From Deltaproteobacteria bacterium ADurb.Bin207 (lineage in GTDB: Bacteria > Myxococcota_A > Polyangia > Polyangiales > Polyangiaceae), in the NCBI GenBank assembly GCA_002070115.1, contig MWCO01000001.1, forward strand, positions 62,001 through 126,000: 64,000 bases of DNA, given 5' to 3'. Positions 1 to 64,000 of the stretch are shown one piece after another. A program made the translations under genes and the position numbers. How positions within the stretch are numbered: position 1 is the stretch's first letter; every line of letters begins with the position of its first letter. Under the pieces are notes generated by a model. The model was not told the origin of the DNA and did no database searches. It saw only the letters and a list, made by a program, of their open reading frames with translations.

Positions 1-1244
1 CAATCATCGGGTTTGGCAAAGGAGGCGACCCAACGACCCATGGCGGCCCACCGCAGGGCGTAAAGCCTGGTCCAGCCGAGGGCCTCGATGCCATGAGCGA
101 TACGCGCGGGTTCGGTGATACTTTGGGCACGTTCTTTCAACTTCCACTGGTTGAAGCCATGCAGACCGAGCAAAACGGTGGTCAAGGCAAGGAGCGCTTG
201 CCAGGGCAAACGTAGTTTCGCCGCTGTCGTATGCATTGCCGCGGCAACAAGGACGAAGCCCAGGGGCAGAAGGGGCGCAAAAAAACGGTAAAGATCGAGA
301 AAATCGCCGCCGATGCGGATGATATAAGGCACGAAGCAAAGCCATAAAGCAAACGAACTCCAAAGGATGAGTCTTTTGGCGTGGATGTGGGGATGCTCTT
401 TGGGATAGGTGTGCAACCAAGGCAGCAGCAGGCCCAAGGCGAATAGAAAGACCAAAGGCCATCCAAGTTCCTGTCCCGCGAGCACGACATACGCCCATCC
501 GCGTTTCATGAGTGCGGCGGATTCCCCCGAGGATTTGAGGTAATACGTATTGGGGAGCCAGTAGCCGTAGTAGCCGTATCGCCACAGCACGTGTGTGCCC
601 GTCAACAAGGCGTACACCCCTCCGACGACAGCCGTTTGCCGAAGATGGGGGCGATCGAATCGCAGCACCAGCAACAAGGTGATGACGATGGTGGCGACGA
701 GGGCACCTTCGGGACGAGCCAACGTGGTGAGTGTCAACAACATCGCCGTGACGAGGGCGTGTCGAAGGCTGGGAGCACGAGAGGCCAGATGGGCGGCCTC
801 GGCGATGGACCACGTAAGAAGCGCGCCAAAAAGGGGAGTTTCCAGCCCACCCATGGTCCATGCGGCGATGGGACAGGACAGCGCCGTTCCCACGAGAACG
901 AGGGCTGCGCCCTGGGAAGCCTGCGGTTCCAACTGCCACCACAGACGAGCCAGCCCGATGAGCCAAAGTACGGCCCCCACGCCTCCGAACCCTTGCATGA
1001 CCCGAACGGGATCGCCAAGTCCGTGAGCGATCGCCGCAAATACCATCCACAATGGGCTCGTATAGCCTTCCACCCGCTGGCCGAGATTGTATACCGGCTC
1101 GCCGTGCTCCCATAGCATGCGCCCATACCGAAGCGTGATGAATGCATCATCGGCAAAAAAATCGTAGGACCGCGCGTGGATCCACAACCCTGCCGCAGTC
1201 ACGATGACTAGCGAAATCAAGATGCGAAGATGCAACCGCTTCAC
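1..1244 (-). CDS. GT-C fold membrane glycosyltransferase (AftB-like), C-terminus outside window
   Basis: The reading frame starts at GTG 1244 and stays open to the window edge, so the C-terminus is missing. The N-terminus has one membrane helix and then the acidic loop motif FADDAFITLRYGR, followed by EGYTSPLW and later YGYWLPNTYYLK. These are signatures of polyprenyl-phosphate-sugar-dependent GT-C enzymes resembling arabinofuranosyltransferase AftB. About ten hydrophobic segments follow. Such enzymes transfer a sugar from a lipid carrier to an extracytoplasmic acceptor; the sugar and acceptor here are unknown. It is divergent from the GT2-CapK fusion 55 bases away, suggesting a shared surface-glycan role. 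A different long antisense-looking frame over 4-1113 is a shadow. The family call is good; the substrate is not inferable. Confidence 0.8.
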   Translation of the reverse strand, partial: MKRLHLRILISLVIVTAAGLWIHARSYDFFADDAFITLRYGRMLWEHGEPVYNLGQRVEGYTSPLWMVFAAIAHGLGDPVRVMQGFGGVGAVLWLIGLARLWWQLEPQASQGAALVLVGTALSCPIAAWTMGGLETPLFGALLTWSIAEAAHLASRAPSLRHALVTAMLLTLTTLARPEGALVATIVITLLLVLRFDRPHLRQTAVVGGVYALLTGTHVLWRYGYYGYWLPNTYYLKSSGESAALMKRGWAYVVLAGQELGWPLVFLFALGLLLPWLHTYPKEHPHIHAKRLILWSSFALWLCFVPYIIRIGGDFLDLYRFFAPLLPLGFVLVAAAMHTTAAKLRLPWQALLALTTVLLGLHGFNQWKLKERAQSITEPARIAHGIEALGWTRLYALRWAAMGRWVASFAKPDD

Positions 1245-1298
1245 AAGGCCATCCTAGTGACGGCATAGAATAGATCGTACAAGATTCGTGCTGGTCCC

Positions 1299-3581
1299 AT
1301 GACCGACATCCACGCAACTCGGGCCGTCTGTGCTACGCCTGCCTCATCTTCGCCCCCGACGATGAACACCATGACACAACCCGATTCCCATCCCCTTGTC
1401 CTGTCCGTCATTGCCCCATGCTTCAACGAGGAATTCAATGTCCCAGCTCTCGTCGAACGCGTTTTGCGCGTATTCGATCGAGGAGACCTGCAAGGTGAGC
1501 TGATCCTCATCGATGACGGAAGCTCCGATGGTACTCGTCGCGTCATCGAAGAGCAGCAAAGCCAGCATCCCGATCGTGTGGTAGGCCGTTTTCATGCAAG
1601 AAATAGCGGGATTGCAGCTTCTTGGAAAACGGGTGTGGCTGTCTCTCGCGGCGCGTACGTTTGTATCATCGATTCGGACTTGCAGTACCAACCCGAGGAT
1701 ATCCTTCGGTTATTTCGAACCCTCATCGAAACCAGCGTCGATATCGTACAAGGTTGGCGCAGCGCCGTGGGACGGGAAAGGGGCACCCGGTATCACCTGA
1801 GTCGTGGTCTGAACACGATCCTCAATTCCGCTTTCGACATGAGCCTTCGCGACAACAAAAGTGGGTTTGTGGTCTGCACCCGGGAGGTCATGCAAGACCT
1901 GCTTTCCTACGAAGGCAATTACCACTTCTGGCAAACCTTCCTCATGGTCGCTGCCCATGCGAAAGGCTACTCCTACCGCGAAATCGAGATCCTTTTCGAA
2001 AATCGTCGTCAAGGAACCTCCTTTCTCGACAAAGGCGCGTACCGGGCCTCCTTGCTGTCCTTCGCGGATATCGGAAAAGCCCTGTGGGAATACCGCTTTC
2101 GCCGTCCTGTGCCCGATGTGGCCACCCACTTTCTCAAACGTTATCCCGTGATCGATCGAACGCCCAAGCGGGGAATGGTTCGCGACCTCGAGTGGAAAGC
2201 CTATCTCGCGAGCTTCAACCACACGCATTGGATGATCACGCGGGATGTGGAGCATTACTACGAGACACTCAACAAAACCCAATGGCTGTCCATGAGCCAG
2301 ATGCGCGAGCTTCAAGACGAAAAGCTACGGCGGCTCATTCGCCATGCGTATCGTAACGTGCCGTATTACCGTGTGAAAATGCAGGAGGCGGGGGTTCATC
2401 CCGACGATATCCGCACGCAGGATGACCTTCATAAGCTCCCGTTGTTGTCGAAGCAAAACGTTCGCGATCACCTGTACTTCGACATCATGTCGGAAAACCA
2501 CGACAAGTCCGAGATACTCAAGATTTCCACCAGCGGTTCCACCGGTGAGCCCTTCGTTTGCTACGCGGATCGCGCGCAACTCGAGTTTCGATGGGCAGCC
2601 ACTCTCCGCTCCCAAGAATGGACCGGTTACCGTTTCGGGGACCCCTGTGTTCGTCTTTGGCACCAGACCCTCGGTATGTCCAAAGAGCAAGCCATCAAAG
2701 AGCGTCTCGACGCCCTGCTCGTTCGCCGAAAGTTCGTCCCCGTCTTCGAAATGAAAGAGGAGATGCTTGCCAAAACCCTTCGTGAGATTTCCGATTGGCA
2801 ACCAACCCTCATCGACGGTTATGCCGAGGCCCTCAATCTGCTCGCGCAATTCATTCACGCCTCGGAAGGATTACCCCACAAACCCCGCGGCATCATGTCT
2901 TCGGCACAAACCCTGCCCGAGGCGAGTCGTCGGATCATCGAAGATGCTTTTGGATGCAAGGTCTACGACAAATACGGGGGTCGGGAGTTTTCCGGTATCG
3001 CCTATGAGTGCGAAGCCCACGACGGTCATCATGTGGTCGGTGAAGGCTATATCGTGGAAATCCTTCGGGATGGTAAGCCCGCGGAACCAGGCGAAACAGG
3101 CGAGGTCGTCATTACGGACCTGAACAATACCTGCATGCCGTTCATTCGCTATCGCATCGGAGACCTCGCGGAAGCGGTCGACAATAGCCGTACGTGCTCT
3201 TGTGGACGTGGCTTGCCCCGCATTGGCAACATCGATGGTCGTGTGCAGTCGATCATCCAAGGCATCGATGGGCGATATCTTCCAGGTACGTTTTTCGCCC
3301 ACTATCTCAAAGAATTCGATTTCGCTTTCAAACTCTATCAGGTGGTGCAGGAAGAGCCCGATGCCATGTCGTTCAAGGTCGTGAAGGGCTCCCGCTTCTC
3401 CAACGATATCCTCGAACAGGTGCTTGCGACCTTTCGCCAATACCTCGGCGATTCCATGCGTATCGATGTCGAATTCGTGGACGATGTAGCCATGGTCCGC
3501 ACAGGCAAACGTTTGGCGAGCGTGTCGCGTTTACCCGTGGACTTTCAACGCAATGCGCCGCTTAAGATGTCGGGAATATAG
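1299..3581 (+). CDS. Fusion of GT2 glycosyltransferase and CapK/PaaK-like AMP-forming ligase
   Basis: The 760-residue protein has two parts. Residues about 30-270 form a family-2 glycosyltransferase with nucleotide-binding IDDGSSDGT near 71-79 and the DSD metal motif at 125-127. Residues about 300-750 resemble the phenylacetate-CoA ligase/CapK branch of the ANL superfamily: phosphate loop TSGSTGEP near 411, YGGREFSG and YRIGD further on. CapK-type proteins occur in polysaccharide clusters, where they are proposed to activate an acyl group as an adenylate. Here that activity is joined to a dolichol-phosphate-type sugar transferase. There is no membrane segment. The start is uncertain: ATG 1299 or the in-frame ATG 1362, neither with a good ribosome site. 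The gene is divergent from the GT-C gene. Confidence 0.88.
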   Translation: MTDIHATRAVCATPASSSPPTMNTMTQPDSHPLVLSVIAPCFNEEFNVPALVERVLRVFDRGDLQGELILIDDGSSDGTRRVIEEQQSQHPDRVVGRFHARNSGIAASWKTGVAVSRGAYVCIIDSDLQYQPEDILRLFRTLIETSVDIVQGWRSAVGRERGTRYHLSRGLNTILNSAFDMSLRDNKSGFVVCTREVMQDLLSYEGNYHFWQTFLMVAAHAKGYSYREIEILFENRRQGTSFLDKGAYRASLLSFADIGKALWEYRFRRPVPDVATHFLKRYPVIDRTPKRGMVRDLEWKAYLASFNHTHWMITRDVEHYYETLNKTQWLSMSQMRELQDEKLRRLIRHAYRNVPYYRVKMQEAGVHPDDIRTQDDLHKLPLLSKQNVRDHLYFDIMSENHDKSEILKISTSGSTGEPFVCYADRAQLEFRWAATLRSQEWTGYRFGDPCVRLWHQTLGMSKEQAIKERLDALLVRRKFVPVFEMKEEMLAKTLREISDWQPTLIDGYAEALNLLAQFIHASEGLPHKPRGIMSSAQTLPEASRRIIEDAFGCKVYDKYGGREFSGIAYECEAHDGHHVVGEGYIVEILRDGKPAEPGETGEVVITDLNNTCMPFIRYRIGDLAEAVDNSRTCSCGRGLPRIGNIDGRVQSIIQGIDGRYLPGTFFAHYLKEFDFAFKLYQVVQEEPDAMSFKVVKGSRFSNDILEQVLATFRQYLGDSMRIDVEFVDDVAMVRTGKRLASVSRLPVDFQRNAPLKMSGI

Positions 3582-3673
3582 AAATAATTTAGTGTATTCA
3601 ACTGGTTACGAACATGGCGACGAGCCGGGGGCTGGCCTTTCGAATGGCAGCCCTCGAAGCAGAAGGCGGCAAA

Positions 3674-5704
3674 CTACATGGCGGTAGGGGGAGCCGGCTC
3701 ATCGGGGGAACCGGCATGAGCCAGGGGAATCCCGATGAGCAGCAAGGCGAGAAAGACGAGAATGCCGATGGCGAGCCAGTTCGCGCCCATCCACGCGATC
3801 GAAGGAAATGGACTGTCGGTGAAAAAGACATAGCCGGCGATCACCAATCCCATGAGCGCTTCGCCAGCGATCAACCCCGAGGCTACCAATACACCAGTGT
3901 TTTCCGTGCGTGCCTTCTGCGCATCGTTGAGTTTGCGGCTTTCGACGAAGCGGTCGGTAATCCACCGGATGATGCCGCCGACAAAGATGGCGAACGTGGT
4001 TTCGAGAGGCAGGTACATGCCGACGGCTACGAGCATGGGGCTTTTCACGCGAACGAGCACGAGCGCGAGACCCATGATGATACCGACGATGACAAGGGGC
4101 CATGCCATTTCGCCGCCCACAATACCTTGGGATAAGACGGCCATCAGGCCAGCTTGTGGTGCGGGAAGTTTGGGGTCACCGAAGCCCGTTCCGCCCTCGG
4201 TGATATTCGAAGAGTGCAGAATATAGAGGGGAAAGAACATGACCGCGCCGGAGACGACGACGCCAAGGATATCGCCCACCTGCATTTTCCAAGGGGTGCC
4301 ACCGAGGATATGACCGACTTTGAGGTCCTGGAGCATTTCGCCAGCGACCGCGGATGAAACGCAAACCACGGTGGCCACGCCGAGAACGGCGGCCACGCCG
4401 GCCATGCCTTCCGCGCCCACGATGACCATCAACAGCGCGGCGATGATGAGCGTGGAGAGTGTGAGCCCGGAAATCGGGTTGTTGGAGGAGCCAATCGTAC
4501 CCACGAGGTTTCCGGATACAGCACCGAAGAAAAAGCCTGTGATGGCCATGACGACGGCGGCTACGAGGGCCGGAACGATGGCGCCCGCGAACCAGAAGTA
4601 CACGGCGACCATCGCCAACAGCACGAGAATGAGACCCAAGAACACGACTTTCATGTTCAAGTCTTTGTCCAGACGGCCCGTTTCCGCGTCGTCTCCTTGC
4701 GTGCTCTTTTTCAAATCCGAGATCGATCGTCGAATGCCCGTAGCCAAGCTTTTTCGCATCTTGAACAAGGTGTTGGCAGCACCGACGAGCATGCCACCGA
4801 CGGCGATGGGGCGAACCACGAACTTCCACACGAGCAAAGCTTGGGAGGACCAATCCAACGCTTCGCCGCCAGCCGCGGTGTGCTCGGCAATAAAAGAAGG
4901 TCCGAGCAAGTACATGAGGATCGGGACAAATAGGCCCCAGGCAAGCAAACCACCAGCGAAGTTCAAGGCACCGAGTTCAGGGCCGATGATATATCCCACA
5001 CCGAGATACGCGGGGCTGATGGCGGGAGCCGAAAAGGTGGCCACACCACCGGCTTTGATGGTTTCTGCAGACTTCTCGATACCAAGGCGAATCGTGCTTT
5101 TGCCAATCTCGCCCACGTGAATGACGAAGTCGCGCGAGGCGGTGAAGACCTTGACCGCGCCCAACAGATACACGCCCGCACCCGCTGCCATCGCGATGAA
5201 AAGCTGCTTCGCGGCACCGGCCCCCTTTTGCCCTGCCTTGTGGATTTCCGCCGCGGCCACCGATTCGGGAAAGGGAAGGTCCTTGTCGTTGACCATGACC
5301 CTTCGCAACAACGTCACGAAGAATATGCCGAGCAATCCACCCACGATCATGAGCGCGGAGGCTTTGGCATAGGCTTCGAAAGTTCCAAAGTCCCGATCCC
5401 AGGCTCCGGAAATGACAAATGCAGGGATGGTGAAGATCGCTCCCGCCGCGATCGACTCCCCAATGGAGCCCACCGTACGTGCAATATTCTCTTCGAGAAT
5501 CGATCCTTTCAGAAGTTTGAGCACCGCCATGCCAATGATGGCGGCGGGATAGGTGGCGGCGATGGTCATGCCGGCGCGTAAGCCAAGATAAGCATTCGCT
5601 GCCCCCAGGATGACCGTCATGACCAAACCAAGGAGAAGGGCGGCGACGGTAAACTCCCGCAGCGTCGTCTTCTCCGGCACGTAGGGCTTGAATTCGTTGG
5701 ACAC
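3674..5704 (-). CDS. OPT family oligopeptide/metal-chelate transporter
   Basis: This 676-residue integral membrane protein has roughly 14-16 hydrophobic segments. Its beginning, TTLREFTVAALLLGL and NAYLGLRAGMTIAATYPAA, is typical of the oligopeptide transporter (OPT) family. Conserved later stretches include SIGESIAAGAIFTIPAF and GSSNNPISGLT. OPT proteins import peptides, or iron-siderophore chelates in the YSL branch, driven by protons. The length matches bacterial members. The start is GTG 5704, preceded by a GGAGG ribosome site four bases upstream. A run of small residues plus Asp/Pro ends the protein. It is transcribed toward the fusion gene and is divergent from the hydrolase. The substrate cannot be told from sequence. 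Confidence 0.92.
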   Translation of the reverse strand: MSNEFKPYVPEKTTLREFTVAALLLGLVMTVILGAANAYLGLRAGMTIAATYPAAIIGMAVLKLLKGSILEENIARTVGSIGESIAAGAIFTIPAFVISGAWDRDFGTFEAYAKASALMIVGGLLGIFFVTLLRRVMVNDKDLPFPESVAAAEIHKAGQKGAGAAKQLFIAMAAGAGVYLLGAVKVFTASRDFVIHVGEIGKSTIRLGIEKSAETIKAGGVATFSAPAISPAYLGVGYIIGPELGALNFAGGLLAWGLFVPILMYLLGPSFIAEHTAAGGEALDWSSQALLVWKFVVRPIAVGGMLVGAANTLFKMRKSLATGIRRSISDLKKSTQGDDAETGRLDKDLNMKVVFLGLILVLLAMVAVYFWFAGAIVPALVAAVVMAITGFFFGAVSGNLVGTIGSSNNPISGLTLSTLIIAALLMVIVGAEGMAGVAAVLGVATVVCVSSAVAGEMLQDLKVGHILGGTPWKMQVGDILGVVVSGAVMFFPLYILHSSNITEGGTGFGDPKLPAPQAGLMAVLSQGIVGGEMAWPLVIVGIIMGLALVLVRVKSPMLVAVGMYLPLETTFAIFVGGIIRWITDRFVESRKLNDAQKARTENTGVLVASGLIAGEALMGLVIAGYVFFTDSPFPSIAWMGANWLAIGILVFLALLLIGIPLAHAGSPDEPAPPTAM

Positions 5705-5815
5705 AAGTCCTCCGATCGTGGTGATGGGTTGACTGCGAACCGACTCGCTGCGTACTCAGCTTCCGGTTTTCTGTTTTGGCCCAAACAACGGGCCTCCCCC
5801 CTTTACCATTGCGTC

Positions 5816-6673
5816 ATGCCCGGATTCAAACCATCGATATCCCTTTTCAACAGGAAAACTGTTGCCGTCGTTCTCGCTTCCTTGTTTCTCGTCGCTTGCC
5901 CTTTTTTCCTCATGCTTTTCGAAACCTCCTTCATCTATTACCCCTCCCGGCAAATCCTCGGCTCCCCGAGCGATGAAGGACTCATTTTCGAAGATATTCA
6001 TCGAACCACCTCCGATGGTCTGCGCATTCACGGTTGGCTGATGAAACCCACTTCCGAACCCGTGGCCTGGCTCCTGTTCAGCCACGGAAATGCCGGAAAT
6101 ATCTCCGGACGCCCCCGCATCGCCCAGCCCCTCGTCGCACGACGTGTTGCGGTATTGCTGTATGACTACCGGGGTTATGGAAAAAGCGAAGGAAACCCAG
6201 ATGAGCAAGGCACCTATCTGGATGGACAAGCCATGCTCGAGGAGCTTTTGTCCCGAGCCAGGCAGCCTCGTCAGGTTTTTCTTTTCGGTCGCTCGCTCGG
6301 AGGTGGCGTAAGTCATGAACTCGCCGTTCGGCATCCGGAGTTGGGGGGCCTCATCACCGACGCCACGTTCACGAGCATTCCGCAGCTTGCTCGTATTCTA
6401 TTTCCGATTCCCGGGGTGTGGCGAGTGATGCGCACACGCTACGACAACTTGTCGAAAGTACCGCAAATCAAGATTCCCCGGCTGGTGATGCACGGGACCC
6501 AGGACGAAATGATACCGTTTTCCATGGCCGAGCAGTTGCGCGACGCCACCAACCCCCCCGCGCAATTTTTCCCCATCTCTGGTGCAGGGCATAACGACAC
6601 ATTTCTTCGAGGCGGTAGCGAATACGCCGATGCCATCGTTCGTTTTATCGAACAATGCCAGTCATCGCCATGA
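5816..6673 (+). CDS. Membrane-anchored alpha/beta hydrolase
   Basis: This is a 285-residue serine hydrolase of the BEM46/YqkD-like group. An N-terminal hydrophobic helix at about residues 13-36 probably anchors it in the inner membrane. The catalytic triad is visible: nucleophile Ser160 in GRSLGGG, Asp230 in HGTQDEMIP, and His259 in GAGHNDTF. The oxyanion motif LFSHGNAGN and the YDYRGYGKS strand-loop also fit the family. I chose ATG 5816 because the longer frame from TTG 5729 would add 29 residues of unconvincing sequence over the OPT promoter region. Members are esterases or thioesterases of mostly unknown substrate. Confidence 0.88.
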   Translation: MPGFKPSISLFNRKTVAVVLASLFLVACPFFLMLFETSFIYYPSRQILGSPSDEGLIFEDIHRTTSDGLRIHGWLMKPTSEPVAWLLFSHGNAGNISGRPRIAQPLVARRVAVLLYDYRGYGKSEGNPDEQGTYLDGQAMLEELLSRARQPRQVFLFGRSLGGGVSHELAVRHPELGGLITDATFTSIPQLARILFPIPGVWRVMRTRYDNLSKVPQIKIPRLVMHGTQDEMIPFSMAEQLRDATNPPAQFFPISGAGHNDTFLRGGSEYADAIVRFIEQCQSSP

Positions 6674-6745
6674 CGCCTGTTTTTCGTCGGCTTTTCGACA
6701 GCACGGCGCGCATGCGCTAGCGTTTTTGCTTCCTCGGCCCGAACC

Positions 6746-8122
6746 ATGACCAAAGAACGTACGGAATTCACAATCCCCCACCGCGCTGGATCGATACGGG
6801 AGGTCTTCTCTCTGGCGGCACCCTTGATGATTGCTCATGCGAGCCAGTCGATGATGGGCGTGGTCGATACGTTTCTGATGGGCAGGGTGGGCAATGCGCA
6901 ACAGGGAGCCGTGGGCCTGGGTGGCGTGTTGCACTGGGCCGCCGTTTGCTTTTTCGCCGGCACGATGACGATCATCAGCGTACTTGTCGCGCAGGATTTT
7001 GGCGCCGGGCGCCCGGATATCGCTCGCCACGTGCGCGCGGGGTTGGTCTTCGTGGCCCCGATGAGTTTGCTCGTCTTCGCCTTGATTCCGTGGATACCGG
7101 AAGCGCTTTCCGTGATGCATCTGGCCGAGCAAGCCCGTCCCCACGCTGAAACATACTTGCAGATCCGCCTTTGGGGCGCGCCCCTGCTGCTTACGGCCTT
7201 TGCGTTGACCAGCTACTTGCGAGGCATCGGCGATACGCTAACACCGATGGGTGTTGCATTAATTGCTAATATTTTCAACGCGTTAGCTTCTGCTGTCCTG
7301 GTGTTTGGATGGATCGGATTTCCAGCGATGGGCGTAGCAGGGGCAGCCTGGGGAAGTGTAGCAGCCAGCGGACTCGAGGTGTTGCTTTACGCCTTCGCCT
7401 ACTATTTCAGCCCGACGGCCCGAGCCCATGGGTCGCGTCGGATCATCCTTCCTCGACGAACCGAGCTGTCGGCCTTTGTTTGGCTTGGCGTTCCCATCGG
7501 TGTGGCCTGGCTTTTCGAGATGGTGGCCTGGACTTCGTTTTCCGTTTACGCGGGAAGCCGCCCTCCCGAAGAACTCGCCGCCCATACCATCCTTTTTCAA
7601 TTTACCGGCTTCTGCTTCATGCCCGCGATGGCCATTGGTATCGCTGCTTCCACGCTGGTGGGCCAGTATTTGGGCGCTCAACGCCCCGATCTTGCCCGAG
7701 CCAGCGCCTACAGCGCTTCAGCGATCAGTGTGGCGTTCATGCTGGTAGTGGGATTTGCTCTCGTTTGGCAACGAGAATCCCTGATTCATGCTTTCAACCG
7801 GGATGCCACGGTGGTGGCGCTAGGTTCGAGTTTGGCGTTTATTGCGGCCCTGTACCAACCCTTCGACGGACTCGGCATGGTAGCGCAAGGTGTGCTTCGC
7901 GGGGCAAAACACACCGCAATTCCCACCATCGTCATGCTTGGCTCCGGACTTTTCGTGTTCATCCCTCTGGTTTGGTGGCTCGGCACCGAAAAAGAATTGG
8001 GAATTCGTGGGGCTTGGATCGCGGCCCTCGTGCATGTCGTCGTCGTAGCGATCCTGCTCGGTATCGCCGTGATGCGAAGTCGCGTGGTCCATGTTCCGAC
8101 CTCCTTGCCCGTGGAGGCTTGA
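6746..8122 (+). CDS. MATE family efflux transporter
   Basis: The 458-residue protein has 12 hydrophobic segments in two similar halves, as expected for the multidrug and toxic compound extrusion (MATE/NorM) family. The first half shows FSLAAPLMIAHASQSMMGVVD and the second a matching VPIGVAWLFEMVAW segment; TSYLRGIGDTLTPM and GVLRGAKHTAIP are the family's paired loop motifs. MATE proteins export cationic drugs and metabolites using a sodium or proton gradient. It starts at ATG 6746, 72 bases after the hydrolase stop and in the same direction, but co-transcription is only possible, not shown. Confidence 0.93.
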   Translation: MTKERTEFTIPHRAGSIREVFSLAAPLMIAHASQSMMGVVDTFLMGRVGNAQQGAVGLGGVLHWAAVCFFAGTMTIISVLVAQDFGAGRPDIARHVRAGLVFVAPMSLLVFALIPWIPEALSVMHLAEQARPHAETYLQIRLWGAPLLLTAFALTSYLRGIGDTLTPMGVALIANIFNALASAVLVFGWIGFPAMGVAGAAWGSVAASGLEVLLYAFAYYFSPTARAHGSRRIILPRRTELSAFVWLGVPIGVAWLFEMVAWTSFSVYAGSRPPEELAAHTILFQFTGFCFMPAMAIGIAASTLVGQYLGAQRPDLARASAYSASAISVAFMLVVGFALVWQRESLIHAFNRDATVVALGSSLAFIAALYQPFDGLGMVAQGVLRGAKHTAIPTIVMLGSGLFVFIPLVWWLGTEKELGIRGAWIAALVHVVVVAILLGIAVMRSRVVHVPTSLPVEA

Positions 8123-8186
8123 AGCAGGCAATTCTTCGGGATAATCTCGGGAAAATCAGGGTATAGACGAAAGGTGCGAGGACTCT

Positions 8187-8600
8187 ATGGGCGGCATGAG
8201 CTGGAAGTATATCGCGCCTTTTGGCGCTGACCCTGCACGCGTTCTGGCCGAAGCACATAAGGACGCTTTCGAGCGACGCGCGTACGGTAAGCCCTATTCG
8301 CGCCGTGAGCCGAGGGCTCGAAGCATCACCGCGCTGCGTCGCGCTTGCGCCGAGGACGGTACCTGCAGCATCATCGACGTTCTGCGGGTGGAGGAGGAGC
8401 CGTCGCCGGGTGTGGCCGGCAGAATGCCTCGGGGCTTGATCGAGTCCGTTTGCGGAACGCCTCGCCCCGGTCTTGCGCAGGTCGAGGATGCTTTACCGAT
8501 ACTCTATGAGCAGCTCCATCGTGGGGAGGCCGGGTTCGTCGTCGCCTACGACGGTGAAAAGCCCGTACACGTCGGATTTTTTGGCTGGTCCTTTGATTGA
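8187..8600 (+). CDS. Hypothetical protein
   Basis: This is a 137-residue soluble protein I do not recognise. It has no signal peptide or membrane helix. It begins MGGMSWKYIAPFGADPARVL and has an Arg-rich middle (about residues 30-60) and an acidic, aromatic C-terminus ending FFGWSFD. Codon third positions are GC-rich like the neighbours, which supports coding. A GAGGA stretch sits a few bases before ATG 8187. It lies downstream of the MATE gene in the same direction, with 64 bases between. A second in-frame ATG at 8196 is possible. Confidence 0.6.
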   Translation: MGGMSWKYIAPFGADPARVLAEAHKDAFERRAYGKPYSRREPRARSITALRRACAEDGTCSIIDVLRVEEEPSPGVAGRMPRGLIESVCGTPRPGLAQVEDALPILYEQLHRGEAGFVVAYDGEKPVHVGFFGWSFD

Positions 8601-8925
8601 CCGGGACGGATGTCCTTGAAGCCGGTTTGAGGTCGAAAAAAGCAGCGGTTTCGGCGGCAAAGGGCGTGAGGGATGTGCTTCGTAGCTTCTTCGGGCGTGC
8701 CTTGACTTCCGCCTGGTGTTCGGTTTTCCTATGGCTCCGGGATGGTGGACGCAAGGAATCGTCGGTGAGAAACGTGAATGCGTTCGTGACGCCCTTCTAT
8801 GTACCAATTTTTCGATATTCCCGATGATTGCAGACGGTATTCCTGTTTATGAATACGCCTTGAAATTCGGAACCTTGACCATAACCCTCATCGGGGGTGA
8901 TTGAACTCCGTCACTGGTGATACGC
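8601..8925. other. Intergenic region, no convincing gene
   Basis: A TTG-started frame of 76 codons (8597-8827) overlaps the previous stop codon and has partly coding-like composition, but it has no recognisable features and no ribosome site. A second short frame at 8716-8904 overlaps it. I treat both as unproven. The downstream half is AT-richer, marking the transition into the sodium symporter pair. Confidence 0.4.
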
Positions 8926-10284
8926 ATGGGTGGTTTTGATTTCACGAAAAGGGGTTCGTTTGGGAGCCGTCTGGGCGTATTGGCGGCAGCGGCCGGTTCT
9001 GCCGTCGGGCTCGGAAATATCTGGCGTTTTCCGTATGTCACGGGGGAGAATGGCGGCGGTGCTTTCATTCTAGTTTATCTGGTCATTGTATTCGCCATTG
9101 GTATTCCGGTCATGATGTCGGAATTGGTGATTGGGCGTCGGTCACGGCGGAATCCAGTGGGGGCGTTTCGAATTTTAGCTCCCAATAAGCCATGGTATTG
9201 GGTAGGCGTGATGGGGATTGCGGGCGCATTCATGATCATGGCATTTTATACGGTCGTCGCGGGCTGGACGTTGGAATATCTCTATCAGACGGTGATTGGG
9301 GGGTTTCAAGGGCGGGATTCGGACGCTCTCAAGCAGATGTTCGAGGGCTTTCGCGGGGAATCGTTACGACCGGCCTTATGGTTTGCGGTTTTTCTATTGG
9401 CCACTTCTGGCATTGTATGGGGCGGTGTGCGCAAAGGGATTGAGAATTCTTCCAAGATTATGATGCCTTTGCTTTTTATCTTGCTGATCATATTGTGTAT
9501 CAAATCGCTTACTCTGCCGGGATCGAGCAAAGGGTTGGTCTTCTTATTTTCGCCAGATTTTTCGAAAATCACGGGCACGACGGTGTTGATGGCTCTTGGT
9601 CAGGCATTTTTCTCCTTGAGCATTGGTATGGGAACCTTGATTACTTATGGGTCTTATATTCCAAAGGACAACAATTTGGCATTGACATCGGTCCAAGTAT
9701 CGATGGTCGATCTTTTGGTGGCAATTTTGGCTGGAGTAGCGATATTTCCTGCGGTTTTTGCCTTCGATATCTCGCCGAAATCCGGCGAGGCGCTTACTTT
9801 CGTAGTTCTCCCTGGAATTTTTAATCAGATGACAGGGGGCATGATATTTTCGTTCGCTTTTTTTACCCTCCTCGCCATTGCAGCGTTGACGTCGACTGTG
9901 TCGGTATTGGAAGTGATTGTAGCCTATTTATCGGAGCAGCTTGATTTGAGTCGACGTATGGCAATTATTATTTCCACCGCCGCGATTTTTATTGTCGGGG
10001 GTGCTACCTCCCTTTCCTCAGGCATGTTCAAAGGGATAAAGCTATTTGGACTCAACATTTTTGATCTGTTCAACTTCACCACGGCCAATATCCTTCTACC
10101 TCTTGGAGGACTGTTCCTCGTTGCATTCCTGGGATGGTTTTTCCCACAGAAGCATACGAAAGACGAGCTATCGAACGGTGGAACGATAAGTATCGGGTAT
10201 TATCGATTTTTTATCATTACAATAAAATTTATAGCGCCGGCTGCGATAGCACTAGTTTTTCTCAACGGTCTTGGAATCATTTAA
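8926..10284 (+). CDS. Sodium-dependent transporter, NSS/SNF family
   Basis: This 452-residue membrane protein has about 11-12 helices. Helix 1 carries the neurotransmitter:sodium symporter signature [18 protein letters not shown], with the unwound Na-binding segment, and NGGGAF follows. Helix 6 has [19 protein letters not shown], the second substrate/sodium site. Bacterial members (LeuT, MhsT, TnaT types) import amino acids with sodium. ATG 8926 is preferred over GTG 8917 because [10 protein letters not shown] leads directly into the family N-terminus. Base composition is much lower in GC than the surroundings (23 of 60 at 9601-9660, versus 34 of 60 at 20101-20160 in priA). It sits 20 bases upstream of a second sodium symporter and probably forms an operon with it. 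Confidence 0.93.
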
Positions 10285-10304
10285 CCAATCACGTCGATTC
10301 ACCC

Positions 10305-12047
10305 ATGCAATCGATCAACGATTTCCTTGTCATCCTTGACGGCTACCTCGGTGGTCATCCATGGTTCATGGTATTGCTTATCGGTACGGGTGTATTTTTT
10401 ACGTTTTATCTTGGTTTCCCGCAGCTAAAATATTTTTCTCATGCGATCAGAATTACGTTGGGAAAATATGATCATTCGCAGGATGTTGGCGATACGTCGC
10501 ATTTTCAAGCTCTTGCCACTGCGCTTTCTGGGACCGTTGGTACGGGAAATATAGCGGGGGTGGCTCTCGCCATTCATACAGGTGGCCCTGCGGCATTATT
10601 TTGGATGCTGATTACTGCTTTCATTGGTATGTGTACGAAAATGGTCGAAGTTTCGATTTCTCATAAATATAGGGATATTTTGCCGGATGGAACGGTTTCC
10701 GGTGGCCCGATGTATTATATGAAAAAGCGCTTGAATATTACCACGAGAAAAGGAAAAGTAATACGAATCGGCTCTGTCATGGGAGCATTTTTTGCCGCTG
10801 CGACCATGCTTTGCTCGTTCAGTACCGGTAGTCTCCCGCAAATCAACAGTATTTCGAATTCCGTATTCGCTACCTTCGGAATCGATCATATCATCACTGG
10901 TGCTATTTTATCTTTCCTCCTTGGTCTCGTGATTATCGGAGGAATCAAACGAATCGCAAAAGTAACGTCCATTCTTGTCCCCTTCATGGCGCTGCTCTAT
11001 TTCTTGGGCTCCTTGGCGGTAATTTTATCTAACCCTGCGAATATATTACCTTCTTTGGCATCGATCGCACGGGATGCCTTCAGCGGATCGGCCGCTTCAG
11101 GTGGTTTTCTTGGTGCCTCTTTTGCCTTTGCTATGAATCGTGGGGTCAACCGAGGCCTGTTTTCGAATGAAGCCGGTCAAGGCTCCGCGCCCATTGCCCA
11201 TTCCGCCGCGCGAGCGCCTGAACCCGTTTCCGAGGGAATCGTGGCCTTACTTGAACCCTTCATTGATACGATCTGTATCTGCACCCTCACCGGTTTGGTA
11301 TTGTTGGCTTCTGGAGCGTGGAATACAAAGACGGATAATCAATTTCAATTGACTGATGTTCAGGTCTTGTCCGGCAACTATGACGATAATAAAGCGCAGG
11401 ATGCGCAGCGTCTCGGGTTACACATCCGGGGTATCAAACCGATTGAGCCTTATTCTGGAGTCCTTCAGGTAAAAAACGGGATGATCCAGCCCACCGGGAT
11501 TACCCTCCTTCACGCGAGATCAGTGGCGGAAAACGTCAGAGTGCTAACCAATAAAATGCCTTACTCCGGTACCCTCGATGTCGATTCCGGAAAACTTATG
11601 TTGCCATCCACCACGGTATTGCGAGGCAACTCCCTCGTTCATAGTGCTCCTTTGACCACGTTTGCCTTCACGCGTAGCATCTTGAAAGGCTTCGGCGCTT
11701 ATATCGTCACGTTTTCATTGCTTCTTTTCGCGTTCTCGACCGCCATCTCATGGTCATATTATGGTGATCGCGCCACGACATACCTTTTTGGATATAAATA
11801 CGTCCTCCCTTTCAGGTTGGTATTCGTTGCCGCGTTCTTTGTAGCGTCGTTTACCGATACTACTGTCGTATGGTCGCTTGCGTATGTGGCGATCGTATTG
11901 ATGGCCGTACCTAATCTAGTAGGTATTTTATTGCTAAGAAAAGAGATGAAGACAGCCGTCGCCGAATATTGGCAGACCTTTTCGATACAATACCCAAACG
12001 ATAAGATGTCGATTAAAATGAGAAAACATTTTCGAAGGGAACGATAG
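10305..12047 (+). CDS. Sodium:alanine symporter, AGCS family, with large soluble insert
   Basis: The 580-residue protein has about 11 hydrophobic segments. AGCS signatures are clear: [25 protein letters not shown] and [15 protein letters not shown]. These carriers import alanine or glycine with sodium. A typical member has about 450-500 residues. Here about 110 polar residues (roughly encoded by 11320-11655) sit between the helix ending [11 protein letters not shown] and the helix starting after TRSILKGFG, forming a probable extramembrane domain. The start is ATG 10305, 20 bases after the NSS stop; a longer frame back to 10134 overlaps NSS and is rejected. Low GC matches its NSS partner, suggesting shared ancestry by transfer. 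Confidence 0.93.
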
Positions 12048-12139
12048 TTTTATTGACATTTCGCAGGAATAGGGCCTCTAGGCGGGTGAACGGGGCGGGG
12101 AACGCTGTCTGGTAAATCCACAGGCTTATTCGATATCGA

Positions 12140-13495
12140 TCAATCGGGATCGAGAACAATGCCCTTGGGATCCTCCGGATCATAGCAAATGGCCAGGACG
12201 TCACCAGGACCCGGCGGATTGGTGTTTCCCGACCAATTGACACGGCCTTGTCGCATACCCGAAGAGGTGCGCCATTGGAGTGCAAGAACCGCTTGTTGTG
12301 CGCCGCTTTTCATGACCATGGACGAAACGATGGTCTGAACCTGCGCATAGGCCGGAATGCCGTATCGGAGTGCTTTCAGGAGCCGTTGTCGTGTACGAAA
12401 AACGTGAGCCGACAAAAAAAACATGCCAAGGCCAGAAGCGGCAAACACCAGCATGACAATGATGCTGGAGACGACTTTGCTCGTGGGGCCGGACTCGATG
12501 AAAGCGGTATAAACAAAAACGCTACTGAGCCCGAGGAAGAGAAAACCAATAAACACAAGACAACCAGAATTCGATAGCGTCGGCAGCACCTTGCTCTCGA
12601 TGGAATGCACGTAACGCAACCTCGCTTGCGGCAGACTCGTCGGTACAAGGCGCATCGTCGCATGGATTCTCGCGAATTCCGCCATCCGCCTTCGGCCTCG
12701 CACGCCCGACCGGCCCATTCGTTCGAAAAGCAAACGAATGGCGGTGCCAACATCTCCGTGTTGCTCGTAAGCATCGGCCCGAAGAACCGCGGCGTCGTCC
12801 GCGAGCGCTTCCGCGATCGGAATATCGTTTTCATCACGGCCGAGAATCGATACGACAGCCGCAGGATCGCCCCTTGCCGTAGCCAAAAGTGCTTGAGATA
12901 GACGGTATTCCGAATCGCTTCCGAGGTTGTCGGAACGGGGATCGCAACCAGCCAGCCATTGCCGCGCGGAATCGAGATCGCCTTCCCGTATCGCATGCCT
13001 TGCGAGCATCGCCCGTAAGCATGTTCGGTGACGTTCGAGAACCACGGATTCGAGGGCGGTTTCGAGCACCGTGCGAATTCGGACGGTGTCCTGGTTCTGC
13101 AGCAACGTATCGACGACCACATGGGTGAGTACGTACAAGCGCTCGGAGGCCTCGACACTACCGCTACGTTTGAGTTCTCGCCGGGTGGCTTGAAACGTAT
13201 CGAAAGCGTCTTTCATCCGGTAGTCGGGGATCGTCGCTCCGACGACGAGCTGAGCGATGCTGGGAGCAAGCGGTGCAGCGGGGCCTTGCTGCATGCGCAG
13301 GCGTGCAAGGCGCTCGGATTCGGAAAGTTGGGTCGAAGGAACGCTCTCGAAGCGGTCGAGCCGCGGTTGCACGATATTGGTTGCGTTGCAAAAACCACAC
13401 GAGATGCTTCCGCCTTGGATCGTCGCTTCGAGCGGGGCACCGCAGTGCTCACACAATAACATGCGGATATCGGTCGCGAACGTCGTCGGAGGCAT
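12140..13495 (-). CDS. Zinc-ribbon membrane protein with helical repeat region and DUF3592-like tail
   Basis: This 451-residue protein has an N-terminal zinc ribbon (CEHCGAP with a second CGFC pair about 17 residues on). An alpha-helical, repeat-like region of about 230 residues follows, then two close membrane helices around residues 310-370, with a C-terminal beta-rich stretch of about 80 residues. The tail (YGIPAYAQV, VLALQW, GDVLAICYDPEDP) resembles DUF3592-type extracytoplasmic domains. It starts at ATG 13495. I do not know a function; zinc ribbon plus membrane anchor suggests an adaptor or scaffold. It stands alone, convergent with the AGCS gene. Confidence 0.75.
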   Translation of the reverse strand: MPPTTFATDIRMLLCEHCGAPLEATIQGGSISCGFCNATNIVQPRLDRFESVPSTQLSESERLARLRMQQGPAAPLAPSIAQLVVGATIPDYRMKDAFDTFQATRRELKRSGSVEASERLYVLTHVVVDTLLQNQDTVRIRTVLETALESVVLERHRTCLRAMLARHAIREGDLDSARQWLAGCDPRSDNLGSDSEYRLSQALLATARGDPAAVVSILGRDENDIPIAEALADDAAVLRADAYEQHGDVGTAIRLLFERMGRSGVRGRRRMAEFARIHATMRLVPTSLPQARLRYVHSIESKVLPTLSNSGCLVFIGFLFLGLSSVFVYTAFIESGPTSKVVSSIIVMLVFAASGLGMFFLSAHVFRTRQRLLKALRYGIPAYAQVQTIVSSMVMKSGAQQAVLALQWRTSSGMRQGRVNWSGNTNPPGPGDVLAICYDPEDPKGIVLDPD

Positions 13496-13832
13496 CTCGG
13501 TCCATTGTATCGCAACACCTTGTCGTCAGGTCGTCATAGGAGAACACCGAGCCACGTGAGCCTGATCGCTTTTCGCATTCTCCAACACGATCATGGACTA
13601 CCGATCCATTCGATCGCCTACGGGAGGCTGAACCTTTCGATGGTCAGACGAGCACAAGGGGCGTCATCGCCGAGTTACCGTAATAGTATGCCTCCCGCTT
13701 CCGCGATGGCCTGCCGTTCGTGTTTGGTTCCACCCTCATAAAATCGGTCTGATTGAGCGCGTGAGGCTGGAACTGTCGCTGCTGGCCTGCTTGCCGACTG
13801 CATCGGTGCGGAGAGGAGTCAGGCCTTGTTCC
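13496..13832. other. Intergenic region, nothing recognised
   Basis: There are 337 bases between the ZIP transporter stop and the zinc-ribbon gene start, both leftward genes. Short frames occur on both strands but none has a ribosome site, a signal peptide or family features. I found no tRNA fold, riboswitch core or strong terminator by eye. The promoter of the zinc-ribbon gene should lie at its right-hand... that is, lower-coordinate genes read leftward, so the region just above 13495 is the expected site. Confidence 0.4.
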
Positions 13833-14645
13833 TCAGTGAACCATGAGCAATGTGACGGCCATGACGGCCATGCCACCGAGCAGACCGTACATGGGTAGAT
13901 GACTTTTCCCATAAGCATGGGCATTGGGGATGAGTTGGTCGAGAGAAATGAAAACCATCACCCCGGCAACAGCGGCTTCGATCATGCCCATGGCGTGTTT
14001 TGGAAGCAAAAAATAGGCAAGTGCGTAACCAACGACGGCACCAATGGGTTCGGAAGCGCCAGATAGAAAAGAGTGAAACAGAGCTTTTCTCTTGTTCCCC
14101 GTCGCATAATACACGGGAATGGCCACGACTATCCCTTCCGGGATATTATGAATGGCGATGGCGAGCGCGACGGACGCGCCTCGGGCCGGGTCGGACATGG
14201 CGGCGACGAACGTTGCCATGCCTTCTGGGAAGTTGTGAATGCCGATGGTAAGGGCCGTCATCATTCCCAATCGCAACAGGCGGGAATCTTCTCCGCTCTT
14301 GCATGGGGGGCCTTTCGCGTCTTGTTGCAAGAAAGCGTCGTGGGGGTTTTCGGGCTCGGGTACGAGTTTATCGATGGTGGCAATCAGGGCCATGCCGGCA
14401 AAAAAGCCACCTACCGCCATCCACCCGCCGACGCCGCCGCCATAATGCGAAGCCAACGAAGCCTTTGCACCGGTCAGCAACTCGACAAACGAGATGTAGA
14501 CCATGACTCCGGCTGAAAATCCAAGGCCGAGAGATAAAAAAGACGGATTGGATCGGCGGAACGTAAAGACGATGAGCCCGCCCAACCCGGTGGATAACCC
14601 AGCGAGGAGGGTCAGAATCAGAGCGAGGATCAGAGGCTCCGTCAT
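13833..14645 (-). CDS. zupT: ZIP family metal transporter (ZupT-like)
   Basis: The 270-residue membrane protein has eight predicted helices. Helix 4 carries the metal-site motif IGIHNFPEGMATF and helix 5 the paired IAIHNIPEGIVV. These two HN-x-PEG motifs define the ZupT/GufA-type bacterial ZIP branch, which imports zinc and other divalent metals. The length (about 260) is normal. A short loop with PEPENPHD and a Cys lies between helices 3 and 4. It starts at ATG 14645, 15 bases after the stop of the TPR gene upstream, so the two are probably co-transcribed. No metal-regulator site was recognised. Confidence 0.93.
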   Translation of the reverse strand: MTEPLILALILTLLAGLSTGLGGLIVFTFRRSNPSFLSLGLGFSAGVMVYISFVELLTGAKASLASHYGGGVGGWMAVGGFFAGMALIATIDKLVPEPENPHDAFLQQDAKGPPCKSGEDSRLLRLGMMTALTIGIHNFPEGMATFVAAMSDPARGASVALAIAIHNIPEGIVVAIPVYYATGNKRKALFHSFLSGASEPIGAVVGYALAYFLLPKHAMGMIEAAVAGVMVFISLDQLIPNAHAYGKSHLPMYGLLGGMAVMAVTLLMVH

Positions 14646-14660
14646 GGGGGATTCGAACGG

Positions 14661-15950
14661 CTATTTGGAAAACATACGGCATTCGTGGATGGGACCACGT
14701 TTGGCGACCTGCGCACACTTCTGAAAGACAGCCTTTGCTTCGGCGCGCTTTCCCATCTCCTGCAAGGCCGTCGCACCATACAAATACGGAGTCGCATCCT
14801 CGGGATCGGCGTCGATCGCGGCTTGTGCCAATTGCTCGGCACGGGCCCACTTGCCTTGCTCCAGAGCTTTGAGCGCCTCTTTGCGCGCATCGACACCATC
14901 GGGTAGCGCCGGTGCGATGGCCGATTCTGGTGCGGCATCTTGAACGACGGATGCATCAGCCACTGCTTGTGCTTCGAGCGGCGCATCGGTCGGTCCAGCG
15001 TCGAGCGACGATTCGTGGGCGTCTCGTGCGGAATCGGAATCGGTGGCGGCGTCTTGTCGTACGGAAACCGAAGAGACATCTGCTGTGGGCACAGGCTGGG
15101 TTGCCGAAGCGCGAGGTATCATGGACACGGTGGTCCCCGGACTGATGTTTTTGGCGGGATTACCGCCATTTTTATACATTTTTACACCTGCCAAGGCAGC
15201 CACGAGCGCGGCGGGAGCAAGGATGTATCCGACGATTCGTTGCATTTTTCGTCGGCGATCGATGACTTCTTTGGAGGTTCTCAGCTTGGCGAGACGAATT
15301 TGTCCGGTATCCTCGAAGTGAACTGGCCCAGCGTGGGCGAGAGCCATATTCTCTTTTTCAACCTCTTCTCCTTCGCGGAAAAAATCGTCGTGCAATCGAT
15401 CATCTTGAACAGTGTCGTCCTTGGATTCCGACTGCCGTTTGCGATCCTTCGCTGGGGCGTCTTCCTCGCCTTTGGACTTCGCCACCTTCTTTTTCGTGTC
15501 CTTCGATTTGGCTTCCGAAAGACCCTCTGTCTGTGGCTGCGGCCCTGGGTCCTTTTGTTCCAAACGGGTTGGCTTGTGCTTCGTATCGTCGGCTGGTTCG
15601 GTCGACGCCTTTTGCTGCCGCGTTGACGTTGGGGCTTCGCTGGCAGGCGGTTCGCTAGCAGGTCGTTTGCTGTCGCGAGATTCGGTGGCAGGCGGCACGC
15701 TCGAAGACGGCTGAGCGTCGGGTCGTTTGCTGTCGCGTGATTCGGTGGCAGGCGGCACGCTCGAAGGCCGCTCATCCACGGTATCCCTATCTTGGGGAAC
15801 ATCGAAAAACGAGCGTGACTTAGGCGCCGAACTCGTTGGCCGTACCGAGGCTGATACGGGGGGAGGAGTCATCGACCGGGAGCTGGAGGGGTTCTCGGAT
15901 AGAGGACCAGAAGCTGTCGATCGGCGCTTCATGGAGCGCTTCTTGGCCAT
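14661..15950 (-). CDS. Ser/Pro-rich membrane protein with C-terminal TPR-like repeats
   Basis: This 429-residue protein has a long low-complexity cytoplasmic N-terminus (about residues 1-195) rich in Ser, Pro, Glu and Lys. It contains two near-identical 20-residue repeats from a 60-base tandem duplication. One membrane helix follows at about 235-260 (IVGYILAPAALVAALAGVK). After a Ser/Asp/Ala-rich linker, the last 85 residues form about two TPR-like helix pairs (KALEQGKWARAEQLAQAAI, TPYLYGATALQEMGKRAEAK). This layout is common in myxobacterial accessory proteins of unknown role. A GGAG motif nine bases before ATG 15950 supports the start. It heads the zupT transcription unit. Confidence 0.75.
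   Translation of the reverse strand: MAKKRSMKRRSTASGPLSENPSSSRSMTPPPVSASVRPTSSAPKSRSFFDVPQDRDTVDERPSSVPPATESRDSKRPDAQPSSSVPPATESRDSKRPASEPPASEAPTSTRQQKASTEPADDTKHKPTRLEQKDPGPQPQTEGLSEAKSKDTKKKVAKSKGEEDAPAKDRKRQSESKDDTVQDDRLHDDFFREGEEVEKENMALAHAGPVHFEDTGQIRLAKLRTSKEVIDRRRKMQRIVGYILAPAALVAALAGVKMYKNGGNPAKNISPGTTVSMIPRASATQPVPTADVSSVSVRQDAATDSDSARDAHESSLDAGPTDAPLEAQAVADASVVQDAAPESAIAPALPDGVDARKEALKALEQGKWARAEQLAQAAIDADPEDATPYLYGATALQEMGKRAEAKAVFQKCAQVAKRGPIHECRMFSK
15661..15766. repeat. 60-base tandem duplication inside a coding region
   Basis: Bases 15661-15706 and 15721-15766 match at 45 of 46 positions, with a period of exactly 60. On the minus strand they encode two copies of a 20-residue unit containing SVPPATESRDSKRP. 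The period is a multiple of three, so copy number changes keep the frame. A more degenerate half unit lies at about 15630-15660. Confidence 0.9.
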
Positions 15951-16276
15951 AAACGCTTGCTCCTAATCGCTGGGATCTGATTTGATGAGCCCGACCAGCA
16001 GCGCACTGGATAGGCACGTCAGGCGTTCTTTTGCGAGAAACGTGTACCACGTTCTTATGCTGGACCTTACACAACTTCGCAAGATCGTATCGATGGGCCA
16101 GCCCCGGGGAAGAACCATGTTCGAATGGGCCGATACCGTCTGAACAAGACGAAAAACGACCGTCGCAAAACCGTGAGAACACCGTTGGACGGCACCGTTG
16201 TGTCTTGGAGAATACTAGAAAACTATGTGTAAATTCAAGTGGTTATAAGACAAGGATCCGCGGATTTTCGTGGTTG
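15951..16276. other. Intergenic region with an AT-rich spot, no gene recognised
   Basis: This 326-base spacer separates two leftward genes (the DUF3634 gene stop and the TPR gene start). Frames on both strands are short or overlap flanking genes and lack family features. Around 16210-16250 the sequence is AT-rich and contains ATTCAAGTGGTTATAAGACA, which resembles a stretch at 3595-3612 in another spacer. Confidence 0.45.
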
Positions 16277-16666
16277 TTATTGTTTTCGGAATGGTTCCGA
16301 GCGAATCCGGGCCGTGGGGAATGTCCCAAGCACATTTCGAAGACGCTGCATCTCGTTTTCATTCAAGTCGCCGGAAGCTTGTAGTGCAGCGCGATCGCCT
16401 TGGGCGTACACCCGCAAGGAAGCGCTTGGCACAGGACGTCGTCCGAGAACATCATTCAATTCCCGCACGAGTTTTTTAGGGGCGCGACCTCGGAGAGAAA
16501 CGATCCTCCCTCTTTGCACTTTTGCAGAAAACAACAGAGTGGCGTTGCGGTTCATCACGAGCATGATTCCCAACGCCAAGACTGCCAAACCGAGGATCAC
16601 TGCCGTCGTCACGGGCCCATTTTGCCAGAATGGACGGGATTGTTCAGCTTTCGAATGACGAGGCAT
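16277..16666 (-). CDS. DUF3634 family membrane-anchored protein
   Basis: This 129-residue protein has an N-terminal membrane helix (about residues 18-38, VTTAVILGLAVLALGIML). A small domain follows with RGRIVSLRGRAPKKLVREL and a C-terminal RNVLGTFPTARIR. That combination matches DUF3634, a short single-helix family of Myxococcota and other Proteobacteria with no known function. I start it at ATG 16666; a longer frame to 16714 adds 16 unlikely residues. It is divergent from the Ser/Thr kinase, 60 bases away. Confidence 0.75.
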   Translation of the reverse strand: MPRHSKAEQSRPFWQNGPVTTAVILGLAVLALGIMLVMNRNATLLFSAKVQRGRIVSLRGRAPKKLVRELNDVLGRRPVPSASLRVYAQGDRAALQASGDLNENEMQRLRNVLGTFPTARIRSEPFRKQ

Positions 16667-16726
16667 CAAACAGATGGCCCAGGTGCTTGACCCGATGGCC
16701 TTGCGCTGCCACAAGGCAGGTTAGAA

Positions 16727-17923
16727 TTGACTAGCGCTCCTGCCCTCACCCAGCTTGCTGCACCCCGCACGTTCGGTCGCTATCAACTCTTTGATCGTAT
16801 TGGCGCCGGGGGAATGGCCGAGATTTATCTGGCAAGAGCCACCACGGAACTCGGCGGCGCACGCCTGACCGTTGTCAAGCAAATCCGTCCCGAACTATCC
16901 GGCAATGAAAAATTTGCCGAAATGCTGACGGTCGAAGCCAAGCTCGCCGCTCGACTCAACCACGCCAACATTGTGCAAGTCTTCGACCTAGGACGTCATG
17001 AAAACGTTCTTTTCATCGCGATGGAATATGTCGAAGGCTTCGATCTCAACGAATTGTTACGACGTTGCGCGCGAGCGCATATCCCACTGCCGGTCGACTT
17101 TGCTTTGCTCATCATCATGGAAGCCTTGCGTGGCTTGAGCTATGCGCATCGGCTGGTCGATGATCGGGGCGAGGCCATCGGTCTCGTGCATCGCGATGTT
17201 TCTCCTTCCAACGTTCTCATCAGCTTCGAAGGGGAGGTCAAGCTATGCGACTTTGGTATCGCACGGGCCAATGACATGGCGGACCTGTTGTCGGATGATG
17301 TCATCAAAGGAAAAGCGGGCTATATGAGCCCAGAGCAAGCCTTTGGCGAGCCCCTCGACGCGCGAGCCGACCTTTTTGCCGCGGGAATTGTGCTGTGGGA
17401 ACTGCTTGCGGGGAGAAAATTGTACCGTGCGCCCAAAGAAAATGAAAAGCCCACACTGCTCGATCAAGCCCGTGCCGCTGTCATCCCCGACCTGCCCAGC
17501 CGCGGACTTCCCGACGAATCCGTTCTGAACGGTATCGTACGACGCGCCCTCGCACGCAATCGCGACGACCGCTACGCATCCGCGCAACAAATGCTTCGGG
17601 ACCTCGAACAATATGTGGGACAAGCCCGCCTGATGGCTAGCCCCATCCGATTCGGCGAATGGCTTCGCGAAAACTTCGAAGAAAATGTGATCGCCCTGCG
17701 ACGCTCCCGCGAACGCGCTGCAAAAGCCCTACAACAAGGCCCCGCCGCTACCGTCGAACCCTACGGAACCCCTCCGCCCCCCCCCACCCTTCCGCCATGG
17801 AACCCGCCCCCGTCGTCGAACAGACCCCGAACTCCTCTCCACAACCTCGTTCCAACCTGGCGCTGTACATCGCCCTCGGGGTTTTCATCGGCTTCGTCAT
17901 CGTCGGCGTCCTATGGGCTCTGA
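16727..17923 (+). CDS. Hanks-type Ser/Thr protein kinase, C-terminal anchor out of frame
   Basis: Residues about 16-295 are a complete protein kinase domain: glycine loop IGAGGMAEIY, Lys51 in VVKQI, HRDVSPSN with Asp157, DFG at 175-177, and GYMSPEQ. The HRDVSPSN loop is typical of myxobacterial kinases. The translation as given runs into a Ser-rich tail with no anchor. A run of nine C residues at 17777-17785 sits in the Pro-rich linker. In the adjacent frame, from there to the stop at 17926-17928, lies a linker plus a membrane helix (LALYIALGVFIGFVIVGVLW), the normal end of such kinases. Ten C residues would restore it. The start is TTG 16727 with an AGG upstream. Confidence 0.88.
   Translation: MTSAPALTQLAAPRTFGRYQLFDRIGAGGMAEIYLARATTELGGARLTVVKQIRPELSGNEKFAEMLTVEAKLAARLNHANIVQVFDLGRHENVLFIAMEYVEGFDLNELLRRCARAHIPLPVDFALLIIMEALRGLSYAHRLVDDRGEAIGLVHRDVSPSNVLISFEGEVKLCDFGIARANDMADLLSDDVIKGKAGYMSPEQAFGEPLDARADLFAAGIVLWELLAGRKLYRAPKENEKPTLLDQARAAVIPDLPSRGLPDESVLNGIVRRALARNRDDRYASAQQMLRDLEQYVGQARLMASPIRFGEWLRENFEENVIALRRSRERAAKALQQGPAATVEPYGTPPPPPTLPPWNPPPSSNRPRTPLHNLVPTWRCTSPSGFSSASSSSASYGL
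17777..17785 (+). repeat. Run of nine C residues at a frame break in the kinase gene
   Basis: This homopolymer is exactly where the kinase reading frame must change to reach the membrane-anchor codons. One extra C gives a continuous frame ending at 17928. It may be a phase-variable tract, a slippage site or a sequencing error. Confidence 0.7.
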
Positions 17924-17928
17924 CCTGA

Positions 17929-18232
17929 AATTCATTGCAGTATCCAAAATAATTTACTGCTTAATCAGCTCGTTGGCAGGTCCATACCACTCTTGAGGCT
18001 ATGCCATCGCCTATTGTCGCCACGCATCAAGCGCAATGGCCTATCGCAGCCTGGCCGCGTGACGCCGGGCCGTTTGTCTCTCCAGAGAGTATATAACTGT
18101 ATGAATTTATATGATAATTTGGAATTATCCCCCTCTGCTGTCGCGGCTCGTTCGCGGTATGGCTTGTCCCCTTCGACAGGTGGGTTGTTCATCCAGCACG
18201 GTGCCGAAAGCAGGATGTGCTAGCAGTGGGAT
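17929..18232. other. AT-rich intergenic region before priA
   Basis: This 304-base spacer holds two AT-rich patches (17930-17965 and 18090-18130). The first contains a 6-bp inverted repeat, GCAGTA at 17937-17942 and TACTGC at 17955-17960, too weak to call a terminator. The second has several TATA-like words (GATAAT at 18113-18118) that could be a -10 element for priA, but no matching -35 is clear. Confidence 0.4.
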
Positions 18233-20488
18233 GTGCTGCTCGCACAAGTTGCCATCCCCATTCCTCTCGAACGCGCCTTTACCTACGCGGTGCCCGACCA
18301 GTATGCCCCGCGGATTGCTCCCGGTATGCGCTGCTTGTGCAAATTTCGTCGTCGCCTCGTGGTGGGGGTCATCATCGCGGTGGAGCAGGCGCAGGCTCCC
18401 GCGGGAATCAAGCTGATTGCCTTGGAGGAATTGATCGACGACATCCCTTCGGTGCCGGAGGAGTTGCTACAGTTTTTGTTGCGTCTTTCTTCGTACTACC
18501 TGGCGCCGATCGGGGAGGTGTTGCGGTTGGCGTTGCCGGTATTGGAGCATCAGCGGGCGGACCGACTTCGGACGAAACTTCCGTTATTTGCTGAGCCGCC
18601 TCGTGCTGTGGAGCGATCGGTGTTGGTGGCGTATCCCGTGGCGAGCACACCGCAGACTCCGGCTCTTCGTGGGGCTCCTGCTTCCGTCTTGACCCATTTG
18701 CGAACGGTGGGGCCCACGGCCATCGTGCGATTGGCGGAAGAGTATGCCAATGCACGGTCGGCGGTGAAGCGATTGGAGTCGTTGGGATTGGTGACGGTTC
18801 GACGGGAGGCGCAAAAAGAGGCGCCATTTTTTCATGACACGAAGGCCCGGGAGTCGGCGCCGGTGCCTACCGAGTCGCAGAAAACCGCGATCGAACATAT
18901 CGAAAAGGCGCTCCTGGCTGGAATCCCACGGTCATTTTTGCTTCACGGCGTGACGGGTTCGGGCAAGACGGAGGTGTATTTACGAGCGATCGAGGCGTGT
19001 CTGCGGGCCGAGCGGGGGGCGTTGGTCCTCGTGCCCGAAATCGCGTTGACTCCCCAGCTCATCGCTCGTTTTCGATCCCGTTTTGGCGATGGGGTTGCGG
19101 TGATTCATAGCGGATTGAGTCGTCGGGCCCGATACCAAATGTGGAAATCGCTGAGGGAAAACAAGGTGTCGGTGGCGATCGGCGCGCGCTCGGCGATTTT
19201 TGCCCCCGTACCTCGCTTGGGGTTGGTGATCGTCGACGAAGAGCACGACGGTTCTTTCAAGCAAGAAGAAGGGGTTCGCTACCAAGGCCGGGACATGGCG
19301 TTGTTGCGGGCGCATCTGGCGGGGGCGGTATGTGTTTTGGGATCGGCCACGCCGAGTCTCGAGTCGGAAGGTTTGGTGCAACAGGGCAAGCTGACACGGC
19401 TTCGACTGCCAGATCGGGCCACTCGTGCGGCTTTACCCGCGGTCGAGTTGGTGGATCTACGACGGACGGGATCGCTGCCATCGACGCATTCCATGCTGTC
19501 TTTGCCGTTGTATCGCGCCATAGAGACGGCGTTGGCGGCTGGCGAGCAGGCCATTGTTTTTCTCAATCGGCGGGGCTTTGCGCCGAGCATTCAATGCGAA
19601 GGTTGTGGCACGATACTACAATGTCCCACCTGCTCGGTATCTACGACCTTGCATCGCGCGGGGGGAGCGCGTCTTCGTTGTCATTATTGTGACTACGAGG
19701 CCGCGATGCCGTCTGCCTGCGCCGCCTGTGGTTGTCCGCGTCTTGCCATGGTGGGGATTGGTACCGAAAGGCTGGAAGAGGTACTCGCCCTGGCTTTTCC
19801 GCAAGCGCGGGTCGCGCGGCTCGACCGGGATGTGGCGCCGGGAATTCGCAGTGAAGCGGTGATCGAGCGGATGCGACGCAAAGAAGCGGATATTTTGGTG
19901 GGAACCCAGATGGTGACGAAAGGGCATGACTTGCCAGACGTCACGGTGGTGGGGGTGATCAACGCGGATGTAGCGTTGTCGATGCCTGATTTTCGAGCTT
20001 CGGAGCGGACGTTTCAGCTTTTGGTGCAAGTGGCGGGTCGAGCGGGCCGGGCCGAACGCCCAGGGCGAGTCCTCATTCAAACCCGCATTCCAGAGCATCC
20101 CGTGCTTGCCCACGCGGTTACCCACGACGTGGCTTCCTTCACGAAAACGGAATTGGTGAACCGCAAAGAAGCAGGCTATCCACCGTATTATCGCCTGGTG
20201 CTCGTTCGACTCGATGGGCCAGACCTTGACGAAGTGATTCGGGAGGCCGAACGACTGGCGAGCCATGCTCGCGTCCAGACCCAAGTGCTGAGCCATGGGG
20301 TCGAAGTGCTTGGTCCATCGCCTGCTCCCATCGAGAAACTTCGGGGAAGATTCCGTTTTCGGATTCTGTTGCGTGCCGTGCAGCGACCGGCGTTGCGAGC
20401 GGTCGTCGCCGCTATCCAACAAGTTCGAGAACATCGCTCCTCCCGGGTGCGCGTCGTTCTCGATGTCGATCCGATGCACATGCTTTGA
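18233..20488 (+). CDS. priA: Primosomal protein N' (replication restart helicase)
   Basis: The 751-residue protein has the N-terminal DNA-binding domain start (VAIPIPLERAFTYAVP). It then has a superfamily-2 helicase core: Walker A GVTGSGKTEVY, the DEEH box in VIVDEEHDGSFKQ, and later GTQMVTKGHD and QVAGRAGRAERPG. The inserted zinc-binding module shows four CxxC pairs (CEGCG, CPTC, CHYC, CAACGC). PriA recognises stalled forks and reloads the replisome. The length is normal. The start is GTG 18233 with a GTGGGA stretch upstream. It is followed 90 bases later by the AmpG-like permease in the same direction. Confidence 0.97.
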   Translation: MLLAQVAIPIPLERAFTYAVPDQYAPRIAPGMRCLCKFRRRLVVGVIIAVEQAQAPAGIKLIALEELIDDIPSVPEELLQFLLRLSSYYLAPIGEVLRLALPVLEHQRADRLRTKLPLFAEPPRAVERSVLVAYPVASTPQTPALRGAPASVLTHLRTVGPTAIVRLAEEYANARSAVKRLESLGLVTVRREAQKEAPFFHDTKARESAPVPTESQKTAIEHIEKALLAGIPRSFLLHGVTGSGKTEVYLRAIEACLRAERGALVLVPEIALTPQLIARFRSRFGDGVAVIHSGLSRRARYQMWKSLRENKVSVAIGARSAIFAPVPRLGLVIVDEEHDGSFKQEEGVRYQGRDMALLRAHLAGAVCVLGSATPSLESEGLVQQGKLTRLRLPDRATRAALPAVELVDLRRTGSLPSTHSMLSLPLYRAIETALAAGEQAIVFLNRRGFAPSIQCEGCGTILQCPTCSVSTTLHRAGGARLRCHYCDYEAAMPSACAACGCPRLAMVGIGTERLEEVLALAFPQARVARLDRDVAPGIRSEAVIERMRRKEADILVGTQMVTKGHDLPDVTVVGVINADVALSMPDFRASERTFQLLVQVAGRAGRAERPGRVLIQTRIPEHPVLAHAVTHDVASFTKTELVNRKEAGYPPYYRLVLVRLDGPDLDEVIREAERLASHARVQTQVLSHGVEVLGPSPAPIEKLRGRFRFRILLRAVQRPALRAVVAAIQQVREHRSSRVRVVLDVDPMHML

Positions 20489-20577
20489 CGCAACACCGAA
20501 CGGAATTTTCGTGTGTGTTTCCCCGTGGTTCGTGTCCAAGGGAGGGAGCGGTTGCGGAACCATGAAATTCGCTGGAA

Positions 20578-22095
20578 ATGTCAGCTCCTTTGGCTGCTTG
20601 TGGTAGCGGTCTTTTCGTGGATTCGAGCCAAGACTCCGAACAGAAAAAACGTTTCCGAGGGTTGTCCAGCCCCCATATTTGGGTATCTACGACGTATTTT
20701 GGAGAAGGTTTTCCCTACAGCATCGTCAATAACCTGGCGGAAATCCTGTTCAAAGAAATGGGGGCGAGCCTCCAAGCGATTGGATTGACGGCGTTATTTC
20801 ACCTTCCGTGGAACCTCAAATTCCTTTGGGGACCGTTTTTGGATCATTATGAAACCAAGCGGCGATGGCTGCTCGGTGTGGAAGTAGCGCTGACCATCTG
20901 TTTGGTGGCGCTCGCGTTTTTTGCTTGTGGCCGACAACTGCTTGGCATCATCGCGGCAAGCTTTTTTGTGCTTGCGTTGTTGTCCGCCACCCATGACATC
21001 GCTGTCGATGGGTTTTACTTGGAAGGACTCGATTCAGCGGGGCAATCGAAGTTCGTGGGATACCGGGCGATGGCCTACAAGGTTTCGAGCCTGGTGGTTC
21101 GAGGACCGCTCATCATTCTCATCGGTTGGGTCGGATGGACGGGGGGACTGCTCACCGCGGCGGGACTGTTTTTTTTTCTGACCCTTTTGCATTGGAAAAT
21201 CCTTCCCGATGTAGAACGTCCCGGCCCATCGGTCACGGCGTTGTTGCGCGAAATCCTACGCCCGCGAGTGCTCGTTTTCGGAACGGTGGTTGCCGGGCTC
21301 GTTCTGCTTCAACGCAAGACCAAGTTTTTTGATCCATGCATCGAGGCGCTGCGGGGCGCGTTGCAGCATGCTCCCGCGCTTTCCCAACTCTCTGTTCCAG
21401 GATGGATAACCCTTGGTTTGCTAGGGGCTTTGCTGGTCACGCTCGCTTTGCTGGGTCCAATCAAGCGCCGCGTGGCCACTTCAAATTCGCATTATGCGAC
21501 GGCATTCATCGATTTTCTTGCACGTCCGCGGGTGGGCGTGGTGCTTGCGTTCGTGGTGTTGTTTCGAGCGGGGGAATCTTTCCTTCAGAAAATGAAGTGG
21601 CCATTTTTGCGGGATGAATTGGGGCTTTCGCTGGAACAATACGGTTTCGCCAACGGTACGCTTGGCGTCATCGCCTCGTTTGCGGGTACTTTCCTTGGAG
21701 GTTGGCTGATTGCGCGGCATGGATTGAAAAAGTGGATATGGCCTTTCGTGTTGGCTCAAAACACGTTGAATTTGCTTTACGCTTGGCTGGCTTGGGCGGG
21801 AAAGCAAGGGGCGGTCGGATTGGGCTCGATCACGGCGGTGATCATGACCGAGCACCTTGGAGAAGGTCTGGGAACCGCGGTGTTCATGGTCTATCTGATG
21901 CGAAGCTGCGATCCCGCCCATAAAGCGGCCCACATGGCTCTGTTGACCGCGTTGATGAGTGTAAGTTTTACGATCGCCGGTGTGGCAAGCGGATTCTTGG
22001 CGAGTTGGCTAGGGTTTTGTCCCTATTTCATCTTCACCTTCCTCGCGACCCTTCCCGGCATGGCGTTGATTCATTACCTGCCCCATCGTCAATGA
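20578..22095 (+). CDS. AmpG-like MFS permease
   Basis: This 505-residue protein has 12-14 membrane helices and begins the membrane domain with YFGEGFPYSIVNNL. Other marks are GLTALFHLPWNLKFLWGPFLD and ALLSATHDIAVDGFYLE, matching the AmpG/PAT1-like major facilitator branch. AmpG imports anhydromuropeptides for cell-wall recycling; related members carry acetyl-CoA or other solutes, so the substrate is inferred only. About 35 polar residues precede helix 1. The stop overlaps the convergent cytidylyltransferase-like gene by seven bases. Confidence 0.85.
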   Translation: MSAPLAACGSGLFVDSSQDSEQKKRFRGLSSPHIWVSTTYFGEGFPYSIVNNLAEILFKEMGASLQAIGLTALFHLPWNLKFLWGPFLDHYETKRRWLLGVEVALTICLVALAFFACGRQLLGIIAASFFVLALLSATHDIAVDGFYLEGLDSAGQSKFVGYRAMAYKVSSLVVRGPLIILIGWVGWTGGLLTAAGLFFFLTLLHWKILPDVERPGPSVTALLREILRPRVLVFGTVVAGLVLLQRKTKFFDPCIEALRGALQHAPALSQLSVPGWITLGLLGALLVTLALLGPIKRRVATSNSHYATAFIDFLARPRVGVVLAFVVLFRAGESFLQKMKWPFLRDELGLSLEQYGFANGTLGVIASFAGTFLGGWLIARHGLKKWIWPFVLAQNTLNLLYAWLAWAGKQGAVGLGSITAVIMTEHLGEGLGTAVFMVYLMRSCDPAHKAAHMALLTALMSVSFTIAGVASGFLASWLGFCPYFIFTFLATLPGMALIHYLPHRQ

Positions 22096-22775
22096 GCGGT
22101 CTGGGATTCACGCCGTTCCCGTGCATCGATCAACGCCCCCGCCATCTCCTGGTGGAAAAGCGTATCTGCGCGAAATGACTCGGATTTCGAGATCTCGAAC
22201 GGAAACCACGAGCCAGGCGAACGACCCGTCGCAAGATGATTCGAGGGTACGACCGCAAACGCTGGACACGCCACGAGCAGATGAGTCGAGCCGTTCGTCA
22301 GCGATTCGCCGGTGAGAGAATAAATCGGTCCCTGCATGCGAACACAAGATTGCATCCCCTCGATGTCCGAGCGGACGCGAATCAACCGAATCGCTTCATC
22401 GATGGTGCTGGATCGAAGGAAAGGGTGGCGTCCGTCGAGCAACAAAACATGGGTCGACCAAAGGGCATCTGGGCTTCCTGCACGTAAGCATCGTTCGGGG
22501 GGACCGGAAAGAAGACGAATGGATGGGTGGGATGTCTTTTCGAATCGTTCGACGAGCGCCGCATCATCGAACCAAACCGCCTTGTGCTCGGCCTCGCCCA
22601 CACGGAGCAACACCGACAGCATCCGATCGAATAGGCACGTCGAACCGAGGGGATCGAGCATACCGGGGCTTTGTGGTTGTTGTGCGTCGAGCCCCTTGAC
22701 CGAGAACACAACCGATACGGAACGCGCTCGAGGCGATGGCGATTCACGGTTCACGAAGGGTTTGATGTCTGTCAT
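22089..22775 (-). CDS. Nucleotidyltransferase-like protein (degenerate CMP-sugar synthetase type)
   Basis: The 228-residue protein has a Rossmann-like layout. After SVSVVFSVKG come a conserved-looking DRMLSVLLRV helix and VLLLDGRHPFLRSSTIDEAI, which parallels the LQPTSPLLR-x-x-DIDEA strand-helix of acylneuraminate cytidylyltransferases. The usual N-terminal nucleotide motif (R-x-G-S-K) is not evident, so it may be inactive or act on another substrate. ATG 22775 overlaps the upstream stop as ATGA, which indicates translational coupling to the transglutaminase gene. The family assignment is tentative. Confidence 0.65.
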   Translation of the reverse strand: MTDIKPFVNRESPSPRARSVSVVFSVKGLDAQQPQSPGMLDPLGSTCLFDRMLSVLLRVGEAEHKAVWFDDAALVERFEKTSHPSIRLLSGPPERCLRAGSPDALWSTHVLLLDGRHPFLRSSTIDEAIRLIRVRSDIEGMQSCVRMQGPIYSLTGESLTNGSTHLLVACPAFAVVPSNHLATGRSPGSWFPFEISKSESFRADTLFHQEMAGALIDARERRESQTAH

Positions 22776-24559
22776 GGAATCGTTCGAAAACCTCTGCCGA
22801 CAGCGATACCGAATCCCGCGGCAAGCAGCAAGGCGATGGCGGCCATCCACGGATCGCCAGAAAACGATGTAGATTGCGTTGGTTTGGCGGGGGGGTCGAC
22901 GATGGGCTCGGTCAATCGCGGGACGTTCACGCGCGGCGCCGAAGCGAGAACCGGATCTTTGTTCGTATCAGCCAAAGGGCGATAACGGGCGAGACTTTGC
23001 TCCTCGAGGGTGGCATCGCCCTGCACTTCGTACATCGTGTGATTGTTGTATGTCCAATCCAACCATTCGCTCGCGCCGCCTCCTCGGGTGGTCACCACAT
23101 GACGGTTGCTTCTGCCGCCGAAGTACTCGGCTTTTCCCGCGGGCGTCTCCCCAAATCCCGCGTTCGCATCCATCGGCACCCACCCATAGCCGGGCATATA
23201 AGCTTCTGCCCAACGGTGATAGACATCATCGAAGCTCGCTTCGTCACCACGTTCGGAGACAGCACCCGCGTACCGAGCGGGAATGCCCGCGCGTCGAAGC
23301 ATACCCACGAGAGCGAAGGTATATTCGCTACAACTTCCCGTTCCTCGGGCGAGCACGGTCGCGGCATTGTTCCATCCTCCGGAACGGTCGTACTTGATGA
23401 CGCGAGCTAGGTGCTCATAGATGGCGCGGGCTCGGTCATAATACGAGGTTTTTCCATGGGTTACCTCCTCGACCAGCCGCGCGAGGGACTGGGCGCCAAG
23501 GTCATATTTTTTGTCATCCTGCAAATAGGCATCGAGTTGGGCAGGTAAGGTGGCGCCACGAACACGGTCCGGATCGATCGGAAAGCGAACGCGATACAAT
23601 AGGAAGTCGCCGGTCCATCGAATCGAGAAGGTCGTTCCTGCCTTCAACTCCTCGCGTTCGAAGAGTGCAATGGGTTGGCCCCATCGATCCATGGTCATTC
23701 GTGTGGGCTGCGGTTCGAACGTAACCTTGTCGAGCAAATGCTGACCCGGAAGTTCTTCCGGCACCGCCAAAGCTGCTCGAAGATGCGTGACGGCACCGGT
23801 TCCGCGTACGCGATAAACGACTTCATAACTGACCCGAACGCGACGAGGCATGTCTTCGAGGTACGGCTCATCGTGCGGAAGAGAAACGCGGAATAGCTGT
23901 TGGCTTTGGTAATCAGCCACCCAAAGACTTCCCTGATGCATCGCAAGCGCCGATGGATAAGGGCCTGGAGATGGCAAAATGGTTACGACCTTTCCGTCGG
24001 AAGGGTCGACTCGGTACAAACTGTCTTTTCCATGATCCGCCACCCATAGCATTCGACCGTCGAACGCAATGCCCGTGGGGTGTTTGTCCGGCGCATCGAA
24101 CGATTCGATCGTGGTTCCATCCACCGGATCGATGCGATGCAGCTTGGCGCTACGAGCATCGACGACCCATAAGGATTGACCATCGTGGACCAGGCCCGTG
24201 GCCCATCGCTCATAGTACGGGATGGGAGAGGGGTGGTCGTTTTTTCCAAGGCGCATGCGGGCCATGAAGTCCTGTCGTCGATCGGCTAGAAATAAGGTGC
24301 CCTGAGAGCAAGCGATTCCCGTGGGCAAAAAACCTTGGGCGGGGATGCGTTCGAGAATTTGTGCGGTGCAAGGATCGAATCGAACGATCGATCGAGTCGC
24401 CATGTCGGAGATGAACAGGTTGTTGTCGCAGGCGGCGAGGCCCATGGGTTCTTCGACGGGGCAGGGGAGTTGTTCGAGGATTTGTCCGCCGTGGGCGAAG
24501 GCGAGGGAAGAGCTGAGCGACGAGCAAACCACTAGGAGCAGGGGAAAGGGGCGGTACAT
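22772..24559 (-). CDS. Secreted beta-propeller and transglutaminase-like protein with C-terminal anchor
   Basis: The protein has about 595 residues. A signal peptide (MYRPFPLLLVVCSSLSSSLAFA) is followed by an NHL/Vgb-like propeller (about residues 25-230) with repeats such as GIAFDGRMLWVADHGKD and SLWVADYQSQQLFR. A beta-rich linker leads to a transglutaminase-like core: Cys410 in GTGSCSEYTF, His449 in YHRWAEAY and Asp464 in WVPMDAN. A C-terminal hydrophobic helix plus RGFR suggests anchoring. Such proteases or crosslinkers act on cell-envelope proteins; the propeller may supply substrate binding. I prefer ATG 24559, which has GAGG upstream, over 24583. The stop overlaps the next gene as ATGA. 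Confidence 0.85.
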   Translation of the reverse strand: MYRPFPLLLVVCSSLSSSLAFAHGGQILEQLPCPVEEPMGLAACDNNLFISDMATRSIVRFDPCTAQILERIPAQGFLPTGIACSQGTLFLADRRQDFMARMRLGKNDHPSPIPYYERWATGLVHDGQSLWVVDARSAKLHRIDPVDGTTIESFDAPDKHPTGIAFDGRMLWVADHGKDSLYRVDPSDGKVVTILPSPGPYPSALAMHQGSLWVADYQSQQLFRVSLPHDEPYLEDMPRRVRVSYEVVYRVRGTGAVTHLRAALAVPEELPGQHLLDKVTFEPQPTRMTMDRWGQPIALFEREELKAGTTFSIRWTGDFLLYRVRFPIDPDRVRGATLPAQLDAYLQDDKKYDLGAQSLARLVEEVTHGKTSYYDRARAIYEHLARVIKYDRSGGWNNAATVLARGTGSCSEYTFALVGMLRRAGIPARYAGAVSERGDEASFDDVYHRWAEAYMPGYGWVPMDANAGFGETPAGKAEYFGGRSNRHVVTTRGGGASEWLDWTYNNHTMYEVQGDATLEEQSLARYRPLADTNKDPVLASAPRVNVPRLTEPIVDPPAKPTQSTSFSGDPWMAAIALLLAAGFGIAVGRGFRTIP

Positions 24560-24622
24560 GGCAACCTCGGTGGGAAAGAGCATGCCGTGGAGGAGTCATG
24601 GGTGGCAAGAACGTGAGCTATA

Positions 24623-24698
24623 TATACGGATAATCAATATGGATTGTATCGTGTAACCATTTGTATTTATTCAATAATTATGATAATATATCCGTATA
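24623..24698. repeat. Inverted repeat flanking AT-rich spacer
   Basis: TATACGGATA at 24623-24632 and its exact complement TATCCGTATA at 24689-24698 flank 56 AT-rich bases in the spacer upstream of the transglutaminase gene. The same 10-mer, TATCCGTATA, occurs at 29116-29125 upstream of the ECF sigma gene. It could be an operator pair; no protein is assigned. Confidence 0.5.
24665..24679. repeat. AT-rich 15-mer shared with another spacer
   Basis: ATTTATTCAATAATT at 24665-24679 recurs exactly in reverse complement at 46193-46207. Its 11-base core TATTCAATAAT recurs in reverse complement at 29065-29075. All three copies are intergenic. Confidence 0.6.
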
Positions 24699-24757
24699 CG
24701 TATATTGAAAATTACAGGCGGGAAACCCTGTTCATCTCGTTGTGAACCCCACGGGAT

Positions 24758-26566
24758 TCATCCTGTTTGGGGGATATGCAGCGTGAAGGTCGAGCCAGTC
24801 GGCGACGACGTGACATCGATTTTTCCGCCATGTTCTTCGGCAATTTTTTTTACGATGGCCAGGCCTAGGCCTGTGCCATTGGCTTTGTCGGCGGTCACGA
24901 AGGAGCGAAATAGTTTGCCGCGTATTTGCTCGGGAATGCCAGGCCCCGTATCGCTTACGCGCAGCACCAGCCCTTCGGTGTCTCGATCGATCTCGATGCG
25001 CAATAGGCCTCCGGCGGTCATGGCATCGAGGGCGTTGCGGGCGAGGTTATGCAACGCTCGCATCACTTTCGCCTGATCGAACCTTGCCGTTCCCCGATCC
25101 CGAAGCTCCATTTGCAGTTCGATCCCCCTTCCCTCGAGTTCTTTTTCCATCTGCAAACGAAGCTCATCGAAAAATTTTTGCAAATACACCTTGCTGACCA
25201 ACAGCGTTCTTTCTCCGCGTGCAAACGCCAGCACTTCCCGCTGCATGGCCGTAATGTGATCGAATTGCTTGAGAACCAGCTCCGAATAACTCTTTCGCTG
25301 CTCGGCGCTTTCCGTCGTGGCCATCAGTTGCACGTAGCCACTGATGACCGCCATCGGCGTCTTCAAGTCATGCAGCACATTCGACAACAATCGTCCAATC
25401 GTCGACAATCGATCGTTGACACGCTGAGATTCGCGCGACCGCAACAAGCTGATCGCCGTGGACGCATTGGCAGCCACCAGACGCAACAGTTCCTGATCAT
25501 CTTCGGTGAAGGGAGCCTCGTCTTCCCGGTCATACAAAACCAACGCTCCGAAGGCGTCGCCCTCTTCGCTGAGCATGGGCACGGCCAACACCGATCGGGC
25601 GTGCAGTCCCATCAGAGATTGTTCGGCGGTGGCTTTGGATCGACGACGCACTTGTTCGATGCTCACGGGACCTTTTTGTTGGATCGCTTGGAGAAATGCG
25701 CCCATGACGTGGTCGACGAGGTATTCCGTTACGGTGTTGGGCGCCTCTCGCTTGAACACGAAAAGATTGTGTTGTGTACCTCCCTGATCGAGCAGGAATA
25801 CGGCGCCCGCTTGGGTTCGTGTGGCTGCCACGGTCAATCCAAGCAGAGGTTGCACGAGGCTTCGTTGATCGGTGGCGCGTGACATCGTGCTTTCGAGTTC
25901 GAAAAGCAGATTCAGAAAATCCACTTTGCGTTCGAGCGTGTGCCGAACTTGTGCCAGCACGTTATTTTTTTCGACGACGGCGAGATATAGTTTCACGTTG
26001 TCGATCGAGATCGCGGCTTGCATGGCCAACACGCCGAGCAAGTTTTCATCCTCATCCGTAAACGGTTTCCCCTCGCGTTTGTTGAGAACCTGCAGCACGC
26101 CGATCGTCTGTCCCACGTGGTTTTTCATGGGTACTGCAAGAATGGAGCGGGTTCGATAACCGGTTTTTCCATCCCACGATCGGTTGAATCGATCATCCGT
26201 GTAGGCATCCGCGACCCGAATGGGTTTTCCGGTTTGCACTACGGCACCAGCGATTCCTTGTCCCACGGCGAGACGGATCGTCTGCTCACCCCCGCCCACC
26301 ACGAGTTTGCTCACGAGTTCGCCGGTGGCGTCATCGATGAGGTAGAGCGTGGCTCGGTCGGCATCGAGCAAGGCCGAAGCGCGGTCGAGGACCAAGCCGA
26401 GCAGACGATCGGCATCCGCGGGCGCGGCGAGAGCGCTTGCGATATCACAAAACGCTGTCAAAACCCGTCGCGTACCGATGAGCTGCGCCTCCAGGTCCCG
26501 CATTCGCTGGGACTCGGAGGGATCCGACGTTCGGTCTTTGCGCGGCCGTTTTGTCTCGCGACTCAC
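24758..26566 (-). CDS. GAF-GAF sensor histidine kinase (soluble)
   Basis: This 602-residue kinase has no membrane segment. Two GAF domains occupy about residues 45-195 and 230-378; both show typical endings (VPMKNHVGQTIGVLQV, VPMLSEEGDAFGALVLYD). The HisKA domain has His399 in NVLHDLKTPMAV. The ATPase domain has Asn511 in LARNALDAM, DTGPGIP at 539-545 and GTGLGLAIV at 564-572. The GAF signal is unknown. The gene starts at GTG 26566. No response regulator is adjacent, so it is an orphan kinase. Its stop lies 200 bases from the transglutaminase start, across the AT-rich spacer. Confidence 0.93.
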   Translation of the reverse strand: MSRETKRPRKDRTSDPSESQRMRDLEAQLIGTRRVLTAFCDIASALAAPADADRLLGLVLDRASALLDADRATLYLIDDATGELVSKLVVGGGEQTIRLAVGQGIAGAVVQTGKPIRVADAYTDDRFNRSWDGKTGYRTRSILAVPMKNHVGQTIGVLQVLNKREGKPFTDEDENLLGVLAMQAAISIDNVKLYLAVVEKNNVLAQVRHTLERKVDFLNLLFELESTMSRATDQRSLVQPLLGLTVAATRTQAGAVFLLDQGGTQHNLFVFKREAPNTVTEYLVDHVMGAFLQAIQQKGPVSIEQVRRRSKATAEQSLMGLHARSVLAVPMLSEEGDAFGALVLYDREDEAPFTEDDQELLRLVAANASTAISLLRSRESQRVNDRLSTIGRLLSNVLHDLKTPMAVISGYVQLMATTESAEQRKSYSELVLKQFDHITAMQREVLAFARGERTLLVSKVYLQKFFDELRLQMEKELEGRGIELQMELRDRGTARFDQAKVMRALHNLARNALDAMTAGGLLRIEIDRDTEGLVLRVSDTGPGIPEQIRGKLFRSFVTADKANGTGLGLAIVKKIAEEHGGKIDVTSSPTGSTFTLHIPQTG

Positions 26567-26732
26567 GAGGGCGATTCAAGCATGACCCAGGTAGCTAGGT
26601 CCACCGGGCGATGAGCCAACGCGGAAACGAAGAGCCTTTCGCACGATTCCCATAGCCTCGCTGGCTCCGTTCTTCTATGTAACGGTTCGTTGGCCGTGGG
26701 CTACGGTCCGCGACGCGTTTCATTTCCAGCTC

Positions 26733-26739
26733 AGGAGGG
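26733..26739 (+). promoter_or_regulatory. Strong ribosome binding site of the thiolase-like gene
   Basis: AGGAGGG lies four bases before ATG 26744 and decides that start against an upstream in-frame GTG. A similar AGGAGG at 28143-28148 precedes the DUF35 gene. Most other genes here have weaker sites, so this pair is probably well translated. Confidence 0.8.
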
Positions 26740-26743
26740 CAGA

Positions 26744-28144
26744 ATGATTGAGTTTGCGCCAGGAAACCTCAGAGTTCCGAAGTGGTCTCGCCCGGTGTAC
26801 ATGGTTGCTGCGGGCACATCGGATTTCCGCAAACGCTATCCAGAAAAAAAGCTCGAAGAGCTGTGCATGGATGCCTTCCGGATGCTTTTGGAGGAAAACG
26901 ACCTAAAAATGGCCCCCCTCGATGTCAAGGGGCTCATCAATATGTGCAACTACGGCGAATTCGCCGATCACTTCCAGGACCAACTCCTGTGTGAGGCCAA
27001 GGTTCACGACTACCTCGGGCTCAACCTTTTACCCAACTGGGGTGTCAAAACCGGTGGTGCTACCGGTGGCTACACCATGCTGTCCGGCGCCAATACCGTG
27101 GCCTCTGGATATAGCGATTGCACCCTCGTGCTCGGTTGGGAACGCATGGACGAAGTCATTACCTGGACAGGCAACTACTACATCGCCTGCGCCGCCTGCA
27201 AAGACTTCGAAACCCGTTTGGCCCGCAATTACGCCAGTTATTACGCTCCCATGGCGCGAAGATTCGGCGAGATGTACAAGGTCGATGAACGCATTCGCGC
27301 CGAAATCGCCGTAAAAAATCGCTATTACGCGTGCATGTCGCCCTTCGCCCAACAACCCGGACGACATACCGTCGACGAAGTGCTCGCGGGTGCCATCGTC
27401 TCCGATCCTCTCCGGTTCCTCGAATGCTGCGCCATGAGCGTCGGATCCTCCGCGGCTCTGCTCTGCTCCGAAGAACTCGCCTATAAACTGACCGATCACC
27501 CCGTCAAACTATCCATATGCGGTGGCTCGGATACCCTGCGCACGGGGGATCGACGACCGATGAAAATTCCCTTGCTTCCTCACGAAACCGAGGAGGATTA
27601 CAAGCAACTTTATGAAGACATGAAAAAGACCGATGGCCGATGGCCGGGGTTCGAAAGCTTCGGCGCCACACGCTTCGCCGCCTATATGGCCTATCGCATG
27701 GCCGGTATCCAAAACCCCATCGAAGACTTGGACTTGGTGGAAACCCACGATGCGTTCACCATTTCCGATCTTCAAACCTACGGCGATGTCGGATTGACCT
27801 TATACGGACAGGAACAGGAATACATTCGATCCGGTGATTGTTACCTGCACAATCCCTACACCAACAAGCCAGGCAAGTGCCCCTCGAACCTGTCGGGCGG
27901 ATTGCTAGGCACCATGCATGCGGTCGGCGCTACCGGCATTTGGCAATGCGCCGAGGTGTTCTGGCAATTGCAAAACAAATACGACAAGTTCCATGGCGAC
28001 CCGAAAATGTGGGAACGCTTCGGAAAGAAAAAGCCCGATGATTGGAAGAGCTTGCAGGTCCACAATCCACGACGGGGCCTCGCGATTTCCCACGCGGGCG
28101 TGGGAAGTCACGTGACATGCGCCGTACTCGAAAAGGCTTGGTAG
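26744..28144 (+). CDS. Thiolase-superfamily protein, DUF35-partner type; nucleophile Cys apparently absent
   Basis: This 466-residue thiolase-fold protein belongs to the SCP2/Ltp2/BbsB-like branch that works with a DUF35 partner. Visible motifs are GGATGG near 104-109, LVETHDAFT (the NxHD-type loop), LSGGLLGTMHAVGATG, and HAGVGSHVTCAVLEKAW at the end. In classical thiolases the nucleophilic Cys lies in the motif aligned with KTGGATGG; here Gly stands at that position. Ltp2-type members with such changes are retro-aldol lyases on CoA esters rather than thiolases, so that chemistry is possible. It starts at ATG 26744 with a strong AGGAGGG site. The DUF35 gene follows ten bases later. Confidence 0.88.
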   Translation: MIEFAPGNLRVPKWSRPVYMVAAGTSDFRKRYPEKKLEELCMDAFRMLLEENDLKMAPLDVKGLINMCNYGEFADHFQDQLLCEAKVHDYLGLNLLPNWGVKTGGATGGYTMLSGANTVASGYSDCTLVLGWERMDEVITWTGNYYIACAACKDFETRLARNYASYYAPMARRFGEMYKVDERIRAEIAVKNRYYACMSPFAQQPGRHTVDEVLAGAIVSDPLRFLECCAMSVGSSAALLCSEELAYKLTDHPVKLSICGGSDTLRTGDRRPMKIPLLPHETEEDYKQLYEDMKKTDGRWPGFESFGATRFAAYMAYRMAGIQNPIEDLDLVETHDAFTISDLQTYGDVGLTLYGQEQEYIRSGDCYLHNPYTNKPGKCPSNLSGGLLGTMHAVGATGIWQCAEVFWQLQNKYDKFHGDPKMWERFGKKKPDDWKSLQVHNPRRGLAISHAGVGSHVTCAVLEKAW

Positions 28145-28154
28145 GAGGTCCACC

Positions 28155-28667
28155 ATGAGCGAAAAGGTCAAGCTGAACACCACTCCGTCCAAGATCGACG
28201 TCAAAAATGAAGCTTGGGTGCTGCACTTTCCTCGCTTCGGAGCCGAAGGAACCCACTTCCATACCTACGGCCAACTCACGCCCTACTTCCAAGGACTCAC
28301 CCAGGGCAAATTGATGGGTACCCATTGCGTCAATCCTGCCTGCCCCATCTCCAAAGGAAACGGCGAATTGTGGGTCCCGCCCCGTATCGATTGCCCCGAT
28401 TGCCACGCCAAAATGGTGTGGAAGGAAATCAAAAACCCACAAGGCTATATCTACACCTATACGCTCGTCGAACGAGGAGGTACCGGACTCGAAATCGAAA
28501 CCCCGTATTACCAAGTCGACGTATTCGTGCAGGGCGTATGCACCATCATCAAAGGCTATCTCATCAATCGCACTCCCATCCGCATCGGTGACAAAGTCAA
28601 AGCAGGATTTCTGACCGGCGACCAAGCCACCCATACCTGCCTCGACATTTACTGGGAACTCATCTAA
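28155..28667 (+). CDS. DUF35 / Zn-ribbon OB-fold protein, thiolase partner
   Basis: The 170-residue protein has an N-terminal helical extension. A rubredoxin-like zinc ribbon follows (CVNPAC at about 59-64 and CPDC about 20 residues later), then a C-terminal OB fold (IYTYTLVERGG, YQVDVFVQGVCTIIKGYL). DUF35 proteins form tight complexes with thiolase-like partners and help bind or channel acyl-CoA. Ribosome site AGGAGG precedes ATG 28155 by six bases. It is clearly an operon with the thiolase-like gene. No other CoA-pathway gene is nearby, so the metabolic substrate is unknown. Confidence 0.9.
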   Translation: MSEKVKLNTTPSKIDVKNEAWVLHFPRFGAEGTHFHTYGQLTPYFQGLTQGKLMGTHCVNPACPISKGNGELWVPPRIDCPDCHAKMVWKEIKNPQGYIYTYTLVERGGTGLEIETPYYQVDVFVQGVCTIIKGYLINRTPIRIGDKVKAGFLTGDQATHTCLDIYWELI

Positions 28668-28756
28668 CCCATCCTTCCATTTCGCCTTTCCTCACACGCT
28701 TGCCAGGCGCCTGCGCGTGGCCGCCCCGTTGCACGCATCCGCGCGCATCCTGACTC

Positions 28757-29038
28757 ATGGCGTTTTCAATGAATCGAGCCGTCTTCTGCTCCTTCGCCAC
28801 CTTGTCGATCCTCGCGACACATCCATACGCAAGCAACCAAGAAAATGTTGCGACTCGCCTCCCGCAATACGCATCGACGGAAACGTTGCAAGTGTCCGCA
28901 TCAAACGTGTACGAGCCACGACCCGACGCCTTCGGTCGATGGTCTGTCCCCTTTGACCATGACGGACAACACGGCATCGTTGGAGATGCCTTCGATTTCA
29001 AGAATCGAAAACCCTATCCGAAGCAGGATAGATCGTAG
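28757..29038 (+). CDS. Possible small secreted protein
   Basis: This is a 93-residue frame with a plausible signal peptide (MNRAVFCSFATLSILATHPYA, from the second Met at 28769) and a polar mature part ending KPYPKQDRS. Third codon positions are moderately GC-rich. No family is recognised and there is no clear ribosome site. It lies alone in a 700-base spacer after the DUF35 gene, so it is uncertain. Confidence 0.4.
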   Translation: MAFSMNRAVFCSFATLSILATHPYASNQENVATRLPQYASTETLQVSASNVYEPRPDAFGRWSVPFDHDGQHGIVGDAFDFKNRKPYPKQDRS

Positions 29039-29362
29039 AATATCTTCCTCCTCTGCTCGCTGATATTATTGAATAGTATACAATTCGTGACCAGAAGACG
29101 GGATCGGGTATTGAGTATCCGTATATGTGTTATCGACGCCCTGACAAAGCATGCTGATGCCGATCCGGGCTTAGACATGATTTCGGACGGTTTTTAAAAG
29201 GACCACGGTATGACCAAGTCATTGCCCTTCATCCTGGCGGTGCCGACCGCTGCCCTGGGCAAAGGCATGAAGGACACGGGTTGCGTCTGTCCAGCCACAC
29301 CCCACACAGATGTAACTATTAGAAATATAACGATATTATAATTGGCCTTCGGTTTGCTTGTC
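29039..29362. other. AT-rich intergenic region upstream of the ECF sigma gene
   Basis: This 324-base region has no supported gene. It contains two motifs shared with the 24.6 kb spacer: the 11-mer ATTATTGAATA at 29065-29075 and TATCCGTATA at 29116-29125. A TATAAT word lies at 29337-29342, just before the sigma factor. These suggest a regulatory region. Confidence 0.45.
29337..29342 (+). promoter_or_regulatory. Possible -10 element for the ECF sigma gene
   Basis: A perfect TATAAT lies 20 bases before ATG 29363. No good -35 hexamer is found at a 16-18 base spacing, so it may need an activator or be chance in AT-rich DNA. Confidence 0.3.
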
Positions 29363-29902
29363 ATGTCTTGCATGAATCTTACGGCCAAGGACATGGGGCA
29401 ACGACTCGCGCTTCTTCGACCAGAACTCATCTCTCATGGCTTACGGTTGACGAAAGACATGAGCCAGGCAGAGGACCTAGCCCAGGACACCATCGAGCGG
29501 GCCCTTCGATTCGAAAGTCGGTTCGAAGAGGGCACGAATCTTCGTGCTTGGGTCCACCATATCCTTACGAATTTATTCATTTCGGGATGCCGTCGCCAAC
29601 GCCGAGAAGTCAAAGCTTTCGCTGTTCTATCGACGGATCCTTGCGCGTGGACTGCCAGCGGCACGGATCGAATCGCCATGGAAGGTTTTACGCGGTCGGT
29701 GCAACGGGCGATCGACGATCTTCCTAGTCGATTTCGCGAAACCTTGGTTTTGTCGGATATTGAAGAGCTGTCGTACAAGCAAGTCGCGGAACGGTTGCGT
29801 GTTCCGGTCGGCACGGTGATGTCACGTCTTCATCGTGGTCGGCGCTTGTTAGGGCAAGCCTTGCAGGATGGGGGCGAGTGTTTGATCGATCGAGCAGCTT
29901 GA
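29363..29902 (+). CDS. ECF-type RNA polymerase sigma factor
   Basis: About 179 residues. Region 2 includes SQAEDLAQDTIERALRFESRF and NLRAWVHHILTNLFI, and region 4 has LPSRFRETLVLSDIEELSYKQ and a helix-turn-helix ending VPVGTVMSRLHRGRRLL. This is a standard extracytoplasmic-function sigma factor that redirects RNA polymerase to a stress or envelope regulon. ATG 29363 is chosen; 29372 is equally possible, and TTG 29342 would overlap the -10-like word. No anti-sigma gene is adjacent; the next gene is convergent, two bases away. Confidence 0.92.
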   Translation: MSCMNLTAKDMGQRLALLRPELISHGLRLTKDMSQAEDLAQDTIERALRFESRFEEGTNLRAWVHHILTNLFISGCRRQRREVKAFAVLSTDPCAWTASGTDRIAMEGFTRSVQRAIDDLPSRFRETLVLSDIEELSYKQVAERLRVPVGTVMSRLHRGRRLLGQALQDGGECLIDRAA

Positions 29903-29904
29903 TG

Positions 29905-30597
29905 TCATTTGTTTTTGAGCTTTTGCTCGAGTTCACGCACCCGCAGTTCCGCTTCCCTACGACGTCGGGCTTCCCGTTCTACCGGCGTGGGCAGCAACCG
30001 CCCTCCACTATTGTCTTTTGCGAGGCGTAACACACGTCCGAGCGTCGCGTTTTTGATCACCACCCAATATAGTCCGAGCATCGACGATTCAGCGATCCTT
30101 GGGTCTTCGAGGTCCCGTTCGACCAAGTCGCCATGAACGCGATTCCACACGCGCAAACCGTCGGCGGGGGCAACCGGGTCGAAGCGGACGACTTCTTCGA
30201 CGCCAAGCTCATGATAGTTACGAAGCCGGTTTTGCCAGGCGAGTTCGGTTGCATCCGAATCACTCAGGATTTCGACCGCCACTTCGGGTGCCCCTCGCTC
30301 CCACGCGTACCACGATTCGAATAAGGAATCGGGGGATTCGAAACGAATGAACAGGTCCGGCGTGACAAAACGAGACGGATCGGCCGCGTTCCAAAACACG
30401 GGCTGCGCCGAGCCGATGGAACACTGCGAAGACAATGCTAATTTCGCGATTTGATATAGCATCGTCCGCAACTCGTAATGCCGTCTGGACTCTGGGAAAT
30501 TCGTATCGACAGAGAAGTCCAAGCCACTTGGTTTCACACGGTAACGGAATAGATGATTCCGCTTGGCCTTCGAATGTCTGCGCAGCGTTTCGGTCAC
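29905..30597 (-). CDS. Uma2 family (DUF820) restriction-endonuclease-fold protein
   Basis: The 230-residue protein has the Uma2 core: the acidic PDLFIRFE strand, VAVEILSDSD, then RLRNYHELGVEEVVRFDP. In most members a Lys lies four residues before the Tyr of the last motif; here it is Arg, which may weaken a PD-(D/E)xK nuclease site. The last 45 residues are a charged helix (REARRRREAELRVRELEQ), likely coiled coil. Uma2 proteins are abundant in cyanobacteria and Myxococcota, with no proven function. It follows the cobalamin adenosyltransferase by 35 bases in the same direction. Confidence 0.85.
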   Translation of the reverse strand: MTETLRRHSKAKRNHLFRYRVKPSGLDFSVDTNFPESRRHYELRTMLYQIAKLALSSQCSIGSAQPVFWNAADPSRFVTPDLFIRFESPDSLFESWYAWERGAPEVAVEILSDSDATELAWQNRLRNYHELGVEEVVRFDPVAPADGLRVWNRVHGDLVERDLEDPRIAESSMLGLYWVVIKNATLGRVLRLAKDNSGGRLLPTPVEREARRRREAELRVRELEQKLKNK

Positions 30598-30632
30598 GGC
30601 GTTAGCTTACCATGAACCTTGCTTGCCGACGC

Positions 30633-31187
30633 TCACCCTTTGTCGGGTAGCCAAGGAACGTCTTCGACGCCCTGATGCATGTTGGCTAGCCGAGCGAGGA
30701 CAAACATAAGGTCGCTTGCACGATTGATGTATTCAAGAATCTCTTGACGAACGGGTTCAGAGTTGGAAAGAGCGACAAGCATCCGTTCGGCGCGACGAAC
30801 TACGGTTCGAGCCAGATGCAGGGTGGAGGCGGCAAGAGAACCGCCAGGCAAGATGAATGAGTGCAAAGGCGCCAACTGCTGCTCGGCTTCGTCGATCGCT
30901 TTTTCGATACGCTGCACGTCAGCAGATCCAATCAGCGGCATGCGGAGCTTGCTCTGCGCATTGCGGCCGCTTGCGATCTCGGCGCCCAACGTGAACAAGT
31001 CACGCTGTATTTTTTGCAAAACTTCATCGCTCCATGGATCCAACTTCATCGCTCGCGCTAGGCCAAGAATCGAATTGGCTTCATCCACCACCCCATAAGC
31101 CTCTACACGATCACCCGCCTTGGAAACCCTTTTGCCACCAAATAAGCTCGTGGTCCCATCATCACCCGTGCGTGTGTAGATCTTCAT
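30633..31187 (-). CDS. ATP:cob(I)alamin adenosyltransferase, PduO type
   Basis: The 184-residue protein starts with MKIYTRTGDDGTTSLFGG, the ATP-binding signature of PduO/MMAB-type adenosyltransferases. The conserved VEAYGVVDEANS, FILPGGS, RTVVRRAERML and YINRASDLMFVLAR motifs follow. It makes adenosylcobalamin from cobalamin and ATP. The length is typical for the single-domain form. The start overlaps the end of the upstream lipoprotein gene by 26 bases, so they are co-transcribed. No B12-dependent enzyme lies in the window. Confidence 0.95.
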   Translation of the reverse strand: MKIYTRTGDDGTTSLFGGKRVSKAGDRVEAYGVVDEANSILGLARAMKLDPWSDEVLQKIQRDLFTLGAEIASGRNAQSKLRMPLIGSADVQRIEKAIDEAEQQLAPLHSFILPGGSLAASTLHLARTVVRRAERMLVALSNSEPVRQEILEYINRASDLMFVLARLANMHQGVEDVPWLPDKG

Positions 31188-32265
31188 CGCTATCTCTCAT
31201 GGATGCATCGTCGATACGGTCCGTCGCGCGGCCCAGGCTCAACATATCTCCCAAGTCCGCGGCAATCACGTCGTACAAGCCTCCGAGACATCGAATACCG
31301 TCGAGCTGAACGTCCACGCCCACCAAGTCAGGACGTTCGAACGGCGAAGGTTCGAGGGTCGGCTCATGCAGATGAAGGAGTTTTCCTATCGAACTGTTGG
31401 TCATGTCCCCATAGCGATCGAGCAAGATGGCCGCTGCTCGTTTTTCATCGCCCTGCCATGAACCCGCCAGACGAATCGCAAGATTCATTTGCCCGTCATC
31501 CAGCAAGCGGACCCGCGCCCCAATCACCGAGGTTACCCCTAGCATCCCACCCAATGCCTTTTGCCAATCCCCTTCGAAAGGTCCGGGGGCCAGGACATGC
31601 ACGACCCCATCGCCAAGCTCACCATACACACGCTTCATGTCGGGTAAGTCGAACGCTCTCGGAGAACGATGCAGCCTGCCGAGGGCAAGCAACAACGCGA
31701 TCTTGGAACGAAAAGCCTGTCCTCCCTCCACCGCGATGACGTTGGGTGACAAGGCCGCGATCGCTCGAACTTCGTTGCCTGCAACGATTCCGTGACTCCA
31801 AACGGCGTCCGGACGATACACTTTGCGGGAACCATTTTGAAGGAATCGGTTGTGAAATACCTCTTCGGTGGCTCGCGGATCGAACATTCCATTCATCAAA
31901 AACAATACGGATCGTTCGTATCCCGCCACCACCAACCGTTGCATGGCATCGAGATCGATTCCGGTGAGCCGATGAAAGATGTGGCGCCGAGTCGGTGGAA
32001 TGAATCGCGCGAACGACTGCGACAATACTTTGTGTCTTGCAAGGTCTTGAGGAGACGCCACCACAATCCATTGCAATCCAGCTCCGATGGCCAGGTCGGT
32101 CAAAGGCTCGAGTTGCAAAGGTTCGTGCTGCGACGACGGTTCGATGACTTTCGAGGACGACGATATCGCCGGCTGACACGCGCTCGCATACACCGATGCC
32201 AGGCTGCCAAGCCACGCAAGCAAGTGCGCGCCGAAATCACGACGCGTCGCCGCACCGAGCGTCAT
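31162..32265 (-). CDS. Putative lipoprotein of unknown function
   Basis: About 367 residues. The N-terminus (RRDFGAHLLAWLGSLASVYASAC) looks like a lipoprotein signal with Cys at about residue 32, although Ala at -3 is not ideal. The rest is a mixed alpha/beta protein with repeated hydrophobic strands (IVVASPQDL, VVAGYERSVLFLMNG, VIAVEGGQAFRSK), and I recognise no family. I start it at ATG 32265, since the longer frame back to 32466 runs through the IHF-like gene in another frame. It lies seven bases after that gene and overlaps the adenosyltransferase gene. Confidence 0.7.
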   Translation of the reverse strand: MTLGAATRRDFGAHLLAWLGSLASVYASACQPAISSSSKVIEPSSQHEPLQLEPLTDLAIGAGLQWIVVASPQDLARHKVLSQSFARFIPPTRRHIFHRLTGIDLDAMQRLVVAGYERSVLFLMNGMFDPRATEEVFHNRFLQNGSRKVYRPDAVWSHGIVAGNEVRAIAALSPNVIAVEGGQAFRSKIALLLALGRLHRSPRAFDLPDMKRVYGELGDGVVHVLAPGPFEGDWQKALGGMLGVTSVIGARVRLLDDGQMNLAIRLAGSWQGDEKRAAAILLDRYGDMTNSSIGKLLHLHEPTLEPSPFERPDLVGVDVQLDGIRCLGGLYDVIAADLGDMLSLGRATDRIDDASMRDSDEDLHTHG

Positions 32266-32272
32266 CCGACTC

Positions 32273-32590
32273 TTAGGTCTCGTCGCCGTTGTCTTTGATG
32301 CTCCCCGACGAGCGACTCGCGTTGACCAATTCTTTGAGTTCCTTGCCCACCTTGAAAAAGGGGCGGAGCTTGGGCGGAACATTGACCGACTTGCCCGTGC
32401 GAGGGTTGCGGCCCTGGTAAGACTTATGCGCCCGGGCCTTGAGACTGCCAAAGCCCCGAATCTCAACGCCTTCTCCGTTTCGAAGCGCCTCAGTCATGGC
32501 GTCGAACACGCAGTTGACGACCATTTCCGCACGTGCCTTGCTCAACTCCGCACGCGCTGCGATGAACTCGATAAGCTCACTCTTCGTCAT
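32273..32590 (-). CDS. ihfB: HU/IHF family DNA-binding protein (IHF beta-like)
   Basis: The 105-residue protein has the IHF-beta style start MTKSELIEFIA, the dimer core VEIRGFGSLKAR, and the beta-arm GRNPRTGKSVNVPPKLRPFF ending FKVGKELKELVN. The Pro-tipped arm bends DNA sharply by intercalation. A short acidic tail is extra. ATG 32590 has GGA about nine bases upstream; ATG 32599 is an alternative. The gene lies between a GT-C gene and the lipoprotein in a leftward run. Perfect IHF consensus words occur elsewhere in the window (55469-55481). Assignment between IHF-beta and HU is by motif only. Confidence 0.9.
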   Translation of the reverse strand: MTKSELIEFIAARAELSKARAEMVVNCVFDAMTEALRNGEGVEIRGFGSLKARAHKSYQGRNPRTGKSVNVPPKLRPFFKVGKELKELVNASRSSGSIKDNGDET

Positions 32591-32671
32591 GGGTGCCATT
32601 CCGTGGGCATAGTTGTCGCCCTGATCGAAACGGCACTGTATCACGAGCCGTCCTTTCGCAAGCCAGAAAAG

Positions 32672-34762
32672 TCACTTAGCTTCCAATACTTGCAACTCAA
32701 CCCGATCCAGCGCCACCCACGAATCCGTAGTGAGCACGTCCCACATTATGTGTTTTTTGAATACATGAACCGGGACCCGCTTCGTTGCCACACAATATCG
32801 ACCGTCCCCCGTTGCCGTTCCCGCAGCACCCACCCCCATCGCGACATCCATATCCTCGGACCAGAGCCGCGACCGAAGGCTTGGAACAGGCTCATTTGCC
32901 ACAAAAAATCCCTGTATCCAATAAGTTCCAGGCGATGGGACCGGAATCTCCGTCATGACACGGGCTTCTTCGCCCGTTCGCACCAAAGATAGGACACGTC
33001 CGCTGGGAATGCATGGCTGCGCCATCAACGGAGTCGGGACCGCATATCCCCCTTTTTGTGCCAACGCGGGCCACTCCGCTTCCGCTTCGAAAACGTAGGA
33101 CCCGTGAGGTTCGGTGGGCATGAAGGGCTCTATTCGTACCACGGATTCCTCTTGCCCATATCGATACACGTATCGGTAGGTCGGTGGACGTCCCAACCGG
33201 TTCCATCGAAGATAATCGCGAGAATCGTAGCGCGCTCGGGCAACGACCAACGACCTTTTCGGGTCGGTAGCACTAGGGTCGAAGCCGAGAAAAAAACCGT
33301 GGTCCGAGTCTACGAAAAGCAGTCCTCGTGGTTCGGCGCCAAGAGCATCACGCACCACCGACGGCTCGTACATGGGTCGGCCGCCCTCGCGCTCCCGCAA
33401 ACATTGGTGCATTCGACTGCCGTGCAGCGCAAAGCCGAGCAGACTTAGCGAAGTTGCCATCGCCACCGCCCAGTGTGCTCCCCGGGCTGGATTGCGGAAC
33501 GCTCGGCCCCAAGCTCCAAGCCCAAGTGCCATGAGCAGATGCTCGAAAGCCATCGCATCGACCAGCAATCGAGCACCTCCCCCCGGATAGGAACCATCGA
33601 AGTAAAACGGTGCGTAAGCAGCGATCAATGCCAAGGGCATCGCCACGGCCAGCCAGGTATTTTTCTCTCGCCACCCCTGGATCACGCCAAGGGGGAGAAA
33701 TATCGCGAAAGGCGCGTAGTTCAGCAAATCCGCCAGATGCAGGTACAACCGCCTTCCGGTCGTCGTAAAGGCAGCTCGTAGGCCAAACCCATCCGGTGCC
33801 ACGGAAGCAACGTAGGGACCATGTTCTGCCAAACACCCAATTCCTGATCCAAAACCGTAGCGGAAACAGCCCTCGGGCCCATCGGCTAGCGAGTAGTACA
33901 GCCCCTGACTGCTGGTGAACCACGCCCCCGTCAGCGCATGCTGATGCAACACGGTCAAAAAAAATACGGGCAGCATTCCCAGCAGCGACCACAACGGTGC
34001 CAAGCGCCGGTGCATGAGCATGAAGCGCGCAACCAAGGGACCCCCAACCACGACAAGAGCGAGAGCCGTGGCTGGACGGGTGGCTGCCAACCAAGCCGTA
34101 AGCGCTCCACAAACCAACCAATATCCCCATCGATGGTTCGACGCATGAAGGGCCACCACCACGGAAGTGGTTAGCAGCACGGCCGCTAGCCCGTGAGACA
34201 TGGTGTCCGCGGTATGATAGCGAAGGCAAGCGTTGAGGGCGGATAACACCGCAACGATGCGAACGATATCGTCTCTGCGTGTCAGCCGGTGCGCGAGCAG
34301 GCATGACGACACGGTGAAAGCGCTGGCCAGGATTGGGCCCACCAACCAAGGGACGTGCAGCAGGAATCCGAGCGCCAACAGTGCGGGATAGCCAGGGGGA
34401 AAGAGCACACCGACACGAAGTCCCTCGGCGCTTGGGTGGTGGACAAGGAAACGACCTCGAATGGCGGCGGTGGGCTCATCGGCGATCCATGTCACCATCC
34501 CCGAAGCAAAGCCGCGAGCCTCGAGCCAATACCCGGTAGCATCGATGATGCGAGGGCCTCCACGAAGATAGGTGTGGATGTAGGCCACGGACAGCAAGGC
34601 AGATACAAACGCCCAAACGCCAACCCAGCAGGGGAGCGAAAGCCGCGGAAAAGCACGGAGGAACCATGGGGTTGCCAACACCAAAGCCCCAAGGAAAAAC
34701 GCGATCCACGCCGCTGAATCCGCGGGCCAAGCCACATCGAGGATCGAGTTGAACGGTGTCAC
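32672..34762 (-). CDS. GT-C-like membrane glycosyltransferase with C-terminal beta domain
   Basis: The 696-residue protein has about 10-12 membrane helices in residues 10-460. A soluble C-terminal part (about 470-696) of beta-rich sequence ends VALDRVELQVLEAK. A luminal stretch with GRFLVHHPSAEGL and FPPGYPALLALGF follows helix 2, as in GT-C mannosyl/arabinosyl transferases, but the usual acidic DD motif is not obvious. The tail pattern (YVFEAEAEWPAL, PGTYWIQGFF) resembles carbohydrate-binding jelly rolls. I start at GTG 34762, which overlaps the upstream stop as GTGA. The pair is translationally coupled. Substrate unknown. Confidence 0.72.
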   Translation of the reverse strand: MTPFNSILDVAWPADSAAWIAFFLGALVLATPWFLRAFPRLSLPCWVGVWAFVSALLSVAYIHTYLRGGPRIIDATGYWLEARGFASGMVTWIADEPTAAIRGRFLVHHPSAEGLRVGVLFPPGYPALLALGFLLHVPWLVGPILASAFTVSSCLLAHRLTRRDDIVRIVAVLSALNACLRYHTADTMSHGLAAVLLTTSVVVALHASNHRWGYWLVCGALTAWLAATRPATALALVVVGGPLVARFMLMHRRLAPLWSLLGMLPVFFLTVLHQHALTGAWFTSSQGLYYSLADGPEGCFRYGFGSGIGCLAEHGPYVASVAPDGFGLRAAFTTTGRRLYLHLADLLNYAPFAIFLPLGVIQGWREKNTWLAVAMPLALIAAYAPFYFDGSYPGGGARLLVDAMAFEHLLMALGLGAWGRAFRNPARGAHWAVAMATSLSLLGFALHGSRMHQCLREREGGRPMYEPSVVRDALGAEPRGLLFVDSDHGFFLGFDPSATDPKRSLVVARARYDSRDYLRWNRLGRPPTYRYVYRYGQEESVVRIEPFMPTEPHGSYVFEAEAEWPALAQKGGYAVPTPLMAQPCIPSGRVLSLVRTGEEARVMTEIPVPSPGTYWIQGFFVANEPVPSLRSRLWSEDMDVAMGVGAAGTATGDGRYCVATKRVPVHVFKKHIMWDVLTTDSWVALDRVELQVLEAK

Positions 34763-36870
34763 GGGGAAGCGACCAACCAGACATGATAATTCACCCAGCG
34801 CGAAGTCGATCGCGCCGTCATCGTGAATGTCGCGGTTTGGTTTGGTTTCAGTGGAGAAGGTAACGGTAACGACAATTCGACCCACGTATCCGAAGGTTCG
34901 AGAGTCAACTCCCCGATGAAGTGGCCGTCCATCGATACCTCGACTTTTCCCGGAAAAGCAGGGGCAGTCCGCACGATCAGACGCATCGACGAGGCCAGCC
35001 GTTGGGATGTCAAACGAAAAGACTCCGTGCCGTTTTCGGGAATTCGACGCCCACCGTCGAGCACGTCTCGTCCTTGGGTCGGCTCTGTCAGGATTCGGAG
35101 TTCGACGTAACCCGCATCTGGGGAAGGAAAACGATAATCGTGTTCATGCTCATTGATCAGATCGGCGACGTCGAGCCAATCGGTGATGATTTCGTTGTCA
35201 TCGAGGGAGAAAGGCAGTTCACCCGTGTTGAGCAACGTCCAATCCGCGGCGTAGATGACCTTTTCGTCACCGCCACAAATGACATTGTCCCGCACGGGAA
35301 CGGCAGCGATTTGTTTTCCGAACCAGAGGGGCAGGGTGCTCCACCAAGAGGGATAGATGGCGAAAATATCGGGACGGTCTTGGTTTGGGATTCGTTCGAT
35401 CAATTCGATGATGGCTGCGAGGCCGTGGGTGGAAGCGCGGGCGAACGGCATGCCGTGAAACCCTCCAAGGCCGATGATATCGAGCCCTGGTAAGTCCGAG
35501 GCATACATGATGGCTCCCGCATCTCCGACGAGGATACGTTGTGGAGTGGGGTGGATATGGTGTCGAAGTAGACGACCGGTCGTAATGTGTTGATCGCGAA
35601 TATTTTTAGAGGCCTTTGCAAAAAAGTGGATCTGGTCGCGCATGCGCGGTGCTTGGCACACACCGAAGGTGATGACCAACGCCAGGGCGATGACCACCCG
35701 TGGCACCGAAGTGAACCACGGCAGCCGCGAAGGACGTCGAAATAGAAGGACTCCCAGCCCCAAGGATGCGGCGATGAGGAGCCAAGCGACCGCTGGCATG
35801 GTGTAGCGCTCATTCTGCCATCGGACTTGTCCGTTCATGGCAACGAGACAAAGGAAGGAGACGGCGGAAGAAAGCAGGATGGCGGCGGAAGTGCGGGTAC
35901 GAGCCGAGAGCAATGCGATGACGGCCAAAACGACCGGAATCCAACCGATACGAGGATCGACGGAGAAGTGGTAATCGATATTTCGCAGAAAAGAGTATTT
36001 CAGATGATCGAGGTAGGTTTCCCACTTTTCTTGGGGTGGCATGTACGGGTGGTACCAAGCGAGTTTGACGCGGGCACCCGCGGCGGCGAAGTCACCGGTG
36101 AGCCAACGGTTGACGAGAGCCTGAATCACCAAGGTGGCGATGGAGGGGGCACCTGCTCGTACCAAGGTAGCCAAGGCGGGTCGCAACCGTGAGGTGGAGC
36201 GAGCCACGAAAATGGCGGCTGTCAATCCGAGCACGGCAATGGAAGTGGCCGCCTCCGGGCGTGTAGCCACGAGAACGGCTCCCGCCAATCCGAGTTTCCA
36301 TCCAAAACCGGGACGTTGCCGGGCGGAGCCATGACGATGGTTCAGGGCATACGATAGGGCGATGGCCCACACCGCAAGAAACCAGGCGACTTCCATGCCG
36401 CTAAACAGTGACCAGGACAACGCGCCGACAGAAAAAACACCGATGGGCAAAAGAAACCTGGCGGCAAAGGGCAGGCCGCGAGCCAAGCGTGGAATGAGCA
36501 TCAACAATGCGAAAATGCAACAGCAAGCCACGATGGCGGCCCACATCATGAGTCGCGCATCTCGAAAACCAACCCAATAGCCAAACGCAAGAATGAACGG
36601 ATAGGTCAGACTGGTGTTGCCGCTCGAGTAACCATTGCCCTCCGACCATTGGAATGGGTAACCGCGCGCCGTCGATCGAGCAAAATCGAAGTGAATGAAC
36701 ACATCATCCAACGGTGCGGACCACTCACCCCCGGTAGCCTCCAGCATGGTTCCGTAAAATACCCGGGCGATCGCCAGGACCAACCATCCCGAAAACAGGG
36801 GATAGACAATCACCGAGAGACGACGAAGCGTCGATTCGGCCAGGATATGGGAAAAAAAACGTCGAAACAT
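34759..36870 (-). CDS. GT-C membrane glycosyltransferase with C-terminal beta domain
   Basis: About 703 residues. Early in the first extracytoplasmic loop is APLDDVFIHFDFARS, then YSSGNTSLTYPF; the DD pair is the likely catalytic/metal motif of GT-C enzymes using polyprenyl-phosphate sugars. About 11-12 helices follow up to about residue 410. The remaining 290 residues are soluble and include a beta-sandwich-like end (FRLTSQRLASSMRLIVRTAP, GKVEVSMDGHFIGELTLEP). I prefer ATG 36870 over 36918. It overlaps the next GT-C gene by four bases. Two such enzymes in tandem suggest one glycan assembly step pair on the cell surface. Confidence 0.8.
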   Translation of the reverse strand: MFRRFFSHILAESTLRRLSVIVYPLFSGWLVLAIARVFYGTMLEATGGEWSAPLDDVFIHFDFARSTARGYPFQWSEGNGYSSGNTSLTYPFILAFGYWVGFRDARLMMWAAIVACCCIFALLMLIPRLARGLPFAARFLLPIGVFSVGALSWSLFSGMEVAWFLAVWAIALSYALNHRHGSARQRPGFGWKLGLAGAVLVATRPEAATSIAVLGLTAAIFVARSTSRLRPALATLVRAGAPSIATLVIQALVNRWLTGDFAAAGARVKLAWYHPYMPPQEKWETYLDHLKYSFLRNIDYHFSVDPRIGWIPVVLAVIALLSARTRTSAAILLSSAVSFLCLVAMNGQVRWQNERYTMPAVAWLLIAASLGLGVLLFRRPSRLPWFTSVPRVVIALALVITFGVCQAPRMRDQIHFFAKASKNIRDQHITTGRLLRHHIHPTPQRILVGDAGAIMYASDLPGLDIIGLGGFHGMPFARASTHGLAAIIELIERIPNQDRPDIFAIYPSWWSTLPLWFGKQIAAVPVRDNVICGGDEKVIYAADWTLLNTGELPFSLDDNEIITDWLDVADLINEHEHDYRFPSPDAGYVELRILTEPTQGRDVLDGGRRIPENGTESFRLTSQRLASSMRLIVRTAPAFPGKVEVSMDGHFIGELTLEPSDTWVELSLPLPSPLKPNQTATFTMTARSTSRWVNYHVWLVASP

Positions 36871-37036
36871 CGATAGCGGGTAAGTCTTTTCATAGACACA
36901 ATGAGCCGCATTGAACATAAATAGCGCGCGTCGGGCTCATCTTGTCATCGTGGCTTCGCGAACACCGTTGACCCTTTCTGAAGCACTCGGTACACCATTC
37001 GGCGCGGCGTGTCGCCCCCTTGGTCGTAGAGGCCCC

Positions 37037-38809
37037 ATGCGTTGGTTCGTCGAGATCAATTCCCTGGGAAAGCCAGAGCAAAAAGCGGTCCGTTCCTGCT
37101 TGGAAGCTTCCCAATGGTCCGTGGCATATCAAGAGATTCGCCGTTCCAGCGGGCAAGACGATTCTTTGGGATATCTTTCCATCGAGTTGCTGGATGATGG
37201 TGTGCGAATCGTCGATCCAAAATCGCGTCAGCGATACGAAATCCGGCGCGCGCCAGACGATGCTGCCGTCACGGTGGCAAACACCGAAAATACTGTGACT
37301 ACCGCCTCGGAACGTGTTTCCGAGCGTCCTTCGGAACCCAAGCCACTGTCCCAGCCGCCCGCGCACATGCCTTCCGCGACGCCTTTGGCTCGGCCCTATT
37401 CCCGTGCCCCATCGGTTCCGCCTCCTACCACACAGCCACGAATTCCTTCCGTTCCGCCGCAAGCACCGCCTCATGTAAAGACTCCTTCGGTTCCACCCCC
37501 AGCTCCGGCTGTTCCGCAACCAATCCCCACTCCACCCCCGCCAGCAGGGCTCGCACCCATCCCCAACGAACCCTATCAGGTGCTCGCCAGACGCGAAGAA
37601 CAACCGTCCAAAACCTCTCCGCTCACGTACCGCGAATACGCCTACGCCATTGCCGAAGGTTCCACCGAAAAGGAGGCGGAGACCTTCATTTTCCAACGTT
37701 TCGAGGAAATCAAAGACGAACTGGCCTCCACTCGCTCGGCCAAACTCGTCAATCTCGCCGTATTCGACCACGCCTTTTCCGATCGACCCAAACGCCCGCC
37801 GCTGGTCACACTCGTGTGGAAAGATTGGAAAGGCAATCCGGAAATCCGTTATACCTCACGTCCCGGCGTGTCGATCCCGCCGCCATCGCTCGGGCGCCCC
37901 TCGTCTCAACCTGCCGCCGAGCCCCCATCCGTCGCCTCCAACCCACCGCAACCCATAGAAACCCCATCGGCAGTTTCGTCACTACCGAAAGAGTTACCAT
38001 CTTCCGTCCCCCCCGCGGCCCCTTCCCACGAAAAAGAAGTCTCCACTGCCGCAACGGATGAACAACCCGCTCGCTCCCGTGCCGCGGATAGCTCTTCGCC
38101 ATCCTCTGATTCATCGCATTACACCCCAGCTTCCACACCGGTGGCCAAACGCCAACGTCGAAGCGATGCTCCGCAACCCGCCACGGCATCCTCGGGTCAA
38201 GCGGCGGAAAAAGCGCAACCGGTTTCCCGATCGGAGAAAGTGCCGCCTTCTCCCCTATCCGATCGACAAGCTCGTAAGTCATCGCAAAGCGGTGAGATCA
38301 TCGCCGATATTTTCGAATCGATGCATGATCTTTACTTTTTGCGAGATGCCTATGAAGGCGCGGATTTCGTGATCGCTTTGGCGCTCGATAAAATGCGCTG
38401 CACCCTCGGCATGGCCCAACTTTACGACATCAATCGCCGCGAGTTCGTCGTGGCTCACGTCGTCGGTCCCAACGCGCAAGACACGCTCGGCCATCGTACG
38501 AGCGAGCATGATCCGCTGCTTGTCGAGATCATGAATCGGCGGCTTCCTTTCATCATGCAAGGCACGGATCCGCGTATCGATCGAGGTCGTTGGAAGCAGC
38601 TTGGAGGTTCTCCCCACAGCATTCTCGCTTGCTCCGTGGCGCAAGGAGGGAGGTTTTTGGGGATTCTCGAGGTGGCCCACGAGGATCGGAAAAAAACCTT
38701 CCGAAAAGCCGACGTGGATGCCATGGCCTATATCGCACAGAGCTTCGCGGAATTCATTGCCAAGATTGGCCTTCAATTCGGCAGCGTGACTCCGTTCAAT
38801 CCGAAGTGA
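37037..38809 (+). CDS. Pro-rich regulatory protein with C-terminal GAF-like domain
   Basis: The 590-residue protein has an N-terminal domain of about 80 residues (MRWFVEINSLGKPEQKAV), then a Pro-rich linker to about 180. A second folded stretch (about 180-285, TYREYAYAIAEGSTEKEAE) is followed by a Ser/Pro-rich linker and a C-terminal GAF-like domain (about 440-580: FVIALALDKMRCTLGMAQ, GGRFLGILEVAHE). It is soluble. A TAGAGG site six bases before ATG 37037 fixes the start. Only 12 bases separate it from the histidine kinase, so it may sense or relay a signal for that kinase. Function unknown. Confidence 0.78.
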   Translation: MRWFVEINSLGKPEQKAVRSCLEASQWSVAYQEIRRSSGQDDSLGYLSIELLDDGVRIVDPKSRQRYEIRRAPDDAAVTVANTENTVTTASERVSERPSEPKPLSQPPAHMPSATPLARPYSRAPSVPPPTTQPRIPSVPPQAPPHVKTPSVPPPAPAVPQPIPTPPPPAGLAPIPNEPYQVLARREEQPSKTSPLTYREYAYAIAEGSTEKEAETFIFQRFEEIKDELASTRSAKLVNLAVFDHAFSDRPKRPPLVTLVWKDWKGNPEIRYTSRPGVSIPPPSLGRPSSQPAAEPPSVASNPPQPIETPSAVSSLPKELPSSVPPAAPSHEKEVSTAATDEQPARSRAADSSSPSSDSSHYTPASTPVAKRQRRSDAPQPATASSGQAAEKAQPVSRSEKVPPSPLSDRQARKSSQSGEIIADIFESMHDLYFLRDAYEGADFVIALALDKMRCTLGMAQLYDINRREFVVAHVVGPNAQDTLGHRTSEHDPLLVEIMNRRLPFIMQGTDPRIDRGRWKQLGGSPHSILACSVAQGGRFLGILEVAHEDRKKTFRKADVDAMAYIAQSFAEFIAKIGLQFGSVTPFNPK

Positions 38810-38821
38810 CCGAGCTTTTCG

Positions 38822-40444
38822 ATGGCCGAGCGGACCCGTCGAGAGGTGTTACTCACCTTCTTACTCACTCCCGCCGTGGTGTTGGGTGTGGTCGCGCTCG
38901 CTGTCATTACCTTCCGTACCACCTTCCAGATTGAAACCCTTCGACAGCAATCCGTGCTCGAAGCCACCGTGTCGGTCGCGAATGAAAAAGCAGACCGCCT
39001 CGACAAACGCATCATCGAAGAAGACAACGTCGTGGTGGCCGAAGCCGATGTCACCATCCTAGGCTCCCTGGCTCGTCGTTGGCTCCCCACCGCTTCGCGC
39101 GAAACCCCAACCGTTCGAGCCGTCGTCATCATGCGAGCCGATGGCGATCACGACGTATACGATTTTGCGACTCAGAATCCAGGACCTGAAGACGATGCAT
39201 TTCGGCGCATGCTCGTTCATCGTCTCCTGCCTCATCTCGACTTGCAACAGGGGGCTGCGGAACAGCTTCGTCACCTTCACCGCACGCTGGATGGACGCTC
39301 GTATCTCATCAGCTATTGGCAACGAGAACACGAGGGCAGGAAATACCTCGTTGTGGCATGGCACGATGTTCCACGCATCGTTCATGACCTATTTCCCCGT
39401 ATGCTCGAGGATGCCACCGGACATGCTCGCGTCCATGTCGTCGACGAAGAAGGCAGAACGGTGTACGGACAACCCACCGTGGGTGGTGTGTTTACGGTGG
39501 GACGCCCGTTCGAAACCACGTTGTATGGCTGGCGGTTGTACGCAACCTTGACGACCGCGGAAGAACTGAGCGAGAGCGTTGAACGACGACGAGAATTGGA
39601 GATGGTTTCCGTGGCGGTTTCATTTCTCGTGGTGGCGGCGGGGGTCATTATCGTGGTGGTGGCTGCGGAGCGAGAGCGACGGTTGGCGGCGCTAAAAAGT
39701 GAGTTTGTGGCCAATGTGAGTCACGAACTGAAAACGCCATTGTCACTGGTGAGGATGTTCAGCGAATTGTTGTCCACCGGACGAGTAAGCGACGAAGCGA
39801 AGCGACAAAAGTACCTATCCATCATTGTGCGGGAGAGCGAACGATTGTCCGCTCTCATAGAAAATGTGTTGGATTTCGCACGGTTAGAGCGAGGGAAAGT
39901 GGCCTATCAATTCGAATATGCCGACGTGGTGGAGGTGGTTTCACGGGCGGTCGAAGCCTTCCGGCATCGAGCGGAACGGGAGGGAATGGTGTTGGACATG
40001 CAAGTCGAGTCGAACATGCCCCGCACGGTACTCGACGAGCAAGCGTTGGAACTCGCGCTGGTGAATCTTCTCGATAACGCGATGAAATATGCCAAAGACG
40101 GCAAGCTCATCCGGGTGGAGGTTCGTCTTCGTTCCGCGAAAACCATTGAGATCCGCGTGACGGATCAGGGGCCGGGTGTGCCCATCGATGAGCAACGTCG
40201 CATCTTCGATAGGTTCGTTCGAGGAAAAGGGGCGCGAGACAAGCAGGTTCGTGGCAGTGGGATCGGTTTGGCGTTGGTGCAACATATTGCCTCCAACCAC
40301 GGTGGTCAGGTGTGGGTGGAGAGTACCGTCGGAAAAGGCTCTTCCTTCTTGTTGACGCTTCCGGTCAGAAGCCAGGTATCGCCTAGCCGAGCGGCTTTTG
40401 CCCAAGCTCCGCCCAACGAGGCACATCGTGATGCATCCGAGTGA
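38822..40444 (+). CDS. Membrane sensor histidine kinase
   Basis: This 540-residue kinase has two membrane helices (about 10-31 and 262-281) bracketing a 230-residue extracytoplasmic sensor domain. The cytoplasmic part has His301 in SHELKTPLSLVRMF, an N box LVNLLDNAMKYA, DQGPGVP and GSGIGLALVQHIA. The sensor domain is of unknown ligand. No response regulator is adjacent. It lies 12 bases after the GAF protein and overlaps the DUF58 gene by 14 bases, so all are probably one operon. A 30-residue tail after the ATPase domain has no known motif. Confidence 0.93.
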   Translation: MAERTRREVLLTFLLTPAVVLGVVALAVITFRTTFQIETLRQQSVLEATVSVANEKADRLDKRIIEEDNVVVAEADVTILGSLARRWLPTASRETPTVRAVVIMRADGDHDVYDFATQNPGPEDDAFRRMLVHRLLPHLDLQQGAAEQLRHLHRTLDGRSYLISYWQREHEGRKYLVVAWHDVPRIVHDLFPRMLEDATGHARVHVVDEEGRTVYGQPTVGGVFTVGRPFETTLYGWRLYATLTTAEELSESVERRRELEMVSVAVSFLVVAAGVIIVVVAAERERRLAALKSEFVANVSHELKTPLSLVRMFSELLSTGRVSDEAKRQKYLSIIVRESERLSALIENVLDFARLERGKVAYQFEYADVVEVVSRAVEAFRHRAEREGMVLDMQVESNMPRTVLDEQALELALVNLLDNAMKYAKDGKLIRVEVRLRSAKTIEIRVTDQGPGVPIDEQRRIFDRFVRGKGARDKQVRGSGIGLALVQHIASNHGGQVWVESTVGKGSSFLLTLPVRSQVSPSRAAFAQAPPNEAHRDASE

Positions 40445-41348
40445 ACGCCACAACCAGGCCATCGATTGGGGACGGCTTGCGCCCTTGAGACTACGCGCCA
40501 AAAGCGTTGCCGATGGCGTATTCGCGGGTGTCCATCGCAGTCGGCGTCATGGGCCGGGTGTGGAGTTTGGTGGTCATCGCGCGTATGTGCCCGGGGATGA
40601 TTTGCGATGGATCGACCGACATGCCCTCATGCGTCACGATCAACTCTTGGTTCGCCTGTTCGAAACGGAAACGGACCGCGGCGTTCACATGCTGCTGGAC
40701 GCAACGGCATCGATGAGTTTTCGTGGCGCGCATGCCGATTCAGCCAAGGTGGCTTTCGCCGCCCTCATCGTCGCGGCTCTGACGCGGGTCGTCTTATCCG
40801 CGGGAGATCCCGTATCTCTTGGTTGGATCAGTGGTGTCGGTTCCCGACCCGTCGCGCCTAGCGCAAGCGGTGATGCCTTCGATCGCATCGTGCAAGCATT
40901 AGAAGGATTGCAAGCCACGGGAGATGCCATGCATGATCTGCGCGCTTTCGACCGCGTCATTCAGTCCATCGCCCGACGAGCGCGCCGCGGAGCCTGCGTC
41001 ATTCTGCTATCCGACCTTCTCGACTTGCCTGACGGTGCGGCCGAACGATTCGCCGCCCTCGGCAGCCAGGGACGACGATTGGTCGTGGTCCAAGTCCTCG
41101 ATCATGAGGAGCTGACACTTCCGTATACGGGGACGGTTCGTCTCGCGTCTCTGGAAGGCAATACAGTGCTCGAAACCAATCCGGATGTCGTTCGCGAACG
41201 GTATCTCGAAGCCCTCGACCAATGGACGGAGCGATTCGTGCAACCGCTCGCGAATCGAGCCGGACGTTGGTTACGTGTCGATACCCAGCAAGATCCAGTG
41301 GATGTCGTGATTCGAGTGCTTCACGCCATTGCCGAGGTTCCCCCGTGA
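40431..41348 (+). CDS. DUF58 domain protein (vWA-like)
   Basis: The 305-residue protein matches DUF58: the signature YVPGDDLRWIDRHALMRHDQ near residues 55-74, then a vWA-like core with LLDATASMSFRG, and an ending typical for the family. DUF58 proteins usually sit between a MoxR AAA ATPase and BatA/BatB proteins and act in envelope or metal-cofactor maturation. No MoxR gene is present here. I use ATG 40431; it overlaps the kinase by 14 bases and its stop overlaps the next start as GTGA. Confidence 0.92.
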   Translation: MHPSERHNQAIDWGRLAPLRLRAKSVADGVFAGVHRSRRHGPGVEFGGHRAYVPGDDLRWIDRHALMRHDQLLVRLFETETDRGVHMLLDATASMSFRGAHADSAKVAFAALIVAALTRVVLSAGDPVSLGWISGVGSRPVAPSASGDAFDRIVQALEGLQATGDAMHDLRAFDRVIQSIARRARRGACVILLSDLLDLPDGAAERFAALGSQGRRLVVVQVLDHEELTLPYTGTVRLASLEGNTVLETNPDVVRERYLEALDQWTERFVQPLANRAGRWLRVDTQQDPVDVVIRVLHAIAEVPP

Positions 41349-43312
41349 CTTTCGTGTTCACCGCGGCTTTGGCTATCGCATTGCTTGTCATTGCGCCTTT
41401 CGCCGCTCATTTGCTGCGCGTACGACGTGCGAAGGAGCAGCCATTCCCGCCCGCACATCTGGTGCCGGCATTGACTTCCTCCGCTCGGCAACGAAAAAAA
41501 CTCGAGGATCGAGCCTTATTCAGTATCCGACTGCTGGCAATTCTCGCTCTTGCCGTGTTGGGCGCTACACCCCTGCTCACTTGCTCGAAGTTGTCGATTT
41601 CGCGAGATGGGGGAGCTTCCCTGGCTGTCGCCATCGTGCTCGATGATTCGATGAGCATGCGCGCGCGCGATGATGGCACCACGACTCGCTTCGCTCTCGC
41701 AAAACAACAAGCCCTGGACCTATTCGCAAGCGCGCGACAGGGCGACGCCATAGCCATCGTGTTGGCGGGCGCCCCCGCCCGTGTCGTTCTCGCGCCAACC
41801 ATGGACCTTTCCCTTGCCGAACACACGCTTCAACGACTCGAACCTTCGGACCGAGCTACGGATCTGGAAGGCGCCATGGCACTAGGCGCGTCGCTGCTTT
41901 CGGAACTGCCGCAACCACAGCATCGTATGGTTGTCCTTACGGATCGTTGCGATGGGATGCCCGATGCTCCGCCTTTGGGAGAAGGGCTTTCGGTACCCAC
42001 CTGGATCGTAAGTCGCCAGCTTTCTGAAAATGCTAATGATTGCGCTGTGTTATACGCGGAGCAGCGAAGTGGACGCGTCTATGCCCGCGTGGCGTGTACG
42101 GGCAACCAGCGTGATCCCCACCGAAATTTGGTCGTGCGTGAGGCAGGACAAACCATCGCTCGTGAACCTATTTTCCCACATCTACCGCAAGACACGGGAA
42201 CCGCGGAATTGGACGTGCCCATCGCTTCATCAGCTTTCCCCGACGAGGTTGCGCTCGAGGGAAGCTCGGATTTCATTGCGGAAAATGACGTGGCCCCCGT
42301 AGCACGACGATCCACGTCGTTCACCGTTGGCGTGGTGTCGGATCGTTCGCTGTCCAACGTCGAGACTGGAGGTCCACCTCCCGTCGAGCAAGCGCTTGTC
42401 GCATTGCATACGGGAGCCACGATTCATCCGATGACGGTCATGCCTGACACCGTGGAGGAATTGAGCAAGCTGACGATTCTGGTCATCGATGATCCTGCCG
42501 GGTTCACGCCGGAGACAAGGGAATCGTTGCATGGCTGGGTGGAGCGAGGGGGTGTTGCCCTCGTGGGGCTAGGTCCTCGGTCGGCGCGGGCGCCTTTGGG
42601 TGCCACGCTCGAGCCTTTGGTTTCCGGAATACCGCATTGGGCCGAAGATGCCCCCGACAGCGTGAACGAACGAGATTGCCTGCATTTCGGGCCCAGCGGT
42701 CCAAGTCTGCTTCGGCTCGAAGCCAAAGGCAGAGCCCATTTCCCATTCGACGGGCCCACCGAACCCACCGCGATCCTACGCTGGTCCGACAACCTGCCTC
42801 TGATCGTGGAACGAACGCTTGGACGTGGCACCATAACGGTCGTGGGGCTTCCTTTCAGCCCCCAGTGGAGCGATCTTCCCTTTCGACCCGCGTTTCTTGC
42901 TCTGCTCAAGCAATTGGTGGATGACGTTGGATTGCGGGCGGGCTCCAAGCGAATCGATGTCGGACAATCTTGGGTAATCGACAGCGAATCCGTGGAGGTC
43001 CGAACGAAATCCGGCCCTTATCCAGTTGCTCATTCCCAAGGCAAAACGCGTATCACTCCCCACGAAGCGGGGCGCTACGATTTGCGAATCGCCCAGGAAG
43101 TCGATTCCCGAATCGCCTCGATTCCCGCCCATGAAGTGGACCTTCGCCCTCGCAGAATCACCGAAACCAACCAGGAGAATCGTCTCGGTACCACCTCCGG
43201 AACCATCGATATTTCCCGTTGGATAGCCCTATTTTTGCTTTTCTTGCTGGCCGTGGAGTTGGGATTGCGCGCTCGAAATGCCCGCTTGCTGGCGCGCGAT
43301 TCCGCTCGATGA
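41345..43312 (+). CDS. BatA-type vWA membrane protein
   Basis: The 655-residue protein has an N-terminal helix (FVFTAALAIALLVIAPFAA) and a second helix (RLLAILALAVLGATPLL), the arrangement of aerotolerance BatA N-terminal domains. A vWA domain follows with the MIDAS pattern LDDSMSM. A long extracytoplasmic region comes next, including a glutamine-amidotransferase-like fold (LTILVIDDPAGFT, GVALVGLG), and a last helix (WIALFLLFLLAVELGLR). Proteins like this appear to work with DUF58. It starts at GTG 41345, overlapping the DUF58 stop. It ends the rightward cluster, convergent with the kinase gene 50 bases on. Confidence 0.88.
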   Translation: MTFVFTAALAIALLVIAPFAAHLLRVRRAKEQPFPPAHLVPALTSSARQRKKLEDRALFSIRLLAILALAVLGATPLLTCSKLSISRDGGASLAVAIVLDDSMSMRARDDGTTTRFALAKQQALDLFASARQGDAIAIVLAGAPARVVLAPTMDLSLAEHTLQRLEPSDRATDLEGAMALGASLLSELPQPQHRMVVLTDRCDGMPDAPPLGEGLSVPTWIVSRQLSENANDCAVLYAEQRSGRVYARVACTGNQRDPHRNLVVREAGQTIAREPIFPHLPQDTGTAELDVPIASSAFPDEVALEGSSDFIAENDVAPVARRSTSFTVGVVSDRSLSNVETGGPPPVEQALVALHTGATIHPMTVMPDTVEELSKLTILVIDDPAGFTPETRESLHGWVERGGVALVGLGPRSARAPLGATLEPLVSGIPHWAEDAPDSVNERDCLHFGPSGPSLLRLEAKGRAHFPFDGPTEPTAILRWSDNLPLIVERTLGRGTITVVGLPFSPQWSDLPFRPAFLALLKQLVDDVGLRAGSKRIDVGQSWVIDSESVEVRTKSGPYPVAHSQGKTRITPHEAGRYDLRIAQEVDSRIASIPAHEVDLRPRRITETNQENRLGTTSGTIDISRWIALFLLFLLAVELGLRARNARLLARDSAR

Positions 43313-43362
43313 CGCCTGTTTCCCCAAGCAACAGCCACGCCGGTCGCTCCCCATGCCCATGC

Positions 43363-45111
43363 TCACGAGGAACGTCGGGGAAGTGACGAAGACCCGGTGT
43401 TTTGAACGTCTTTCGGACCGTCCTCGGAATTGACGAAAAGCGTGGTGGCCGCGCTATCGTCCACATCGTCCGGATCACTCGGCATCCGCGTCCGTTTCGC
43501 CGTCGATGGACGCGTCGCCGATTGTCGAGGCGTGTTTTTCGATTCCGCCGCGCGATCATAGCCCCAGACTGGCCCGGATGGCTCAGAACTACTTGAAATC
43601 ATTGAATAACGCCCACCAACATCGCGATCGATTTCCCCTTGGGGTTTGTCGACGCTTTCGACCAACCGATCCGGTACCACCGCCCGAGACTTCGGCCCTC
43701 CACTTTCGGGGGTTTTTCCGAGATGAGAAAACAGCTCTCCTCGCAACGCACCGGTCGGATCGACAATCGTGTCGTGGACTTCATCCTCTGCCATGCGAGG
43801 CTCGAAACCAATCCGTCCCGCTACCATCGTTGGATCGTCATCCACGACACGAGGTCCCGTATCCAATTCAACCTCCACGTCGCCGGTTTCAAGCGTGACG
43901 GGATGCTGTCCGGTGCCGGTTTCGGAGAAGTGAACGGGAATGTCGATGCTGTCTGACGCAGGAGGCTCGCTGGGATACTGGGCCATCGATTGTTCGTGGG
44001 CTTTTTGTGACAACCGATCGACCGGTGCGTTCATCAAAGGATGCTCCAACTGCATCGCCACTTCATCGAGCGCGGCGATGAACGCTTTGGCATCGTCGTA
44101 ACGCTCGGCACGATGCTTGGCGAGCGCCTTGAACACGACGGAAACGAAAGCATCCGGGATCGCGGGCCGTAATTCGCGAGGATCACGAGGGGTCGTCGAC
44201 AGGATCTGAATCACCAGCGCGTTGTAGCTGGGCGCAATGAAAGGACGACGTCCCGTGAGGATTTCGTAGAGCATGACGCCACAGGCGTAGATATCGACAC
44301 GATGGTCGATATGCTCTCCACGAGCTTGCTCGGGAGCCATGTAATAGGGGGTGCCCATGACCATCCCCGTGCGCGTCAAACCAAGGTCCGATTCATCCGC
44401 GGACTTGGAAATGCCAAAGTCCAGGATCTTAGCGATCGGAACACAGCCCACACGCTCGGCTAGGAAGATATTCTCGGGTTTGATGTCTCGATGAATGATC
44501 CCTTTGGCATGGGCCGCAATGAGGGCTGATAACACTTGCTTGAGCGTGCCAATCACGTCCGTGAACGACAAGGCTCCTTCGATTTGAATGCGATCGGCCA
44601 GGGTTCTGCCATCGAGACGCTCCATCACCAGGTACGGAGCACCGTTTTCGAGCCTTCCCACATCATAGATTTCGCAGATGTTGGGATGGCCGATCGTGCC
44701 AGCGGCCCGCGCTTCTTGATGAAATCGTGCCACCGCCTCCTTGCGCCCAAGATGAGCCCGGTTGAGCACTTTGATGGCAACGCGACGACCGATCTCCAAG
44801 TGTTCGGCACCGTATACCGTTCCCATTCCCCCTTCACCGATGAGTTCCGTGATCCGGTATTTGTCGCCGATAATTTTTCCGATGAACCGAGGATCGGCGC
44901 CTTTGGGTTTGACCAACGGAATGGGCTTGAGTTCGGAACTATCGTCGGAGATCGCTTTTTGAATCCGCTCCTTACGAATGGGTTTGCCCGTGATTGGACA
45001 AACTTCCTCCGTCAGATTGTGCGGCAATCCGCAGTGATGACAACGTAAAAACCGCTGACTCAACGGTGCGAGGTCTCCAAGACCAGAAGCCTGAAACAAC
45101 AGCGAAAACAA
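43363..45111 (-). CDS. Ser/Thr protein kinase with N-terminal zinc-ribbon-like segment
   Basis: The 582-residue kinase starts with a short Cys cluster (CHHC at 24-27 and VCPITGKPI at 37-45), like a small zinc ribbon. The kinase domain is at about 83-345: IGEGGMGTVYG, Lys114 in AIKVL, HRDIKPEN with Asp209, DFG at 231-233, and MAPEQ. The last 230 residues are low-complexity and acidic, with no membrane helix, so it is soluble. That tail has several Pro/Ser/Thr clusters that could be phosphorylated. The start TTG 45111 has GAGAAGG upstream. It stands alone, divergent from the radical SAM gene. Confidence 0.93.
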   Translation of the reverse strand: MFSLLFQASGLGDLAPLSQRFLRCHHCGLPHNLTEEVCPITGKPIRKERIQKAISDDSSELKPIPLVKPKGADPRFIGKIIGDKYRITELIGEGGMGTVYGAEHLEIGRRVAIKVLNRAHLGRKEAVARFHQEARAAGTIGHPNICEIYDVGRLENGAPYLVMERLDGRTLADRIQIEGALSFTDVIGTLKQVLSALIAAHAKGIIHRDIKPENIFLAERVGCVPIAKILDFGISKSADESDLGLTRTGMVMGTPYYMAPEQARGEHIDHRVDIYACGVMLYEILTGRRPFIAPSYNALVIQILSTTPRDPRELRPAIPDAFVSVVFKALAKHRAERYDDAKAFIAALDEVAMQLEHPLMNAPVDRLSQKAHEQSMAQYPSEPPASDSIDIPVHFSETGTGQHPVTLETGDVEVELDTGPRVVDDDPTMVAGRIGFEPRMAEDEVHDTIVDPTGALRGELFSHLGKTPESGGPKSRAVVPDRLVESVDKPQGEIDRDVGGRYSMISSSSEPSGPVWGYDRAAESKNTPRQSATRPSTAKRTRMPSDPDDVDDSAATTLFVNSEDGPKDVQNTGSSSLPRRSS

Positions 45112-45252
45112 TTCGCCTTCTCAAGCCTAGCGGAGGATCGGCCATCGCTCAACGATAAGTCGCGTCTTGCACCTTTGCGGAAATGGTTCGATTTGCCCGT
45201 CCATCCCTTTTTCTTTCTGCCATCACCCCCGTTTGTCACCCACAATCATGGA

Positions 45253-46167
45253 ATGGATCAGCCAGTCGCCCCACGGCCTTCCTATGTCACAGCCCTTCAT
45301 CACGGCATTCTCCAATCCCGTGTGAATACCGCTTTGAAACGTCTCGCCCGCTGCCGACTCTGCCCCAAACACTGCGAAGCCAACCGTTTGGCCGACGAAA
45401 AAGGTGAATGTCATACAGGACGACTCGCCATGGTGAGCAGTACACATCTGCACTTCGGCGAAGAATCTCCCCTCGTCGGAACCGGCGGCTCCGGAACCAT
45501 CTTCTTCACCCACTGCAATCTTTCGTGCGTCTATTGCCAAAACTACGACATCAGTCACCTCGGTCACGGCTACGCCGTCACCGCCCCACAACTCGCCTCG
45601 CTCATGCTTCGATTGCAACACGCCGGCGCACACAACATCAACCTCGTCAGCCCAAGCCACGTCGTTGCGCAAATCCTCGAAGCCCTTCTGCTCGCCGCTC
45701 AAGCAGGATTGCGCATCCCCCTGGTCTTCAACTCCGGCGGCTATGACGCCCTGCCTACCCTCCGCCTGGTCGAAGGAATCGTCGATATTTACATGCCCGA
45801 CGCCAAATACGGCGACCCGGAAGTCGGCCAACGACTCAGTCGCGTTGACGATTACCCAACCGTCAATCGTCAAGCCATCCTGGAAATGCATCGCCAAGTG
45901 GGACCCCTAACACTCGACGCCTCCGGGATCGCTACCCGAGGATTGCTCGTCCGTCACCTGGTCTTGCCAGCCAGTCTCGCCGACTCCCGCACCATCCTTC
46001 GCTTCCTCGCTCAACACGTATCGACCACCACCTACGTCCATATCATGGACGAATATCGCCCTTGTTTTCTCGCTTCAGACCATGAACAACTCGCCAGACC
46101 CTTGCGACGCTCGGAATACGAATTCGTCATGCAGGTCGCGAGAGAAGAAGGTCTCGAACCCCGTTGA
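45253..46167 (+). CDS. Radical SAM protein, PflX-like (COG1313)
   Basis: The 304-residue protein begins with a Cys cluster (CRLCPKHCEANR and GECHTG) typical of the PflX/PflA-like COG1313 group. The radical SAM cluster motif CNLSCVYCQNYDIS and GGSGTIFF follow. The C-terminus has YRPCFLAS, a family-conserved part. Members are presumed glycyl-radical-activating or tRNA/peptide-modifying, but none in this branch is proven. ATG 45253 is the likely start, lying 141 bases from the kinase. No glycyl-radical enzyme is nearby, so its target is unknown. It converges on the aminopeptidase gene. Confidence 0.88.
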   Translation: MDQPVAPRPSYVTALHHGILQSRVNTALKRLARCRLCPKHCEANRLADEKGECHTGRLAMVSSTHLHFGEESPLVGTGGSGTIFFTHCNLSCVYCQNYDISHLGHGYAVTAPQLASLMLRLQHAGAHNINLVSPSHVVAQILEALLLAAQAGLRIPLVFNSGGYDALPTLRLVEGIVDIYMPDAKYGDPEVGQRLSRVDDYPTVNRQAILEMHRQVGPLTLDASGIATRGLLVRHLVLPASLADSRTILRFLAQHVSTTTYVHIMDEYRPCFLASDHEQLARPLRRSEYEFVMQVAREEGLEPR

Positions 46168-46231
46168 GATCGCTATTGTTGTATCTATTGGAAATTATTG
46201 AATAAATTATGCTTGCGGTAGGTTAGCGATC
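46168..46231. repeat. Inverted repeat and AT-rich spacer at a convergent junction
   Basis: GATCGCTA at 46168-46175 and its exact complement TAGCGATC at 46224-46231 flank 48 AT-rich bases. The right arm covers the aminopeptidase stop codon. The spacer holds the 15-mer (46193-46207) shared with 24665-24679. It may terminate transcription from both sides, although the loop is long. Confidence 0.45.
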
Positions 46232-47737
46232 CATCGCCCAGCGAGCCGATAGATTCGTCACCATCGCCGCGGTCGGATGCCCATGCTGCCAATCGCCTCC
46301 TTCACAGGCGCTGCCCCCAAGGTCCAAATGCACGAAAGGCAACGGCGTTCGCGAATCACCCCCATGCTGTTCGAGCCCCGACGCCCGCAGCAAAAACGCG
46401 GCGGGAAATTGATGTCCTCGCTCCGTGGCCGACGATGGCGCGTTGTTGCATTGGAGCACATCGTCTGCCTTTGTCCTCGGACGAATGAAATCGAAGTCCT
46501 CCCGTCGCAATCTGGATAGCTCGACAGGATCCGCCCATTGATCGCCCAGGCTGGCAAGACCCGCGGCAAGACGAAGCTTTCGCGCGGGACCGTTTTCGAT
46601 GGCGACCGTATAAGGGCCCACGGCTCGGGCCGCATGACCCGTAAGCGTTGCTACCGACAATAGGATCGGAGCCCGCGCCTCGAGGGCCCTGTGCCGCAAA
46701 TGAGACAATAAATCCGCCAATACCAGACGTCCTTCCGCATCCGTATTGCCCACCCGAACCCGTACTCCCGCATGCGACGTAAGGATTTCATCGGATACAT
46801 ACGCGTTCGCGCCAATGCTATTTCGGACCAGGCCGAGTTCAGCGACGACGCGCCGACCCGCGGGGGCCAACGCGGCCAACGTGCGAATGAATCCCGCGAC
46901 CGTGGCCGCTCCCCCCTTGTCCCGACTCATCCCCGTGCCCGCAAGAAGAAGCGTCTCCCGAATATCCCCCGCCCCCTCGTAACAAAGACGAAGCACACAA
47001 GGCCGATGCCGTGGCACCGCCGAAGAGGCCCGAGCCACCGCTGCCAATAGTGGGTAGGAATTTTGAATTTCATCATTGTTATCAATTAGTTGCACCTTGA
47101 CCGCCGTGTGAGCGAACGCGTCTCGGCAATGCTCCGCAAAAGCCATGGGCGTCATCCGCTCAGGCTCCGTACCCGCCAAGTCCCGCGCCAAACGACGCCC
47201 GGTTTCGATAGCCGATACCGTTTCGATGATCCGTGCTCCCTGTGCCCCCGTCGAAGCGGCGAATCCAAGATGAGTCATAGGTTCCAATTCCTGTTCGCCT
47301 CGCACTTGCCGTGCCTCCAACGGCTCCCACAATCCCTCGAGCGCGCCGAGCAACGATACTTCGAGCGCGTGGTCATAAGGGCCATCCACGGGCACCCGCG
47401 GCACCAACAACAATGGACGCCTGGCCCCCGCATCTCGCGCCCTTCGCACTCCCGCCTTCGCGGCATCGCCATAACGCCGCACATCGTCCCAATCCCGTTG
47501 AATTGGCCCTGTCGGCGCAATCACCAATCGCCCTCCTGCCACCTGTTTCGTATGAACCATCGTGACTTCTTTGCCCACGCGTTCGTCCACCTCCGCCGCC
47601 GCGCGAATCGGCCCATACACAGCCGTCAAGTCCGTCAAGTTCAAGGTCGGGGTTACGACAACCACCGCATCCCAGTTCTTGGAGTCCACAGAGCTTAGCG
47701 ATCCATCAGAAACTTCGATCAACGTAGGAATGGCCAC
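46223..47737 (-). CDS. M17 leucyl aminopeptidase homologue lacking first metal-ligand segment
   Basis: The 504-residue protein has the M17 fold: an N-terminal domain and the C-terminal catalytic domain with NTDAEGRLVLADLL at 331-344, which holds two metal ligands and the catalytic Arg. Active members also carry a GKG-x-x-x-D-x-GG loop and a Lys about 20 residues before the next Asp. Here LLLAGTGMSRDKGG at about 263-276 joins the two ends, and the loop with its Lys, Asp and second Lys is missing. Asp273 remains. The protein should therefore be impaired or have another role. It starts at GTG 47737. The end HLDLGGSA is otherwise normal for the family. Confidence 0.88.
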   Translation of the reverse strand: MAIPTLIEVSDGSLSSVDSKNWDAVVVVTPTLNLTDLTAVYGPIRAAAEVDERVGKEVTMVHTKQVAGGRLVIAPTGPIQRDWDDVRRYGDAAKAGVRRARDAGARRPLLLVPRVPVDGPYDHALEVSLLGALEGLWEPLEARQVRGEQELEPMTHLGFAASTGAQGARIIETVSAIETGRRLARDLAGTEPERMTPMAFAEHCRDAFAHTAVKVQLIDNNDEIQNSYPLLAAVARASSAVPRHRPCVLRLCYEGAGDIRETLLLAGTGMSRDKGGAATVAGFIRTLAALAPAGRRVVAELGLVRNSIGANAYVSDEILTSHAGVRVRVGNTDAEGRLVLADLLSHLRHRALEARAPILLSVATLTGHAARAVGPYTVAIENGPARKLRLAAGLASLGDQWADPVELSRLRREDFDFIRPRTKADDVLQCNNAPSSATERGHQFPAAFLLRASGLEQHGGDSRTPLPFVHLDLGGSACEGGDWQHGHPTAAMVTNLSARWAMDR

Positions 47738-47758
47738 TTGTTCACTACCTCCAGCAAT

Positions 47759-48033
47759 TCACACCGTAGTACACGCTCTCGTAAGTTGGTACCGCCCGGT
47801 GACCTCGTCACGACGATAAACGGCCGACGCCTCGATGGAACCGCTCAGCGCCACCCCGGGCAACACCAAGCGCCACAAGCCGATCAGGTCCTTGCACCCA
47901 TGCCCTTGCCGGTGCCGCCGCTGGAATGCAGAATCATCGAACCAGTGATTTCACGCGGATTGTTGCCCTTCCTCCAGAACCACAGGGGCTGTTGTCCCGC
48001 CGGGATCAAGACGGATCGCTCGTTGCGCCACAT
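47759..48033 (-). pseudogene. Small gene broken by a single-base frameshift
   Basis: Two adjacent frames each read as ordinary protein with GC-rich third positions. From ATG 48033, MWRNERSVLIPAGQQPLWFW continues to GTGKGMGAR, then meets a stop at 47884. The next frame, from there to a stop at 47759-47761, reads LIGLWRLVLPGVALSGSIEA and DEVTGRYQLTRACTTV. Total length 275 bases is one short of a multiple of three. Joined, they give about 92 residues of unrecognised sequence. It lies between the large lipoprotein and the aminopeptidase genes, same direction. It may be a real frameshift or a sequence error. Confidence 0.45.
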
Positions 48034-48151
48034 CGGGGAGAGCGTCGATGCCGTGGGATTGGGGGGCCGTGAGATGACTTTTTTACAAATAAGTATTTGA
48101 AAATAAAGACAAATTTGGTTTTCCGGGCCAAAGGGAAGGCCGCGGTGCCTC

Positions 48152-51064
48152 TCAAGGATCACGTTCCGCAGGTTCATCGTCCGCAAAACAGACCAGCTCA
48201 TGCTTGCGATCGCTTTGCGAATCCCATACCGCCATGGTGACCCCCTCCGAGCCCGCCCCTTTCGGAAGCCGCTCGGTCCCGACTTCGCGCTCGGTCGCCC
48301 GTCCTGTCATGGCTTCCACACAAATTCGATCGCCACTAACTCGAAGACGCAGCCGCACACTACTTCCAAACGCCCCCCCCGAACGCAATCGAAGACGCGG
48401 CGATACCGGCATTTGCGTGTCCACCAGCCAACCGTTTTGCCCGGGAGCACAACGTGGCGGAAAACGTCCGTGCAAGTCTGTGGGCCCACCATCCTGAATC
48501 GGCATCGTTTCGCCCGTTTTCGTATCGATCGGAAGCGCAAAATACCTCGACACCCCATCGCCATCCATGGCGGTGCCCCATAACGCAATCCCTGGCCCAT
48601 AGACTCGTCGGACAAGTTGTAATCTGTCGAATTGTTGATGAATGATGCGGGGATAGGTGCCAATTTTCTCAATATTTCCCGTGGCATCCACTTCGTGTAC
48701 GTCGACGAAGCCACCCCCTTGACCACTCAATAAGTACCATTGGTCTTCCGAACGCACGGCCGATTGAACCATGGGAAGCCATTGCGCGCCGGAACCAAAC
48801 GCCAAAGGAGTTCGCCCTTCCGTAAGGCCAAAAATTTGGCATTGGTTGCGCCCCGGACACCAGCCAAGCACTGCCGAACGCCCCGCGGGATCCAACACCG
48901 CGGTTCGAACGGCGTTCAGATACATCGAAGCCAACGTGATATCGGACCATGGCGATACCGTTTCCATCGTGGTCACCGGCATTCCCACCGGATCGAACGG
49001 ATCGTCAAAAGCAACCACCCATCGTCCCACACGCCCCCAATCGGCGTCTTTTGCCCCCCAAGCAAAGGACTTGAACCGGAAATCGCCATAATCACGCCCC
49101 CCGGCCACGCCTACCTGATCCGCGCTCAGAGGCGGGGTGGGCATGGGTCCAAAAGCGAACCAGCCTCGGGAAGCAGATATATGGGGAAAAGATAGGGTTG
49201 TGGCAGAAGCTGGCCGTGGTATCGCCGCGGGCGAAGCGCGTCCTGTTGGGCTGCACACCATCCGCAAGGGAAGATACCGGTGGGAGGAGGGGTAAAGGGT
49301 CTGAGCGGACGTCCGGGCTTCCTGTAATTCATCTGTTTTCGCGGACTTACCCCAACCGAGGCGCAACCATCCCTCCACCGCGCAGCCCACGGCAGAACAC
49401 CCTTGCCGCCCCTTTTCGTCCGTCAATGGGGCGAAAGGCAAAACAACCTCTCGCCACGTCCGTCCACCATCCGTTGTTTCCAACCCCTTGCCATCCCGCC
49501 GCCAGACCAACCCCAGAGGACCCGATAGAAGCATTCTGCCCGATGTTTGTATGTCCCCTGCTTCTACCTTTCCATCCAACCCGATCCGCAATCCGACAAC
49601 CGGTCCGCCTCCTTCCACCCACACGCCCACCGAGCCCGGTTCGAGTTCGATGGCCCCTTGCATCCAAAGCCCGTTTTGCGCCAGCGCGCGCTGTTTGGGC
49701 GTCAACGTGTCGAGATATAAGGTTTTTGTCGTGGTCCGCTCGCCTTCGATGACGACAAGACGAGCTTCCGCCCCCGGACGTGGCGCAATGACAACGACGA
49801 TTTTCCCATCGGCCATTCCCACCACGCGCTCCGCTCCAATATCCCCTCGAAATAGTAGCTGTCGAAATGCTCCCGACCGTCCCCGCACACAATAGGGCTG
49901 CATCCCCGTCGGCACCGCGGTAGCGGGACACGGACCCCTGACCACCAACACCCCATTGCCACTCGAATAGACAGCCCTCGGCGCGGGATCCTGGAATACC
50001 GCCTGCAGCGCGTACGACGGATCCACCGCGTAGATAGTCGTTGCTCCTTGCCGTTGGCCGCATACAAACCCTATCCCCGTTCCGAGACGCACGCCCTGGC
50101 ATTCGGTATAAGAGTCCGGATAGGCGTCGGCGATGGTGCGAACGATGGAACCATCCTGCATGGATATTTCGAGCAGCTTTCCCCCTTCGGCCACGAGGAC
50201 ATGCGACGATGACAGGGGGATTCCGCGCTCGACCGCGAGCCGAAGAGGGTGTCGACGCACCGCGGACGAAGGGGTTTCCCGCGTGGGCGGTGGAGGCGGC
50301 GTTTCGAACGTCAACCGGCCATCGGCCTCGATGGCTACGACATTTCCGGCTTTTTGTGTGTGAATCAGGATACGATCGGCATCCAGCGCCAGGGAACTTA
50401 CCGTGTCTTCGAGAGCAATGGGGATCCAACTGGAACCGGCGTCGAACGTGATCAGTGGGCCTTGCAGGTCCGCCACGACAACCCCCCTCCAGGCGTCGGC
50501 AAAAATCATCGATCCTTTGCCCACCGGCATCGGCAACGGCCCCAATGGACGAAGCTTACCGGATGCCAAATCGACCGCTACCGTCGCAATGTTGCTTCTA
50601 CGACCGCTGAGATACAGACGGTCGAAGCCCGCTACGGCCGTATCGTACCTGCCCATGATCCGTAAGATGGGTTCGAGCGGAGAGACCCAGTCTTCGGCGC
50701 GCCAAAGCTGCGTCTGCCCGGTCGTGGCGCTGGCAAATAAGAACCCACCTCCGAGACGTGACGGTAACGACAAAACCGTCAATTCGGAGCGCCCTGCCGG
50801 CAGCAGGTCGGGAGCTTTTTGAATCGAACCATCAGGACGTTCCCGCAGACGCATCTGCAACGTCAAAAAAAGACGGGAACCATCGGGCTCGATGTCATAG
50901 GGGCGCTGGGATTCGAGATCCGGAATCCATCGAGGCGCTTCGATATATTGGGGAATCGATGGGAAAGAAGGGCTGGGCGGGCTGGTTTTGGGCGGCGCTT
51001 TCCATGGACCACAGGCCGGTTCGCATAACGTCAACGCAACCAGGCCAAGGAACCAACGACGCAT
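48152..51064 (-). CDS. Large beta-rich secreted or lipoprotein, BNR-like
   Basis: The protein has about 970 residues. The N-terminus MRRWFLGLVALTLCEPACG is a signal sequence; the Cys pair may be lipidated, but the lipobox is poor. The rest is repeated short beta strands, as in propellers, with WRRDGKGLETTDGGRTW typical of BNR/Asp-box or Ycf48-like blades. A motif, CSAVGCAVEGWLRLGWG near residue 575, looks like those in large secreted proteins of Polyangiales. I use ATG 51064 since the longer start (51103) has no signal. Function unknown. It is divergent from a small gene at 51151. Confidence 0.75.
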   Translation of the reverse strand: MRRWFLGLVALTLCEPACGPWKAPPKTSPPSPSFPSIPQYIEAPRWIPDLESQRPYDIEPDGSRLFLTLQMRLRERPDGSIQKAPDLLPAGRSELTVLSLPSRLGGGFLFASATTGQTQLWRAEDWVSPLEPILRIMGRYDTAVAGFDRLYLSGRRSNIATVAVDLASGKLRPLGPLPMPVGKGSMIFADAWRGVVVADLQGPLITFDAGSSWIPIALEDTVSSLALDADRILIHTQKAGNVVAIEADGRLTFETPPPPPTRETPSSAVRRHPLRLAVERGIPLSSSHVLVAEGGKLLEISMQDGSIVRTIADAYPDSYTECQGVRLGTGIGFVCGQRQGATTIYAVDPSYALQAVFQDPAPRAVYSSGNGVLVVRGPCPATAVPTGMQPYCVRGRSGAFRQLLFRGDIGAERVVGMADGKIVVVIAPRPGAEARLVVIEGERTTTKTLYLDTLTPKQRALAQNGLWMQGAIELEPGSVGVWVEGGGPVVGLRIGLDGKVEAGDIQTSGRMLLSGPLGLVWRRDGKGLETTDGGRTWREVVLPFAPLTDEKGRQGCSAVGCAVEGWLRLGWGKSAKTDELQEARTSAQTLYPSSHRYLPLRMVCSPTGRASPAAIPRPASATTLSFPHISASRGWFAFGPMPTPPLSADQVGVAGGRDYGDFRFKSFAWGAKDADWGRVGRWVVAFDDPFDPVGMPVTTMETVSPWSDITLASMYLNAVRTAVLDPAGRSAVLGWCPGRNQCQIFGLTEGRTPLAFGSGAQWLPMVQSAVRSEDQWYLLSGQGGGFVDVHEVDATGNIEKIGTYPRIIHQQFDRLQLVRRVYGPGIALWGTAMDGDGVSRYFALPIDTKTGETMPIQDGGPTDLHGRFPPRCAPGQNGWLVDTQMPVSPRLRLRSGGAFGSSVRLRLRVSGDRICVEAMTGRATEREVGTERLPKGAGSEGVTMAVWDSQSDRKHELVCFADDEPAERDP

Positions 51065-51150
51065 GATCGCATGGTAGCGCGTTCCCAAGCTTGGTGTACT
51101 CATTGCCGGACCTCGAATCGCATGTTATCGCAATGGCGTAAGGATGGCTC

Positions 51151-51450
51151 GTGATTGATCTGGAAGGGTTGGTTGAGCAAATCGATTTGATTTCATCACG
51201 ATATGTGGATGAAATCACACGGGATTGGGATCGGCAGCTCCAGCGATATTTTGTGGATCTGCGCAAAGATCCCCGCCCCCTTTCCGCTCCTTATCGTCCG
51301 GCCAATACCAACGGCTCCATTTTGCTCGACAAGTATGCCTACTTCGCAACTTCCGAAGCGGTCCACTCGCTGGGGTGGCAGCAGGTCATGACTTTGATTG
51401 CGCTGGGTGTGGTGACGGAAGGAGATCCGCTATTCCGTTCTTCTCAGTGA
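51151..51450 (+). CDS. Small hypothetical protein
   Basis: This is a 99-residue soluble protein without signal or membrane segment and of no known family. It is mostly helical in its first 40 residues (DLEGLVEQIDLISSRYVDEI) with many charged residues, then a Pro-rich middle. The start is GTG 51151, with GGATGG a few bases before. The codons look like neighbouring genes. It lies between the divergent large lipoprotein and the convergent small lipoprotein. The call rests on codon bias and the ribosome site only. Confidence 0.55.
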   Translation: MIDLEGLVEQIDLISSRYVDEITRDWDRQLQRYFVDLRKDPRPLSAPYRPANTNGSILLDKYAYFATSEAVHSLGWQQVMTLIALGVVTEGDPLFRSSQ

Positions 51451-51477
51451 TGGGGAATTTGAAAAGTGCAATAAAAT

Positions 51478-51798
51478 TCAGCGGTTGACTGTGGTCGGGG
51501 AGGACTTTTGCTGGGTACCGTCCCATGGATCCGGTTGAGGTTTTGCCGGGTCCGAGGGCGCGGATTGTGGTGAAACGCTCGGGCCTATCATTGAACGGGA
51601 AGTCGAAGGATCCGAAGCCGAAGGGTCGGAAGTATCGACACCATCGTTTCCTCGGAAGGAATCTGGTTGGACACCACGGATGGCTTCGGAGGTCGAAGCG
51701 ATATCCTCTTGCGCTTCTTCGTCGAGAGGCGCCACCAGGCAACTTGTCAGGCCGAATGCGGATGCCATCAGCCCCATGATGAGTTTCCGAACCATCAT
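51478..51798 (-). CDS. Small lipoprotein coupled to the sigma-54 activator
   Basis: The 106-residue protein has a good lipoprotein signal ([19 protein letters not shown]; Cys at about residue 20) followed by a disordered Ser/Pro/Asp-rich mature part without folded domains. The start overlaps the sigma-54 activator stop as ATGA, which suggests coupled translation. It may be a structural or sensing partner of that regulator, but this is inference. I recognise no family. Confidence 0.75.
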
Positions 51799-54700
51799 GA
51801 TGGATCCTCCAACAACCCTTCCAGCAGGGAGTATTGTTTGACGAGTTGAGACAACCGAGGCCGCTTCATTCCCAGCAGGGCAGCGGCGCGCGTGATGTTT
51901 CCTTCCGAATCAGCCAGCGCTTGTCGGATGCACTCGCGTTCGATATTCCGTTTGAGATCCGACAGGCTCGTGCCTTGCGTGCGGATCTGGTCATAAGCAA
52001 GACGCAATGTTTGGTGATGGCTATCGACGGTGGGAACCGAGGATGGCGCGGATACCGTCAACGGTGAAGTGGGAGTCGATACGGGCTCGATGGACGTGGG
52101 GATGTGTTCGAGCACGGAATGGACTGAGATTTCCTGTGTTTCCGAGAACAAGCTTGCCGCGCGCAATACGTTGTCCAACTCACGCACGTTGCCGGGCCAT
52201 CGGTGACGATGCAGCAGAGCCAAGGCATCGGCCGAAAGGTGTTTAACCTTTTCGCCTCGTTCGGTGGCGATTTGTTCAAGCAGATGCTGGGCGATCTGGT
52301 TCAAGTCGGACAAGCGCTCCCGAAGGGGCGACACGCGCAGTGTCACGCCACTGAGCCGATAGAACAAATCTTCCCGGAAATTGCCTTGCGCCACCATGGC
52401 AGCCAAGTCGCGATGGGTAGCGCAAACCACACGGACGTTGGCGTGTAACGTGGCTCCTCCTCCCACGCGTTCGTAGGTGCCATCTTGCAACACCCGCAGA
52501 AGAGCCACCTGGGTTTTCGGCGAGATATCCCCGATTTCGTCCAAAAACAGCGTTCCGCCTTCCGCCACTTCGAAGCGCCCACGACGTCGTGCCGTTGCAC
52601 CCGTAAAAGCCCCTTTTTCATGGCCGAATAGTTCCGATAGCAGAAGCGTATCGACGAGGGCGGCACAATTGACTTTGACCAAGGGGCCGGAACGACGATC
52701 GCTTCGATGGTGCAAAGCCTCTGCAATCAGCTCTTTGCCGGTGCCGCTCTCGCCCAATACCAACACGGGGGCATTGGATTTGGCTACTTTTTCCACGGCT
52801 GCAAGCAAGCGCAGCACGGTGGGATGCCTTCCGATGAAACGACAGGGCTCCAATCGCGTAGCGTCTTTGTCGGCAGCCGGTCGAACGGAGTCCGTATCCG
52901 ATGACGTTTCCGATTCCCCTTTTCGGATCGCATCTTCAACCGCCATGAGCCGATGCATGTCGCGTCGCGCCAGGTAGCGCGCTTGCAAAGCCGAAGGCAG
53001 GGCACCAACGATATGATCACGAATCCGTTTGGCTTCCTCAAGGCTCCGTCGCGCATCCTGCGCTCGACCATCGATGCGATGTAGCTCCGCAATCAAAAGA
53101 TGAGCATCACGCAACAAGTCCTCGTCGTTGGCTTGCCTGGCCTTATCGAGGGCCTCGCTTGCAAGTTGCCTTGGATCCTGTCCTGCCGCTTGCGAAAGCT
53201 TTGCCTGTAGCCACGCGATTTCCGCGCGCGCATACGGCTCGCTGGCATGCGGTTGCGCAAGCTCGATCGCACGCGCAGCTCGCTGCACATCACCGTCTTC
53301 CAAAGCAATTCTTGCTTCTACGCGGTGGCACTCGCCCATCATGGCCCCATCGCTGGACCCCGAACCATTCGCAAGGGCGACCCCGATTTGCCGACTGGCT
53401 TCGAACGTATCGCCATGGGCGAGCCGGATTCGAGCCGCCACGAGGGCAAAATGAGCCACTCGCGTGGGGGGAAGGGCGGGACGCAAGGCTTGCTGTCCGA
53501 AAGCGAGCGTATGTTCTGCTTCCTTGAGCAGCCCGAGCCGAAGACGCAATTCCGCCAGATTGGTGATGAGCCGTGCTAGCCCAACTTTATCCCCAAGCTT
53601 ACGGCGTGCGTCGATGGCCGCTTCGAGAAGATCGATGGCTTGCGGATAATCGTGGCGGTCGATCGCCAGCACCGCGAGGTTCGACAAGGCGAAAGCGGTG
53701 GCTCGATGGTCTCGGCGAGCGGTGGCATCTTCGAGCACTTGTTCGAGGATGGCTCGAGCCGTTTCTCCTTGGCCTCGGGAAAGCAAAGCGATGGCCCGGT
53801 TCACCCGCGCCCGGACGACGCCGAGATACAAACCGGCCGCCGCTGCCGCATTTTCATTTTCCGAAAAATGCGCCTCCGCCTCAGACCAACACGATCGAGC
53901 CAACAATATCTTTCCTAACGTATTGCTCGCTTCCAAGCGAACCGCAGGCGATGTCGAGCAAATACCCGCTTCCCGTGCATGACGGCTCGCTCGATCGAGA
54001 TCACCCACCGTATAAGCCACTTCCGCCAGTTGTGCGAGAACCCCGCCCCGCTCTTCATCCGTCGCACATCGAGAATACGCCCGCTCCAATGCCACACGCG
54101 CCCCTACCACATCCCCCCGCGCCAGCAACGCTCGCCCTAGCGCGAAATGAGCTTCGAATGGCGCCGATACATCACCACCGCCAGCAATATGCGCAAGCTC
54201 CAACGAAGCCTCGATATCATCTCGATCGAGCGCCAACTCCGCCGCGAACAAGGCTTGCGAACGACGCTGCTCGAGGGGCATGCGACGCAACGCATTGCTC
54301 CAGCCTTCCCAAATATCACGCCTCGCCAACCCATCATCGAGCGCGATCATCGCTTCGGATAAACAGCTTTCGCTTTGCTCTTTGCACCCCGCGCGCGCGT
54401 ATAACACGCCCGCCCTCGCCAATGCCCAGGGCTCGTGCGAAAGCTTGGACCGAAGGGCCTCGGCCACCTGTCGATAATCCTCTGCTGTAGGCTCGTGCTC
54501 GATCGCATGCGCCTGGAGCGTGAGACTGATATGACCACCATGCTCCCGTATCGCCGCGGCTTCGCGCAATTCCTCCCACGATCGTGGTGAACCAAGAATA
54601 GTCATCCATCGCGAAGGCCACGATCGTCCCGTCAACCGAAGCCGCGCGAGAAGCCCTCGGGTCTGCTCGCCCAACGATGGAAAATCTCCTGTAAAAACAG

Positions 54701-55298
54701 GGGGTTTCTGCTGATCCGCCCAGGACCACCAAGCGTCGAGTTCGGCGATGGACTCACACGTGGTCCGCGATGCTGCCTCCTGGATCATCGCTTCCCACCA
54801 AATATCGAAATCTTCCCGAGACCCATCGACTTGGATCATCTTCGGGGATCCCAATCGTTCCTGCTCTTGTCCCCATTGGATCATCACCACGAGACAAGAA
54901 GCCATGCGCTCCAACTCGACCCGAACCGTATGATCCCAACCTCCGGGCGGCACTTGCCCCACCACCACAATCACGCCACGGCCGCATGCTTTCACCAAAA
55001 CTCGCGCCGCTTCACAGGGATCCGCGGGCACCTCGAGCACTCCAAGCTGCATACACGCATCCCGCCAACACGAGTCCGCCTGCGCGTATACACTGATTGC
55101 CTTTCGCTGGTGCGCCTCACTCCTACGAAGAATATGACGCTCGACCGCCGAGGCTACCTCTACCGTGGGAACCCACACGGATACCACACCCCGGCTTTCC
55201 GAACCGCACACGAAACCGTCGACGGCCAACAGACCAGACGGTTGATGCTCCTGCTGCACGGCAGGCAGAGCACCCGCGGGCCAAAGGGGCGATACCAC
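51795..55298 (-). CDS. Sigma-54-dependent activator with long TPR-like N-terminus
   Basis: The 1167-residue protein has an N-terminal region of unknown fold (about 1-250), then about 550 residues of helical TPR-like repeats (e.g. [40 protein letters not shown]). A complete sigma-54 interaction AAA domain follows (about 840-1060): Walker A GESGTGKE, the sigma-54-contact loop GAFTGA, Walker [11 protein letters not shown]. The C-terminus is a Fis-type helix-turn-helix ([19 protein letters not shown]). No receiver domain is present, so the TPR array probably senses protein signals, as in myxobacterial enhancer-binding proteins. Start GTG 55298 is uncertain because the frame is open to 55478. It is coupled to the small lipoprotein. 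Confidence 0.92.
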
Positions 55299-55468
55299 GA
55301 TAACGTAGCCTACGCTCCCCGCCGGAGTCGTGCAACCGAGGAATTCGCTCGACGACCCAGAAACCCAACGCCCAATAACCCACGGGGCGCAAGCTTCGGA
55401 ACTCGAAGTGCGGGGCTCGGGATGTGGGTCAGAGCCCCACTCTGCCGGAATAAGTGCAAATATAATAA

Positions 55469-55481
55469 AATCAATTAGTTA
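55469..55481 (+). promoter_or_regulatory. Perfect IHF consensus word in divergent promoter region
   Basis: AATCAATTAGTTA matches WATCAANNNNTTR fully, between the sigma-54 activator and mnmA. The same core, ATCAATTAGTT, occurs inside the aminopeptidase gene near 47085. An IHF-like gene lies at 32273-32590. Binding is unproven. Confidence 0.35.
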
Positions 55482-55602
55482 CAACAGCAGGACTCAGGTT
55501 TTCGAAGCCGTACCCTGTCCACCCATCAGGGGACATCCCCTTGTCGAATCCCCTCCCGACGCCTATGAACCCGACCCAATCTCCGAGATTGCCGTACCAG
55601 CC

Positions 55603-56679
55603 GTGAACGATTCCTCCAAGTCCCGTATCGTCATCGCCATGAGCGGCGGGTTGGATTCGTCTGTCGCCGCGGCACGTTTGGTTGACGAGGGTTACGAAGT
55701 CATCGGGGTAACCCTTCATTTATGGGAAAACGCGGATCCGGCGCTGCAAAGCCGCTGCTGCGCGCCCGAGGACCGTCGCGACGCGCGTCGTGTGGCTGAT
55801 CAACTTGGCTTTCCACACTATACCCTCGACCGCAGAGAGCAATTCGGCAGGGAAATCGTCGAGCCGTTTGTCGACGCCTACCTGACAGGCCGAACGCCCA
55901 GCCCTTGTGGTCCGTGCAACGAGCGAATCAAAATCCCGGCACTGCTCCGGTTCGCCCAACTCATCGACGCGCCGTTCGTGGCGACGGGACATTACGCTAG
56001 GATTGTGGGCAAAGAGTCACCGCGTTTGGCCCGGGGAGTCGATCGGCGCAAAGACCAGAGCTATTTTTTGAGTACCCTCGATGCTTGCACGTTGCGTCGA
56101 CTACGACTTCCTCTTGGGCAAGACACCAAAGAGCAAGTACGGGCCGAGGCGATTCGTCGGGGATTGGTGGGTTCGAGCAAAGGAGAAAGCCAGGATTTAT
56201 GTTTCGTGCCGGACGGTTCTTATGCGCGATTCGTGGCGGAGCGAGCTGGTGAGCGGGTTCGTCCGGGGTGGGTCGTGGATGAGAACGGTCGACGATTGGC
56301 GCGTCACGAGGGAATTCACCACTTTACGTTGGGTCAACGCAAAGGGCTTGGGATTGCCGTGGGGCGTGCCGTGTTCGTCACACGAATCGATGCGGAGCAG
56401 GGGTTGGTGGTGGTGCAAGATGCGGGCGCGGGCCGTGTGACGGCGGTGACCATCGCTCGACCTACCCTGGCGCTGGGAGTGGAGCTTCCCGTTCACGCGG
56501 TGTTGCAGGTGAGGTACCGGGATGGCGGGGCAGCGGCATGGCTCGACATGACCGATGACGGTTGCGTGCGTGCCCGGTTCGACGAGCCCATTCGTTGTGC
56601 GAGTCCGGGGCAGCTTGCGGTGGCGTACGTGGATGATGAAGTGGTGCTCGGTGGGACGATCACGGCTTGTGAACACTGA
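55603..56679 (+). CDS. mnmA: tRNA-specific 2-thiouridylase
   Basis: The 358-residue protein has the PP-loop ATP site AMSGGLDSSVAA and the catalytic Cys pair in TPSPCGPCN and QDLCFVPDGSYA. The FTLGQRKGLGIA and KDQSYFLS motifs are also classic. MnmA puts sulfur on U34 of Lys, Glu and Gln tRNAs with the Tus/IscS relay. GTG 55603 gives a normal length; the open frame extends to 55330, but those residues look non-coding and overlap the divergent promoter. No clear ribosome site. The gene stands alone, and its partners are not in the window. Confidence 0.96.
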   Translation: MNDSSKSRIVIAMSGGLDSSVAAARLVDEGYEVIGVTLHLWENADPALQSRCCAPEDRRDARRVADQLGFPHYTLDRREQFGREIVEPFVDAYLTGRTPSPCGPCNERIKIPALLRFAQLIDAPFVATGHYARIVGKESPRLARGVDRRKDQSYFLSTLDACTLRRLRLPLGQDTKEQVRAEAIRRGLVGSSKGESQDLCFVPDGSYARFVAERAGERVRPGWVVDENGRRLARHEGIHHFTLGQRKGLGIAVGRAVFVTRIDAEQGLVVVQDAGAGRVTAVTIARPTLALGVELPVHAVLQVRYRDGGAAAWLDMTDDGCVRARFDEPIRCASPGQLAVAYVDDEVVLGGTITACEH

Positions 56680-56926
56680 GGGCCTGTGGTTTTTTCGCGA
56701 CACTGGTTGATCGGGGCCGCCCGCTCGTCGGCGATCGGTTCGGGCCGACGGTGGTTCGAAATATCTGAACATAATTGGCCTTTCTGTCGTCCATACCCCG
56801 AAAGACCGTCCGTGCATCGTAGGAAAACTCGGAGAGAACCAGGCAGGCACATCTCATGCATCAAAGCTTTTGGAAAGCTTGGCGATACCCGTTTCAGATC
56901 ATAATCTATCGCAGAGGATGAGCACC

Positions 56927-57559
56927 ATGCACCGTTGGATTCGAAGAGCTGCCATTGCCCTCACGGCTTTTGCCCTCATCGGTTCGCCCACCGATGCTTC
57001 CGCAGAGACACAAGACGAAATCGTTCAACGTCTTCGAACGTCGCGTGATTCCGAGCGATATGAGGTTGCGGTCGACGGTCAGAGCATCAAGGCTGGTGGG
57101 GCGCGTATTTTGGTTCAGGCACCGCTTGCGGTGGTGCGAACCATCGTTCAGGACTTCGCGCATTATCAAGACTTCATGCCACGCTTCAAGCGCAGTCGCG
57201 TCGTGGGACAAAGCCCGAAAGCCTCGCAGGTGTACTTGCAAGTACCGATTTTGCACGGCGCCGCGAACGTATGGAGTGTCATCAACTTCACCGCGCCGGT
57301 GAAAAAACCGGATGGTTCGGAAACCATCCGAGGCAGGATGATTCCCGGTCAGGGTAACGTTCGGGACTTCCGCGCGACATGGTATCTCGTGCCCATCGAT
57401 GCGAATACCACGTTGTTGCGGTCCGAGATTCTCATTGTTCCCACGCTTCCGGTGCCGGGTTCCGTGGTGACGGGAGAACTAGGATACGCCGCCGATATGG
57501 CTGTGACATCCACGCGCAACCGAGCCGAAGCGCAAGTGCGCGAAGCTGCGAAAAAGTAG
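56927..57559 (+). CDS. Secreted START/polyketide-cyclase-like protein
   Basis: The 210-residue protein has a signal peptide (MHRWIRRAAIALTAFALIGS, likely cut after DASA near residue 25). A START/SRPBCC-like domain follows (about 45-205) with the pattern VVRTIVQDFAHYQDFMPRF, typical of cyclase/dehydrase (COQ10-like) proteins. Such folds bind lipids or hydrophobic ligands; being exported, it could act on lipids in the envelope. GAGG nine bases upstream of ATG 56927 supports this start over 56918. It ends two bases before the convergent gene's stop. Confidence 0.82.
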   Translation: MHRWIRRAAIALTAFALIGSPTDASAETQDEIVQRLRTSRDSERYEVAVDGQSIKAGGARILVQAPLAVVRTIVQDFAHYQDFMPRFKRSRVVGQSPKASQVYLQVPILHGAANVWSVINFTAPVKKPDGSETIRGRMIPGQGNVRDFRATWYLVPIDANTTLLRSEILIVPTLPVPGSVVTGELGYAADMAVTSTRNRAEAQVREAAKK

Positions 57560-57560
57560 G

Positions 57561-57893
57561 TCATCCCCGCAGGATGGCCCAGCCGAGCAACCCCAACGCA
57601 CCGATACAAATTCCTGCCGCAAGCCATAGCAACCAACGTGGTGTGGTTTTTTGCGGCGAACGGCAGTTTTCCAATTGCTGGGTGGCGAGCACGGTCAGCG
57701 ACTGGAGCATGGCCTGGGCGGTGGGTTGACGTTCTGGGTTATCGAGCTGTTGTCGATACCACGCGGCCACCTGGCCCAATTGTTCTCGTTGCCATCCCAA
57801 CTGCATCAGGCTTTCGTGGGCTTTGGGATTGTCCCATTGCGTCAAGACATGGTTCCAAAGAACGTCGAGCGGGTCGTTGTTCTCGTCGTTCAT
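57561..57893 (-). CDS. Small C-terminally anchored hypothetical protein
   Basis: The 110-residue protein is mostly helical and acidic at first (NDPLDVLWNHVLTQWDNPKA), with one membrane helix at the end (WLLWLAAGICIGALGLLGWA). No family recognised. The ATG is one base after the dtd stop, so it is the last gene of a leftward five-gene operon that includes the Cys-repeat protein. It could be tail-anchored, with the N-terminal part in the cytoplasm. Confidence 0.72.
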   Translation of the reverse strand: MNDENNDPLDVLWNHVLTQWDNPKAHESLMQLGWQREQLGQVAAWYRQQLDNPERQPTAQAMLQSLTVLATQQLENCRSPQKTTPRWLLWLAAGICIGALGLLGWAILRG

Positions 57894-57894
57894 G

Positions 57895-58344
57895 TCAGAA
57901 TACTTTTCGTGAATCGATGAGAATGGTCACCGGGCCGTCATTGTCGACCAGCACCCGCATCATGGCTCGAAAACGTCCGGTTTCCACGGCAATTCCCGTG
58001 TCGCGAACGCGGGTGACGAAACGGTCGAAAAGACGTTGGGCCTGCACCGGTTCCATCGCATCGTCGAAACTAGGCCGTCGTCCCCTTCGCACATCCCCGA
58101 ATACCGTAAACTGGCTGATGGCAAGAATGGCGCCGTTTACTTGTCCGACGCCGAGGGACATTTTTCCCAAATCATCTTCAAAAACCCGCAAGCCGGAAAT
58201 TTTTGAAGCAAGCAGATCGGCATCGTTGTCCGTATCATCGCGGCCCGCGCCCACGAATGCGACGAGGCCTGCACCGATTTGTCCTACCACGCAGCCGTCG
58301 ACTTCGACTCTGGCGGAAGCAACCCGCTGCACCACCGCACGCAT
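57895..58344 (-). CDS. dtd: D-aminoacyl-tRNA deacylase
   Basis: The 149-residue protein has the DTD start MRAVVQRVASARVEVDG, the catalytic-core SQFTVFGD, and the Gly-cisPro motif NDGPVTILID. DTD removes D-amino acids (and glycine from tRNA-Ala) to protect translation. The length is normal. It lies four bases after the Cys-repeat gene and one base before the anchored protein, within a leftward operon. Confidence 0.97.
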   Translation of the reverse strand: MRAVVQRVASARVEVDGCVVGQIGAGLVAFVGAGRDDTDNDADLLASKISGLRVFEDDLGKMSLGVGQVNGAILAISQFTVFGDVRRGRRPSFDDAMEPVQAQRLFDRFVTRVRDTGIAVETGRFRAMMRVLVDNDGPVTILIDSRKVF

Positions 58345-58348
58345 GGGT

Positions 58349-58771
58349 TCAGGCTTTCGTCAGCGCAAGCTCGCGGGAGATGCGTTGGGTGATTTCATAA
58401 TAGGTTTTGCGGTCATAAGGTTCGTTGAGGATGTGATAATCCTTGTGGGAAAGGCCGACACAACCGAAGCAGTAGTTGCAGGAAGTCAGGCCGACGCATC
58501 GGATGAGATAGGCGCTTTGCACGCAGCGCTCACATCCGACACAGTGGTGGCAAGCGAGACAGCCCACGCACTGACGGCCATGAGAGCAATCGGAGCAGTC
58601 TTCGCAGGCGACACAGAAGTGGCAGCGAACGAGACCTTTGGAATTGCGGCAGAACGTGCAGGAAGAGCAACGTTCGCAGCCGATGCAGTCAATGCATCCC
58701 TGGTTGTCGCGCAGCGAAGCGTAGGTTCGAACGAGATCTCGGAAACGGGATTCGAATTCGGATTTGTTCAT
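58349..58771 (-). CDS. Cysteine-repeat protein (about 20 Cys in CxxC runs)
   Basis: In the 140-residue protein, residues about 26-105 hold 21 Cys, mostly spaced CxxC (GCIDCIGCERC, VACEDCSDCS, CVGCLACHHCVGCERC). The C-terminus SCNYCFGCVGLSHKDYHIL and NEPYDRKTYYEI matches a widespread unnamed bacterial cysteine-repeat family. The spacing suggests several bound zinc or iron-sulfur centres, although no function is known. Its start overlaps the upstream stop by one base (TGATG). It sits directly upstream of dtd. Metal identity cannot be told. Confidence 0.85.
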   Translation of the reverse strand: MNKSEFESRFRDLVRTYASLRDNQGCIDCIGCERCSSCTFCRNSKGLVRCHFCVACEDCSDCSHGRQCVGCLACHHCVGCERCVQSAYLIRCVGLTSCNYCFGCVGLSHKDYHILNEPYDRKTYYEITQRISRELALTKA

Positions 58772-59364
58772 CAGATGCTCGTAGAGGAAGGGGAGCCAGT
58801 ACCACGACCATGAAGCATTCTGCGCAGCGATGCAGCAGCCACACGGGTATCGTGCTCATCGGCTTGTTCTTCGATGCGGCGTAGCCGCTGCTCGACAATG
58901 GGGCGTCGTCGAGGAACTTCCCCCGCGAAGATGGTCACTAGCTTGGCGATGGAGTCCCGGACCCGCTTTTCATCCAGATGCTCGAGCATTTGCACGTGAG
59001 TTTCCTGGTCTTCCGGTAAGGAGAATCCCGCGGCGAAAAACATATCTGCTGCTTTCGAGATGGATGCAGGACCGGTGGCCGCGAGAAACTTCCCAAGCAA
59101 ACGACGTCGTTCCGCATGGTTGGGGTCGGCTTCGGGGACCGGAGGCAGGACGATACGAGCGGCGGTTTTGGGTAGGACGGGTTGATTTTCTTCCGCGGCT
59201 TTTGGAGAAAACAGGGCTTCCAATGCGTTTCGATACTGTTTGGTGGCGGCATTGGCTCGCGCGATGGATTCGCGTTCCTGGTCTCGTTCGCGCTGGCGAT
59301 GCGCCGACCCATCGCGCATCTGATCGATCTCACGCCATGATTTTTTCTTTCTTTCTCGCATCAC
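58771..59364 (-). CDS. Hypothetical protein upstream of the Cys-repeat gene
   Basis: The 197-residue soluble protein begins with a very basic, Arg/Gln-rich helix (KKKSWREIDQMRDGS, RQRERDQERES). A Pro-rich linker and a helical domain follow (AERRRLLGKFLAATGPASIS, HLDEKRVRDSIAKLV). No family known. It is the first gene of the leftward operon and is translationally linked by a one-base overlap. Its charged N-terminus could bind nucleic acid; this is only inference. Confidence 0.75.
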   Translation of the reverse strand: MMRERKKKSWREIDQMRDGSAHRQRERDQERESIARANAATKQYRNALEALFSPKAAEENQPVLPKTAARIVLPPVPEADPNHAERRRLLGKFLAATGPASISKAADMFFAAGFSLPEDQETHVQMLEHLDEKRVRDSIAKLVTIFAGEVPRRRPIVEQRLRRIEEQADEHDTRVAAASLRRMLHGRGTGSPSSTSI

Positions 59365-59808
59365 TTCGTCCTCGTTGCGGTGTGATGATTCGCTGGAGCT
59401 TAGTCTCCGCGTGCAAACGCGCTACGCGCGACCGACGTTCGATCTCGAGTCAGACCATGTTGTGTTCGATTGCACGATCGCAGTCATTCCGTGCCGCCGC
59501 GTGCCGATGCGGGGACGGGATGGGAAGAGTCTTAGATTGTTCCACCCCTTGTTGGGGAAGGACGGTGGAAAATCCAAGCACGGACGCAGGCAGAGTGCAA
59601 GCCATCCGCGCGGCTTGGGTGCCCTGGAAGGATGAAAGAGTCGATATCATGAACGGATCCTGGTTGTCCGCCTTGGGGAAAGGCTCCGCAATAACATCAT
59701 AACAGTTGGATATTATTACGTTTTATTGTATCTCCGGGAGGATGGATGCAAAGTTGTCTTGACGAATGACCTCGGCCGCTATGAGCATGGCCGACCTTGT
59801 GAGAACCG
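59365..59808. other. Divergent intergenic region with AT-rich patch
   Basis: This 444-base region lies between divergent genes. Small frames on both strands are not supported by ribosome sites or families. An AT-rich patch at 59690-59735 resembles other intergenic spots in the window. Promoters for both flanking genes should lie here; none was assignable with confidence. Confidence 0.45.
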
Positions 59809-61761
59809 ATGGATAAGAAACAGCAAAAGATGATCGTGGTGGGCGCGGCGGGTGGGGTGGCGCTCCTTTCGTTGGTGATTACCTGGCGTGTGTCCGCGAG
59901 TCGCGCGGAGCAACGGGCTGGCGAATTGCTGAGCGCTGCGGCGGATATGGCGCGTTGCATGGCCGGCGATGATGTGGAACTGCAACGAACGCAGGTCCAT
60001 CAAGGTTTTGAGCGCAGGATGGTGCTCGATCTGCCGGATATCAACACGGCCAAACCGTGCCTTCTGGCGCTCGATGTCGTCAAGGAGAAGTGGGACGCCT
60101 ACGAGTCGACGTGGTTCAACGCTTCGGGAGCCAAGGGGCAGGATGGAGTCGCGTTCAAGCAGCGATTCGACAAAGCGTATGAAGCGTTTCGCGCGCTTCC
60201 CTTGGATAAGTCGTCGGACCAGGTGTTTTTGCGCAAGGAAAAATACGGCAGCGTTCTTCAAGCGGGCGAACTGTCGTTCGAGATGCTTGATGCCGCCCGA
60301 GGCATGTACAAAAGCGAAGGGGCAAGCGATGCGGAAATTCAAAAGGCAGGCGAGACCCGCTTGCGCAAAGCTCCGAACGTTCCCGATCGAGTCGCCAAAG
60401 GCCGCGCCATAGCCACGATTTCAGGCAAGGTCAATCCGGCACACTGGCGGCTCATCCCTTCGGGAAAAGGTCTGATGCTGCACGCCGTCAATGAACAGGG
60501 CGAGATGGCAGTGGCCTGGACCGATGATGGTACCACGTGGAAATCAGCTCGGGGACCTGTTGGCTTCGCGGGCAAAAAAGACATGGAATTTCGCGCTTTC
60601 GATGCCCCCGGGGGCGAACGCTGGTTCTCGATCGCTTCCGGTCAAAAAGAACAAGCACAAGTCCAGGTAGGCAAGATCGTCGAAGGACAACTGCCAGCGC
60701 CAACCTCCTTTCCACCCCCGCCCGAGGATTGGAAACGCGCCCCAGGCGGTGAGCGGGAAGCCGTCGTGCTTTCACAAGGTACCGTGGCGTTTCCCGTATG
60801 GCGCATCGTCGAGAAAACCAACGAAGAAAAAAAAGCAGAGAAAAAAGAGCGCGAGGAGTGGGAAAAAAACTTTGCGGACAAGGATGTGCAAGCGCTGATC
60901 ACGTTGGCTGAGCAACGTCGAGTCGCGCGCGCGGCTCTTGGTATCGATGACGATCATAAGCGGGAGGACGGCATCGCTTACGCCGTGGCGAATCAGCCGG
61001 TGACCGTGCTGTCGCTATCAGGATATGGGTTGGCTGGGCTGGTTCCTGGGGCCGAACCCATGGCGCTCGTGGGGGAAGGAAGCCTACCAGCGCAAAAAAT
61101 GGCTTCGTTTTCGATTCCACCGCCAGGAGAGCCCATCGGTATGATGGCGTCGTCGGTGGTGGTCAAGCCGGTGGAACCAGCGTTGCGTGGCTCGCCGTGG
61201 TTCCGTTGTGTAGGTAGCGATGGAGTCTATTGGGGAACGACCACCACGGGCAGTTTCTTGATCGGCATGCAACCCAATTTTCTCCAACTCGTGCAGATGA
61301 CAGCCCTGGCTGACGAAGGCTCCCATATTGGGTGTGGTCCTGGCGTGGCGACGGTGGCGCTTCCCTTCCTGAAGGATCGTATCTTCGCGAATTTACTAAC
61401 GATTCGAGGAGGAGAACTCGAAGGGGGCAAGATCCACACGACCGCGGGGACCGATATTGCGTTGTATAACCAAACCGCGGCCACGAGCGCTGCCACCGGT
61501 GCGGTTGTCCTTGGGTGGGTTGCGCGGGGATACGCGCTTTATACCATCAACAACAAAACGGATAATGAGTTCGTGGCACCTCGTTTTCTTGCCGAAGTGG
61601 GAACGGATGGTTCTACGATTTCCGGCCTTGCCTTCGTGGGCGTGGGCAAACGTATGGTGGGGATGGTTGCGCGGGAAAGCTGCCCGGACGCTTCTCATTG
61701 CTCGACATCGTTCGAGATTTTGGTGAGCGACGACGATGCCAGGACCTGGAATCCCGGCTGA
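59809..61761 (+). CDS. Membrane-anchored beta-rich protein, unknown function
   Basis: The 650-residue protein has an uncleaved-looking membrane helix (MIVVGAAGGVALLSLVITW, residues 8-26), then a helical region to about 190. A mostly beta region follows, with a charged coiled-coil insert (EEKKAEKKEREEWEK). Strands such as GEMAVAWTDDGTTWKSARG and FEILVSDDDARTW are BNR-like blades, similar in type to the large lipoprotein at 48152-51064. The family is unknown. It begins at ATG 59809 after the AT-rich divergent spacer and ends ten bases before the convergent MYXO-CTERM gene. Confidence 0.75.
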   Translation: MDKKQQKMIVVGAAGGVALLSLVITWRVSASRAEQRAGELLSAAADMARCMAGDDVELQRTQVHQGFERRMVLDLPDINTAKPCLLALDVVKEKWDAYESTWFNASGAKGQDGVAFKQRFDKAYEAFRALPLDKSSDQVFLRKEKYGSVLQAGELSFEMLDAARGMYKSEGASDAEIQKAGETRLRKAPNVPDRVAKGRAIATISGKVNPAHWRLIPSGKGLMLHAVNEQGEMAVAWTDDGTTWKSARGPVGFAGKKDMEFRAFDAPGGERWFSIASGQKEQAQVQVGKIVEGQLPAPTSFPPPPEDWKRAPGGEREAVVLSQGTVAFPVWRIVEKTNEEKKAEKKEREEWEKNFADKDVQALITLAEQRRVARAALGIDDDHKREDGIAYAVANQPVTVLSLSGYGLAGLVPGAEPMALVGEGSLPAQKMASFSIPPPGEPIGMMASSVVVKPVEPALRGSPWFRCVGSDGVYWGTTTTGSFLIGMQPNFLQLVQMTALADEGSHIGCGPGVATVALPFLKDRIFANLLTIRGGELEGGKIHTTAGTDIALYNQTAATSAATGAVVLGWVARGYALYTINNKTDNEFVAPRFLAEVGTDGSTISGLAFVGVGKRMVGMVARESCPDASHCSTSFEILVSDDDARTWNPG

Positions 61762-61770
61762 TGAACGCGT

Positions 61771-63423
61771 TTACGAACGGAGCGAATGCCCGCGTCGATG
61801 GCGTCGAAGTCCGAAACCGATAGCGGCCAGGGCAAGCACGGCAAGATGAGCGTATCTGCGTGATTGATTTCGCGCGACAAGGCAAGCGCAGCCATCGGCT
61901 TCCTGATCAGAAGGCCACGAAGCGGGATGATTCCCTGCTTCGGGGTGGGCGTCGGACATGCCACTATCGCGCGCATCGGTATCGGAGTGGTCGGCGTTAG
62001 CATCGGAGACGATCCCGGTTTCGCCGTGGGAGCTGTCTGCGGAAGCCTCGGTGGTCTCGTCGCCGGAAACGTCGGCATGAGCGTCTTCACCGCTGCTTCC
62101 GCCACTGCCGCCACTTCCCGCGGACCCATCGGGAGTTCCTGCATCGGGACTTGCTTTGCTGACGAGGTGGAAGCGAACGGCGTCCCATCCGACACACTCC
62201 GTACTCGTGCCCTGATTCGTCATGCGTACGACGGCTTTCGATTCGAAGGGCCAGGTGCCGAGTTCGACGAATCGTCCGCCGATTTGAGACTCATCCAAAG
62301 TAGCTTCGTGGGAGCCGTCCTGGGCTTCGACGGTCACCTTCCCTTTTGTGACGGTTGCCTTGTCCGAATAGGGGATGAAGGCGCTGACGGTCCAGGTTCC
62401 CGCTACCGGGAGGTTGGCTGTCCAGGAAGCGGAAACGGGGGAAGAACTCGAAGCTTCGCGCCATGTGAAATGGCCTCTCCATCCCTTTTCCCCGAGGAAT
62501 TTGGCTCCGGGGGGTGCTTTGAAACCGGGGTCCAGGTCATCGATGATGACATCGTCGACCAGCGCTTTTTTCCAATCCTCCTGAATCTGGTTCCAGGACA
62601 CGATTACCATGGAAAGGACATCGCTGTAGTGTTGCCAGTTGGCGGATTTGCGGTAATATTCGCACCAGCCAGGATAAGAGTTGCTTTTGTAGCATTCCCA
62701 TGCTGTTGCGGCGGGGGATTCGAGATAGGCGCTCATGGCCATGTCGCGAAGGAGCACGGAAAACCAGTAGCTATTATGCATTCCCGCGGTGATGCCGCCG
62801 GGGCTGGAGACCATGGTGGCGATGGACAGGCCCGTGGGAAACGTTTTTTCTTGAGCGGCGATTTTCAGGACCTCGTTTCCCACCTGGGCTTCCGTTTCGT
62901 TGGGGTGCGTGGCGGAAAACGCTTTTTGTCCTCGTGAATAGCTATCGCTGACCTGCACGGCGAGGCCGACTTGCCATATATTTGAGCCCCATGGCAGGAC
63001 GGGGCAGTCGAAATCGATGTCCCAAGAATAGTCTCCGCAGTTGCTCATGCGCCATGGGGCCAAGTAGGCATCGGCCGCGGCAAACCACGCTACCATGACA
63101 GGATCACCGGTCAGCTCTGCCGCCCACGCCCCTTCGAGCAAGTAGGCTTCGAGCTGAGAATGGGCTTGTGGGTTGTGCGCGTTGAGGTTGGCGCTTGGGT
63201 TCGATGGGGAGCGAAACCCATAGTTTTGAATATAGCTGCTCATGGGCGGAGCTGGTTTGGTGTAACGTTTGGCTCGGGCTTCGGAGGCGACCATACCGAT
63301 CGCCACACCCATGGCTCCCCCGAGGAGAAGTGCGTTGGTCGTTTTCCGACGAAATCCAGGCTTCCAGCCGGAAAATCTCATGGTTTTTGTGGAAAAGCGC
63401 CACCAATCCGTCAGGTCGAACAT
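61771..63423 (-). CDS. Exported golvesin-domain protein with MYXO-CTERM-type tail
   Basis: About 550 residues. The N-terminus has a basic region and a signal-like helix (TTNALLLGGAMGVAIGMVAS). A 230-residue helical part is followed by a golvesin/CBM-like beta domain (SASWTANLPVAGTWTVSAFI to VVRMTNQGTSTECVGWDAV), then a Ser/Asp/Ala linker. The end, DGCACLVARNQ, a hydrophobic helix and RRHRR, matches the MYXO-CTERM sorting signal processed by myxosortase. A GGAGG six bases before ATG 63423 fixes the start. It should end up on the cell surface; the substrate of the golvesin domain is unknown. Confidence 0.85.
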   Translation of the reverse strand: MFDLTDWWRFSTKTMRFSGWKPGFRRKTTNALLLGGAMGVAIGMVASEARAKRYTKPAPPMSSYIQNYGFRSPSNPSANLNAHNPQAHSQLEAYLLEGAWAAELTGDPVMVAWFAAADAYLAPWRMSNCGDYSWDIDFDCPVLPWGSNIWQVGLAVQVSDSYSRGQKAFSATHPNETEAQVGNEVLKIAAQEKTFPTGLSIATMVSSPGGITAGMHNSYWFSVLLRDMAMSAYLESPAATAWECYKSNSYPGWCEYYRKSANWQHYSDVLSMVIVSWNQIQEDWKKALVDDVIIDDLDPGFKAPPGAKFLGEKGWRGHFTWREASSSSPVSASWTANLPVAGTWTVSAFIPYSDKATVTKGKVTVEAQDGSHEATLDESQIGGRFVELGTWPFESKAVVRMTNQGTSTECVGWDAVRFHLVSKASPDAGTPDGSAGSGGSGGSSGEDAHADVSGDETTEASADSSHGETGIVSDANADHSDTDARDSGMSDAHPEAGNHPASWPSDQEADGCACLVARNQSRRYAHLAVLALAAIGFGLRRHRRGHSLRS

Positions 63424-63611
63424 CCAATGCCTCCGAGGTGCATAGCCATCAACCATCTTTGCACTTCCGGTGATTCTACCACCAGCGCTCTCAAGGGTCA
63501 TGCTCACGGCGTCCGTTGGTGCTGAATCATTGATCGACTCGACGGCTCCCACGCCAATCAAACGCTTACCGGCTTGGGAAGGCGCATAGGCCATTGGCAG
63601 CGAGGTGCATC

Positions 63612-64000
63612 ATGAATACAGCGGATATCTGGAATTTCTTAGTGACACAAGGCGGGGATTTCGGGCTCAAACTGCTGACAGCGATCATCGCATGGGTGGT
63701 GGGGCGTTGGCTGATCACGTTTTCCGTAACCTTGCTCGGCAAGCTATTGAGACGTGGTGGAAAAATCGATGAGACACTCGCCAACTACTTGAAATCCATT
63801 ACGATTGTTCTACTCAACATCGTTCTGATCCTTGCGATTCTCGACATCTTCGGAGTCAAGACGACGTCTTTCGCGGCGTTGCTCGCGGGGGCAGGGCTGG
63901 CCATTGGCGCGGCCTGGAGTGGAATGCTCGGCAACTTCGCCGCTGGCGTGTTCATGCAAGTCTTGCGACCTTATAAGGTGGGGGATTTCGTTTCCGCGGG
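63612..64000 (+). CDS. MscS family mechanosensitive channel, C-terminus outside window
   Basis: The open frame from ATG 63612 runs off the window after 129 codons. It has two membrane helices, then the pore helix region LLAGAGLAIGAAWSGMLGNF, and FMQVLRPYKVGDFV, the start of the beta domain. These are hallmarks of MscS, which releases solutes on osmotic downshock. GAGG about eight bases before the ATG supports the start. It is divergent from the MYXO-CTERM gene. Confidence 0.93.
   Translation, partial: MNTADIWNFLVTQGGDFGLKLLTAIIAWVVGRWLITFSVTLLGKLLRRGGKIDETLANYLKSITIVLLNIVLILAILDIFGVKTTSFAALLAGAGLAIGAAWSGMLGNFAAGVFMQVLRPYKVGDFVSA

What the first reader, a model, noticed from the sequence alone, without database searches (positions are those of the whole stretch)
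16727..17928. Ser/Thr kinase with a switchable membrane anchor at a C9 tract
The membrane helix of the kinase is in a different frame, reached only if the run of nine C at 17777-17785 gains one base. Such homopolymers cause phase variation in other bacteria, so the cell may make anchored and soluble kinase forms. A sequencing error is the main alternative.
Basis: partly seen in the sequence, partly recalled or inferred. Interest (0 to 1): 0.55.

Follow-up and report, generated by a model that had tools for sequence, protein, structure and literature searches.

The report
Frame-broken tail-anchored kinase, probably not switchable
A common membrane-tethered protein kinase of myxobacteria is cut off from its membrane tail by the length of a run of nine Cs, which looks like a one-off sequence error or recent slip rather than an evolved on/off switch.

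Summary
A TTG-started Ser/Thr kinase ORF (16727-17923) carries C9 at 17777-17785, and a helix of the tail-anchor type lies in the -1 frame (open 17641-17928). Coding signal switches frame at the tract. The out-of-frame tail aligns with the membrane tails of the closest relatives; the in-frame tail does not. So the helix is the ancestral tail of a conserved tail-anchored kinase, often next to priA.

The switch is not supported. No examined relative has a run longer than 7 in this tail. The genome has no excess of long C tracts. Of 21 well-scored genes with C/G runs of 9 or more, 17 keep frame, 3 end naturally just after the tract, and the kinase alone is broken. No stimulatory RNA structure was found. 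Runs of C>=9 sit at contig ends far too often (6 of 44), so the assembly is weakest there. Consensus error is most likely, then a recent non-programmed slip. Reversible phase variation stays possible; only reads or other isolates can tell.

The parts
16727..17923 (+). Hanks-type Ser/Thr kinase ORF as assembled (TTG start; kinase domain then out-of-frame tail)
   Evidence: ORF; PF00069, 119.5 bits, residues 19-283; TTG at the same place in relatives L037 and L038
17777..17785 (+). run of nine C, codons CCC CCC CCC in the kinase frame; site of the frame change
   Evidence: sequence; coding frame changes here
17776..17928 (+). membrane-tail coding region in the -1 frame: Pro/Ala-rich linker, then helix, stop at 17926-17928
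   Evidence: translation; hydropathy 2.75, aligns with tails of L037, L038, L039; 0 of 1000 shuffles as good
17786..17923 (+). kinase-frame tail, 45 residues and stop, negative coding score, no helix; probably not a natural C-terminus
   Evidence: score -10.7 over 45 codons; alignment scores 17-31 against relatives' tails, versus 57-78 for the other frame
16277..16714 (-). divergent neighbour, DUF3634 protein
   Evidence: PF12321, 52.6 bits; found beside the kinase in 7 of 50 relatives
18233..20488 (+). downstream neighbour, primosomal helicase PriA
   Evidence: beside the kinase in 23 of 50 relatives (leaving out one 28% hit, L054, taken as another helicase)

Best explanation
The gene is a conserved C-terminally tail-anchored Ser/Thr kinase of Polyangia-type Myxococcota with a whole kinase domain: kinase domain, Pro-rich linker, one helix, a few residues, stop. 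In this one genome the C run in the Pro-rich linker has a length that puts the anchor out of frame. Most likely the assembled length is wrong (about 0.5) and the cells make the ordinary anchored kinase. Next most likely, it is a real, recent slip in this strain that releases the kinase (about 0.25). Either way it is a non-programmed singleton, not an evolved switch. Shown: anatomy, ancestral continuous frame, break at the tract, its uniqueness among examined relatives. Inferred: error versus true mutation.
For: Continuous kinase-linker-helix frame in 26 of 26 complete relatives from the genome search (3 of 29 run off their contig) and 44 of 47 complete ones in named genomes (50 of the 80 loci examined); all 23 with priA adjacent have the helix. 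The two sets overlap. The three closest (73-76% in the best segment) have C5, no long run and C3 at this site. No relative tail examined has a run over 7. Own-genome C9-to-C6 window ratio 0.0142 versus median 0.0135 in 58 relatives, 28 of which are higher. Of 21 well-scored genic C/G runs of 9 or more, 17 continue in frame, 3 end 9-14 codons later, 1 (the kinase) breaks. 6 of 44 C>=9 tracts lie within 60 bp of a contig end, 0.18 expected. PMC3711429 (passages) says singleton frameshifted genes are likely indel mutations or sequencing errors, while clustered ones may be programmed or phase-variable.
Against: The other genic C/G runs of 9 or more in this assembly are in frame or at natural gene ends, so errors at such runs are not general here. 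The membrane frame is undecayed, as a reversible switch would also predict. Three distant relatives lack a helix. No reads or same-species genomes were available.
Confidence: 0.75

Rival explanations
1. Phase variation: replication slippage at the C tract reversibly switches cells between anchored and released kinase, both with a whole kinase domain.
For: C9 in the gene; the only broken one of 21 well-scored genic runs; intact anchor frame; precedent of a C6/C7 tract in the sensor kinase gene bvgS of Bordetella pertussis (PMC1891110, passages).
Against: Tract not kept in relatives; no genome-wide excess of long C tracts; the released form has a tail with negative coding score.
Confidence: 0.15
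2. Recoding: a -1 ribosomal slip on C CCC CCC (17779-17785, zero frame) or RNA polymerase slippage makes a fraction of anchored kinase from the C9 gene.
For: The heptamer is in the right frame and a -1 slip leads straight into the helix frame (read).
Against: No unusual downstream structure (z 0.33; z -0.37 for the wider stretch); the slippery run is absent in relatives, so there is no conserved recoding site.
Confidence: 0.1
3. A fixed, recent real frameshift: this strain has lost the anchor and lives with a soluble kinase (the second branch of the best explanation, listed apart).
For: The break is single and the anchor frame is undecayed. Three distant kinases (L081, L083, L084; 50-52%) end without a helix and share a similar tail, so helix-less forms exist, though none has priA beside it.
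Against: Helix kept in every complete close relative examined.
Confidence: 0.25

Closest known systems
Hanks-type (PknB-like) bacterial Ser/Thr kinases of myxobacteria
   Same: Kinase domain PF00069 with glycine loop, HRD and DFG motifs (motif names recalled, read in the translation); one membrane helix after the domain
   Different: No extracytoplasmic sensor domain: relatives end a few residues after the helix
bvgS of Bordetella pertussis, a kinase gene switched by a C tract
   Same: C run in the coding region of a kinase gene; a length change shifts the frame (PMC1891110, passages)
   Different: There the C7 allele truncates and inactivates BvgS and mixed alleles were measured; here the kinase domain stays whole and no length variation has been shown
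dnaX-type programmed frameshift genes (recalled)
   Same: Slippery homopolymer in the right frame
   Different: No stimulatory structure found and the site is not conserved in relatives

Membership tests
Hanks-type Ser/Thr kinase | Pkinase domain above the curated cut-off | tested here: met
   PF00069, 119.5 bits against cut-off 31.7
Tail-anchored kinase | single C-terminal helix in the same frame as the kinase | tested here: not met
   Helix in -1 frame as assembled; met in 26 of 26 and 44 of 47 complete relatives
Phase-variable contingency gene | long homopolymer in the coding region at the frame change | tested here: met
   C9 at 17777-17785
Phase-variable contingency gene | tract length varies within the population | not testable with these tools
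   No reads; no other genome of the genus among the 59 searched
Phase-variable contingency gene | tract kept in relatives | tested here: not met
   No run over 7 in any examined relative tail; C5, no long run and C3 in the closest three
Programmed -1 frameshift | slippery heptamer in the zero frame | tested here: met
   C CCC CCC at 17779-17785, read
Programmed -1 frameshift | downstream stimulatory RNA structure | tested here: not met
   z-score 0.33 and -0.37
Programmed -1 frameshift | conserved frame change in orthologs | tested here: not met
   All complete close relatives examined are in one frame

The most novel reading that the evidence does not exclude
A young, species-specific contingency switch that changes where a signalling kinase sits, membrane or cytoplasm, without touching its catalytic domain, by C-tract slippage in its linker.
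Probability: 0.13. Interest if true: 0.6.

Novelty: new member of a known kind. Interest (0 to 1): 0.15.

Why it matters
If the switch were real, it would be phase variation of a kinase's location rather than its presence. As the evidence stands, it is mainly a caution: a broken frame at a poly-C run in a draft assembly should be checked against relatives before being called a switch. It also documents a conserved tail-anchored kinase that often lies beside priA.

Tried and rejected
One search read the loci of the genome search without turning the minus-strand ones and gave false tails; one search replaced it.

A first frame test around the 44 C>=9 tracts flagged several apparent shifts; reading the frames showed that several of the flagged genes continue through the tract (for example a RadC-like, a mevalonate-decarboxylase-like and an RCC1-like protein; these names are recalled from reading the translations and come from no call). 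Some flagged tracts are not clearly in a gene. One search is the count used; it leaves out tracts without a strong upstream coding signal.

A chance origin of the helix was rejected. Programmed frameshifting was considered and given low weight.

Literature: searches listed no paper whose title shows a phase-variable kinase in Myxococcota. Only listings were seen, except passages of PMC1891110 and PMC3711429.

Not done: the 30 more distant loci L087-L116 were not examined; other possible frame breaks in the window were not checked by homology; no structure was predicted.

Full report
Observation. The window lies in contig 1 (62001-126000) of a 6.55 Mb, 220-contig genome. A kinase ORF starts with TTG at 16727 and ends at 17923; Pfam finds PF00069 at residues 19-283, well before the tract, so either C-terminus leaves a whole kinase domain. 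C9 is at 17777-17785. The -1 frame, open from 17641 to 17928, encodes a linker and a helix of hydropathy 2.75 followed by four residues.

Is the break real in the sequence? A codon model trained on 27 other window ORFs gives the best single switch near 17793, with all positions within 2 nats between 17757 and 17798; the unswitched frame scores -5.7 against 21.3. A Viterbi segmentation of the whole window splits the gene at 17791/17792 (same codon table). The helix frame aligns to the tails of the three closest named relatives with scores 78, 57 and 62 (0 of 1000 shuffles as good each time), against 20, 17 and 31 for the kinase-frame tail.

What the gene should look like. Of 29 hits fetched as loci from related genomes (own gene left out; one search listed further hits that were not fetched), 26 are complete and all 26 end in a helix in one frame; 3 run off their contig. 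In named genomes I examined the 50 best of 80 loci returned: 47 are complete, 44 with the helix, 3 without; 3 more run off the contig, one of them already showing a helix. The two sets share genomes. The three without a helix are at 50-52% identity, share a similar tail, and lack priA nearby, so they may be paralogues. PriA is beside the kinase in 23 of 50 loci, and all 23 have the helix; DUF3634 is beside it in 7 of 50. Some of these loci are cut short by contig ends, so the neighbour counts are lower bounds. The helix is therefore the ancestral tail anchor.

Is it a switch? Against: the longest run in any examined relative's tail is 7; the closest three have C5, no long run and C3 at the site. 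Long C runs are not in surplus here: the ratio of C9 to C6 windows is 0.0142 against a median of 0.0135 in 58 relatives, with 28 of 58 higher. Of 44 C>=9 tracts, 21 lie in a gene with strong upstream coding signal; 17 stay in frame, 3 belong to genes ending 9-14 codons later, and one, the kinase, breaks. So neither general mis-sequencing nor a general phase-variable repertoire is seen. Six of the 44 tracts lie within 60 bases of a contig end where about 0.18 would be expected (contig lengths were at hand for only some contigs, so six is a lower bound). This points to trouble of the reads or assembler at such runs. For: the break is at the longest C run of the gene's tail and the helix frame is undecayed.

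Other routes. A -1 slip on C CCC CCC (17779-17785) would lead into the helix frame, but no stimulatory structure is predicted and the site is not conserved.

Literature. PMC1891110 (passages) describes a C6/C7 tract in bvgS, the nearest precedent for a C-tract-switched kinase. PMC3711429 (passages) holds that singleton frameshifted genes are likely indel mutations or sequencing errors, while clustered ones may be programmed or phase-variable. This gene is a singleton among the relatives examined here.

Verdict. An ordinary conserved tail-anchored kinase with a one-genome frame break at C9. Consensus error about 0.5, recent fixed slip about 0.25, phase variation about 0.15, recoding about 0.1; these are my judgements, not computed values.

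Noticed in passing
G000 contigs C17, C34, C75, C92, C156, C168 (L137, L145, L154, L157, L163, L164): Six of 44 C>=9 tracts of this genome lie within 60 bp of a contig end, about 0.18 expected: poly-C runs break this assembly.
   Followed up: partly
L158, run at locus position 1501 (G000:C108:1769-1784): A run of sixteen G/C lies inside a gene that stays in frame; an unusually long run, worth a look for length variation.
   Followed up: no
L081, L083, L084: Three distant relatives of the kinase share a similar helix-less C-terminal tail and lack priA nearby: possibly a soluble sister group.
   Followed up: partly
L114 (CAMDBH010000003.1): A metagenome bin titled Klebsiella pneumoniae encodes a kinase 39% identical to this one; the label is doubtful.
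   Followed up: no
window:16277-16714 (-): A DUF3634 protein of unknown function is divergently placed beside the kinase here and in 7 of 50 relatives; a possible functional partner.
   Followed up: no
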